Assembly: GCA_017608385.1 (NCBI GenBank)
Contig: JAFCFZ010000001.1
Location: 72,734 to 116,755 of the forward strand
Direction of reading: 5' to 3'
Origin: Candidatus Parvarchaeota archaeon
Lineage (GTDB): Archaea; Nanobdellota; Nanobdellia; B33-G15
Length of the DNA: 44,022 bases
Positions within the stretch are counted from its first letter, which is position 1; each line of letters starts with the position of its first letter. The translations under genes were made by a program, and so were the position numbers. Below the pieces are notes generated by a model. It was not told the DNA's origin and ran no database searches. It saw nothing but the letters and a program-made list of their open reading frames with translations. Positions 1 through 44,022 of the stretch are shown piece by piece.

Positions 1-1
1 A

Positions 2-712
2 GGTGTCAATGAGAAATTGACTATTACTGACAAGATAGCTTTTGAGACAGTGACTAGTATACCAATTATTTCGTCGGTTTCTTGGTCGCCCTTAAATTCA
101 TATGAGCTTCCTTATGAAAGAGAAAACACAAAAGTAATTACTGATGGATCTAAACCAGATGCAACAATGTGTGCAACAACAGGAGACACCATAAAGTATA
201 AACAACAATCATTGAATTTAGGGGATGGAACCTCAAGAACATTTGATTTTGTTTTCTTCAAGAGAACAGCCACAAATGAATATGATTATGCATGTATCGC
301 AGTTGATGGATCTAACATGGGATGCTCTGTTGATTGTGGAGTAGAAGGAGATACTATTTTGAAATATGGAACCACATTTAATTTACTGTTCCTAAATGAT
401 TCTGGTTATAACTTAAATGTTGTTGGAAAACAAGTTGAAAAAGAAGGTGTTTTAGGAGAAGATGAAATGGGGATAATGATAGCACGATCTATTGGTTTAG
501 GAGAAACCCAAAGAGTTCTCATTGAAGTTCAATTCAGAAGTCTTGTTGACCCAATAACTGGAGATAAAATAAGACTTAACTTAACATGTGAAGGGGGTTG
601 TGCAGCTACTTCAGGATCTCATATAATTCAAGTAAATAAGGAAGGAGAAACAAAAAGACTTGAATCTGGCCGTTCTGTAACCGAATCAGTAATAAAGGTA
701 AAGATTATCTAA
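2..712 (+). CDS. Partial surface-type protein, function unknown (5' end outside window)
   Basis: The reading frame is open to the left edge, with codons GGT GTC AAT GAG AAA before the TTG at 17, so the true start lies outside the window. About 236 residues are visible. They are polar, beta-strand-like, rich in Thr/Gly/Asp, and contain several Cys (for example CSVDC and CEGGC) that could form disulfides in an exported protein. No membrane segment is visible in this part. It ends 6 bases before the pilus ATPase, so it is probably the upstream member of the same operon and may be a pilus-associated extracellular protein. I do not recognise a family; the surface role is inference from context. 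Confidence 0.75.
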   Translation, partial: GVNEKLTITDKIAFETVTSIPIISSVSWSPLNSYELPYERENTKVITDGSKPDATMCATTGDTIKYKQQSLNLGDGTSRTFDFVFFKRTATNEYDYACIAVDGSNMGCSVDCGVEGDTILKYGTTFNLLFLNDSGYNLNVVGKQVEKEGVLGEDEMGIMIARSIGLGETQRVLIEVQFRSLVDPITGDKIRLNLTCEGGCAATSGSHIIQVNKEGETKRLESGRSVTESVIKVKII

Positions 713-718
713 ATTCTT

Positions 719-2713
719 ATGGCTCGTAAGGTATACAGAAACTTAGGGGCAAAAATATCAAAAGTAAAGAGTAATAGGTCAAAAAGAAGTTATGAAGCTG
801 CAAAAGTGATTGTTGTTCCTGAAATAAGAACTGTTCCTGTTTCTGCTAAAGTAACTCAAATTAATCTTGGGACGAGTACTGTAAGAGGTCCTTCAAATAT
901 TTCTGCTTCAAATGTTACAGGAAACATTGGATCTGTTAAAGGTACAGGACAAAGTCAACCTACGGGAGAAAAAAGTTCTTCAGGTGCACCAGCACCAATG
1001 GCTGCTCCTCCAGGTCAAGCGCCACAATTTGCTCCTGCCACAGCTCAAGCAGTTCCAATTCCAATGCCTATGCAAGGACAAGGATATGGAAAAGCTCCTG
1101 TAGTCCAGAGACAATCGATTCTAAGAGAGAGATATGAAGCAATCCCATTAAAAATTGTTGAAAAAGAATTTCCTTTTGTAGGAGTAGAAAGCGAAGAAAT
1201 GACTGAAAAATTAAAAGCAGTCAGTGAAAATTACCCGCTTGTTTCAATGAAATTTAAGGGGAAAAAAGTAACGGTTGCTTGGGCAAATATATCTTGGAAT
1301 GAACCAACTCATTCATTAATTTACAAAATAATCGAGCCAAGATTAGATAAAAAAGAGTATGATCAATTGGGAGAGATAAAATCATTATTAAGAGAAAAGT
1401 TAGATATTGACTTCTCAAAAATCAAATTAGAAAGCGCATATCAATATTTGATGAGAAAATTCATTAAAATTACCTCTGATCTTGGAATAAAAATGGATGA
1501 TAAAACCAAACTCAAATTTCAATACTATCTTTTTAGAGATTTCATTGGGTTAGGATTAATTGAACCCTTATTGCATGATCCTAACATAGAAGATATTTCA
1601 TGTGATGGAACAAATATTCCTATTTTTATTTATCATAGAAATCCTATTTATGGTCAGCTCAAAACAACAATTGTTTTCAAAAAAAAGGAGGAATTAGACT
1701 CTTTTGTTTTAAAAATTGCTCAAAAAACAGGAAGAACACTAACAATAGCTCAACCTCTTTTAGATGGAGCCTTACCAGATGGTTCAAGAGTCCAAGCAAC
1801 ATTAGGTACAGACATAGCTAGAAGAGGAAGTAACTTCACAATAAGAAAGTTCCCTGAAAATCCAATGACTCCTGTTGATGTTATTGGTTATGGTACAGCA
1901 AGTCCAGAAATACTTGCTTATCTTTGGTTGTGTATAGAAAACCGTCTTTCTGTTTTAGTGTGTGGTCCAACAGCAACAGGTAAAACAACTTTTCTAAATG
2001 CTCTAAGTCTTTTCATAAGACCTGAATTAAAGATAGTTAGTATAGAAGATACTGCAGAGCTTCAATTACCCCATCCTAACTGGATCCCAGTAGTAGCAAG
2101 AACTGGTTTTGGATTGAAAGGATATGGAGATGTAACAATGTTTGATCTTTTAAAGGCGTCATTAAGACAGAGACCAGATTATGTAATAGTAGGGGAAGTA
2201 AGAGGAGCTGAAGCATATGTAATGTTCCAAGGAATGGCAACAGGGCACCCTGGTCTTGGAACTTTACACGCAGATACCTTGTCTGCAATTATAGACAGAT
2301 TAACCACAAAACCAATGGATTTACCTATGGCAATGTTGGAAAATCTAGATCTAGTAGTTTTTCTCATGCTCACGAAAAGAAAGGGACGTTATATCAGAAG
2401 AGTTAGCGAAATTGTTGAGATAATAGGTTATGATTACACAAGGAAAGATTTGGTTACAAATAATTCATTTAGATGGGATCCTATGAAAGACGAATTTGTT
2501 CTGATGAAAAGTGTTCTATTGGATAAAATTAGGGAAAGAATGGGTTTTACAATAGATGATTTAAAAAATGAGATGAGTAGAAGAGTACAAATATTAAAGT
2601 GGTTACATGACAAAAAAATAAAGGATTTCAAAAGATTTGCAAAGCTTGTTGGGTCATATTACACTAATCCACAATTTATTGGAGATCTCATGAAAGGAGA
2701 AGGGGAGTTATGA
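719..2713 (+). CDS. Type II/IV secretion (pilus/archaellum) assembly ATPase, FlaI/TadA-like
   Basis: This 664-residue cytoplasmic hexameric ATPase should power assembly of type IV pilus-like filaments. The Walker A motif GPTATGKT lies at about residues 416-423. Walker B is around DYVIVGEVRG, and an Asp box (SIEDTAELQLP) and His box (GHPGLGTLHAD) are present, as expected of the PilT/VirB11/GspE family. Residues ~50-130 form a low-complexity Ala/Pro/Gln/Met linker that precedes the conserved domains, so the protein is longer than FlaI (~550). The ATG at 719 follows the previous stop by 6 bases, and the 3' end overlaps the next gene by 4 bases (ATGA). With two TadC-like genes next in line, this is a complete motor module. 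The exact filament type (archaellum, adhesion pilus or other) cannot be told. Confidence 0.95.
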   Translation: MARKVYRNLGAKISKVKSNRSKRSYEAAKVIVVPEIRTVPVSAKVTQINLGTSTVRGPSNISASNVTGNIGSVKGTGQSQPTGEKSSSGAPAPMAAPPGQAPQFAPATAQAVPIPMPMQGQGYGKAPVVQRQSILRERYEAIPLKIVEKEFPFVGVESEEMTEKLKAVSENYPLVSMKFKGKKVTVAWANISWNEPTHSLIYKIIEPRLDKKEYDQLGEIKSLLREKLDIDFSKIKLESAYQYLMRKFIKITSDLGIKMDDKTKLKFQYYLFRDFIGLGLIEPLLHDPNIEDISCDGTNIPIFIYHRNPIYGQLKTTIVFKKKEELDSFVLKIAQKTGRTLTIAQPLLDGALPDGSRVQATLGTDIARRGSNFTIRKFPENPMTPVDVIGYGTASPEILAYLWLCIENRLSVLVCGPTATGKTTFLNALSLFIRPELKIVSIEDTAELQLPHPNWIPVVARTGFGLKGYGDVTMFDLLKASLRQRPDYVIVGEVRGAEAYVMFQGMATGHPGLGTLHADTLSAIIDRLTTKPMDLPMAMLENLDLVVFLMLTKRKGRYIRRVSEIVEIIGYDYTRKDLVTNNSFRWDPMKDEFVLMKSVLLDKIRERMGFTIDDLKNEMSRRVQILKWLHDKKIKDFKRFAKLVGSYYTNPQFIGDLMKGEGEL

Positions 2714-3576
2714 GTCTTACGACTTTTTCTTATAAAATATTCAAAAATACTGCAAAAAAATATTCGGGCATATTTTCAGACTTACAAGAAAATCTAAAAA
2801 TCTCAGGTTCTGGATACTCTTTAGACGAATATTTCTCAATGTTTCTCTTTTCAGCAATTATAGGCACAATTGTAGGATTTTTAATGGTGTTTTTTATTCT
2901 CTTCATTTTCTTTTTTGATGTACTTATAGCACTTATTGGAGCAATAATTATCTCTATTCCAATCTTCGGAGTCATAATGTTGGTTTTTCGTATTTATCCA
3001 ACTCAACTTATCCAATCAAAGAGGAAAAAGATAGATAATGTTATCTTCTTCTCAACAATATACATGTCCACAATTGCTGGAACTGGAGTTCCCCCTCATT
3101 CAATATTTAAAATTTTATCAGAATTTGGAGAATTTAGTGAAGTTTCTGCTGTTGCAACAGATATTGTTCAAAATATAGAGGTTTTTGGGCTTGATATTGT
3201 AGATGCTCTTGAACATGCTGCAGATAGAACTGCTTCAGAAAACCTAAAAACATTATTATGGGGTATGAGAAGTACCATAACTTCAGGTGGAGATTTAAAG
3301 GGTTTTCTTGATGAAAAAGCAAAGGGGTTTGCCCAATTATACAAAAGAAGGTTAGAAGAATTCACAAGAACTCTTTCAATGTTTCTTGAGATTTATATTA
3401 CTATAGTAATTGTTGGTTCTGTTTTCATACTTGTTCTAACAACAATAATGTCACTTATAGGAGGATTCACAGAACAACTGCAAATGGTTCAAATGATGTT
3501 AATAGTCATAGGTTTACCTATGATAACTGCAGTTTACATAGTAATACTAAAATCAGTTTCCCCAACCGAGGTATAA
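2710..3576 (+). CDS. Type II secretion F / TadC-like pilus platform membrane protein
   Basis: 288 residues. Hydrophobic segments lie near residues 40-65, 72-97, 222-247 and 255-280, separated by a ~120-residue cytoplasmic helical region (GTGVPPHSIFKIL ... TSGGDLKGFL). This is the T2SSF/TadC/FlaJ pattern. The protein would form the inner-membrane platform that couples the ATPase to pilin extraction. Its start overlaps the ATPase stop in an ATGA, so the two are translationally coupled. It lacks the long N-terminal half of FlaJ. The following gene supplies a second, paralogous platform protein, as in Tad systems with TadB plus TadC. Confidence 0.9.
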   Translation: MSLTTFSYKIFKNTAKKYSGIFSDLQENLKISGSGYSLDEYFSMFLFSAIIGTIVGFLMVFFILFIFFFDVLIALIGAIIISIPIFGVIMLVFRIYPTQLIQSKRKKIDNVIFFSTIYMSTIAGTGVPPHSIFKILSEFGEFSEVSAVATDIVQNIEVFGLDIVDALEHAADRTASENLKTLLWGMRSTITSGGDLKGFLDEKAKGFAQLYKRRLEEFTRTLSMFLEIYITIVIVGSVFILVLTTIMSLIGGFTEQLQMVQMMLIVIGLPMITAVYIVILKSVSPTEV

Positions 3577-3577
3577 A

Positions 3578-4690
3578 ATGAAAAGAAATCGAGTAATAAT
3601 AATCTCAGCTGGAATCTCAATAGTTGGACTTTTAGCTGGATTAGCTATTTTTGGATTTACTCTTGAAAATATGGCATATGGAGTTATCTTTGCAATAATT
3701 TCAATAGCAATTCCTTCATTTTTAGCAGAATATGCTGGTTTTTCAAAGTCAAAAAAAATGGAGGAGAGATTCCCAGATTTTCTAAGAGATTTAGCTGAAT
3801 CATTAAGAGCAGGAATGACAATCCCTCAAGCAGTAACTAATGCTACTAAAACAAATTATGGTCCACTATCGGAAGAGGTAGGTAAATTAAATTATATGAT
3901 TAGTTGGGGTGTTCCATTTCCTGAAGCAGTAAAAACAATGAAAAACAAGCTTCGTTACACTCCTTACATTAATAGGGGTTTATCAATAATTCTTCAATCT
4001 TATTATTCAGGAGGAGACATTGCTACTACAACTGAATCTATAGCAGCTGCTACCACCGAACTTCAAAATGTTGAGAAAGACAAGACATCTATTCTAAAAG
4101 AACAGGTAGTAATTGTTTATGTTATTCATTTTATTTTCATAGGAATTGTTGTTTCAATGTATGGTGTTTTGATACCCATGGTAGGAACTCAACCTTCTGG
4201 AGGAGAAGGATTTGTGAGTCTTGGTGGTGCTGGAAGTCCTCCTTCTTATGCCTATTTCAAAATTCTCTTTTTCATGACAATAATCATTCAATCTATTTCC
4301 AATGCTTTGGTTGCAGGAGAAACAATGGAAGGAAATTTATTAGCTGGTTTCAAACACTTGGCAATAATGTTACCAATAAGTCTTGTAACATATATGGTAT
4401 TTATCTATCCAGTTAGTTTTGATGTTAACTTTTCAATTCTAGACAAAGAGGTTTCAATGGGTGGAACTATCTCAATTTATGGAAATTTAAAATTTGAAGG
4501 AAACATGGTGGAAGGAGGAGAGATAGAAGTATTTATTGGTGATATCTATGCAGTTGCTACTTCAGATGATAAAGGTGATTTTTCTATTGAAATGGAAACA
4601 CCTATTGAGAAAGATATATATGACGTCAAAATAAAAGCAACTTATGAGGATTATGAAAAAATTGTCAATGATCAAATACTCATCATCTAA
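3578..4690 (+). CDS. Second TadC/FlaJ-like platform protein with a C-terminal beta-sandwich-like tail
   Basis: 370 residues, starting one base after the preceding stop. Membrane segments occur near residues 6-50, 170-205, 225-245 and 255-280. A T2SSF-like cytoplasmic part lies between (FPDFLRDLAESLRAGMTIPQAV, a typical T2SSF signature region). After the last membrane segment comes a ~90-residue non-membrane tail with the rhythm GTISIYG, EIEVFIGDIYAVATSD, GDFSIEM. It resembles carboxypeptidase-regulatory/Ig-like beta sandwiches and would sit outside the cell if topology follows FlaJ. Such a tail is not part of standard TadC or FlaJ. Its 3' end overlaps the next gene. Confidence 0.88.
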   Translation: MKRNRVIIISAGISIVGLLAGLAIFGFTLENMAYGVIFAIISIAIPSFLAEYAGFSKSKKMEERFPDFLRDLAESLRAGMTIPQAVTNATKTNYGPLSEEVGKLNYMISWGVPFPEAVKTMKNKLRYTPYINRGLSIILQSYYSGGDIATTTESIAAATTELQNVEKDKTSILKEQVVIVYVIHFIFIGIVVSMYGVLIPMVGTQPSGGEGFVSLGGAGSPPSYAYFKILFFMTIIIQSISNALVAGETMEGNLLAGFKHLAIMLPISLVTYMVFIYPVSFDVNFSILDKEVSMGGTISIYGNLKFEGNMVEGGEIEVFIGDIYAVATSDDKGDFSIEMETPIEKDIYDVKIKATYEDYEKIVNDQILII

Positions 4691-5432
4691 AGCTCAAATT
4701 AATGTGGATTTAATAATGAGCTATATTTTATTTGTTTTCTTCCTGATTTTTCTTTTTCAATTTATAATCAATCTCACTATTCCTTTTTCAAATTCAGTTA
4801 TTAAAAGCAGGGAAAATCAGGTTATGGAGATACTAAGAAGTACAATAGATGAAAGAATGACTTTATCTGATATAGCAGATAGTTGTATTTTTTATCATGA
4901 GGCTATTGAAAGCATAAAAACAGAATTTACCATTACTGGATTTCCTTTGCCTGAAGATGATATTAGTTATACTCTTCCTAACCAAACTCAAGGAAGTCTT
5001 GTTTTTTATAGAGATGGAAATAAATTGAGTATTATAGCTGGAACAGAATATTCTGAAAAAAACATATCAATACTCCTTGTTTTTCCTGAAAATACTCATG
5101 CAAGTTTATCTTTATTAACAAATGAAACTAATGATCAAGTTGATTTTGTAAAAGATTTCTTTGGAAATAGATTGCTTGATTTAATTTTAAGAATCAATTC
5201 AACAGATGAAGACAGGATTAATGTATTGACTGAAAATGAAGGAATCGTTGTGATAAGTAGTTTATCAGGAATTGATGAAGAAGATGTTTATGTGGGAACT
5301 GTTCCTTTAAAAAATAATTGTGGTGTAAGTTCAGGAGGATATAGTTCTTCTTTAATTGGTTTTACTTCAGTGGTAAAGGATCAAAAAATATTCCCCTCTG
5401 AATATAAAATAAATGTATGGTGGTTCAAATAA
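4668..5432 (+). CDS. Pilin-like protein with archaeal class III signal motif
   Basis: About 254 residues from ATG 4668. Alternative ATGs at 4644 and 4653 would add 8 or 5 residues. I prefer 4668 because it places a short basic n-region (MIKYSSSK) before AQINVDLIMSYI and a ~25-residue hydrophobic helix. This is the K-A-Q plus hydrophobic stretch pattern cleaved by archaeal prepilin peptidases (EppA/FlaK). The mature domain is Ser/Thr/Asn-rich with N-glycosylation sequons, consistent with an extracellular filament subunit or minor pilin. It overlaps the preceding platform gene by 23 bases and the next gene by 16. No pilin family is recognised beyond the signal. Confidence 0.78.
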   Translation: MIKYSSSKAQINVDLIMSYILFVFFLIFLFQFIINLTIPFSNSVIKSRENQVMEILRSTIDERMTLSDIADSCIFYHEAIESIKTEFTITGFPLPEDDISYTLPNQTQGSLVFYRDGNKLSIIAGTEYSEKNISILLVFPENTHASLSLLTNETNDQVDFVKDFFGNRLLDLILRINSTDEDRINVLTENEGIVVISSLSGIDEEDVYVGTVPLKNNCGVSSGGYSSSLIGFTSVVKDQKIFPSEYKINVWWFK

Positions 5433-6481
5433 CAAACAAAAAAGGATTTACAAGAACCTTGGAAACAGTTATAGCTATTGTTCTTATCACTGGAATCCTT
5501 AACTGGGCTACCACTGCTATGAACGAATTCTCCAGAGTTCCTGTAGTAAGAGAGGAAGGAAAAGAAATCTTGAATATTATTGAAAACTCAAACATTTTTG
5601 AAGATCTATTAAATAGTTATGATTTCAAAGCAATTGATTCATTATTCTATTACATGTTACCTTCTTCAGTAGGTCATAAAGTAGAAATTGAAAAATATGT
5701 TAATGTTAAAGTTTCTGAGGAAAGTGGAGCAAATATCACCAAAGTGGTTGGATTTACATATAATTTTCCAAAAGGAGTTAAAGAAGACTCAATAAACTTT
5801 TTTTCAGAGGGATATTCTTATGACCACAATGTGATATGGGCCTGGTATGAATTACCTATAACTGTTATAGGAAGTAGTTCAGACATAACAAACCAACCAA
5901 TTTTCTTAAGAAACATAAACATCAGTGCTGAATACCCTATACAGAATAAATCATTAGTTGTTTATCATGGAAATTCTATTTTGGATTTAGAAGACCCATT
6001 TAGTCATGGAGAATATGAAGGAAATGAAACTCATGTCACTGTTAATTTAACAATTGAGATAGATAAGATTGAAGCTAATGAGTTTGTTGAATTAATATTA
6101 TTTTATGCAGATAATAGAACTATCTGGAATACTACAAACCAATTTGTAGAGTTAAGTAGTGCAACAGAATTAGATATTATTTATAGTAATTCAAGAGAAA
6201 CACATAGGGGAGATGTTTTGATGAATATGTCTCTTAAAGGGGGAGAAGAAACATCAACATATATGAGCTATGGTGTAAATGGGGGTGGGGGTCTTTACAC
6301 ATCAAGTATAAATGAAATAAATAACACTAATGTAACAATAACTCTTGAAGAAAATCATTTGAAAAGAGGAACAAGTCCTGTTTTTCAATCTGCATTATTA
6401 GCAAGCACAAGGACATTTAACAAGCTTTTATTGACAGATAATGGTTTGTTTAAAATAACATTTCACACGTGGTACACATGA
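5417..6481 (+). CDS. Pilin-like membrane-anchored surface protein
   Basis: 354 residues starting MVVQITNKKGFTRTLETVIA. A basic stretch KKG is followed by FTRTLE and a hydrophobic helix (VIAIVLITGILNW). This recalls the G|FT..E cleavage site of bacterial and archaeal prepilins, although the Glu is at +6 rather than +5. The mature part has many N-x-S/T sequons and beta-rich composition, so it is likely displayed outside. A G5-T-G5 stretch at 6281-6291 encodes a glycine run. The start overlaps the previous stop by 16 bases and the stop overlaps the next ATG (ATGA). It probably encodes a minor pilin or adhesin of the same filament; the specific role is unknown. Confidence 0.75.
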   Translation: MVVQITNKKGFTRTLETVIAIVLITGILNWATTAMNEFSRVPVVREEGKEILNIIENSNIFEDLLNSYDFKAIDSLFYYMLPSSVGHKVEIEKYVNVKVSEESGANITKVVGFTYNFPKGVKEDSINFFSEGYSYDHNVIWAWYELPITVIGSSSDITNQPIFLRNINISAEYPIQNKSLVVYHGNSILDLEDPFSHGEYEGNETHVTVNLTIEIDKIEANEFVELILFYADNRTIWNTTNQFVELSSATELDIIYSNSRETHRGDVLMNMSLKGGEETSTYMSYGVNGGGGLYTSSINEINNTNVTITLEENHLKRGTSPVFQSALLASTRTFNKLLLTDNGLFKITFHTWYT

Positions 6482-9456
6482 AAGCACAATTTTTTATAGT
6501 CTCTGTAATTATTTTGGCACTCACTATTGTATCTCTTGTAAATTTAATGTCCCTTCCTGAAGCAATTAAAGCTACTTTTGACACAAATAAATTGGATTTT
6601 TTTATGGATACCTTATCCTCCACAACAAAAAATATTTACTCTATTTGGCATGATCCTCTATTATCCAATAAATTCAGAATAAGTTTAACAAATTATGAAT
6701 GTGGGGGGGGTTATTCTACTTTTTCAGTTGATAGGGATTTTCCAGACAATATTGTTCCAAAAACTATTAGGGTTTTTGGAGATGTTGGAGGTTCTACTCA
6801 AGTTGTTTGGGAAGATATTGAAACAAGGGAAGGTTCTGTTTATTGGCCAATATTATTTAGTGGATGTGAATCAAAGGATTATTTTATTTATTACAATTTA
6901 GTTGGAGAAGGAGATATTGAATCTGAAAAAGAATCTTTGGTGAGTTATATTGAAACTTCATCAGAAATAACAATTAATACAACCAAATACAAGGCAGTTA
7001 TTGACAAAAATAATGGAGGGGTTATCTCTGAATTATATATTAAAGGAAGTTCTTCAGATAGAGTCACTTCAATTCAATCTATTTACAGATGTAATGGCAC
7101 CTCTTATGAACAAGATAGTGATGGTGGACCAGAAATAGAAGTTGCTGAAGCAGGACCAATTATGATAACTGTAAAAGTTAGAGCAAATCATGGGATATCT
7201 CCAAGAGAAAGTTTCACACAATTGATTACTTTTCTCTATGACAGAATTGTTATCGAAGAATCCAGTAATCTCCTCGAAACAATTTACTGTTCTGGTGCAA
7301 ATCCTCACACCTATGGTCATTTAGTTGATCCTTCTGGATCTCCTATTTATGAAACAGGAGGAGAATGGGTAGATTTTGATTTCTCGGGGGATGGTTTTGG
7401 TTCATTAATCAATAGTTCTCTCTTTGTGAGTACTTCAAACAGCTCTTCATATTCATATTTCAATGCATTAGATCAAACATCTTTTTCAGGAAAAAAGAGT
7501 TATAAATTAACAATATTTCCAAGGTGGGGAGATGAAAAAACAACATCTAATCAAAGTTCTTTTCTAAGTAATATTGATTATGAAGTTGGAGCAATCACAA
7601 CAAAACAAGAGGCAATAAATCATTTTAAAACAGCTTTATCAGATGCAATAGGAAGATTTGGATACAATATCTTCCTATCTTCTGAAGAAAAAGGTATTGT
7701 ACAAAATTATTCAAGTGGGTTAGATTGGTATTATCAATCAAGATTAGATTATTACATGCCAGTCAGTGTTGACAAGGATGGTTATGGTGAACTCAATAAT
7801 AATTGGTCAGAAATTCAAGGAACTTATCCTGTTCTTGTGGGATATATTGATGATAATTCATTTAGATTGAAAAGATTTGACTCTGATGGAATGTTTTTGA
7901 ATGAAATCCCTACATATTCCTCTAAATTTGAAAGGGTTTTTGAAAATATGAATAACTCTGATTTTTGGACTAGAGTATCTAATAACACTGAAACAGGGGT
8001 TTCTTCAAATAAAGATATTCTAAGAATTTTCTTAAATGCTTCTACTACAAATTCATATGCTTGGTATAATTACTCAATAAATGGAACCTCTTATGATTAT
8101 ATTCAATTAAGGTACAAACATGATTCTTCTTCATTTGTGGAGATATATCAAATAAATTCTTCTGGGACTTTTTTTGTTTGTTATTTAACTTCTAAAATTA
8201 GTTTTTCAGATTCAAAATGCCAATTTTCAAATGAATTATTAGGGGTAATGATTGGATTGAATAAAACAGGAGCAGCAGATAATGAAGTTCATTCTTTGTA
8301 TATTGACTGGATGAGAATTTTCAAAGACAATTCAAGTTTGATCTTTGATACAGAAACTTCTGGAACCTATAGACTTTATTTTAATACATGGATAGATGAG
8401 GAATGTAGAACTTTTCCGAGTTGTGATTCAGATCATTCGCCATACTCTTCTGTAAATGTTATTTTGGGTAGTGTGACAAAAAAGAGCATAACAGGAGATT
8501 TTCCTACATCAAGGTCTATTTTTTATATGGATTCTGAGAGAAAATTGTCTTGGTGGCCATTTGATCTTTGGTTTGAATCAAACAACACCTTAACTGATAA
8601 TTATATAGGAATCACAGATGAATATGGAGTATTGTTACCAACCCAATATGTTGAAAAAAATGGTTCAGAATATAAAATAGCATTTTCAGCTACCATAGAT
8701 GGAAGTAATAAGTTTTATTTATATTATGATCTCAATCAAACAATAAATTTTGATTTTGAAACAGATTTGATTTATAATAATAATTCAAAAACAGTTGAAA
8801 ATTCATATTTTTATTGGGATTTTGATGATAATATTTTCAAGTACAAAGATTCAGATGATTGGTTTGTAACAGATCAATGGAGAAGTTCCAATGGAACCCA
8901 TACAACTTATTCTTTATCTAATTGGGAATTTTTGGATGCAGGACCTGCAAGAGTACGAGCACAAGCACAAGCACTCAATATTATATATAATATAACCATT
9001 TTTGCTTACAACAAGATGATTCTTATTGAACCTTCTGGTCCTGAAAACATTACTTTTGGTCCTGTTTGGAGCATTAATGGGGATGCTGATTCTATAGGAT
9101 ATTTTAATGGAGAATCTTTTTCCCTTCCAAAAGAAGGAGATTATAAAGATATGTCTCTAAGGAGATATGTTTATTTTGGAAAAAAAGATAGTTCAACTGG
9201 TTTGATTGTTTTTGTTGAAAAGGACAAGGCCTTTCCTTCATCTTCCACAGTCCAAATTGGATCTAATTATGTCTATGTTGGAGTTATTGGTGATGAAAAT
9301 CCAAAAGTCTATCTCATGCCAGATGATTTTCTTTATTGGGATTATAATAGTGTGAGAGAAGATTTAGAAACAAGAACAAGATTTTCAGAAAATGTCTTTG
9401 TTTTTAGTTCAATCTTATCTGGCAGAGATCTAACAATAGAATCAGAAAAGATCTAA
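6478..9456 (+). CDS. Very large surface protein with pilin-like N-terminus
   Basis: I take ATG 6478, which forms an ATGA overlap with the preceding stop. A GTG at 6469 is in frame but less likely. The protein of ~992 residues begins MKAQFFIVSVIILALTIVSL, again a K-A-Q motif directly followed by a single hydrophobic helix, as in class III signal peptides. The rest is a beta-rich, aromatic and Asn/Ser/Thr-rich ectodomain with dozens of N-glycosylation sequons and few Cys. Segments such as NTTKYKAVIDKNNGGVISEL look like beta-supersandwich repeats. I infer an adhesin or giant minor pilin at the filament tip or base. It ends 4 bases inside the convergent rfcL gene. Confidence 0.85.
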   Translation: MKAQFFIVSVIILALTIVSLVNLMSLPEAIKATFDTNKLDFFMDTLSSTTKNIYSIWHDPLLSNKFRISLTNYECGGGYSTFSVDRDFPDNIVPKTIRVFGDVGGSTQVVWEDIETREGSVYWPILFSGCESKDYFIYYNLVGEGDIESEKESLVSYIETSSEITINTTKYKAVIDKNNGGVISELYIKGSSSDRVTSIQSIYRCNGTSYEQDSDGGPEIEVAEAGPIMITVKVRANHGISPRESFTQLITFLYDRIVIEESSNLLETIYCSGANPHTYGHLVDPSGSPIYETGGEWVDFDFSGDGFGSLINSSLFVSTSNSSSYSYFNALDQTSFSGKKSYKLTIFPRWGDEKTTSNQSSFLSNIDYEVGAITTKQEAINHFKTALSDAIGRFGYNIFLSSEEKGIVQNYSSGLDWYYQSRLDYYMPVSVDKDGYGELNNNWSEIQGTYPVLVGYIDDNSFRLKRFDSDGMFLNEIPTYSSKFERVFENMNNSDFWTRVSNNTETGVSSNKDILRIFLNASTTNSYAWYNYSINGTSYDYIQLRYKHDSSSFVEIYQINSSGTFFVCYLTSKISFSDSKCQFSNELLGVMIGLNKTGAADNEVHSLYIDWMRIFKDNSSLIFDTETSGTYRLYFNTWIDEECRTFPSCDSDHSPYSSVNVILGSVTKKSITGDFPTSRSIFYMDSERKLSWWPFDLWFESNNTLTDNYIGITDEYGVLLPTQYVEKNGSEYKIAFSATIDGSNKFYLYYDLNQTINFDFETDLIYNNNSKTVENSYFYWDFDDNIFKYKDSDDWFVTDQWRSSNGTHTTYSLSNWEFLDAGPARVRAQAQALNIIYNITIFAYNKMILIEPSGPENITFGPVWSINGDADSIGYFNGESFSLPKEGDYKDMSLRRYVYFGKKDSSTGLIVFVEKDKAFPSSSTVQIGSNYVYVGVIGDENPKVYLMPDDFLYWDYNSVREDLETRTRFSENVFVFSSILSGRDLTIESEKI
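6703..6710 (+). repeat. Homopolymer of eight G inside the large surface-protein gene
   Basis: Eight consecutive G residues encode part of the C-G-G-G-Y stretch near residue 76 of the surface protein. In such AT-rich DNA a G8 run is conspicuous. Slippage of one base would end the protein early, so it could act as an on/off contingency tract; that is inference. Confidence 0.9.
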
Positions 9457-10475
9457 TTTTTTACCATTAAACTATAATATGGAAAAATCTCTTTTTCTGC
9501 TTTTTTTCTTGAAACATGACAAATTTTACCCAATTCTTCTGAAATTTCCTTTTTTTTCCTTCGTAGGGACATTGTTTTCATCATTTTGAATATTCTTGAA
9601 GGGCTTTTGTATTTCGTAAATGCTGAGTATGATTTTCCACTTGTTGCAACACCTAAACTTAACAAAACCCTAGCATATCTCATATAATCATAGTAGCTTG
9701 TTCTTCTAGCTCTATTAATGAAAACATCTGCTCTACTGACCATTTCATATGCTTTTGCTCTTTCTTCTCGTGTTTTATATTCCTCACAAATATTTTCTGC
9801 AATCCACTGTTTAAAATCATTCAAATCCTTATCTAATTTGTTTATCCAAGAAAATGCTTCTTCATCTTGACTTTTAAAAATCCCTCTCATAACCATAAAA
9901 ACATTCTTTTTTGTTCTCTTTTTTTCAATTATTTCTTTGGGAATTTTTAGATTGTTTATTGCTGTTCTTGCGTCTCCTTCTGAATTTTTCGCTGCAACGT
10001 CTATCAGTTTTTCATCATCTGAATATTTTCTTAATATTTTTTTCAAAGATGGAATGGAAATTGGTTTGAATTCTATTTTTTGACAAATATTTCTTATTTG
10101 TTTTAATTTTGGGCTCCACAGATCATCAGCAATAAGAACAATAGGATATTTTGATTCTTCGATTATTTTTGCAATTTCAGGAATCCCTCCTCTTTCAATA
10201 ACAGCATCTATTTCATCAATAAGTATTATTTTTCCTTTTTTGAAAAAAGATCTTTGTTTTGAGGCTCTTGAAACATTTTTCAATCCTTTGAGCCCTCTTT
10301 TTTCACCAGCATTTGTCTCAAAAATCTCTAAATCTAATTCCTTAGCTATTTGATAAACTGAAAAAGTTTTTCCTGTTCCTGAAGGACCATATACTAAAAT
10401 TCCCTTTCTTTTGTTTCTTATTGCCAAAACTAATTCTGAAACTGCTCTTTCCTGACCAATTATATTATTTATCAT
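9453..10475 (-). CDS. rfcL: Replication factor C large subunit (clamp loader), short form
   Basis: 340-residue AAA+ clamp-loader subunit that, with RfcS, loads PCNA onto primed DNA. Walker A is GPSGTGKT near residues 32-39 and Walker B is ILIDEIDAV. Sensor-2-like SEGDARTAINNL and a helical C-terminal collar follow. Archaeal RfcL is commonly 470-520 residues with a Lys-rich tail ending in a PIP box. Here the protein stops at YYSLMVKN without an evident PIP motif, so the C-terminal third is missing or highly reduced. The start overlaps the rfcS stop in an ATGA, so the two are co-translated. The 3' end runs 4 bases into the convergent pilus operon. Confidence 0.93.
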   Translation of the reverse strand: MINNIIGQERAVSELVLAIRNKRKGILVYGPSGTGKTFSVYQIAKELDLEIFETNAGEKRGLKGLKNVSRASKQRSFFKKGKIILIDEIDAVIERGGIPEIAKIIEESKYPIVLIADDLWSPKLKQIRNICQKIEFKPISIPSLKKILRKYSDDEKLIDVAAKNSEGDARTAINNLKIPKEIIEKKRTKKNVFMVMRGIFKSQDEEAFSWINKLDKDLNDFKQWIAENICEEYKTREERAKAYEMVSRADVFINRARRTSYYDYMRYARVLLSLGVATSGKSYSAFTKYKSPSRIFKMMKTMSLRRKKKEISEELGKICHVSRKKAEKEIFPYYSLMVKN

Positions 10476-11428
10476 GTTCCTAAATATGCCATTTGTGCAA
10501 GAAGTGCTTCTAATTGGAGGAATTCATCAGCTCCTTCAACCATCCTAAATTCATATTCACCAATTTTATCAGATAATTTGGCTTTTTTTTCAGGAGCTAT
10601 TTCCATATCATCTATAATAATTGAGTGAATTTGTTTGATAATATCAATTCCATCTAAACCATAATTTATCATTATATCCATCAGGAGGTTCATTGCTTTT
10701 CTTATGTCTCCTTTAAATCCTATTTTCAAAACATCCAATAATTCCTTTGGTTGGACCGCTCCTGCTATTTCATAAACATTTTTTGGATCTACTTTTCCCA
10801 AAGAAACGCACGATTGTAAGATATTGACGGCTTTTCTCAAATCTCCATCTGAAATCTTTGCGATTATATTTAAAGTATCTACACCCCCAATAACATTTAA
10901 TCCCTCTTTTTTAGATATTTCTAATATATAGCTTACAATAGTTGAATCATCACTTATGGGCTTAAACCTAAATACAGCACACCTTGACTGAATTGGATCA
11001 ATTATTTTTGAAGAAAAATTACAATCAAGTATGAACCTACAATTTCTTGAATATCTTTCCATCATTCTTCTCAATGCTTGTTGTGCTGGTCTTGTCAATG
11101 AATCTGCCTCATCTAATAATATAATTTTAAAGGGATAATTCCCAATTGGCTTTGTTCTTGCAAATTCTTTGACCTTTGTTCTTATTGTGTCTATTCCTCT
11201 TTCATCAGAAGCATTTAATTCTAATAGATTTCTATTCCATGAATCTTTATAGATCTCTTTTCCAATTGCCAATGCGGATGTTGTTTTTCCTGTTCCAGCA
11301 GGACCTGCAAATAAAAGATGTGGTAAATTCTTTTCCTTTACAAATGACTTTAATTTTCTAACAATTTTGTCTTGTCCAAATATTTCACTCAAATTTTGAG
11401 GTCTATATTTCTCTGTCCATAATTCCAT
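10472..11428 (-). CDS. rfcS: Replication factor C small subunit
   Basis: 318 residues beginning MELWTEKYRPQNLSEIFGQD, the usual RfcS N-terminus. Walker A is GPAGTGKT, Walker B is ILLDEADSL, and the SRC arginine-finger motif (IQSRCAVF) is present. Length is normal for the family (~320). I choose ATG 11428 over an in-frame TTG at 11434 because it matches family N-termini and lies ~26 nt downstream of a TTATAA box (11451-11456 on this strand), a leaderless arrangement. It heads a two-gene operon with rfcL and is divergent from ileS. Confidence 0.97.
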   Translation of the reverse strand: MELWTEKYRPQNLSEIFGQDKIVRKLKSFVKEKNLPHLLFAGPAGTGKTTSALAIGKEIYKDSWNRNLLELNASDERGIDTIRTKVKEFARTKPIGNYPFKIILLDEADSLTRPAQQALRRMMERYSRNCRFILDCNFSSKIIDPIQSRCAVFRFKPISDDSTIVSYILEISKKEGLNVIGGVDTLNIIAKISDGDLRKAVNILQSCVSLGKVDPKNVYEIAGAVQPKELLDVLKIGFKGDIRKAMNLLMDIMINYGLDGIDIIKQIHSIIIDDMEIAPEKKAKLSDKIGEYEFRMVEGADEFLQLEALLAQMAYLGT

Positions 11429-11447
11429 AAACAAAACTCTTTATTTG

Positions 11448-11493
11448 GGTTTATAAGAATTGTTGTGGTCATTTCCACAAATTTTAAATTAGC
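11448..11493. promoter_or_regulatory. Divergent rfcS/ileS promoter region with central inverted repeat
   Basis: Minus-strand TATA element TTATAA at 11451-11456 is 26 nt from the rfcS ATG. Plus-strand ATTTTAAATT at 11481-11490 is about 28 nt from the ileS ATG. Between them, at 11463-11480, lies the perfect inverted repeat TTGTGG-TCATTT-CCACAA, which would overlap the BRE region of both promoters. It is a candidate operator. Confidence 0.6.
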
Positions 11494-11513
11494 CTTACTT
11501 CTGGGGAATTCTT

Positions 11514-14500
11514 ATGGGTTATGATCAGCACAAAGTAGAAGATAGGATATTAAAATTTTGGAAAAAGAATGAAATATATGAAAAGGTTAGAAAGAGAAAG
11601 GGTAAAAAATTCTTTTATTTGGATGGTCCTCCTTATGCTAATGGAAATCCTCATCCGGGACATTTACTAAATAGAACTCATAAAGATATTATAAGAAGGT
11701 ACAAGTGGATGAATGGGTTTAATGTTTGGGACCAACCCGGATTTGATTGTCACGGACTTCCTATTGAAACTGCTGTTGAGAAAAAATTTGGACTAAAAAA
11801 CAAGCAGGATATTGTTAATTTTGGGGAAAAAAGGTTTGTTAAAGAATGTGAGGACCTAGCAAGAAAAAATGTAAAATTAATGTCTGATGTGTTTTACAGA
11901 TTAGGGGAATGGGCAACATGGAACAAACCTTATCTCACAATTGATGATAGTTATTTAGAATCAGTTTGGTGGTCTTTCAAAGAATTATGGAAAAAGGATT
12001 TAGTATACAAGGGTGAAAGGGTTCTCCACTGGTGTCCAAGATGTGGAACTGCCTTAGCTCCAAACTATGAAATTGTTTACAAAAACCTATCTGACAAATC
12101 AATTTATGTTAAATTTCCTGTAAAAGGAAGAGATAATGAATTTTTAATAATATGGACAACAACACCATGGACAATTCCATTTAATTTAGCAGTAATGGTT
12201 CACCCAAACTTTGATTATGTTAAAATCAAAAATGGTTTGGAAACATGGATTGTTGCAAAAGATTTAGTGAAAAATCTTGGAGATTTTGAAATAATTGAAA
12301 CAATGAAGGGAAAAAAATTAGAGGGTGTGGAATATTGGCACCCATTTTTCACAGAAATTCCTTATTTTTCTAAAACAAAATCAAAATGGATGCACAAAAT
12401 CTTGTTAACTGATAAATATGTCACACTTGAAGCTGGAACAGGATTGGTTCATTCTGCTCCTGGATGTGGGCCCGAAGATTATGAAATAGGTAAAAAATAT
12501 GGACTTAAACCCTTTAATAATGTGGGAGAAGACGGAGTTTTAAGAGATATGGGTCCTTTTACTGGATTCAGAGCAAGAAAAGATGATGAAAAAATAGTGG
12601 ATGCTTTGGATAAAAAGAGTCTCCTAGTTGGAGATTCTAGATTTTCTCATGAATATCCTACTTGTGAAAGATGTGAAACTCCTGTCTTATTTAGAACAAC
12701 AACTCAATGGTTTATCAAAGCAACAAAAGCCAAAACAAAGATGTTGAAAGAAAACAAGAAGATTTATTGGGTTCCTGATTGGGCAGGAAAAAAGAGATTT
12801 TCTTTGTGGTTAAAAAATATCAAGGATTGGTGTGTAACAAGACAAAGATATTGGGGAATTCCTATTCCTATTTGGGAATGTGATAAATGTAAAAAAATAG
12901 AAGTTATTGGAAACAAAAAAGAACTCAAGAAAAGACCAAAAAATCTTCATAAACCAGATATTGACAATGTTACATGGAAGTGTAAATGTGGAGGAACATT
13001 CAGGAGAAACCCAGATGTCTTAGATGTATGGTTGGATTCTGCTTGTGCTCCTTTTGCAAGCCTTTCATATCCAAATAATCAGAAATTATTCAAAAAATTA
13101 TATCCAGCTGATTTGATTATTGAGTCTCATGATCAATTCAGAGGTTGGTTTTACTCTTTAATGGCTATGAACACTTTTCTCTTTGAAAAAAGCCCTTACA
13201 ATTCAGTATACATGCATGGACATGTTTTGAATGAAAAAGGAGAGAAAATGAGTAAGAGATTAGGAAATTTTATTCCGGTTCCTAAAATAATGAGTGATTA
13301 TGGAGCAGATTTATTTAGAATGGGAGCAATGATTGCAACCCACCCAGGACTAGATTGGAACTTTGGGGAAAGATCCTTGAAGGAAGCATATAAAATATTG
13401 AATACCTTATGGAATTTGAAAGAATTGATTGAAGGAGCTTCTAAACTTCACAAAATAAAACCTAAAGAGATAGTTTCTCTAGGAAATGAAGAGGATAAAT
13501 GGATCATTTCAAGGATAAATTCTCTTGTTTTTGAAACAACTCAAAGAATGGAAGAATATGAATTAAGTGAGCCAGGTAAATTAATTGCGGATTTTATTTT
13601 AGAAGATTTTAGCAGGTGGTATGGAAAATTAGTAAGAGATAGATTATTCAACTCAGGAAAAAAAGAAGCAGAAAAAGTCCTCAACAATATGTATTATTTA
13701 ATGAGAAGGGTATTGTTGCTTGCAGCTCCAATTGTCCCATTTATCACGGAAGAGGTTTATCAAAAGATGAAAATGGGTGAAAGTATCCATTTAGAGAAAT
13801 GGCCTTCTTATGAAAAAAAATTGATCTCTATTAAATTGGAAAAAGAAATGGATTTTGCCAGAAAAATGGTTCAAAACATTATGGCATTGAGGGACAGGGA
13901 AAAAATAGGAGTTAGATGGCCAATTGAAAAGGTTTTATTGGTTTCAAACATAGATGATCTCAAAAAAATGGATAGGTTCATAGAATTAGTTAGAAATTAT
14001 ACTAATGTTGTGGAGATTGAATTGACCAACAAACATCCTAATGTGGAAATGTCCTTTAAATTCAATTATGATAATCTAAAAAGACATGGGGATAAAGTAG
14101 CTTCAGTAATAACAAAGGTTATGGGTTCTGATCCAAAAGGAGTAATGGAGAAATTAGACAATGGAGAAATGGAAATTAATGGTCTAAAGTTAACCCATAG
14201 TGATTTTAAATTTGAGATGAAATCAGATAAGTATTCTATTTCAAAAACAGATTTTGGAACAATATATCTCGATAGAGAAATCTCTGAAAAAGGAATGGAA
14301 CAAGGATATGTCAGAGAAATAATAAGAAGAATTCAAGAAGAAAGAAAAAAGAAGCAATTGCAAAGAAAGGATTTTATGGTGGTTAAATTGGCCACAGATA
14401 AGGAAATGGAAGCTATTTTAGAGAAAAATAAAGAGGAGATAGAAACACGAACTAATTCCAGATTTGAATTTGGAGAGGGAGAAAATGAATTTAAAATCAA

Positions 14501-14543
14501 AGACAGAAAATTCAAAATATCTATTCTTAAAAAAGTGAATTGA
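11514..14543 (+). CDS. ileS: Isoleucyl-tRNA synthetase
   Basis: 1009-residue class I synthetase that charges tRNA-Ile. The HIGH-type motif (PYANGNPHPGH) ends near residue 49. The CP1 editing domain contains TTTPWTIPFNLAV, a WCPRCG zinc motif and a second Cys cluster (CDKCKK, CKCGG), and KMSKR lies at residues 578-582. A C-terminal anticodon-binding helical domain follows. Length is normal for archaeal/eukaryotic-type IleRS. The ATG at 11514 is ~28 nt from a TATA-like box and has no clear Shine-Dalgarno, so it is probably leaderless. Its stop overlaps the convergent VIT-like pseudogene by 17 bases. A candidate tRNA substrate with UAU anticodon is encoded at 25881. Confidence 0.97.
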   Translation: MGYDQHKVEDRILKFWKKNEIYEKVRKRKGKKFFYLDGPPYANGNPHPGHLLNRTHKDIIRRYKWMNGFNVWDQPGFDCHGLPIETAVEKKFGLKNKQDIVNFGEKRFVKECEDLARKNVKLMSDVFYRLGEWATWNKPYLTIDDSYLESVWWSFKELWKKDLVYKGERVLHWCPRCGTALAPNYEIVYKNLSDKSIYVKFPVKGRDNEFLIIWTTTPWTIPFNLAVMVHPNFDYVKIKNGLETWIVAKDLVKNLGDFEIIETMKGKKLEGVEYWHPFFTEIPYFSKTKSKWMHKILLTDKYVTLEAGTGLVHSAPGCGPEDYEIGKKYGLKPFNNVGEDGVLRDMGPFTGFRARKDDEKIVDALDKKSLLVGDSRFSHEYPTCERCETPVLFRTTTQWFIKATKAKTKMLKENKKIYWVPDWAGKKRFSLWLKNIKDWCVTRQRYWGIPIPIWECDKCKKIEVIGNKKELKKRPKNLHKPDIDNVTWKCKCGGTFRRNPDVLDVWLDSACAPFASLSYPNNQKLFKKLYPADLIIESHDQFRGWFYSLMAMNTFLFEKSPYNSVYMHGHVLNEKGEKMSKRLGNFIPVPKIMSDYGADLFRMGAMIATHPGLDWNFGERSLKEAYKILNTLWNLKELIEGASKLHKIKPKEIVSLGNEEDKWIISRINSLVFETTQRMEEYELSEPGKLIADFILEDFSRWYGKLVRDRLFNSGKKEAEKVLNNMYYLMRRVLLLAAPIVPFITEEVYQKMKMGESIHLEKWPSYEKKLISIKLEKEMDFARKMVQNIMALRDREKIGVRWPIEKVLLVSNIDDLKKMDRFIELVRNYTNVVEIELTNKHPNVEMSFKFNYDNLKRHGDKVASVITKVMGSDPKGVMEKLDNGEMEINGLKLTHSDFKFEMKSDKYSISKTDFGTIYLDREISEKGMEQGYVREIIRRIQEERKKKQLQRKDFMVVKLATDKEMEAILEKNKEEIETRTNSRFEFGEGENEFKIKDRKFKISILKKVN

Positions 14544-14996
14544 CAAAATTACCAACAAAATAAGTGAGAACGACTACTACTATTCCAATCAATAAATGTT
14601 CTAAAACAAAGGCTTTTGCACTGGTTTTCTGAATTTTAGCAAGATGGTAGCTTGAAATAATGATTATAAAGAACCCCCAACAAATACTAAAAATAATCGC
14701 TAAATTTATCTCAAAAATAAAAAAACATATCAAAAAACTCATTGTAAAAAGAAATTTGAAAAAAATGTAGATCCCATTGTTTTCCATACTTCTCTTTTTG
14801 GTTTTTTCTCTGATTCTTCAGATAACTTAATACTAAAAGAATCTGAAAGACCATCAGCAACAGCAATTATAATTATTCCACTTAAAATCGCTGTTAAGGA
14901 TTGAGTAAAAGCATATAACCCAATTATCAAACCCAAAGTCGTTATAACTGCAGAAGTTAAACCAAAATACATTCCTTTTCTAGTGGGAGAATCCAT
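14527..14996 (-). pseudogene. VIT1/CCC1-like membrane protein split by a frameshift
   Basis: Two overlapping minus-strand frames together make one protein of ~155 residues. The N-terminal part (14996 down to ~14739) begins MDSPTRKGMYFGLTSAVITT, carries GIIIIAVADGLSDSFSIKLSEESE and then KTMGSTFF. The second frame continues KFLFTMSFLICFF ... LEHLLIGIVVVVLTYFVGNF. They join across a run of seven T (minus strand; A7 at 14759-14765); eight T would fuse them in frame. Gene content resembles archaeal VIT/CCC1-family proteins that move Fe2+/Mn2+. Here it is either a pseudogene, a sequencing indel, or rescued by slippage. It starts ~100 bp from tbp, divergently. Confidence 0.8.
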
Positions 14997-15077
14997 ATTA
15001 TTTCACAACAATACTTATTAATAAAAATTGACCCTTGTTGCGTGTGCTTCGTTTGAAAGCTTAAATAATTTACTGTT

Positions 15078-15092
15078 CTATTTATAAAATAG
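15078..15092 (+). promoter_or_regulatory. Palindromic TATA-like element just upstream of tbp
   Basis: CTATTT-ATA-AAATAG is a perfect inverted repeat containing a strong TATA-box core (TTTATAAAA), centred 16 nt before the tbp ATG. That is too close to set the start of a leaderless mRNA. A second TATA-like stretch (CTTAAATAATTT, 15059-15070) fits better as the promoter. An AGGTG Shine-Dalgarno follows at 15091-15095. Confidence 0.5.
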
Positions 15093-15100
15093 GTGTAATT

Positions 15101-15703
15101 ATGTTTAAAAAAGAATATACAATACAAAATGTGGTCGCAAGCGCAGACCTACACACAATAGTGCCTCTTGAGAAAGTTTCTAGAACACTCGAGAACACAG
15201 AATACAATCCAGAGCAATTCCCAGGACTTGTTCTAAGAATATTCCCAGCCAAAATAACTTCATTAGTATTTAGCACTGGAAAAATAGTTTGTACTGGTGC
15301 AAAGTCAGAGAATTCTGTGGAAAATGCCGTTAATCTTGTCATTAAAGAGCTTAAAAAGGTGGGTATTAAATTCACTCAAAAACCAGATATTAAGGTACAA
15401 AATGTAGTTGCCAGCGGAGACATAGGAGAGAAGTTGAATCTAATTGACTTAGCTTTCAAATTAAAAACAGCAGAGTATGAACCAGAACAATTTCCCGGTT
15501 TAGTCTACAAAGTTCCAGAATCACACATAACTTTTCTTCTATTTGGAACGGGGAAAATAGTTTGCACAGGCGCCAAAAATGAAAAAGAGATTAAAAAAGC
15601 AATAAATGAGCTTGTTAAAACCCTGAAGAATGTTATGGGATTTACACAGGCGCCAAAAATGAAAAAGAAAGTGAAAAAGAAAGTGAAAGTGAAAAAGCAA
15701 TAA
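15101..15703 (+). CDS. tbp: TATA-binding protein with duplicated, frameshifted C-terminal tail
   Basis: General transcription factor that binds the TATA box and recruits TFB and RNA polymerase. The two symmetric saddle repeats are clear: residues ~8-95 (IQNVVASADL ... FPGLVLRIFP ... STGKIVCTGAK) and ~99-185 (VQNVVASGDI ... FPGLVYKVPE ... GTGKIVCTGAK). After the last helix (VKTLKNVMGF) the protein ends in TQAPKMKKKVKKKVKVKKQ, a strongly basic tail. That tail is the second copy of a tandem repeat read in another frame; archaeal TBPs more often have acidic tails. The ATG has an AGGTG Shine-Dalgarno 5 bases upstream. Next comes mcm, whose start lies at the end of the repeat's second copy. Confidence 0.95.
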   Translation: MFKKEYTIQNVVASADLHTIVPLEKVSRTLENTEYNPEQFPGLVLRIFPAKITSLVFSTGKIVCTGAKSENSVENAVNLVIKELKKVGIKFTQKPDIKVQNVVASGDIGEKLNLIDLAFKLKTAEYEPEQFPGLVYKVPESHITFLLFGTGKIVCTGAKNEKEIKKAINELVKTLKNVMGFTQAPKMKKKVKKKVKVKKQ

Positions 15704-15739
15704 ATGAGCTTGTTAAAACCCTGAAGAATGTTATGGGAT
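15561..15739 (+). repeat. Imperfect tandem duplication at the 3' end of tbp
   Basis: Copy 1 (15561-15641) and copy 2 (15641-15739) share near-identical ends: TTTRCACAGGCGCC at the left and GCAATAAATGAGCTTG through ATGGGAT at the right. Copy 2 carries 18 extra bases of GAAAGT-type repeat. The offset is 80 bases on the left and 98 on the right, both 2 modulo 3, so copy 2 is read out of frame in tbp. In the original frame copy 2 would read TGAKNEKESEKE ... KAINELVKTLKNVMGYAK and stop at 15748-15750, overlapping the mcm start. Confidence 0.92.
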
Positions 15740-17746
15740 ATGCAAAATGAAGTAAGAGATAAAATAAAGGAATTCGTAGAGGAAAAATACTACGCCAAAT
15801 TACTGAAAAGTATAGAAAAAGGTAATAGGGGCCTTGAAGTAGATTATGAAGAGATAAATAGATATGATCCGGAATTAGCGGATTTGGTTTTAGACGAACC
15901 TGATAAATTCTTTGAATTGTTTGAAAATGTTCTTGTAGATCATGAATCCAAACTAAAACCAAGAATAACAAATCTTCCTGAAACAAATCATGTGATTATA
16001 AAAGATATCAGAAGTAAACATTTGAGTAAATTATTAGTCACAGATGGATTAGTAAGACAGGCAAGTGATGTAAGGCCTGTTTCTGCTATAATTGTTTTTG
16101 AATGTCCTAGTTGTGGAATGACTATTGAAGTCAAACAAAACACTAACACGATAAAGGAACCGGGAAGATGTACAAATTGTGGAAGAACTGGAAAATTTGA
16201 TACAAAATCAAAAAAAATGGTTGATACCCAAAGGATAGTATTAGAAGAAATTCCCGAATTATTAGAGGGGGGAGAGCAATCAAAAAGAATTTCAGTGTTT
16301 TTGCAAGATGATTTGGTTGATCCCAAAATTGTCGCAAAAACAGCTCCTGGTTCTAAAGTTAGAGTATATGGGGTCTTAAAAGAAGTTCCTCTAGTTTTAA
16401 GGGGTGGGAGTAAATCAACAAGATTTGATCTTATAATAGAAGCAAACAATATAGAAAGAGTAGATAAGGAATTCGGAGAATTAGAGGTCACAGAAGAAGA
16501 TATGAGACAAATAGAACTCCTTTCTAAAAATCCAAAAATTTATGAGAAATTTGTTCAGTCAATAGCACCAACTATTTGGGGTTATGAAAAAATAAAGGAG
16601 TCTATAGCTCTACAAATGTTTTCAGGAGTTAGAAGAAAGAGACCAGATGGAACTTTTTCAAGAGGAGATATTCATATCCTATTTGTAGGAGATCCTGGTG
16701 TTGCTAAATCACAAATCCTCAAGTATGTTGCTGCAACTGCTCCAAAGGCAAGATATGTCTCCGGTAAAGGAGCAACAGGAGCAGGATTAACAGCAGCAGT
16801 AGTTAAAGACGAATTTCTGAAAGGATGGGCTCTAGAAGCAGGTGCTTTGGTCTTAGCTGGAGGGGGAATTTGTTGTATTGACGAAATTGATAAGATGAAT
16901 AAAGATGATAGAGTTGCAATGCACGAAGCAATGGAACAACAAACAATCAGTATAAGTAAAGCCAATATTCAAGCTACACTAAGGTCTGAAACATCTGTTT
17001 TAGCAGCAGCAAATCCAAGATTAGGTAGGTTTGATCCTTATTCTTCTATAGCAGAACAAATAGATCTTCCTTCCACTCTGATCAATAGGTTTGATCTGAT
17101 ATTTATAATGAAGGACATTCCAAATAAGGAAAATGATGAGAAAGTTGCTTCTTATGTTTTAAACACAACAAAAGATCCTGAAATAAGACAACCAGCAATA
17201 AAAGTAGATTTGATGAAAAAATATATTGCATACTCTAAAAAAATAAATCCTTCATTAACCTCAGAAGCAATAAGTGAAATAAAGAATTTTTATGTTAATT
17301 TGAGAAACAAAGGAAGTTCTAGTGAAGAAACGGTTAGACCTATTCCTATATCTCCTCGTCAATTAGAGGGTTTAATCAGATTAAGTGAGGCTAGTGCTAG
17401 GATGCAATTAAGACGAAAAGTATTGAAAAAAGATGCAAGAAGAGCAATAAATCTAGTTACTTATTACTTGAAAAAAGTGGGGGTGGACCCAGAAACAGGA
17501 GAATTAGACATAGATAGAATTGTTACAGGGATTACAGCATCACAAAGAAGTAGAATAATCACAATCAGGGAGATTTTAACTGATTTGGAGGCCAAATTTG
17601 GAGAGAATATTCCAGTTAGTGAGATCTTTTCAGAAGCAACAGAAAGAGGTTTAGATGAGGCAAAAACAGAAGAAATTGTGGATAAAATGAAGAGAGAAGG
17701 AGAAATTTTTGAACCAAAACATGGATTTTTTAGGAGATTGAGATGA
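15740..17746 (+). CDS. mcm: MCM replicative DNA helicase
   Basis: 668-residue hexameric replicative helicase. The N-terminal OB/zinc domain has CPSCG ... CTNCG near residues 122-150. The AAA+ core has Walker A GDPGVAKS (~317-324), Walker B ICCIDEIDKM (~377-386) and arginine-finger LINRFDLIF. A C-terminal winged helix follows. Upstream in-frame ATG 15728 would add MLWD; I choose 15740 (MQNEVRDKIKEF) because 15728 lies inside the duplicated tbp coding segment. The ancestral tbp stop overlaps this start by 11 bases. The stop overlaps the RPA-like gene by 4 bases, so replication genes are coupled here. Confidence 0.96.
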   Translation: MQNEVRDKIKEFVEEKYYAKLLKSIEKGNRGLEVDYEEINRYDPELADLVLDEPDKFFELFENVLVDHESKLKPRITNLPETNHVIIKDIRSKHLSKLLVTDGLVRQASDVRPVSAIIVFECPSCGMTIEVKQNTNTIKEPGRCTNCGRTGKFDTKSKKMVDTQRIVLEEIPELLEGGEQSKRISVFLQDDLVDPKIVAKTAPGSKVRVYGVLKEVPLVLRGGSKSTRFDLIIEANNIERVDKEFGELEVTEEDMRQIELLSKNPKIYEKFVQSIAPTIWGYEKIKESIALQMFSGVRRKRPDGTFSRGDIHILFVGDPGVAKSQILKYVAATAPKARYVSGKGATGAGLTAAVVKDEFLKGWALEAGALVLAGGGICCIDEIDKMNKDDRVAMHEAMEQQTISISKANIQATLRSETSVLAAANPRLGRFDPYSSIAEQIDLPSTLINRFDLIFIMKDIPNKENDEKVASYVLNTTKDPEIRQPAIKVDLMKKYIAYSKKINPSLTSEAISEIKNFYVNLRNKGSSSEETVRPIPISPRQLEGLIRLSEASARMQLRRKVLKKDARRAINLVTYYLKKVGVDPETGELDIDRIVTGITASQRSRIITIREILTDLEAKFGENIPVSEIFSEATERGLDEAKTEEIVDKMKREGEIFEPKHGFFRRLR

Positions 17747-18342
17747 TTGAGAGAGCAACAGCATACAAATTAGGCATTGGTAAACTAATGAGGGGGGAAT
17801 GGAAAGAAGATAGAATGTTTGTAAATAATGCTGAGATCTTAAGAGTTAGAATAATGGGAAATGTAGTCCAAAAATATGTTTCAGACGATAAAAATTATGG
17901 ATTCTTAGTTATAGATGATGAGACTGGAACTATAAGAGTTCGTGTTTTTAGGGAAGATTTGAGATTAATGAATCATGTCAGATTAGGAGACATAGTAGAA
18001 ACAATTGGTAAATTAAAAAAATATAATGATGAAGTATACATTTCTCCTGAGATTAATAGGAGGATCTTTGATCCAAATATGTACTTCTTGAGAAAGATAG
18101 AGTTATTCAAGGAATTTAAGCCACAAGATGTAGAGGTTGCTGAAGAATATACAATGGATGGAAAAGAAAAGGAAAAAATGTTGAAATTGATTGAAGAAAT
18201 TGATAAGGGAGAAGGTGCCTTTTTTGATGAAATTGTTGAGAAAATCAAAATGGGAAAAAAAGATGTGGAAACAATATTATATAATCTTTTAAAAGATGGA
18301 TATGTTTATGAACCAAGACAAAGGAGATATCGAGTGTTATGA
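17743..18342 (+). CDS. RPA32-like single-stranded DNA-binding protein
   Basis: 199 residues. An N-terminal OB fold (about 35-110: EILRVRIMGNVVQKYV ... FLVIDDETGTIRVRVF ... LGDIVETIGKL) is followed by a linker. A C-terminal winged helix (about 145-199: FFDEIVEKIKMGKKDVETIL ... GYVYEPRQRRYRVL) completes it. This is the domain order of RPA2/RPA32 and archaeal RPA-associated proteins, so it likely protects ssDNA at forks alongside MCM. It starts in an ATGA overlap with mcm and ends overlapping the aIF2-beta start by 4 bases. No RPA70-like gene is visible in this window. Confidence 0.85.
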   Translation: MIERATAYKLGIGKLMRGEWKEDRMFVNNAEILRVRIMGNVVQKYVSDDKNYGFLVIDDETGTIRVRVFREDLRLMNHVRLGDIVETIGKLKKYNDEVYISPEINRRIFDPNMYFLRKIELFKEFKPQDVEVAEEYTMDGKEKEKMLKLIEEIDKGEGAFFDEIVEKIKMGKKDVETILYNLLKDGYVYEPRQRRYRVL

Positions 18343-18749
18343 TGGATTATGAAAAACTTTTGAAACGTGCAATGGATCAAGCTCCAAAAGAAAGTATAGA
18401 AAAATCAAGATTTGAGATTCCAAAAGCTATCTCCAAAGTCCAAGGAAATAGGACTACAATAACAAATTTTTCTAAAATTGTTGATCATTTAAATAGAAAA
18501 CCAGCACATGTTCTCAAATTTTTAGATAGAGAATTAGGAACCAACAGTGTTCTTGCTGAACAAACAGCCACATTTGTTGGAAAATTTAATAATTTAAAGA
18601 TAAATGAAAAAATCAAAAAATATGTGGATGAATTTATTCTTTGTAAAGAATGTCAAAAACCTGACACAAAAATAATCAAGGAGGGCAGAATAAGTGTTCT
18701 CAAATGCACTGCTTGTGGTGCAAGAAGACCTGTGAGGAGTATAAAATGA
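18339..18749 (+). CDS. Translation initiation factor aIF2 subunit beta
   Basis: 136 residues, the usual archaeal length. Residues ~20-100 match the eIF5/eIF2-beta core (VQGNRTTITNFSKIVDHLNR ... VLKFLDRELGT), and a C-terminal zinc ribbon carries CKEC ... CTAC. As part of the aIF2 heterotrimer it supports Met-tRNAi delivery to the small subunit. Two adjacent ATGs (18339 and 18342) are possible; 18339 overlaps the RPA stop. The stop overlaps DUF424 in an ATGA. Confidence 0.95.
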   Translation: MMDYEKLLKRAMDQAPKESIEKSRFEIPKAISKVQGNRTTITNFSKIVDHLNRKPAHVLKFLDRELGTNSVLAEQTATFVGKFNNLKINEKIKKYVDEFILCKECQKPDTKIIKEGRISVLKCTACGARRPVRSIK

Positions 18750-19051
18750 CTGTTGCCATAAAAATTCATAGAATTGATCAAGGAGGAATAATAGAAATAC
18801 TTGTGGCTCTTGCGGATATGGAACTAGTGGGAAAAACTCTAAAAGATGATTTTTTTGTGAGTTCAAGATTTTATCATGGAAAAGAACTAGAGGTGGACAA
18901 AATTGATTCTCTTCTTAAAAATGCAACTATAATTAATGCTGTTGGAGATAAATCAGTTAAAAAAATAATTTCTCTTGGTTTAGCTGATAAAGATTGTGTT
19001 ATAAATATAGGTAATGTTCCTCATGCTCAAGTTATTGTTATGGGAGATTAG
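18746..19051 (+). CDS. DUF424 family protein
   Basis: 101 residues from the ATG that overlaps the aIF2-beta stop (ATGA). An upstream ATG at 18704 lies inside aIF2-beta and is not favoured. The sequence MTVAIKIHRIDQGGIIEILV, then ALADMELVGKTLKDDFFVSSRFYHG and NIGNVPHAQVIVMGD, matches the archaea-restricted DUF424 family of unknown function. That family is often found beside translation genes. Coupling to aIF2-beta suggests a translation-related role, but this is inference only. Confidence 0.85.
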   Translation: MTVAIKIHRIDQGGIIEILVALADMELVGKTLKDDFFVSSRFYHGKELEVDKIDSLLKNATIINAVGDKSVKKIISLGLADKDCVINIGNVPHAQVIVMGD

Positions 19052-19055
19052 AACT

Positions 19056-19064
19056 CTTTTTAAA
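19056..19064 (+). promoter_or_regulatory. TATA box for the aIF1A operon
   Basis: TTTTTAAAG is centred ~27 nt upstream of the aIF1A ATG at 19088, with no Shine-Dalgarno. This predicts leaderless transcription. It would start a second transcriptional unit (aif1A-rio1-KH-top6B-top6A) inside the cluster. Confidence 0.6.
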
Positions 19065-19087
19065 GGAATAGTTTATTCTTTGTTTTT

Positions 19088-19384
19088 ATGGAACAAAAAA
19101 AAGAAGAATTTAGAGTTAGATTACCAAGAGGAGAAGAAATAATTGGTATTGTTGAGCAATTGTTGGGTTGCAGAAAGATGTATGTGAGATGCACAGATGG
19201 TGTTGTAAGGCATTGTAGGGTTCCAGGAAGATTTGCAAGAAGAATATGGGTAAAACCAAAAAATGTAATTATTATCAAACCATGGCCAATAAGCAAAGAT
19301 AAAGGAGATGTAATATACAAATATACCGCAGCTCAAGTGGACTGGCTTAGAAGAAATGGTCATCTTAAATTTGAGGACATATGA
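19088..19384 (+). CDS. Translation initiation factor aIF1A
   Basis: 98 residues with an S1-like OB fold: RVRLPRGEEIIGIVEQLLG, RKMYVRCTDGVVRHCRVPG and KNVIIIKPW. It binds the A site of the small subunit during initiation. Family length is ~95-115, so it is complete. Its last bases overlap the RIO kinase start (19381) by 4, giving an ATGA. Confidence 0.96.
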   Translation: MEQKKEEFRVRLPRGEEIIGIVEQLLGCRKMYVRCTDGVVRHCRVPGRFARRIWVKPKNVIIIKPWPISKDKGDVIYKYTAAQVDWLRRNGHLKFEDI

Positions 19385-20019
19385 GAGAAGAATTTAAAGT
19401 TTATCAGGGAGTTTTTGACGATTTTACTATTAAAACTCTTTACACTCTTTCTTTAAAGCATTTTGAAACAATAGAAGGACCTATTAAAACAGGTAAAGAA
19501 GCTGATGTTTACTCTTTATTAACCGAAAAAGGAAGGGTTGCTGCTAAAATCTTCAGAATAGAAACTTCAAATTTCAAAACAATGAGAGAATATATTATAG
19601 GAGATAATAGATTTCCTTATATTCGTAAAGGGAAGAGGAAAATGGTCTTTGCATGGGCTAAAAAAGAATTTAGTAATTTACAAAGAGCCATAGATATGGG
19701 AATAAGAGCACCAGAACCCATTGCATTTAAAAATAACGTAATCCTCATGGAATTCATTGGAAATGAAAAACCAGCGATTGCAGCAAAGGATAATCCTCCC
19801 AAAAACAAGGAAAAATGGAGAAAAATTATAAATAATTACATGGAAACTATGAAAAAATATGATTTTGTGCATGGAGACTTAAATGAATTTAATGTGTTAA
19901 ATCATAAAGAGGAACCTATTTTAATTGATTGGGCACAAGCAGTATTTAAAGAACACCCATTATATGAAAAGATGTGGAAAAGAGATATGAAAAACGTAAA
20001 AAGGTGGTTAAGTGGATAA
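19381..20019 (+). CDS. RIO-type serine/threonine kinase (Rio1-like)
   Basis: 212 residues. The RIO hallmarks are present: a P-loop-like GPIKTGKEADVY (residues ~34-45) followed by VAAKIF with the catalytic Lys, hinge ILMEFIG, catalytic loop FVHGDLNEFNVL and metal-binding ILIDWAQAV. This Asp motif is Rio1-like rather than the IDFPQ of Rio2. Rio1 acts in late 40S/30S maturation. Neighbours aIF1A and a Pno1-like KH protein support a ribosome-assembly role. It overlaps both neighbours. Confidence 0.94.
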   Translation: MREEFKVYQGVFDDFTIKTLYTLSLKHFETIEGPIKTGKEADVYSLLTEKGRVAAKIFRIETSNFKTMREYIIGDNRFPYIRKGKRKMVFAWAKKEFSNLQRAIDMGIRAPEPIAFKNNVILMEFIGNEKPAIAAKDNPPKNKEKWRKIINNYMETMKKYDFVHGDLNEFNVLNHKEEPILIDWAQAVFKEHPLYEKMWKRDMKNVKRWLSG

Positions 20020-20527
20020 AGAAGAGTTTTTGATAGTTAGGAGGTCTAGAATCAAAAAAATCAAGGAAAACCAAGAACTTTTAGAAAAAAGTCTTGAAGT
20101 TAAGATCAAGATAGGTCCCAGAGCAGAAGTAACAATAACAGGAGATGGAATGGAATGTTGGGACGCTAAAAATGTCTTGAAAGCGATTTCAGAAGGTTTT
20201 ATAATTGATAGAGCTATGCTTCTCAAAAATGAGAAATATGTTATGGAATCTATTGAAATAGAGGATTTTGCCAAGAAAAGAGATGATGAAAAGAGGATAT
20301 TGGCAAGAGCAATTGGGAGAGATGGCTCAGCAAGAAGAAAAATAGAGGAATTTACTGATTGTTTTATTAAAATCAATGAGAAAACAATAAATATAGTAGG
20401 AGAATATGAGGATGTAATGGACGCAAAAGAAGGATTTATTAAGTTATTAGATGGGGCTACTCACTCCGCTGTTTTTCGCTTTCTGGAAAAGAAAATACGG
20501 GACAAAAGAATAAAAAGGATAATTTAG
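20012..20527 (+). CDS. KH-domain RNA-binding protein, Pno1/Dim2-like
   Basis: 171 residues starting at a GTG that overlaps the RIO stop by 8 bases. Two KH-like units are visible; the second carries a GxxG loop (AIGRDGSARRKIEEFTD) and VGEYEDVMDAKEGFIKLL. The domain order and position next to rio1 match archaeal homologues of Pno1/Dim2, which bind the 3' end of pre-16S rRNA during maturation. The tail is rich in Lys/Arg. The stop codon shares a base with the GTG at 20527. Confidence 0.9.
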   Translation: MDKEEFLIVRRSRIKKIKENQELLEKSLEVKIKIGPRAEVTITGDGMECWDAKNVLKAISEGFIIDRAMLLKNEKYVMESIEIEDFAKKRDDEKRILARAIGRDGSARRKIEEFTDCFIKINEKTINIVGEYEDVMDAKEGFIKLLDGATHSAVFRFLEKKIRDKRIKRII

Positions 20528-20538
20528 TGGTTTTGCCT

Positions 20539-22470
20539 ATGACTATTGCAGATGACCTAGCTAAGAATCAGAGAAGCATTTCTGTAGCTGAATTTTTCGA
20601 GAAAAATAGGCATTTGTTAGGCTTTGATTCTAAAACAAAAGCTGTTTTAACATGTGTTAAAGAAGCAGTAGATAATGCAATGGATGCTTGTGAGGATATG
20701 GCAGCTGAAATCAAAAAAAAGATTGATGTTGCTGAGAAAGCAAAGAAGGACACAACCGAATTAAAGCAAATGTTAAAAGATACTTTGCCCGAAATAAAGG
20801 TTAAAGTCATGAAAGCAGCAGATACTTGGACATTGGTAGAAAACCCAGGAAAAGACGATGAAAGGGTTGTGGGAGAGATTTTTCTAAAAGATGGAAAAAT
20901 AGTTGATGTTGTTGGGATAAAATTTGTGAAAAAAACAAGAGAAGTCATTGCAGGAACTAATAGAAAGTCATCTCAATATGAATTCAAAGACGGAGAAACA
21001 AGCATTTTCATAAAAAGAGAGCCATGGCAAGAAGTTCCATATTACACAGTTTTCCTCAGTTCAGTAAAGGAAAATGGAAAAACATTAACAAGAAATTATA
21101 GTTTAAGAACAAATATCACCAGATACAGAATTTCAGTGGAAGATAATGGTCCTGGGATTGTTAAGGAACAAATTCCAAAGATATTTGGTTCTCTCTTATA
21201 TGGTTCAAAATTTCATATTCTAAAGCAATCAAGAGGACAGCAGGGAATAGGTATTTCTGCTGCTGTTTTATATGGTCAATTAACCACAGGTAAACCTGCT
21301 ATTATAACTTCTAAAATAAGCAAGAAAAACAAAGCTTCTCAATTAAAAATAATAATTGATACTCTAAATAACAGGCCTGAAATTGTTGATGAAACAATTG
21401 TAGAGGATGATAAAGACCATGGAACTAGGATTGATATTGAAATGGAGGGAATTTATACAAAATCTGTAGCTATTTTCTTAAAAAGAACTTCAATTGTTAA
21501 TCCTCATGCTAAAATAATTCTTATTGATCCAGAAGGGAAAAAGTATCTTTTCAAAAGAACTTCAAACAAATTTCCAAAAGATCCAATCCCAATAAAACCA
21601 CACCCCCATGGAACTGAAATGGGTATTTTATTAAGAATGTTAAAAACAACAAATGCAAAGACTTTATTGAGCTTTTTAACAGGTGATTTTTCAAGAGTTG
21701 GAGCAAATTCAGGTAAAAGAATTATAGAAAAGGCTAAATTAGACCCAAAAATGAAACCGGATGTTATCACAAGAGAACAGGCAAGCAAATTAATTGCTGC
21801 AATGCATTCTGCTAAATTATTGAGACCTCCTACTGATTGTTTGTCTCCAATTGGGGAAGCATTAAGTGAAAGTCTTTTTGGAGAGTTAAAGGCAGAATAT
21901 GTTGTAACTACAACAAGAGAACCTTCAGTTTATAGGGGGATTCCTTTTCAGGTTGAAGTAGGTCTTGCTTATGGTGGATCAATTGGAGGTTCAGATTCAT
22001 CAGCTAAAATCTTAAGATTTGCAAATAAAATGCCTTTATTATGGGACATGAGTGCCTGTGCCTTAGCAAATGCAATTAAAACAATGGACTGGAGAAGATA
22101 TGGGTTAAATCAACCAGGGGGACAAGGAATGCCTAATGGACCAATTGCAATTGTTGTTCACTTCTTTTCTGCATGGGTACCTTATACTAGCGAAGGTAAA
22201 ACAGCTATTGCTAATTATCCTTTAATTGTTAAAGAAATCAGATTAGCTTTACAAGATGCATCAAGAAAATTAAGAAGATATATTACAAAAAAATATAGTG
22301 TTGAGAAAAGTAAGAAAAGGGTTTCATTGTTTATAAGATATGCTGACCTTATTTCTGATGCATTAGAAAGTTTAACAGAAAAAAAGAAAGATGAAGTAGA
22401 TAAGGTTATCAAAAAAGTGTTAAAAGATAAGTATGGAGATGTTTATGACAGAGTCAAAAAAGAAGCTTAA
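20539..22470 (+). CDS. top6B: DNA topoisomerase VI subunit B with enlarged ATPase domain
   Basis: 643 residues from ATG 20539; an in-frame GTG at 20527 is possible. The N-terminus (ISVAEFFEKNRHLLGFD) and GHKL motifs are clear: N box EAVDNAMDAC (~42-51), G1 DNGPGI (~202), and QQGIGISAAVLYGQ. The transducer domain follows with GMPNGPIAIVVHFFSAW. Typical archaeal Top6B is ~530 residues, and the N box and G1 box are ~30-35 residues apart; here the gap is ~155. The extra ~120 residues fall in the hairpin before G1. It forms the A2B2 type IIB topoisomerase with top6A just downstream (38-base overlap). Confidence 0.95.
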   Translation: MTIADDLAKNQRSISVAEFFEKNRHLLGFDSKTKAVLTCVKEAVDNAMDACEDMAAEIKKKIDVAEKAKKDTTELKQMLKDTLPEIKVKVMKAADTWTLVENPGKDDERVVGEIFLKDGKIVDVVGIKFVKKTREVIAGTNRKSSQYEFKDGETSIFIKREPWQEVPYYTVFLSSVKENGKTLTRNYSLRTNITRYRISVEDNGPGIVKEQIPKIFGSLLYGSKFHILKQSRGQQGIGISAAVLYGQLTTGKPAIITSKISKKNKASQLKIIIDTLNNRPEIVDETIVEDDKDHGTRIDIEMEGIYTKSVAIFLKRTSIVNPHAKIILIDPEGKKYLFKRTSNKFPKDPIPIKPHPHGTEMGILLRMLKTTNAKTLLSFLTGDFSRVGANSGKRIIEKAKLDPKMKPDVITREQASKLIAAMHSAKLLRPPTDCLSPIGEALSESLFGELKAEYVVTTTREPSVYRGIPFQVEVGLAYGGSIGGSDSSAKILRFANKMPLLWDMSACALANAIKTMDWRRYGLNQPGGQGMPNGPIAIVVHFFSAWVPYTSEGKTAIANYPLIVKEIRLALQDASRKLRRYITKKYSVEKSKKRVSLFIRYADLISDALESLTEKKKDEVDKVIKKVLKDKYGDVYDRVKKEA

Positions 22471-23527
22471 GGAACTAGGAAATAAAATTTTTAACGAGTT
22501 TAAAACTGGAAAAAATCCAACAATAGAGATTCCTATAAGGTCCTTAAAAAATGTAGAATATATCCCTGAAAAAGGATTAATTACTTTGGGTGGAGAAACT
22601 TCCAAGAGGTTTTTCTTCAATATTGCTCATACAAAGAAGTTCATGCAAACGTTAATGGTTGCCAAAATGGCTAAAAAATTAGTTGAAGAAAATGCCACAA
22701 CCAGTATAAGAGACTTATTTTATTCATTAAAAATACCCATCCCTGGAATGAAAGATAATATATTCAATGACCAAAAAGAGTCGGATCCCATTATAGAAGA
22801 TTTGGAGGTTTCTTTGGACTTATTAAGAGAAGAAATGAATTTGAGAGCAGACAAGAAGGGAACAATGATTGGAGATTTGGTTATAGAAGATGCGGGAGAT
22901 GAGATTGACTTAAGGAAACAAGGTTCTGGAGGATGGAGTATTCCTTCTAAAGTTGAGTCAGATGTTATCAAATTCAAAGAACACTCAGCAAAATTTATAT
23001 TGTTTGTGGAAAAATCAGCTATTTGGGAGAGGTTGAATGAGGATAAGGTTTGGAAAAAATTAAATTGTATAATGATAACAGGTAAGGGTCAACCTAGTAG
23101 AGGAATTAGAAGATTACTCCATAGAATGAGATATGAATTAAATTTACCAGTTATTGTTTTTAATGATGCAGATCCATGGGGATATTATATTCACAGTGTT
23201 ATTAAGCAAGGTTCAATCAATCTTGCTTTCTTAAGCCAAAAAGTAGGTGTTCCAGATGCAAAATATCTTGGTTTAACAACAAAAGATATGAAAAAATTTG
23301 GAATAAGCAGGAATGTTTCTGAACCCTTATCTCCAGTTGACATCAAAAGAGCTAAGGAATTATTAAAATATAAGTGGTTCCAAACAAAGGATTGGCAAGA
23401 AGAGATAACTCATATGCTTAAAGAAGGTAGAAAATTAGAAATGGAGGCTTTATCTAACAAAGGAATTAGCTATGTTTCTGAAGAATATCTTCCACAAAAA
23501 GTATCTGAAAAAGATTTCTTAATTTAA
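22433..23527 (+). CDS. top6A: DNA topoisomerase VI subunit A
   Basis: 364 residues (an ATG at 22445 would give 360). This is the DNA-cleaving subunit related to Spo11. Winged-helix catalytic motif SIRDLFYSLK holds a single Tyr (~residue 97), so the nucleophile is unambiguous. The Toprim domain follows with FVEKSAIWERL (Glu) and FNDADPWGYY (D-x-D). Length is normal. It overlaps top6B and is followed after ~90 bases by tRNA-Asn. Confidence 0.96.
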   Translation: MEMFMTESKKKLKELGNKIFNEFKTGKNPTIEIPIRSLKNVEYIPEKGLITLGGETSKRFFFNIAHTKKFMQTLMVAKMAKKLVEENATTSIRDLFYSLKIPIPGMKDNIFNDQKESDPIIEDLEVSLDLLREEMNLRADKKGTMIGDLVIEDAGDEIDLRKQGSGGWSIPSKVESDVIKFKEHSAKFILFVEKSAIWERLNEDKVWKKLNCIMITGKGQPSRGIRRLLHRMRYELNLPVIVFNDADPWGYYIHSVIKQGSINLAFLSQKVGVPDAKYLGLTTKDMKKFGISRNVSEPLSPVDIKRAKELLKYKWFQTKDWQEEITHMLKEGRKLEMEALSNKGISYVSEEYLPQKVSEKDFLI

Positions 23528-23619
23528 CCTATTGTTTTGCCATAATTTGTTTCGTAAGAACTGTTTTTTTAAATATATTCAAATAGTTTAAAAACGGAAT
23601 AGGATTTTAGTTTTCTTGA

Positions 23620-23691
23620 GCCCCGATAGCTCAGCGGTAGAGCGTTCGGCTGTTAACCGAAAGGTCGCAGGTTCGAATCCTGTTCGGGGCG
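23620..23691 (+). tRNA. tRNA-Asn(GTT)
   Basis: A 72-base cloverleaf. Acceptor GCCCCGA pairs with TCGGGGC, discriminator G; D arm GCTC/GAGC; anticodon stem TTCGG/CCGAA with loop CTGTTAA; T arm GCAGG/CCTGT. Anticodon GTT is at 23652-23654. No intron and no encoded CCA. TTTAAAAA at 23588-23595 is ~28 nt upstream as a TATA box. Confidence 0.96.
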
Positions 23692-23719
23692 CTTCTAAAT
23701 TTCTCAGAATCATTAATAT

Positions 23720-23756
23720 GGAAGGGAAAACCCTCCCATTACCATTGGGGTGGTAA
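23720..23756. other. Two adjacent hairpins between tRNA-Asn and the next gene
   Basis: First hairpin: GG-A-AGGG, loop AAAA, CCCT-CC (23720-23736). Second: TTACCA, loop TTGGGG, TGGTAA (23739-23756), six perfect pairs. They lie in the 141-base gap after tRNA-Asn, with a TTTTT run about 40 bases on. They could be a terminator or a small RNA; nothing further supports either. Confidence 0.4.
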
Positions 23757-23832
23757 AGTTATCTCATGATGTCTAGTATGATATATAAACTTTTTCCAGA
23801 AGTTTTAAAAAGAAAAGAATAAAGTTTGAGGA

Positions 23833-24078
23833 TTAAACTTTGTAAACCAGGTCACCCACACTAACTTTTGCCTTCATTTTCATACCTACCTCATCTCCGG
23901 GCCCTGCTTCTTCAATTTTATTGTGGTCTATCTGCATGGATGAAATTTCTTGTTCAAATTCCTCTCCATCTTTTCTCTTGATTTTTATTGTGTCACCCAA
24001 TCTGATCTCTCCATTTAATTCTATAATTGCTACATTAATTTTTGAGAAAAAATGGGTGATTTTGCCTACCTCTTCCAT
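23833..24078 (-). CDS. EF-Tu domain 2-like small beta-barrel protein
   Basis: 81 residues. NVAIIELNGEIRLGDTIKIK, IDHNKIEEAGPGDEVGMKMK and KVSVGDLVYKV match the second beta-barrel domain of translation GTPases as a stand-alone protein, a type known in archaea as a translation-elongation-factor-like protein. There is no GTPase domain. Function is not established. A TATA-like AATATATC lies ~27 nt upstream on this strand, so the mRNA is probably leaderless. It is divergent from hisS. Confidence 0.8.
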   Translation of the reverse strand: MEEVGKITHFFSKINVAIIELNGEIRLGDTIKIKRKDGEEFEQEISSMQIDHNKIEEAGPGDEVGMKMKAKVSVGDLVYKV

Positions 24079-24164
24079 TTCAATTTAATTATGTATTCCA
24101 AAGATATATTCTTTTCTAATCAAAATAGTAAAAATAAAAAGGGAGGAAAGAGAGTGAAAATATC

Positions 24165-25421
24165 ATGAAAATGCAGAATCCAAAGGGTATGAAAGATTTT
24201 TTACCTGAAGAGAAAAAGAGAATGGATTGGATACTGCAAAGAATAGAAAATGTTTTTGAACTTTATGGGTTTGAACCTTTAGAAACTCCCGCCATAGAAT
24301 ATGCTAAATTATTGGAAGGAAAGTATGGAGAGGAAGAAAAATTGATTTATAAATTTAAAGACAAAGCAGGAAGAATGTTGTCTCTTAGATATGATCAAAC
24401 AGCACCATTAGCTAGGGTAGTTGCTTCTAATCCACAAATGATTAAACCTTTGAAAAGGTATGTTATTGGAAAAGCGTGGAGATATGAAAATCCTCAAAAA
24501 TCGAGATACAGAGAATTTTATCAAGCAGATATAGATATTGTTGGTTCTAATCAAATGTTAGCAGATGCAGAAATAATTGCTTGTGCTAATCAAATTCTAA
24601 AGGAATTGGGTTTCAAAAACATCAAAACCAGAATAAATAATAGAAAAATGATGGATGAATTAATGGATAAATTAGGGATAAAAAAGAAATTAGATGTTTA
24701 TAGATCAATTGATAAAATTGACAAAATAGATAAAAGAGGAGTTGAAAAAGAACTAAAAAACAAAAAAGTTAAAAAAGTCAAGGAAATCATGAAAATAGTT
24801 TCTATAAAAGGTAATAATAATAGTAAAATCAAAGAAGTGGAAAAAATATTAGGAAAATCAGAGGGATTATCCGAATTAAGGGTACTTTTCAAATATTTAG
24901 ATTATTACAAGGTTAATTTTGAATTCAATCTTTCACTAGTTAGGGGTTTAGATTATTACACTGGTCCTGTTTTTGAAATAGTGGGAGAGTTTGGGTCTCT
25001 TGCAGGAGGAGGCAGGTATGATAAATTAATTGGTGCCTTTACTGGGAAAGATATTCCTGCAACAGGAATTTCTTTTGGACCAGATAGGATCTTAGATCTT
25101 ATGGAAGAAAATAATATGTTTGAAACTCAAATGCCAAAAGCAAGTGTTTTTGTCGCAAGAATAGGAAATGTTGACAAAGAAGTTATTAAAATAATCAAAA
25201 AATTAAGAGACGATGGAATCAATACCGAAACAGAAGTTATGGGAAGGAATTTGAGAAAACAAATGGAATATGTTAACAAAAAAAATATTCCTATAATGGT
25301 AATTGTTGGAGAAAATGATTTGAAAGTTAATGAGGTTGTTATAAAACAAATGGATTCAGGAGAGGAGATACGAACCAATCTAGGAACAATAAGTTTTAAG
25401 ATCAATGAGTTTTTGAAATGA
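24165..25421 (+). CDS. hisS: Histidyl-tRNA synthetase
   Basis: 418-residue class II synthetase. It starts MKMQNPKGMKDFLPEE, then has a motif 1 region. Motif 2 segments follow (LRYDQTAPLARVVAS, KAWRYENPQKSRYREFYQAD), then the histidine loop VRGLDYYTGPVFEI and motif 3 GISFGPDRIL. A C-terminal anticodon-binding domain follows. Length matches the family. The charged helical stretch around residues 180-240 is Lys-rich. A GGGAGG lies 15-20 bases upstream, in front of a four-codon frame (GTG AAA ATA TCA TGA) whose stop overlaps the hisS ATG. The cognate tRNA-His is at 30442. Confidence 0.95.
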   Translation: MKMQNPKGMKDFLPEEKKRMDWILQRIENVFELYGFEPLETPAIEYAKLLEGKYGEEEKLIYKFKDKAGRMLSLRYDQTAPLARVVASNPQMIKPLKRYVIGKAWRYENPQKSRYREFYQADIDIVGSNQMLADAEIIACANQILKELGFKNIKTRINNRKMMDELMDKLGIKKKLDVYRSIDKIDKIDKRGVEKELKNKKVKKVKEIMKIVSIKGNNNSKIKEVEKILGKSEGLSELRVLFKYLDYYKVNFEFNLSLVRGLDYYTGPVFEIVGEFGSLAGGGRYDKLIGAFTGKDIPATGISFGPDRILDLMEENNMFETQMPKASVFVARIGNVDKEVIKIIKKLRDDGINTETEVMGRNLRKQMEYVNKKNIPIMVIVGENDLKVNEVVIKQMDSGEEIRTNLGTISFKINEFLK

Positions 25422-25840
25422 TTATTAAAAATTTAGATCCAAAAAAAATACTTGTTGGGATGATCCTATTAATACTCTTTTTTACTCTTTATGAGAGATT
25501 CACCAATCCTATTTTTATGACAATGATAGGAATGAGTGGAACAAGTGAAAGAGGAACTTCCATAATGTTGAGTTTTATCAGTCCATTAATAATTATAGGA
25601 ATAATTGCTGCCATAATGTTCTATGTCTTAAGAATACATCCAATTAATTCATTTATGATTGCAATGATCGGATTTATGGTTTATTTTCTTTTCACAAGCC
25701 CAACATTTTTCTCAATAATTGGGTTATCTTATTCTGAACAGGTAAAAGCAATAATATGGATTGATTATTTGAGACCAATAGTTATAACATGCATAATTTT
25801 AGCATCGGTTCTTGTACTTATGGAGTCAAAAAGAAGGTAG
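25418..25840 (+). CDS. Small multi-pass membrane protein, unknown
   Basis: 140 residues with four predicted hydrophobic segments: around 13-25, 46-70, 75-95 and 112-132. It ends in a short basic tail (ESKRR). The ATG overlaps the hisS stop (ATGA), so it is co-translated with hisS, though no functional link is evident. I do not recognise a family. Confidence 0.75.
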   Translation: MIIKNLDPKKILVGMILLILFFTLYERFTNPIFMTMIGMSGTSERGTSIMLSFISPLIIIGIIAAIMFYVLRIHPINSFMIAMIGFMVYFLFTSPTFFSIIGLSYSEQVKAIIWIDYLRPIVITCIILASVLVLMESKRR

Positions 25841-25880
25841 TCAAAAGAATTAAAAACTCATCCTTTTTTCCTTAATTAGC

Positions 25881-25971
25881 GGACCCGTGGCCTAGTCTGG
25901 CGGGGCGCTGGTCTTATAAGTCCACGTCCTAAGAGAACCAGAAGTCGCCGGTTCAAATCCGGCCGGGTCCA
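25881..25971 (+). tRNA. tRNA-Ile(TAT) with a 17-base intron
   Basis: Acceptor GGACCCG/CGGGTCC, discriminator A; T arm GCCGG/CCGGC with loop TTCAAAT; anticodon stem CTGGT/ACCAG. The loop region is 24 bases. It folds as a bulge-helix-bulge: central helix CTTA/TAAG flanked by three-base bulges TAA and AGA. Cutting each bulge between its second and third base removes 25919-25935 and leaves a seven-base loop CTTATAA, anticodon TAT at 25915-25917, with the intron in the canonical 37/38 position. UAU reads AUA. ATTAAAAA about 29 nt upstream is the likely TATA box. Confidence 0.88.
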
Positions 25972-25978
25972 CTTAAAT

Positions 25979-26743
25979 TTATTTGATAGCCTTTGCAATA
26001 ATTAGTGAAGATAATCTTGATGTTTTTGCAAATAGGCTTTCAATTTTTCTCACAAAAAAAACTAATGTTTTATTTTTTCTTGAATTATTTGGATTAGCTG
26101 GATGTAAAGGCACTCCTTTTATTTTTTCAACATGAAATCCAAAGGTTTTCAAAAGTTTTGAAAGAGAATACCGATTGAATACCCTCACATGTCCTGTGTT
26201 ATAGATTTCTTCAAACCTATCACTAAAGGGAGTAAAAATAAGATTTGGCGCTGCTTCAATCCAAATAGGCATTTTTCCAAAAAGAACTAAAAGTCTATTG
26301 TAATAACAATTAATATTAGGAGTTGAAACTAAGAAAATTCCTCCTTTTTTCAAAACTCTGTAAGCTTCCTGAACAAATTTTTCTGTATCATATAAATGCT
26401 CAATTATATCTCCTGCAATCACAACATCAAAGAAATTGTTTTTATATGGCCATTTTTTTCCTTCAAGATTAAACTTTTTTGTTATAATTCCGTTCTTTTT
26501 TGCAGTTTTAAGTGCCTTATTTGAAATATCTAACCCATGAACTTCTGAGTTGAATTTTTCCTTGATAAGTTTACCAAGAAATCCATCTCCACAACCAACA
26601 TCTAATATTTTTTTATGTTGTTTGTTTATCATTGAAATTAACATTTTATTTTTTGTTTTGAAGAGAATTTTATGTTCTTTTATACGCTTTTCATCAGAGA
26701 AGATGTGATCATATATTTCTTTATTGTGTTTAGAGATACTCAT
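25979..26743 (-). CDS. SAM-dependent methyltransferase
   Basis: 254 residues with a class I Rossmann methyltransferase core. Motif I is ILDVGCGDGFLGKLI (~residues 40-54), followed by VHGLDIS (acidic motif II), FDVVIAGDIIEHLYD and VLKKGGIFLVSTPN. This is the Methyltransf_11/UbiE-like pattern. The C-terminal region (NRYSLSKLLKTFGFHVEKIKG) is typical of family members acting on small molecules, lipids or glycans. The substrate is not deducible. It is convergent with tRNA-Ile (gap 7 bases) and divergent from tRNA-Glu. Confidence 0.88.
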   Translation of the reverse strand: MSISKHNKEIYDHIFSDEKRIKEHKILFKTKNKMLISMINKQHKKILDVGCGDGFLGKLIKEKFNSEVHGLDISNKALKTAKKNGIITKKFNLEGKKWPYKNNFFDVVIAGDIIEHLYDTEKFVQEAYRVLKKGGIFLVSTPNINCYYNRLLVLFGKMPIWIEAAPNLIFTPFSDRFEEIYNTGHVRVFNRYSLSKLLKTFGFHVEKIKGVPLHPANPNNSRKNKTLVFFVRKIESLFAKTSRLSSLIIAKAIK

Positions 26744-26826
26744 AGATTAAATTTATCTTCTTTGTTTAAATTTTTATTTATAAAAACAGTAAATATTAAA
26801 AGAGAGTTGATCTTCTCGATTCTTAA

Positions 26827-26901
26827 GCTTCTGTCGTCTAGTCCGGTCAAGGATATTGGCCTTTCGAGCCAAGGACCCGGGTTCAAATCCCGGCAGGAGC
26901 A
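26827..26901 (+). tRNA. tRNA-Glu(TTC)
   Basis: Acceptor GCTTCTG/CAGGAGC (one T-G pair), discriminator A; anticodon stem TTGGC/GCCAA with loop CTTTCGA, anticodon TTC at 26863-26865; T arm CCGGG/CCCGG. No intron. It ends two bases before the ATG of the exonuclease III gene. Confidence 0.95.
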
Positions 26902-26903
26902 TT

Positions 26904-27668
26904 ATGAATCTTATTTCCTGGAATTTGAATGGAATAAAATCAACTATGGGATATGGATTAATTGATTTTGTAAAAAAGGATAATGCTGATGTCTATTGTT
27001 TTCAAGAAGTTAAATCAAATCCAGAAGATGCAAATTTAGAAATGATTCCTTTAGGTTACAAATCATATTGGTTTCCTGCTGAAAAAAAAGGATATGCAGG
27101 AGTAATGGCTTATTCAAAAATAGAACCATTGTCAATTATCAAAGGACTAGGAAGAGAAGAATTTGATAAAGAAGGAAGAGTTCTCACTTTAGAATTTGAG
27201 AATTTCTTTTTAGTTAATGCTTATTTCCCACACTCCCAAAGGGAATTAAAAAGAATTGATTTCAAATTAAATTTCAATAAAACTTTTCTTAAGTTCTGTG
27301 AAAAACTAAGAAAGAAAAAACCAGTTGTTATTGCTTCAGATTTTAATGTAGCTCACAAAGAAATAGATCTAAAAAATCCGAAATCTAACAGAAAAAATGC
27401 AGGATTTACTGATCAAGAAAGAGAGTGGTTTGAATATTTCCTAAATAAAGGTTATGTGGACATATTCAGAGAATTTGAAAAGGAAGGAGGACACTACACT
27501 TGGTGGTCTAATCGTTTTAAAGCAAGAGAGAGGAATATAGGATGGAGGGTGGATTATTTTATTGTCTCAAGCGAATTTCTAAAAAATGTAAAAAAAAGTG
27601 AGATTTTACCAGATATTTTTGGTTCTGATCATTGTCCTATTAGATTAGTGCTCTCGAAATCTATTTAA
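26904..27668 (+). CDS. xth: Exonuclease III / AP endonuclease
   Basis: 254 residues. The EEP-family motifs are all present: LISWNLNGIKS, CFQEVKSNPED (catalytic Glu), YFPHSQRE, ASDFNVAHKEIDL (Asp/Asn), RVDYFIVSSEF and GSDHCPIRLVL (His). The protein cuts DNA at abasic sites in base-excision repair. The start is set by homology; an upstream in-frame ATG at 26856 would lie within tRNA-Glu. Only two bases separate it from the tRNA 3' end, so tRNase Z cleavage would leave an almost leaderless mRNA. Confidence 0.95.
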   Translation: MNLISWNLNGIKSTMGYGLIDFVKKDNADVYCFQEVKSNPEDANLEMIPLGYKSYWFPAEKKGYAGVMAYSKIEPLSIIKGLGREEFDKEGRVLTLEFENFFLVNAYFPHSQRELKRIDFKLNFNKTFLKFCEKLRKKKPVVIASDFNVAHKEIDLKNPKSNRKNAGFTDQEREWFEYFLNKGYVDIFREFEKEGGHYTWWSNRFKARERNIGWRVDYFIVSSEFLKNVKKSEILPDIFGSDHCPIRLVLSKSI

Positions 27669-27691
27669 AACGATCCGTGATTCTCAGATAC

Positions 27692-27799
27692 ATGAAGAGA
27701 AGCTCTAGAAATTGGAAAAAAAAGATTACTAAATTTAGGTGGAGTACTAAAAAGAAGAGAATGCAGGAAAGAAAAAGAGCAAGAAAAAGAAGTAAATAA
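27692..27799 (+). CDS. Small basic protein resembling ribosomal protein eL41
   Basis: A 35-codon ORF starts MKRSSRNWKKKITKF and ends KKKRMQERKRARKRSK. More than half the residues are Lys or Arg. The C-terminus (W...KKKRM..RKR...RSK) matches the pattern of eL41, a ~25-residue helical peptide of the archaeal/eukaryotic large subunit. GTGAT (27677-27681), complementary to the 16S 3' end, lies 10 bases before the ATG. It sits 23 bases after xth, in the same direction. The family is so short and biased that chance resemblance cannot be excluded. Confidence 0.6.
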   Translation: MKRSSRNWKKKITKFRWSTKKKRMQERKRARKRSK

Positions 27800-27842
27800 T
27801 CTTAAAGAAACTTATTTTAAATATCACTTATTGTATCCTTTT

Positions 27843-28148
27843 ATGAAAATACTTACTAAAATAGATCCAATCTCAACAGCGAAGATTTTTGCTCTTATCT
27901 GGACAGTTAGTAGTTTTATTATGGGTGTTTTTGTTGTAGGAACAAGCTCATTTCTCTCAGCATTTTCAAACCAATTCTTTACTCAAATGGGATTTGATGT
28001 CTCTGTCTACTTATTATATGGGTGGACAGCAGTGATTACAATGCCAATTATTCAAGGTATAGTTGGTTTTATAATTGGTTTAGTTATAGCTTGGACTTAC
28101 AATTACACTGCCAAATGGGTTGGTGAAATTAAAATAGAATTAAAATAA
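27843..28148 (+). CDS. Small membrane protein, unknown
   Basis: 101 residues from ATG 27843 (MKILTKIDPISTAKIFALIW). The upstream TTG at 27831 is less likely because TTTTAAAT (27815-27822) sits ~25 nt before 27843, fitting a leaderless start. Two strong hydrophobic segments (about 14-38 and 58-86) flank a short loop. It resembles small DUF3566-like archaeal membrane proteins in layout, but the assignment is weak. It precedes tRNA-Leu. Confidence 0.7.
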   Translation: MKILTKIDPISTAKIFALIWTVSSFIMGVFVVGTSSFLSAFSNQFFTQMGFDVSVYLLYGWTAVITMPIIQGIVGFIIGLVIAWTYNYTAKWVGEIKIELK

Positions 28149-28194
28149 ACATTTCGTTAGTTTTTTAATATCTTTGATTATCTTGAAGACTATT

Positions 28195-28278
28195 GCGGGG
28201 GTGCCCGAGTGGCCAAAGGGGCAGGACCGAGGCTCCTGTGGCTTAGTGCCTTCGCGGGTTCGAATCCCGTCTCCCGCA
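28195..28278 (+). tRNA. tRNA-Leu(GAG) with C at position 33
   Basis: Type II tRNA. Acceptor GCGGGGG/CTCCCGC, discriminator A; anticodon stem CAGGA/TCCTG; loop CCGAGGC with anticodon GAG at 28229-28231; long variable arm (GGC...GCC); T arm GCGGG/CCCGT. The base 5' of the anticodon (28228) is C, not the near-universal U33. No intron. A TTTTTTAATAT stretch lies ~28 nt upstream. Confidence 0.92.
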
Positions 28279-28323
28279 TTTCTCAAAAGAAATTATTATT
28301 AATGACTCTTGTATTCAAATATT

Positions 28324-30404
28324 GTGAAAAAGAGTTTTGATATAAGAGGTTTGGATTGTGAATCCTGTGCAAGAAACATTGAAAAGGTTCTTTCAAAAAA
28401 AAATGGTGTTAAAACAATTAGTGTGAGTTATGCTACAAACAAGATACATATAGAATATAATGAAAAAAAAATAGATTTTGATTTCTTATCGAAAGTTGTT
28501 TCTGATATGGGTTATAAAATAATAGAAGGAGAAGAAGATGATGTTAAAAAAACTGATAGAGTCATCCTTTATTTCACACTAATATTCTCCGCTTTTATTA
28601 TAATTTTTGAGAATTTTCTTAGATGGGTACCTAATATCCATTGGGTGATCTTTATTTTAACAACACCCGTTCAATTCATTGCAGGATATAAATTCTATAA
28701 AGGTGCTTTCAATGCTTTAAAAAACAAAACAACCAATATGGACACTTTGATTGCATTGGGTACTAGCACAGCATACTTCTATAGTCTTTTCATATTATTG
28801 TCTGGTGGTGTTGCGGAATATTTTGGAACCTCTGCTGTACTAATCGCTTTTGTTATGTTGGGTAAATATCTAGAGGAAAAAGCAAAGGGTAGAGCAAGTA
28901 GAGTAATTAAAAAATTAATGGATCTTTCACCAAAAAAAGCAACAGTCATAAGGAAAAAGAAAGAATTCTCTATCCCAGTTTCAGAAGTAGAAGTAGGAGA
29001 TATCATCCTTGTTAAGCCAGGAGAACAAATTCCAGTTGATGGAATTGTTAAAGAAGGACATTCTTCAGTAAATGAGGCAATGATAAGTGGAGAATCTATG
29101 CCTGTTGGTAAATATAAAGGAGACAAAGTCACTGCAGCTACAATCAATTTATATGGTTCTTTGAAAATTGAGGCCACCATTATTGGAGAAGGAACAGTTT
29201 TCAATAGAATAATTCAATATATTGAAGAAACACAAACAAAGAAAATACCTATCCAAAGATTTGCAGATAGAATTTCTTCTTATTTTGTTCCGTTTGTTAT
29301 ATTCATTGCATTCATCACCTTTGTTTTATGGTTCTTCTCATCAGGAGACATTAACTCTTCTATTATCAGAACAATATCTGTTTTAGTTATAGCTTGTCCT
29401 TGTGCATTAGGGTTAGCAACACCCACTGCAATTATTGTTGGCGTAGGACTAGGGGTAGAAAATAAAATATTGATAAGAAGAGGAGAAGCAATGGAAAAAG
29501 CACATAAAATAGATGCAGTTGTTTTTGATAAGACAGGAACATTAACAAGAGGTGAATTAGAAGTGGTTAATATCGTTCCTTTCCAAGGATCTTCTGAAAA
29601 AGAAGTATTGAGTTATGCGGCAAGTCTTGAAAAATTTTCAGAACATCCTATTGCCAAAGCAATTGTAAAAAAAATGGGAGATGGAAAACTCCATAAAGTT
29701 AATGATTTCAAAGCATATCCTGGATTAGGAATTAAAGGATATATCAATAGAAAACCTGTTCTTGTTGGAAATGAGACATTTATGATTAAAAATAACATAG
29801 AAATAAAATTGTTTTAGTTGCAGTTAACAGAAAAATATTAGGAGTTGTAGGAATTTCTGATGTTCCAAAACCAAGTGCAAAAAAAACAGTAAAGGAATTG
29901 AAAAAAATGGGTCTTGAAGTTTACATGATCACCGGAGACAATTCAAAAACAGCAAAAGCCATTGCAGATGATGTTGGAATTGATATGGTTATTTCTGATG
30001 TTATGCCTCAAGACAAGGCAAAAAAAATTAAAGAATTGCAAAACAGTGGGATTTCAGTTGCAATGGTTGGAGATGGAATAAATGACTCTCCTGCTCTTGT
30101 TCAATCTAATTTAGGAATTGCTATGAGTAGTGGTACTGATATTACTATTGAGTCTGGTGATTTGATTTTAATGAGGGATGATCCTGAAGATGTAATAAAA
30201 GCAATAAAACTCAGTAAGAAAACAATGAGCAAGGTAAAACAAAACATGTTCTGGGCTCTTTTTTACAATTCACTAGGAATTCCTTTGGCAGCAGGAGTGA
30301 TCTCTTCAATTTGGTTAACTCCTGAAATAGCAGCAGGAGCAATGGCATTGAGTTCGATTTCTGTTGTATTGAATTCTCTTTCTTTAAGAAAAGCTAAGTT
30401 ATAG
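28324..30404 (+). pseudogene. copA: Copper-type P1B ATPase (CopA-like), broken by a frameshift
   Basis: Two adjacent frames make one Cu+-exporting ATPase. The first (28324-29817, GTG start; in-frame TTG at 28309) carries a heavy-metal-associated domain (GLDCESCARNIEKV), membrane segments, VIACPCALGLATP (CPC motif), DKTGTLTRG and SEHPIAKAI. It stops at 29815-29817. From ~29809 another frame continues IVLVAVNRKILGVVGISDV, MITGDNSKTAKAIA, MVGDGINDSPAL and the last two membrane helices, to 30404. Relative to CopA, the ~17-20 residues between NNIEI and KIVLVAVN are absent. A deletion of ~50 bases not divisible by three is therefore likelier than one missed base. Confidence 0.85.
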
Positions 30405-30441
30405 TTATCTTTTAAAAGGATGAACAGGATTAAAACTTCAT

Positions 30442-30516
30442 GGCCGGAATAGGTTAGTTTGGTTAGACTGGGGGCCTGTGGAGCCCTTGACCCGAGTTCG
30501 AATCTCGGTTCCGGCC
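30442..30516 (+). tRNA. tRNA-His(GTG) with encoded G-1
   Basis: Acceptor GCCGGAA/TTCCGGC with a genomically encoded G at -1 (30442) opposite C73 (30516), the identity element of tRNA-His. Anticodon stem GGGGC/GCCCT; loop CTGTGGA, anticodon GTG at 30478-30480; T arm CCGAG/CTCGG. TTTTAAAA at 30410-30417 is ~28 nt upstream. Confidence 0.95.
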
Positions 30517-30574
30517 CTTCCTAAATATTTATATTTCAATCTAACATAGAGAAATTATAATTGGAGGTGTGTCT

Positions 30575-31831
30575 ATGGGTCTTGGTTTAAAAGGAAAACG
30601 TGTAAAATTTGATAAAAAAATAGATGATGTCCCAAAATTTGATGTTAATCTTGGAGATCTTGATACTAAATTAAAGGGAGATATTGATGCTTTTTACCAA
30701 GTTCAATTTAAAAGATTAATAAGAGGAAATAACACACTGAGAAATGGTTTGGTAACTATTGAAGAGATTAAAAAGGAAGATAAAGAATTAATGGGTTCCT
30801 TAGTCAACTTTGTGAAAAAAATAAATGAATATTATCAAAAATTTGGAAATGCTCAAGGAGTTCACAAATGGACTGTGGATTCATTAAATATCTTGAAAGA
30901 TTATTATGATGAAAGACACAAAGAGTTGTTGAAAAGTGGGAAGAATTTAGAAAAAAAGATGGATAGCTTTGATGGTTTTTTGAATGCTATTGAAAAACAA
31001 GAGTCTAATTTTCTAATATCAAGAATTAATAAAATAAAAATGGAACTCAGAGAGAGAGGAGTGACAGATATTGAAAAACATCTTAATGAAATAAGAGTTA
31101 GGATAAGTAAACTAAGAAAAACAGAAATTTCCCCAGAAGAAATAAACAAATTTAAAAAAGACATACCTAGAATAGCAAAACGATCTAAAGATAAAATTCT
31201 AAAGGCAAAAATACCTGCTTCTTTAAGAAAATCCCTTATAAAATTAATTGATGAGATAATTGATGCGTTTACTACTTTTTGGCTATTTAGAGGATTAACA
31301 TCTGCAATTGGGTTTTTATTAGAGGATTTAGCAGATGTTTATATATTGACTTTAGAGGCAAATAAAAGAACAGTAGATAAACATATAGGGAAAGTTAAAG
31401 AACTCCAAGCAAATGATAAAACAATTGTTTTGGTTCAAGGTTATGTAAAAGGACTTCATAACAACTTAAAAAGAGAAATATTGTTTTTAGAACAATTTTC
31501 AAAAATATTGAACATTCTTTCTAGTAAATACAAAAATTATGGTTTCTTACCATATGTTTTGTGGTTGATCAAAGCGGATAATATCAAAGGAGTTAGTGTA
31601 ACAGTAACAAATTCTATAGAAGAAATTACAGAATCAATAGGTGAGATGCTTCAAGGGAAAAATGGACGTTTGGTTTCTGATAAAGCAAGAGAGAAACTTG
31701 CAAAAAATCTTAGGAATTTGCAAAGTGTTGATTTGACAACAAAGATAGCCACGCGTTATATAACAAAATTCGATGTAGAGATGAAAAAAGCTAAGGAAGC
31801 AATGGAAAAAATGGAAAGAAAGGGAGAATAA
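30575..31831 (+). CDS. Long helical/coiled-coil protein, unknown
   Basis: 418 residues from ATG 30575, which has a strong GGAGGTG Shine-Dalgarno at 30563-30569; an in-frame GTG at 30569 is part of that site. The sequence is Lys/Glu-rich and almost wholly alpha-helical, with heptad-like stretches (about 55-185 and 330-415). One moderately hydrophobic stretch lies near residues 225-260 (IDAFTTFWLFRGLTSAIGFLL), possibly amphipathic or membrane-associating. No family is recognised. It lies between tRNA-His and the 16S promoter. Confidence 0.8.
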   Translation: MGLGLKGKRVKFDKKIDDVPKFDVNLGDLDTKLKGDIDAFYQVQFKRLIRGNNTLRNGLVTIEEIKKEDKELMGSLVNFVKKINEYYQKFGNAQGVHKWTVDSLNILKDYYDERHKELLKSGKNLEKKMDSFDGFLNAIEKQESNFLISRINKIKMELRERGVTDIEKHLNEIRVRISKLRKTEISPEEINKFKKDIPRIAKRSKDKILKAKIPASLRKSLIKLIDEIIDAFTTFWLFRGLTSAIGFLLEDLADVYILTLEANKRTVDKHIGKVKELQANDKTIVLVQGYVKGLHNNLKREILFLEQFSKILNILSSKYKNYGFLPYVLWLIKADNIKGVSVTVTNSIEEITESIGEMLQGKNGRLVSDKAREKLAKNLRNLQSVDLTTKIATRYITKFDVEMKKAKEAMEKMERKGE

Positions 31832-31875
31832 AAAAAGTTATACAAATCTAAAATTTTAATTTTTCTTTCCAAAAG

Positions 31876-31886
31876 GTTTATAAGGA
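31876..31886 (+). promoter_or_regulatory. TATA box of the 16S rRNA transcript
   Basis: GGTTTATAAGG, the stable-RNA style BRE/TATA element, is centred near 31881. It predicts a transcript start around 31907 and a ~118-base leader before the processing stem at 32025. Confidence 0.6.
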
Positions 31887-32024
31887 AAATAGAGAATATT
31901 AGTTCTTAGTGCTTTATGCACGTTATATGTCATATATTTTAATGACACCAGAGAGAGGATAATTCCTATTATAGCTGGTTTCATTTCAAATATGACTACA
32001 ATATGTGATAGTGATGCTCAGTAT

Positions 32025-32062
32025 TATTATCAAGAGAGATGGTGAATCCCAATGTGTTCTTT
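32025..32062 (+). other. Pre-16S processing stem, 5' arm (bulge-helix-bulge)
   Basis: It pairs with 33654-33691. Outer helix of 15 bp (TATTATCAAGAGAGA with TCTCTCTTGATAATA), a central helix TGGTG/CACCA, and three-base bulges AAT (5' arm) and TAC (3' arm). The inner helix is 15 bp (CCCAATGTGTTCTTT with AAAGAACACATTGGG). This is the archaeal splicing-endonuclease site that circularises and releases pre-16S. Confidence 0.88.
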
Positions 32063-32066
32063 CAGC

Positions 32067-33625
<1,559 letters not shown>

Positions 33626-33653
33626 AATGTTACAGTATGTAATATTATTATAC

Positions 33654-33691
33654 AAAGAACACATTGGGCACCATACTCTCTCTTGATAATA
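33654..33691 (+). other. Pre-16S processing stem, 3' arm
   Basis: It is the complement of 32025-32062, as described there. It ends shortly before the small ORF at 33710, so that ORF's mRNA would be cut from the pre-rRNA or made from its own start. Confidence 0.88.
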
Positions 33692-33709
33692 GTTCTTAAA
33701 AGTGAATTT

Positions 33710-33946
33710 ATGGAAAATGAAAGAATAACAATAGAAATTTATTTAGGTAGGTTTACAAATGAACTTATCTCAAAAATAGATGATTATAGAGCAAATTTAC
33801 TTGAAAATGATATAATCTCACATAGTTCATACAAAAAGATTGAAAGAGGCATATATATTATTAATTTAAACAAAGATGATTTCACTGAAAAGGTCCAAGA
33901 AGAATTTAAAGATATTCTAGATGGAGTTTCTTACAAAGTAATTTAG
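33710..33946 (+). CDS. Small protein after the 16S gene, unknown
   Basis: 78 residues from ATG 33710 (MENERITIEIYLGRF). Upstream in-frame ATT/ATG-type starts would lie in the rRNA processing stem and are rejected. The composition is normal for this genome, mixed alpha/beta with charged residues. No TATA box stands out at the expected distance, so it may be expressed from the 16S precursor. No family is recognised. Confidence 0.55.
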   Translation: MENERITIEIYLGRFTNELISKIDDYRANLLENDIISHSSYKKIERGIYIINLNKDDFTEKVQEEFKDILDGVSYKVI

Positions 33947-33986
33947 ACATAAAAATACTTTTAAACTGGATTTTTACTCTTAAAAT

Positions 33987-34253
33987 ATGAGTATAGTTGT
34001 TTTATTAGGAAGCGAAAAAAGAAATAAAAATCTGGAAAATTTTATACATAGTATGAATAATGTTAGAGATATATCTATTAGTACAACTCTTTTAGAAAAT
34101 TACGATAAAAAACACTATATTTCATTCATTGATTATTCTAAAATGGACCTAACTTCAATGAAGAAAATAAAAGAGTGGCTTAAAACACATAGTATCATGG
34201 AGTCTGGTCAAGAGTATCCAAAAGAGAATGAGTATGTATTAATTGAAAAATAA
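33987..34253 (+). CDS. Small protein, unknown, with its own promoter
   Basis: 88 residues, starting MSIVVLLGSEKRNKNLENFI. TTTTAAA at 33959-33965 is ~26 nt before the ATG, matching the leaderless pattern seen across the window and supporting a real gene. It looks like a small alpha/beta protein (a hydrophobic strand followed by helices). It ends one base before the convergent prenyl synthase. No family is recognised. Confidence 0.6.
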   Translation: MSIVVLLGSEKRNKNLENFIHSMNNVRDISISTTLLENYDKKHYISFIDYSKMDLTSMKKIKEWLKTHSIMESGQEYPKENEYVLIEK

Positions 34254-34254
34254 A

Positions 34255-35214
34255 CTAGGTCTGTCTTTCTAAGATTAAGTCAACAACTTCAATCAATATC
34301 TTTTTTGCATCTGTTTCTGGAAGATCTTTTATTGAATCTTTAGCCTTTTCTAAATAGGTTTTGGTGATTGCTTCTGCTTTCTTTTTTGCATCTGTTTTAT
34401 TGATTATCTCAATTGCTTTTTCAACATCTGGATTATCTTGAAGGAGTATAGTATATAGGTCTTCACTATCAGCTAAAAGAATAACTATATTTCCTAACTT
34501 ATGTTCTAAAATATCCTTACCTATTTTCTTTCCAAATAGGGCTTCGTCTCCATAAATATCGAGAATGTCGTCAGTTAATTGAAAAGCCATACCAAGATTG
34601 TAACCATATTTTTTAAGAGCTTCTATTTGTTCTTTACTCCCTTCTCCAAGAATTGCTCCCATCTCACAACTAGCTTTGATAAGTTCTGCTGTTTTTTTAG
34701 AGATCATATCATAATAATCATCTAAAGTGATCTTTCCAAATTTATTTTCATTATAAAATGGTTCATCTCTCCCATATTGTTCAAAAAGAACATCTTTCAT
34801 CTCTCCATCTGACAATACTTTTGCTATTCTAGTGAGTATTTCTACAATAGGTTTCCCACACTTATTTGCCGCCTCCACTGCTGCAGACATAAAAACAAAA
34901 TTAACACATTCTGTCCCAGATAGACCATATTTCTTAATTATCGTTGGGTTTCCTCTTCTGATTTCCCCTTTATCAATTATATCATCTACTATCAAAGTAC
35001 AATAATGAAATAATTCAATTGATCCATAAGCATATAATGCATCTCTTTGTTTTCCACCAACTGCTTCACAAGATAAAAGAACCAGATTACCTCTAATTCT
35101 CTTTCCACCAGTAGATATTGCATATTCAGCTATATCCTTCAAAAGATCAGTATCTTCTAGAAGTAGTTCCTTCATCAATTTTTCGGCTTCTTCATTTGGT
35201 TCAGGTAATTTCAT
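34255..35214 (-). CDS. Polyprenyl (geranylgeranyl-type) diphosphate synthase
   Basis: 319-residue trans-isoprenyl synthase that builds the C20-C25 chains of archaeal ether lipids. First Asp-rich motif: LIVDDIIDKGEIRRG. Second: QLTDDILDIYGD. The substrate Lys/Arg region GGKRIRGNL near the N-terminus and the KKTAELIKASCEMGA helix are also present. Chain length cannot be fixed by eye. The ATG at 35214 is 26-27 nt from a palindromic TATA box (35237-35244) that also faces tRNA-Ala. Confidence 0.93.
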   Translation of the reverse strand: MKLPEPNEEAEKLMKELLLEDTDLLKDIAEYAISTGGKRIRGNLVLLSCEAVGGKQRDALYAYGSIELFHYCTLIVDDIIDKGEIRRGNPTIIKKYGLSGTECVNFVFMSAAVEAANKCGKPIVEILTRIAKVLSDGEMKDVLFEQYGRDEPFYNENKFGKITLDDYYDMISKKTAELIKASCEMGAILGEGSKEQIEALKKYGYNLGMAFQLTDDILDIYGDEALFGKKIGKDILEHKLGNIVILLADSEDLYTILLQDNPDVEKAIEIINKTDAKKKAEAITKTYLEKAKDSIKDLPETDAKKILIEVVDLILERQT

Positions 35215-35236
35215 TGAGAAACCGATTAACTTAACA

Positions 35237-35244
35237 TTTATAAA
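35237..35244. promoter_or_regulatory. Symmetric TATA box shared by prenyl synthase and tRNA-Ala
   Basis: TTTATAAA is its own reverse complement. Its centre is 26.5 bases from the prenyl synthase ATG on the minus strand and 27.5 bases from the first base of tRNA-Ala on the plus strand. Both distances match archaeal TATA-to-start spacing. No other TATA-like element lies in the 53-base gap. Confidence 0.7.
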
Positions 35245-35267
35245 ATGATTGGAAATCTAATTGATAT

Positions 35268-35339
35268 GGGCCTGTAGTCTAACGGTAGGACACCTGCCTT
35301 GCACGCAGGAGGCTGAGGGTTCGATTCCCTCCGGGTCCA
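35268..35339 (+). tRNA. tRNA-Ala(TGC)
   Basis: Acceptor GGGCCTG/CGGGTCC with the G3-U70 pair that defines alanine identity, discriminator A; anticodon stem CCTGC/GCAGG with loop CTTGCAC, anticodon TGC at 35300-35302; T arm GAGGG/CCCTC. It lies between 16S and 23S in the same direction, as in euryarchaeal rRNA operons, but with protein genes on each side. Confidence 0.95.
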
Positions 35340-35352
35340 TTAGGTAATTTTT

Positions 35353-35805
35353 ATGCTTAGAGCTGTTGAGTTTGAACTATCTGCAAAAGGATTTGAATTA
35401 GATTTTTCTCTTTCTGAAGTAGGTTATGTTGTACAATTAAAGAAAAAAGATTCTGAACTTATGGGACAAACAATATGGTTTTCAAAAAATGATAAGGAAG
35501 GGATTATTGGGGAGATAAGTTTAATTCAAGCATATAGGGGTAAAGAAAATAAGGGGGTTGCAACAATAACCACAGGTAGTTCATTATTACAAATGTGTGA
35601 AAATTGTGATATTCAAAATGTATACTCTAGTGTTATTTCCAATATTTCTAAGAGAATATTGAAGAATTTTGGTTTACAAGTTGTCAAATATAATAAACTT
35701 TCTTCTACTTGGGTCCTTCAAGGAAGAATAGATCCAGATTTTATTTTGGATAAACTTTACCAAAAAATAGAGAGGATTGATGAGAATTTAGTTTCATTGA
35801 TATGA
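35353..35805 (+). CDS. Small protein, possibly GNAT-like, unknown
   Basis: 150 residues starting 13 bases after tRNA-Ala, with a weak AGGT before the ATG; it may be co-transcribed with the tRNA. Residues ~60-105 (SLIQAYRGKENKGVATITTG ... SSVISNISKRILKNFGLQVV) loosely recall the R-G-K and N...L...GF elements of GNAT acetyltransferases. The N-terminal half does not give clear support. The stop abuts the convergent glycosyltransferase by one base. Confidence 0.65.
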   Translation: MLRAVEFELSAKGFELDFSLSEVGYVVQLKKKDSELMGQTIWFSKNDKEGIIGEISLIQAYRGKENKGVATITTGSSLLQMCENCDIQNVYSSVISNISKRILKNFGLQVVKYNKLSSTWVLQGRIDPDFILDKLYQKIERIDENLVSLI

Positions 35806-36969
35806 TTAGTTCTTTTCAAATGGTCTCTTGAGTTTGACTCCTTTGTGATATTTGTCTCCTTCTACTTTTACCCATTTTACTCCTTCTCCAAAAATATAGT
35901 CTTTTAGTACATATAATATAACCAAAATATTCATTATAGTTCCAACTACTAGAAAAGCAGGAATCCACAAAATCAAAAATGGTTTTGATTTAAATGACAC
36001 CATACAAAGAACAATAGCTAAAACATTCAATAAGAAAATGTGCCAAGGATAATTACTTAGGAAAAATGCAATCAATGAAATAAAACCAGCAAGAGCATTT
36101 AATGTAAACAAAGAAGAAAAAGGAATTCCTCTTTTTGAATTACATTTAACTCCTGCCTCAACAGTCCCAACAATCCATCTCTTTCTCTCTTTAACAAAGG
36201 AATCAAAATTATTGACTGACTCAACTAGAACATAAGCTTTGGGGCACATCTCCACTTTGTATCCTTTATCCCAAAGTGCTGAACTTAATTCCGCATCTTC
36301 TGTTATTGTTTTTGTCCCATAATAACCTACTTTTTTTAGGGTTTTCATTCTAACTGCATGATTACTACCATAAGTAGCAGTATTTCCAACAATGTTTTTT
36401 CTCCCCCACATTCCAGCAGAATAAAACCAAAAATCTTCAACTGTTCTTATCTTTGTGATCCAATTGTCATCAAAATTACCAGAATAAGCTGGACCACACA
36501 CAGCATGAACTTTCTTATCATTAAAATGTTCCATCAAATTACTTAACCAATTATTAGGCATTACCGCATCTATGTCTGTATTAACAAGGATTTCTCCTTT
36601 TGCATGTTTTTTTATGACTTTATTCAAAAATTCTGCTTTTTTTTCATGATGTTTTTCAGATCTAACATAAGTTATTTGTCTCTTGTACTTCTTACATATT
36701 TGAGAAGTTCTATCTGTGCTTCCATCATCTGCTATAATTATTTGGACCTTTTTCTTGGGGTAATCTTGATCTAAAACGCATTTTATAAATCTCTCAACAA
36801 TATGATCATCATCCCATGTCCTTGCAATAACAGTGACTTTTGGCTTTTTTCTATTGGCTTGGACTTTAAAATGAACTTTATCTTTTTGAAAAGACATCAA
36901 ACCAGTCCCTAAATTAATCAACGAAATTCCAATCAGTGTCACGTCCCAGAAGTTGACATGAAGGCTCAT
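35806..36969 (-). CDS. Membrane-bound family 2 glycosyltransferase
   Basis: 387 residues from ATG 36969. The longer start at 36987 is rejected because a TATA box at 36992-36999 sits only ~9 bases from it but 26.5 from 36969. One N-terminal membrane segment precedes the GT-A domain with DDGSTDRTSQICKKYK, NTDIDAVMPNNW (D-x-D) and TEDAELSSALWDKGY. The ERKRWIVG stretch is like the QxxRW motif of processive cellulose/hyaluronan-synthase-type enzymes. Two to four C-terminal membrane helices follow. It probably elongates a cell-surface polysaccharide; the sugar is unknown. Confidence 0.9.
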   Translation of the reverse strand: MSLHVNFWDVTLIGISLINLGTGLMSFQKDKVHFKVQANRKKPKVTVIARTWDDDHIVERFIKCVLDQDYPKKKVQIIIADDGSTDRTSQICKKYKRQITYVRSEKHHEKKAEFLNKVIKKHAKGEILVNTDIDAVMPNNWLSNLMEHFNDKKVHAVCGPAYSGNFDDNWITKIRTVEDFWFYSAGMWGRKNIVGNTATYGSNHAVRMKTLKKVGYYGTKTITEDAELSSALWDKGYKVEMCPKAYVLVESVNNFDSFVKERKRWIVGTVEAGVKCNSKRGIPFSSLFTLNALAGFISLIAFFLSNYPWHIFLLNVLAIVLCMVSFKSKPFLILWIPAFLVVGTIMNILVILYVLKDYIFGEGVKWVKVEGDKYHKGVKLKRPFEKN

Positions 36970-36991
36970 GGGTAATAATTGTGACATAAAG

Positions 36992-36999
36992 TTTATAAA
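36992..36999. promoter_or_regulatory. Symmetric TATA box facing the glycosyltransferase and the 23S rRNA
   Basis: TTTATAAA is centred 26.5 bases from the preferred glycosyltransferase ATG (minus). On the plus strand it would start a transcript near 37022, about 130 bases before the 23S processing stem. It is the only strong TATA core in this intergenic region. Confidence 0.6.
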
Positions 37000-37093
37000 C
37001 CCCTTACATCATCTTAGTTGTTAGATGCAAAATAATTAGACAATCGATGATGCGATATTTGCTGATGATTTCTTGAAATATACGCTAGATGTG

Positions 37094-37140
37094 CATAGAG
37101 AGATAAGAGTCTCTATGTGAAGACTGAAACATGTTTCAGT
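37094..37140 (+). repeat. Hairpin and perfect 18-base palindrome in the 23S leader
   Basis: CATAGAGA (37094-37101) pairs with TCTCTATG (37110-37117) around an eight-base loop. Next, ACTGAAACATGTTTCAGT at 37123-37140 is a perfect palindrome. Both lie just upstream of the pre-23S stem and would be in the primary transcript. Confidence 0.8.
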
Positions 37141-37154
37141 TCATGTTCATGAAA

Positions 37155-37175
37155 GTCATGCATAGATAACGAAGC
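37155..37175 (+). other. Pre-23S terminal stem, 5' arm (partner 40060-40080)
   Basis: The 21 bases pair perfectly with 40060-40080. ATGAAA before and TTT(T)CAT after extend the helix with a single bulged T. No pair of three-base bulges is seen, unlike the 16S stem. Part of this helix corresponds to helix 1 of mature 23S. Confidence 0.85.
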
Positions 37176-40070
37176 AGAAACGCTGTTGGGTGGATGGCTC
37201 GGCTCAGGCGCCGAAGAAGGGCGTGGCAAGCTGCGATAAGCCTTGGGTAGACGCACGCAGTCTTTGAACCAAGGATTCCCGAATGAGAGTCTCTATATAC
37301 TCCCGCATGGGAGGGGGAACGCGGGGAATTGAAACATCTTAGTACCCGCAGGAAAAGAAATCAATCGAGATTCCCTTAGTACCGGCGAGGGAAAAGGGAA
37401 AAGGGCAAACCGAATGTGTTGTCGTGAGATAGCACAGATGTGGGGTTTGGGCCAACATAACTTCTTCAAGATGAAGTCAAAGTCCACTGGGAAGTGGTGC
37501 CATAGAGGGTGATAGCCCCTTAGACATAAATCAAGAAGAAGTAGTTGGTTCCAGAGTAGGGCAGGTTGGGATTCCTGTCTGAATGTGGGAGTCAACAACT
37601 TCCAACCCTAAATACGTCCTGAGACCGATAGCTCACAAGTACTGTGAAGGAAAGCTGAAAAGTGCCCCAGATACGGGGGTGAAAAGATCCTGAAACCCAA
37701 CAGCCACAGAAAGTTGCGGCCCTAAAGACGTAAGTCAGGGTTGCAACGTTCCTTTTGGATAAAGAGCCAGGGAGTCTAGGGTTTTGGCGAGGTTAAGGAG
37801 AGTAACTCTGTAACCATAGCGAAAGCGAATTGTCTGCAGTTTACAAGGGACATGGGTGTGAAAGCGCCCGAGTCAAAGCTCTAGTACCCGAAGCCGCACG
37901 ATCTAGGCGTGGGCAGGGTGAAGCCGAACAATTGTTCGGTGGAGGCCCGAAGCAGTAGTGTTTAATGCCTTTGTCTGACCTGCGTCTAGGAGTGATAAGC
38001 TAATCGTGTGCGGCAATAGCTGGTTCCCCCCAAAGTGAGCCTTAGTTCAGCCTCGTCGGAGCATGCCATAGGGGTAGAGCTACTGATTGGAAGTTCAGGG
38101 AGAGAAATCTTTCGGCTTCTTGTCAAACTCCGAATCCAGTGGCTGCGTAGAAGACGGGAGTCGGGGCATCGGGGTAAGCTCGATGACCGAGAGGGGAACA
38201 ACCCAGACCAAGGTTAAGGTCCCAAAGTGCCGGTTAAGTGTGAAACTCTGTGTTAATTCATAGACACCAGGGAGGTAGGCTTAGAAGCAGCCATCCTTTA
38301 AAGAGTGCGTAAAAGCTCACCTGCCTAGAGTTGGCGCGAGAAAAATGGACGGGGCTAAATCGGCCACCGATACCTTGGAATTTGAAAGAATTGGTAGGGG
38401 GGCGTCCGGGCTGGGCAGAAGCAAGGTCGTGAGGTCTTGTGGACCGGTTCGGATCGAGAATCCTGGCGGTAGTAGCAACAAAGCAGGGTGAGAACCCCTG
38501 TCGTCTTAGGAGCAAGGGTTCCTCAACGATGTGAATCAGTTGAGGGTTAGTCGATCCTAAGTCAAACCCTAACTGGGATTTGGCGAATGGGAAGCAGGTT
38601 AATATTCCTGCACTATTTAGGTACCTTGGGTGACCGATGCCTATCAGTGACGCTTCCGGATAAGTCGAGCAATGCCATCGCGTTGTTTAATTAAGATAGG
38701 TCTGAGGAGTCTTGTAATGAGGAGAATCAGAGCAATCTTAAGAATAGCCTTCATTAGAAGGTTCGATCGATTCCAGGAGCCCGTGAAAAGCTTGATAGGA
38801 AATGGAATCCTAGATATTCGTACCCAGAACCGATACAGGTGCTCCAGGTGAGAAGCCTAAGACGTATAGGGATAACGTAGCTAAGGGAACTCGGCAAATT
38901 GGCCCCGTAACTTCGGGATAAGGGGTTCCTGCACTAGTATGTTTTAACATGCTTCTGCAGGAGGCACTGACTAGGGAGGGGGGACTGTTTAATAAAAACA
39001 TAGGAGACTGCAAGCCCTAAAGGGTGAGTACAGTCGCCGACGCCTGCCCAGTGCCGGTATCTGAATACTCAGTTCAATGGGTGCAAGGACCGGTAAACGG
39101 CGGGGGTAACCGTAACCCTCTTAAGCAAGCGCAATGCCTTGCCATTTAAATGATGGCTTTGCGAATGGCGTAACCACCTCTCCACTGTCCCTAGCTGGGA
39201 CCCTGTGAACACACCTTCCCGGTGTAAAGGCCGGGGACCTCCAGCGGGTCGCGAAGACCCCAGGAACTTCACTGTAATCTGCTGCTGTGTTAATCGTCTG
39301 TTAGTAAAGCGTAAGTGGGAGACGTCGAAGGGAATCCGCGAGGAAACCTGGAGTCAAACTTGTGACACCACTCTTTCAAACGCTTAACGCTCACTTTTCT
39401 TTATAGGAAAGGACACCAGTTGACGGGCAGTTTGGCTGGGGCGGCACGCCGGCGATAAAACATCACCGGCGCCCAATGGTCAACTCATCCGGGTCAGAAC
39501 TCCGGAGTAGAGCGTAAGGGCAAAAGTTGGCCTGACTGTTTTTTAACCAGTACAAAAAGCAGGTACGAAAGTAGGGCCTAGCGATCCCCAATGTCCTTCT
39601 TGTTGAGGGCTTGGGGTGACAGAAAAGCTACCCTGGGGATAACAGAGTTGTCGCGGGCTAGAGTTCATATCGACCCCGCGGCTTGCTACATCGATGTCGG
39701 CTCTTCCCATCCTGGTTGTGCACATGCAGCCAAGGGTACGGGGGTTCACCGATTAAAGGGGATCGTGAGCTGGGTTTAGAACGTCGTGAGACAGTTCAGA
39801 TGTTAACTACTGGAGGTGTTCGGTGTCTGCGTGGAAGGAAGCTTAAGTACGAAAGGAACGAGCTCCCGAGGCCACTGGTTTACCGGTTGTTCGACAGAGC
39901 AGGCCGGGCAGCTACGCCTTATGGGATAAGAGCTGAAAGCATCTAAGCTCGAAGCCCTCCGTAAAAATAGACACCGTTAAGACCGGAAATAGAACATTTC
40001 GTTGATAGATCAGGGATGTAAAACCGTAAGGTCCAGTCCGCTGATACTAATAGGTCGAAGCTTCGTTATC
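37164..40070 (+). rRNA. 23S ribosomal RNA
   Basis: Conserved landmarks run in order: GGTGGATGGCTCGGCTC near the 5' end, GCGTAAAAGCTCAC (L11 region), the helix 69-71 region at ~39105-39140, GCGAAGACCCC, TGGGGCGGCACGCC (P loop region), GGGGATAACAGAG and CTACATCGATGTCGGCTC (peptidyl-transferase ring). GAGCTGGGTTTAGAACGTC (A loop) and the sarcin-ricin loop at 39846-39858 follow. Ends are estimated from the terminal helix (GATAACGAAGC/GCTTCGTTATC); length ~2907. It stands as its own unit with no 5S seen within the ~4 kb downstream that remain in the window. Confidence 0.96.
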
Positions 40071-40080
40071 TATGCATGAC
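40060..40080 (+). other. Pre-23S terminal stem, 3' arm
   Basis: It is the perfect complement of 37155-37175. It ends just where the convergent small ORF (40084-40302) terminates. Confidence 0.85.
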
Positions 40081-40083
40081 TTT

Positions 40084-40302
40084 TCATATTTTATTTTTGT
40101 ATTGACAGATTTTTTCAAAATCAGAGATAGAGATAAGTATAATTTTTTCATCTCTTGTTTTGTATAACTTTGTTATTCTATCTGAATAATTTCTTATTTT
40201 ACAAATAGTGAGATTGTCAAGAATAATATGCTTATCAAAAGCTGGTTTATCACAAAGAATCTTTAATTGTTTGCCACTTAAAATATCAATAATTTCTTTC
40301 AT
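40084..40302 (-). CDS. Small hypothetical protein convergent with 23S
   Basis: 72 residues beginning MKEIIDILSGKQLKILCDKP. Composition is normal (Ile/Lys-rich). The stop touches the 23S terminal stem. No family recognised and no clear Shine-Dalgarno. It could be a chance ORF, but length and composition make a real gene plausible. Confidence 0.45.
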   Translation of the reverse strand: MKEIIDILSGKQLKILCDKPAFDKHIILDNLTICKIRNYSDRITKLYKTRDEKIILISISDFEKICQYKNKI

Positions 40303-40337
40303 TTAACTAATGAATATTAACTTGTTAATAAAATCAT

Positions 40338-40925
40338 TCAGTAATTTAATCTCTTTATCTCTGATCTAACAATTTTTGAGAAACCTGAGCGCTTTATGTA
40401 AAGATTAACAAAGAAGAATATAAATCCTGGAATTCCTTGCATTTTTTTGATATTTTCTTGTTTTGTCCATGCAGGTTTTCCAAAAACACTTTGTTTAAAG
40501 AGTTTCTTGCTTTCTGCACCAAAAGCAGGATCTGCTATGATCCATTTACCATTCAAAAAAACTTCAGCATAGATGTGCTTTGACTTTCTTGGTAATTCTT
40601 TATCATTTGTATTCAAATAACAATCAGCAAGAACATATCTTACAGGTATTCCGATAGCCCTACACAAAGCAACAAAGAGATTAGTTTTATCAGAACATAA
40701 TGCTTCTTTGTTCTTTTTCTGAAGAAGTGCTTTGGCTCCAATAATTTTAGTTAGATTCCATTTATATTCATCTCTAACCCATTTGAAAATCTTTTCAGTT
40801 GCTTGTCTTTCATTTTTAGAACCTTTAGTTATTTTTTTAGCTGTTTTAATCACAAGAGGATCCTCGCTTTCAGCAAATTTGGCTGGTTTACAAAATTCTT
40901 CTTTTCCTTTTGGGCAAGAAAACAT
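40338..40925 (-). CDS. Transglutaminase-like cysteine protein
   Basis: 195 residues with the transglutaminase/protease core. Catalytic Cys lies in ALCSDKTNLFVALCRAIGIP (~residue 77), His in SKHIYAEVFLNGKW and Asp in IIADPAFG, followed by a ~55-residue tail with a hydrophobic patch (GFIFFFVNLYI). Archaeal members are thought to be peptidases or amidases; the substrate is unknown. TTAAATATATG ~27 nt upstream is a plausible TATA box. It is divergent from the ANL-like gene at 41003. Confidence 0.85.
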   Translation of the reverse strand: MFSCPKGKEEFCKPAKFAESEDPLVIKTAKKITKGSKNERQATEKIFKWVRDEYKWNLTKIIGAKALLQKKNKEALCSDKTNLFVALCRAIGIPVRYVLADCYLNTNDKELPRKSKHIYAEVFLNGKWIIADPAFGAESKKLFKQSVFGKPAWTKQENIKKMQGIPGFIFFFVNLYIKRSGFSKIVRSEIKRLNY

Positions 40926-41002
40926 ACTAAAATTATAGTGCTTTCAACTTAAATATATGTTGAGATAATCATAATTATAAACCACTGTTTTACAGGAGAA
41001 TT

Positions 41003-42040
41003 ATGGAGCTAAATAATTTTTATTCTAAAAATTGGGAAAAATTGAGTTGGGATGAAAAAGTGAGAATTTCCGCTGAGTTACATATTAAATTTACACCTTA
41101 CTGGAAAGATATTTCGAAAATAGAAGAAATAACAGATATTAAAAATTATGAGGATATGTTAAAAAAAATCCCATTAACTGATGATTCTATCTTCCCCAGA
41201 GAAGGGAATTTTGATAGAATACCTCCAGAAGAATTCAAACCAGATATAAATGGTGATTTGAAATGGTTTTATTCATTTTCTTCTGGATCAACTGGACCAA
41301 GAAAATGTTTATTGTGGAATGATATATCTAATGAGATAATAATCAAAAATTATGTTGATCATTTCAAAAGAGAAGGAGTTCCTGAAAATAAAGGGTGGAT
41401 AATTCCCGGTCCTGGAAAGAATCCAAATGGAGAATTAAGTCTATTTCAAGAACATTTAGGAGAAGTAGCTAGAAGGATGAAATGTATCCCTTATTTTGTT
41501 GAAGTTGACACAACGGGTATAAAGCCACTTTTAATGTCGGGGGATAAAGAAGACATATGGGGATATTTCAAACCAGTATTTGACCAGATAAATAATATTT
41601 TACATGATGATTCAAAAAATGTTTCGATTATAACTGTTGTTCCTATGATGTTACCTTTTTTAGAATCAACAGGGATAATTGAAAATCAAAAGTTAGAAAC
41701 TATTCTTTTTGGAGGTATGAGTCTAGATAAAAAAGATGTTGATTTTGTTAGAACTAGAAGACCAGATATTACATTAACTGGGTGGTTTGGTCATTTTGAA
41801 ACAGGAGGTATCCCTGTAAGAATTGATGGTGAAGGAAATAGAGATTATTCATCAAATCCGCTTGTAAAAATAAGAGTAGTTGATAACAGGGGAGAAGAAG
41901 TAAAAGTGGGAGAAGAAGGATTCATTGAAATAACTAGGACGGGTAGTGATATTTTCTATAGACATATTGAAAGTGATTTAGCAACAAGGATAGAAGAAGG
42001 ATTTAGAAATCCTTATAGGAAGTTAGGCCCCCCTAAATAG
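41003..42040 (+). CDS. ANL-superfamily adenylating enzyme lacking the C-terminal lid
   Basis: 345 residues. The A3 phosphate-binding motif is FYSFSSGSTGPRKCLLW (~residues 91-107). FGGMSLDKKDVDFV follows, then GWFGHFETGG in the A5 position and HIESDLATRIEEGFR at the A7 Asp. The protein then ends at RKLGPPK, about where the hinge (A8) to the ~100-residue C-terminal lid domain should begin. It resembles LuxE/phenylacetate-CoA-ligase-type enzymes that activate carboxylic acids as acyl-adenylates. The 3' end overlaps the convergent paralogue by 8 bases. Start: ATG with AGGAG at 40993-40997. Activity without the lid is uncertain. Confidence 0.8.
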   Translation: MELNNFYSKNWEKLSWDEKVRISAELHIKFTPYWKDISKIEEITDIKNYEDMLKKIPLTDDSIFPREGNFDRIPPEEFKPDINGDLKWFYSFSSGSTGPRKCLLWNDISNEIIIKNYVDHFKREGVPENKGWIIPGPGKNPNGELSLFQEHLGEVARRMKCIPYFVEVDTTGIKPLLMSGDKEDIWGYFKPVFDQINNILHDDSKNVSIITVVPMMLPFLESTGIIENQKLETILFGGMSLDKKDVDFVRTRRPDITLTGWFGHFETGGIPVRIDGEGNRDYSSNPLVKIRVVDNRGEEVKVGEEGFIEITRTGSDIFYRHIESDLATRIEEGFRNPYRKLGPPK

Positions 42041-43400
42041 GTTTGATATATCTAATTCTCTTAGGTTTTCCTTTTATTTTCAAAACATCAAGATTTCCAG
42101 GTTCAACAGAATCTACATTCATAATTATCCTTCCATTAGATATCTCATTTGCAAGAGGGAAATTAGAATTTATTAGATTAGATTTAATGTCCTCTCCAAT
42201 AAACTTATCTATCTTACCTAATGATTCCAATTTGATATTTAATATGGGTGTTCTTGTTTTCTCATCAAAATCAACTAGTATTTCATATTCCCCAGTTAAT
42301 TTGTTGATCATTTTTTCATTGTAAATCAAACGTTCAATGTCATTCATATCTAATTTAGCTCCACTAATTACAATAGCATCATCACTCCTATGTGGAGGAG
42401 TTATTGTTCTTAGTTTTAATCCACAAGAACATTCTTTGTCTTCAAATTCAAAACTATCTCCTATTTTGTAATTTATCAAAACAGATCCCTTTTCATATCC
42501 TATGGGTATAAGAGTAGTCATTATTGCCTGGCCCTTTTTTCCGGGTTCTTTTATGAACTCCTTTTTTTCGTTATCATAAAGCATAAAATGATTTGCATCT
42601 TCCATCAAATGTAAATTTCCTTTTGTACAACCCATCGCCATAATCATTCCTTCTGTTGAACCATATAAATCAAAAACCTTTGCTGAAAACTCTTTAGCTA
42701 TTCTCTTTTTTTTCTCCAAAGAAGATGCTTCTCCACCTATAATCACTTTTTCAAATCCAACTTCTTTTGGATCTGTGCCATTATTCATCAATTGTCTCGC
42801 TAATCTATCTACATATGATCCAGAACTTAATAGTACTGTTGGTTTGTGAGTTTTAATCAATTGCTCCTTAGGTGGAAAGGGAGCCACACCTGCAGGGATT
42901 TGTTTAATTCCCATTTCATTAAATATAAAACAAGTAGCCATACCAGAAACATTTATTCCAATAGGAAAACAATTCAAAACTACATCTTTTTTGTTTATCC
43001 CAGCCATATGAAAGGCACGAGAAGATATTTCATTCATGAATTTCATATCATCTCTTGAGTGATAGAATATTTTAGGCTGTCCTTTTGTACCAGAAGTATA
43101 AAACCTAAAACCTCCTTTTCCCTTTTCTGACTCAAATGAAAATTCTTTAGAAAGTGGAGGACTATTCTTAATTAATTCTTTAGAAGTAATTATTGGTAAT
43201 TTTTCTAAATCTTCTTTAGTTCTGATGGTTTCTGGATTTATTTTGTTTTTATCAAACAATTCTTTGTAAAAAGGGATATTATTGTAAGCATAATTCACAA
43301 CATATCTTATTCTAGAATCTATTAAAGCATCTAAATATTCCCTATTATCTAAATAAGGGGGATACATCATTTTCATTTCTTTTTCATTATAATCTGACAA
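42033..43400 (-). CDS. Phenylacetate-CoA ligase-like adenylating enzyme
   Basis: 455 residues, full length for the PaaK group. The N-terminal PaaK-like region (YPPYLDNREYLDALID ... NIPFYKELFDKNKI) is followed by A3 FRFYTSGTKGQPKIFYH, A5 DLYGSTEGMIMAMGC, a Cys pair (CSCGLKLRT) and the lid region with SDDAIVISGAKLDMNDIERL. It activates an aryl or acyl carboxylate with ATP; the substrate is unknown. It overlaps the upstream V4R gene by 28 bases, so they form one operon with the partial gene at the window edge. Confidence 0.9.
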   Translation of the reverse strand: MSDYNEKEMKMMYPPYLDNREYLDALIDSRIRYVVNYAYNNIPFYKELFDKNKINPETIRTKEDLEKLPIITSKELIKNSPPLSKEFSFESEKGKGGFRFYTSGTKGQPKIFYHSRDDMKFMNEISSRAFHMAGINKKDVVLNCFPIGINVSGMATCFIFNEMGIKQIPAGVAPFPPKEQLIKTHKPTVLLSSGSYVDRLARQLMNNGTDPKEVGFEKVIIGGEASSLEKKKRIAKEFSAKVFDLYGSTEGMIMAMGCTKGNLHLMEDANHFMLYDNEKKEFIKEPGKKGQAIMTTLIPIGYEKGSVLINYKIGDSFEFEDKECSCGLKLRTITPPHRSDDAIVISGAKLDMNDIERLIYNEKMINKLTGEYEILVDFDEKTRTPILNIKLESLGKIDKFIGEDIKSNLINSNFPLANEISNGRIIMNVDSVEPGNLDVLKIKGKPKRIRYIKPI

Positions 43401-43894
43401 AAACTATCACCTTTAGCAACACACTTTACTTCTTTTCCTTCCCATTTCTTTTTGGTAAATCCCTCAAATGCTCCAGAGGATATACCAACAACATAATGAC
43501 ATATTGGTTCTTTTGTTTTACCAAACTTTTTTCTATAGTTTTCTGCAATTGGAGAAGGAGAAATATTTGCAACAACCTTATCTCCACTTGAAGCAAATTT
43601 TATTTGACCAATACCTGTAATTTCAACAACGCCCTTTGTAAAATTAAGAAAACTTGGAAAACTAGTTGCAGCTCTCATTGAATATCTTCTTCCAGCTGTT
43701 AAACCTTGTTCATGACCTATTTCAAAGAGTTTTTTCTTTCCTTTTGCATTTAATAAAAGCTCTTTGTAAACACCAACCCACACATTCATAGCAATTATTA
43801 TGCCTGGAACATCCATCATCATAAAGAATTTACCATTATCATAACGAAATTGCCTCGAATAAAGCAATTTTTTGAAAAGAGAAGGCATAGCCAT
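43373..43894 (-). CDS. V4R (4-vinyl reductase) domain protein
   Basis: 173 residues. IGHEQGLTAGRRYS, HYVVGISSGAFEGFT and the end motif VKCVAKGDSFCQIIM match the V4R domain, a small-molecule-binding fold with a C-terminal Cys pair found in regulators, bacteriochlorophyll and methane/aromatic pathways. No DNA-binding domain is present, so it is a sensor or chaperone-like module rather than a classical regulator. The ATG shares one base with the upstream stop (TAATG), and its 3' end overlaps the PaaK-like gene, suggesting a ligand related to that enzyme's substrate. Confidence 0.85.
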   Translation of the reverse strand: MAMPSLFKKLLYSRQFRYDNGKFFMMMDVPGIIIAMNVWVGVYKELLLNAKGKKKLFEIGHEQGLTAGRRYSMRAATSFPSFLNFTKGVVEITGIGQIKFASSGDKVVANISPSPIAENYRKKFGKTKEPICHYVVGISSGAFEGFTKKKWEGKEVKCVAKGDSFCQIIMKKK

Positions 43895-44022
43895 TATAGT
43901 CCCTCCATTAATTCCTTGAGGAATCTTAATTTTTCTATTTCACTTGGCCAAGAAACCAAAGCTTGCCCTATCTTTTTTATTTTAATTTTCTCATGTCTTG
44001 CTAATTGATCTATATGATATTT
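43894..44022 (-). CDS. Partial gene at the right edge, unknown
   Basis: The last 42 codons of a minus-strand frame, open to the window edge, end in KIGQALVSWPSEIEKLRF and KELMEGL, then TAA. The TAA overlaps the V4R ATG by one base (TAATG), a translational-coupling arrangement that supports a real gene. Too little is visible for a family assignment. Confidence 0.7.
   Translation of the reverse strand, partial: KYHIDQLARHEKIKIKKIGQALVSWPSEIEKLRFLKELMEGL

Follow-up and report, generated by a model that had tools for sequence, protein, structure and literature searches.

A cell that reads AUA must avoid misreading AUG, and agmatidine is regarded as the archaeal solution to this classic decoding problem. 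The locus examined here raises the question of how AUA is read in an archaeon that carries an intron-bearing isoleucine tRNA gene with a UAU anticodon instead. It lies in a 44,022-nucleotide stretch of the genome of a Candidatus Parvarchaeota archaeon, a small organism of symbiont type; we refer to the stretch as the window. AUA accounts for 407 of the 998 isoleucine codons (41%) in 27 open reading frames of the window, and a codon so heavily used must be read. As an overall explanation we favor, with good confidence, the combination of decoding by UAU, splicing between positions 37 and 38, and a conserved pre-tRNA hairpin for which we propose a role before splicing.

The tRNA-Ile(UAU) gene and its splice site

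The gene is a tRNA-Ile with a UAU anticodon, and its charging with isoleucine is predicted (Table 1). It matches the Rfam tRNA model with 56.1 bits (E 1.5e-9). ARAGORN recognizes a tRNA of unassigned type when no introns are searched for, and a tRNA-Ile(TAT) with a 17-nt intron when they are allowed. Read directly, the acceptor stem has 7 bp (GGACCCG/CGGGTCC) and is followed by A73, CCA is not encoded, the anticodon stem is CTGGT/ACCAG, the loop becomes CTTATAA once spliced, and every stem pairs. The spliced tRNA is identical to the tRNA-Ile(GAU) of its own genome at 60 of 74 positions, more than to any other tRNA there, and the two have the same acceptor stem and a D arm, TGGCCTAG, that is unusual. 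This likeness gives the tRNA an isoleucine identity, as far as sequence allows. Isoleucyl-tRNA synthetase (IleRS), which the earlier note had placed in the same window, is indeed encoded there, scoring 833.6 bits against TIGR00392 (cut-off 621.4; E 1.9e-250).

Splicing is predicted at an archaeal 37/38 bulge-helix-bulge (BHB), with a 4-bp central helix and flanking 3-nt bulges. The central helix joins CTTA (32-35) to TAAG of the intron, the 5' bulge is TA/A and the 3' bulge AG/A, with the slash at the junction. As the helix within the intron is weak in the window copy, we class this BHB as relaxed. The cut site is ambiguous by one base, A standing at both junctions, and the mature sequence and anticodon are the same either way. 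Across 48 genes the central helix is paired in 179 of 192 cells, and i2:i-7 and i3:i-8 (i, intron position) covary. The earlier note had called an intron-bearing tRNA-Ile(UAU) here from its cloverleaf, BHB intron and CTTATAA loop; its coordinates were exact and all three can be read from the sequence, the BHB in its relaxed form.

Elsewhere in the window, at 32068-40070, the 16S and 23S rRNA genes stand 3.5 kb apart, with a tRNA-Ala and several open reading frames between them, an unusually loose rRNA operon.

Table 1. Positions of the tRNA-Ile(UAU) features and the IleRS gene in the window
Feature	Position	Strand	Basis
IleRS, presumed charging enzyme	11514..14543	+	TIGR00392
tRNA-Ile(UAU) gene with 37/38 intron	25881..25971	+	Rfam; ARAGORN; nearest genomic tRNA is Ile(GAU)
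Alternative pre-tRNA hairpin (probable)	25902..25930	+	Positions 21-26 and 29-32 with intron i2-i12; loop UUAUAA
Relaxed bulge-helix-bulge (predicted)	25913..25936	+	CTTA 25913-25916 with TAAG 25930-25933; bulges 25917-25919 and 25934-25936
Anticodon TAT, positions 34-36	25915..25917	+	Sequence; ARAGORN with introns
17-nt intron AGTCCACGTCCTAAGAG between 37 and 38	25919..25935	+	ARAGORN with introns; same site in 48/48 UAU genes

AUA decoding without agmatidine

From the UAU anticodon the earlier note had suggested that the agmatidine pathway was lost, and it proposed a search for tiaS and a third CAU tRNA. Neither was found in the source genome, a 93.9% complete draft with just two CAU tRNAs, one the initiator (AGCGGG...) and the other an intron-bearing elongator. 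TiaS (PF08489) was likewise found in none of 279 genomes sampled from the phylum Nanoarchaeota/Nanobdellota, in a search that recovered all four positive controls (M. jannaschii, H. volcanii, S. acidocaldarius and M. acetivorans). These results support the loss of the agmatidine pathway.

AUA might still be read by an agmatidine-modified CAU tRNA-Ile2 encoded in an unassembled part of the genome, with the UAU gene a minor or dead copy. The source genome leaves some room for this, being a 700-kb assembly in 31 contigs with 35 detectable tRNAs, from which about ten expected tRNAs are missing. Because it is a draft, we tested relatives for TiaS and CAU tRNAs. One of them, G098, is a single contig of 606 kb whose 43 tRNAs cover all 20 amino acids; its isoleucine set consists of Ile-GAU and Ile-UAU, and its CAU tRNAs number exactly two. 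A complete tRNA set without a third CAU, the lack of TiaS in every phylum genome sampled, and a UAU gene that is intact in every stem and found across the phylum together make a hidden CAU tRNA-Ile2 extremely improbable. tRNA-Ile(UAU) is very probably the sole reader of AUA in this archaeon, which lacks the agmatidine synthetase.

How widespread this state is was addressed by pattern search. A UAU tRNA with an isoleucine body occurs in at least 48 of 80 genomes (47 plus the window's own), spread over families; the patterns were strict, and the remaining 32 are not thereby shown to be UAU-free. CAU matches with an Ile/Met body, under the same pattern, never exceeded one per genome among the 80. 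A CTAG...CTTATAA pattern taken from the window's D arm found no true relative, because the isoleucine tRNAs of the source genome carry TGGCCTAG in place of the TAGCTYAG of most others. A pattern for the 3' half was swamped by TATA boxes ahead of other tRNAs, and yielded the first five true relatives.

Similar UAU matches were found in Micrarchaeota, Diapherotrites, Aenigmarchaeota, Nanohalarchaeota and two Lokiarchaeota MAGs, where single MAGs may carry binning errors. TiaS is absent from 49 of the 50 tested genomes carrying such matches; the lone exception is a Sulfolobales MAG, whose hit is on a 3-kb contig. UAU decoding without TiaS characterizes the phylum as a whole, of which Nanoarchaeum, a known UAU case, is a member, and it recurs in other DPANN phyla. 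The earlier note was right to tie the UAU anticodon to agmatidine loss, and too narrow in holding that such a tRNA is known only from a few reduced archaea.

Nanoarchaeum equitans and Korarchaeum cryptofilum have been described as having a UAU anticodon and no tRNA-Ile2(CAU) (PMC6000648, PMC8450103), as seen here. The K. cryptofilum gene, which is similar to the Ile-GAU gene of that species, also contains an intron (PMC6000648), whereas the N. equitans gene was said to have no homologue in other archaea (PMC2237900). A tRNA survey of archaea sequenced earlier listed UAU in 2 of 167 genomes (PMC6000648), so that such surveys missed a common state. What sets the present case apart from N. equitans and K. 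cryptofilum is that the trait is phylum-wide and that the intron can adopt a second, conserved fold. The archaeal tRNA-Ile2(C+AU)/TiaS system solves the same AUA/AUG problem with components that are both missing here.

Two records labelled Lokiarchaeota (L156 and L202) have an intron-bearing UAU tRNA-Ile-like gene, the former on an 819-kb contig, and TiaS was found in neither. If these are not binning errors, they bear on the use of UAU in eukaryotes. Diapherotrites also have intronless genes with a CTTATA loop, as do records that carry a bacterial label, including one of Meiothermus luteus (L164, L172, L174, L176, L192, L221 and L225).

A conserved alternative hairpin in the pre-tRNA

In the phylum, each of the 48 readable UAU genes is interrupted between positions 37 and 38 by an intron of 17-55 nt, as against 4 of 17 Ile-GAU genes with an intron. 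The UAU introns begin W-G-N-C, with G at i2 in 48 of 48 and C at i4 in all except two genomes. This constancy is accounted for by pairing of i2-i5 with positions 32-29, which are paired in 172 of 192 cells (shuffle mean 161.7). Both genomes with G at i4 have C30, and the 30:i4 pair is kept in 48 of 48, including these two C-G flips. Further into the intron, i7-i11 (consensus CGYTY) are complementary to strand 22-26 of the D arm; U stands at i7 in 8 of 11 genomes with A26, and mostly C in those with G26. The 3' strand of the D arm and the 5' strand of the anticodon stem can thus pair with the 5' part of the intron, a hairpin of -12.4 kcal/mol in the window copy taken alone that also appears within the minimum free energy (MFE) structure of the whole pre-tRNA.

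Judging from its pattern of covariation, this hairpin is in all likelihood real. Its ten pairs are formed in 79.6% of cells, seven of them have changed on both sides, and the covariation score is 0.258; all five measures of pairing and covariation lie above 500 of 500 shuffles, for an ungapped alignment of 48 distinct sequences and with shuffles that leave relatedness in place. That last property, with the fact that the cloverleaf constrains the 5' sides of the pairs through the D stem and anticodon stem, lends some weight to a reading in which the pairing is a functionless relic of common descent or low divergence among related sequences. Several results make this improbable. The two-sided changes occur in several families, and 30:i4 is kept throughout. 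Pairing falls from 80% to 43-47% when the partner is shifted by one column (37-50% for one to three columns), and swapping introns between genomes also costs pairing. Finally, nothing similar is seen in the introns of other tRNAs of this class. In single-sequence folding the hairpin is part of the MFE structure for 36 of 46 UAU pre-tRNAs, 0 of 12 elongator tRNA-Met (eMet) and 0 of 4 GAU pre-tRNAs. RNAalifold, run on the alignment, returns the central three pairs only.

The hairpin extends beyond this alignment. Three or more of the four upper pairs are kept in 42 of 42 named Woese-, Pace- and Nanoarchaeota loci, some eight of which are the same genes as among the 48, and in 4 of 4 intron-bearing Diapherotrites, but in only 8 of 20 intron-bearing Micrarchaeota. 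The signature GCRNNGGTCTTATAWGDC, which spans the anticodon arm and the intron start, is present in 126 of 279 genomes, once in each; its reversed control occurs in 1.

Since C32 pairs with i2 in the hairpin and with a G near the 3' end of the intron in the BHB, the two structures are mutually exclusive, and the pre-tRNA has two conserved states. The hairpin did not figure in the earlier note. Neither it nor the phylum-wide UAU trait is described in the open full-text literature that we searched.

A second intron, of 13-94 nt and often ending in GAAAGT, interrupts the T loop in 13 of 46 machine-parsed UAU genes (L067, L078, L081-L083, L087, L088, L090-L093, L095 and L100), and the T arm seems interrupted as well in L060 and L079. 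Genes of this kind may escape standard tRNA finders. In the source genome (G000), the introns of tRNA-Ser(GCT) (L034) and tRNA-Leu(CAA) (L035) also seem able to form an anticodon-loop hairpin, of about 7-8 bp by eye.

Possible roles of the hairpin before splicing

We tentatively propose that the hairpin serves modification or protection of the anticodon before splicing. In the pre-tRNA it would display U33-U34-A35-U36-A37, so that U34 and U36 could be modified, or shielded from wrong modification, ahead of BHB formation. The transcript would then be spliced at the relaxed BHB to give the loop CUUAUAA and be charged by IleRS. AUA would be read through an ordinary U34-A pair, the outcome being a tRNA-Ile(UAU) that reads AUA and not AUG.

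We prefer this reading because an unguarded UAU anticodon appears dangerous, and because intron-dependent modification has a precedent in yeast. When a haloarchaeal tRNA-Ile was mutated to UAU, it acquired cnm5U34 and bound AUG as well, as summarized in PMC7694415, citing Mandal 2014. Yeast pre-tRNA-Ile(UAU) likewise bears an intron and needs to discriminate AUA from AUG; the structure of its intron matters before splicing, and Pus1 makes its anticodon pseudouridines only as long as the intron is in place (PMC4090602). The parallel has its differences. The intron here pairs with the D arm and anticodon stem, the modification is one that we infer, and 79 of 80 genomes, the source genome included, have no member of the TruA/Pus1 family (PF01416). 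We therefore reject a Pus1-like TruA as the modifying enzyme, and pseudouridines at 38-40 would have to be made otherwise or be absent. Elp3 (76 of 80 genomes) and TruD/Pus7 (68 of 80) remain mere candidates, since some hairpin-bearing genomes lack one or the other and presence does not strictly track the hairpin. Nor does the UAU intron look like a box C/D guide, as no C or D boxes were seen by eye, unlike in the eMet introns. Many UAU genes of Micrarchaeota are intronless, which means that AUA can be read in DPANN archaea without an intron and counts against the proposed role.

Nearly as likely as modification is that the hairpin times folding or splicing. It would form as the 5' half is transcribed and give way to the BHB after synthesis of the 3' half, possibly hiding the anticodon stem or the splice site in the meantime. 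In favor of such timing, the hairpin is in the MFE of 35 of 46 5' fragments, and both structures contain conserved partners for i2 and i3; timing gives no reason, however, why the hairpin is confined to the UAU tRNA and is lacking from the introns of eMet and Ile-GAU in these genomes.

The introns of eMet(CAU) look like box C/D guides (L021, G000:C3:47918-48029; L120-L139). For 11 of 15 of them, a match of 5-7 bp to their own tRNA pairs C34 with the fifth base ahead of a box-D-like motif, each with p of about 0.01 or less by shuffling; the intron is absent in 6 of 20 relatives. If these introns are guides, they would direct 2'-O-methylation of C34 in cis. It is tempting, though rather doubtful, to join the two observations: the UAU hairpin would direct a modification as yet unknown in archaea and independent of yeast Pus1, the eMet intron would guide methylation of C34, and the reading of both AUA and AUG would be set by intron RNA.

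In a broader context, a large archaeal phylum reads AUA without agmatidine. The conserved hairpin in its tRNA-Ile(UAU) precursor offers a testable handle on how this is done, and may extend functional tRNA introns beyond yeast.
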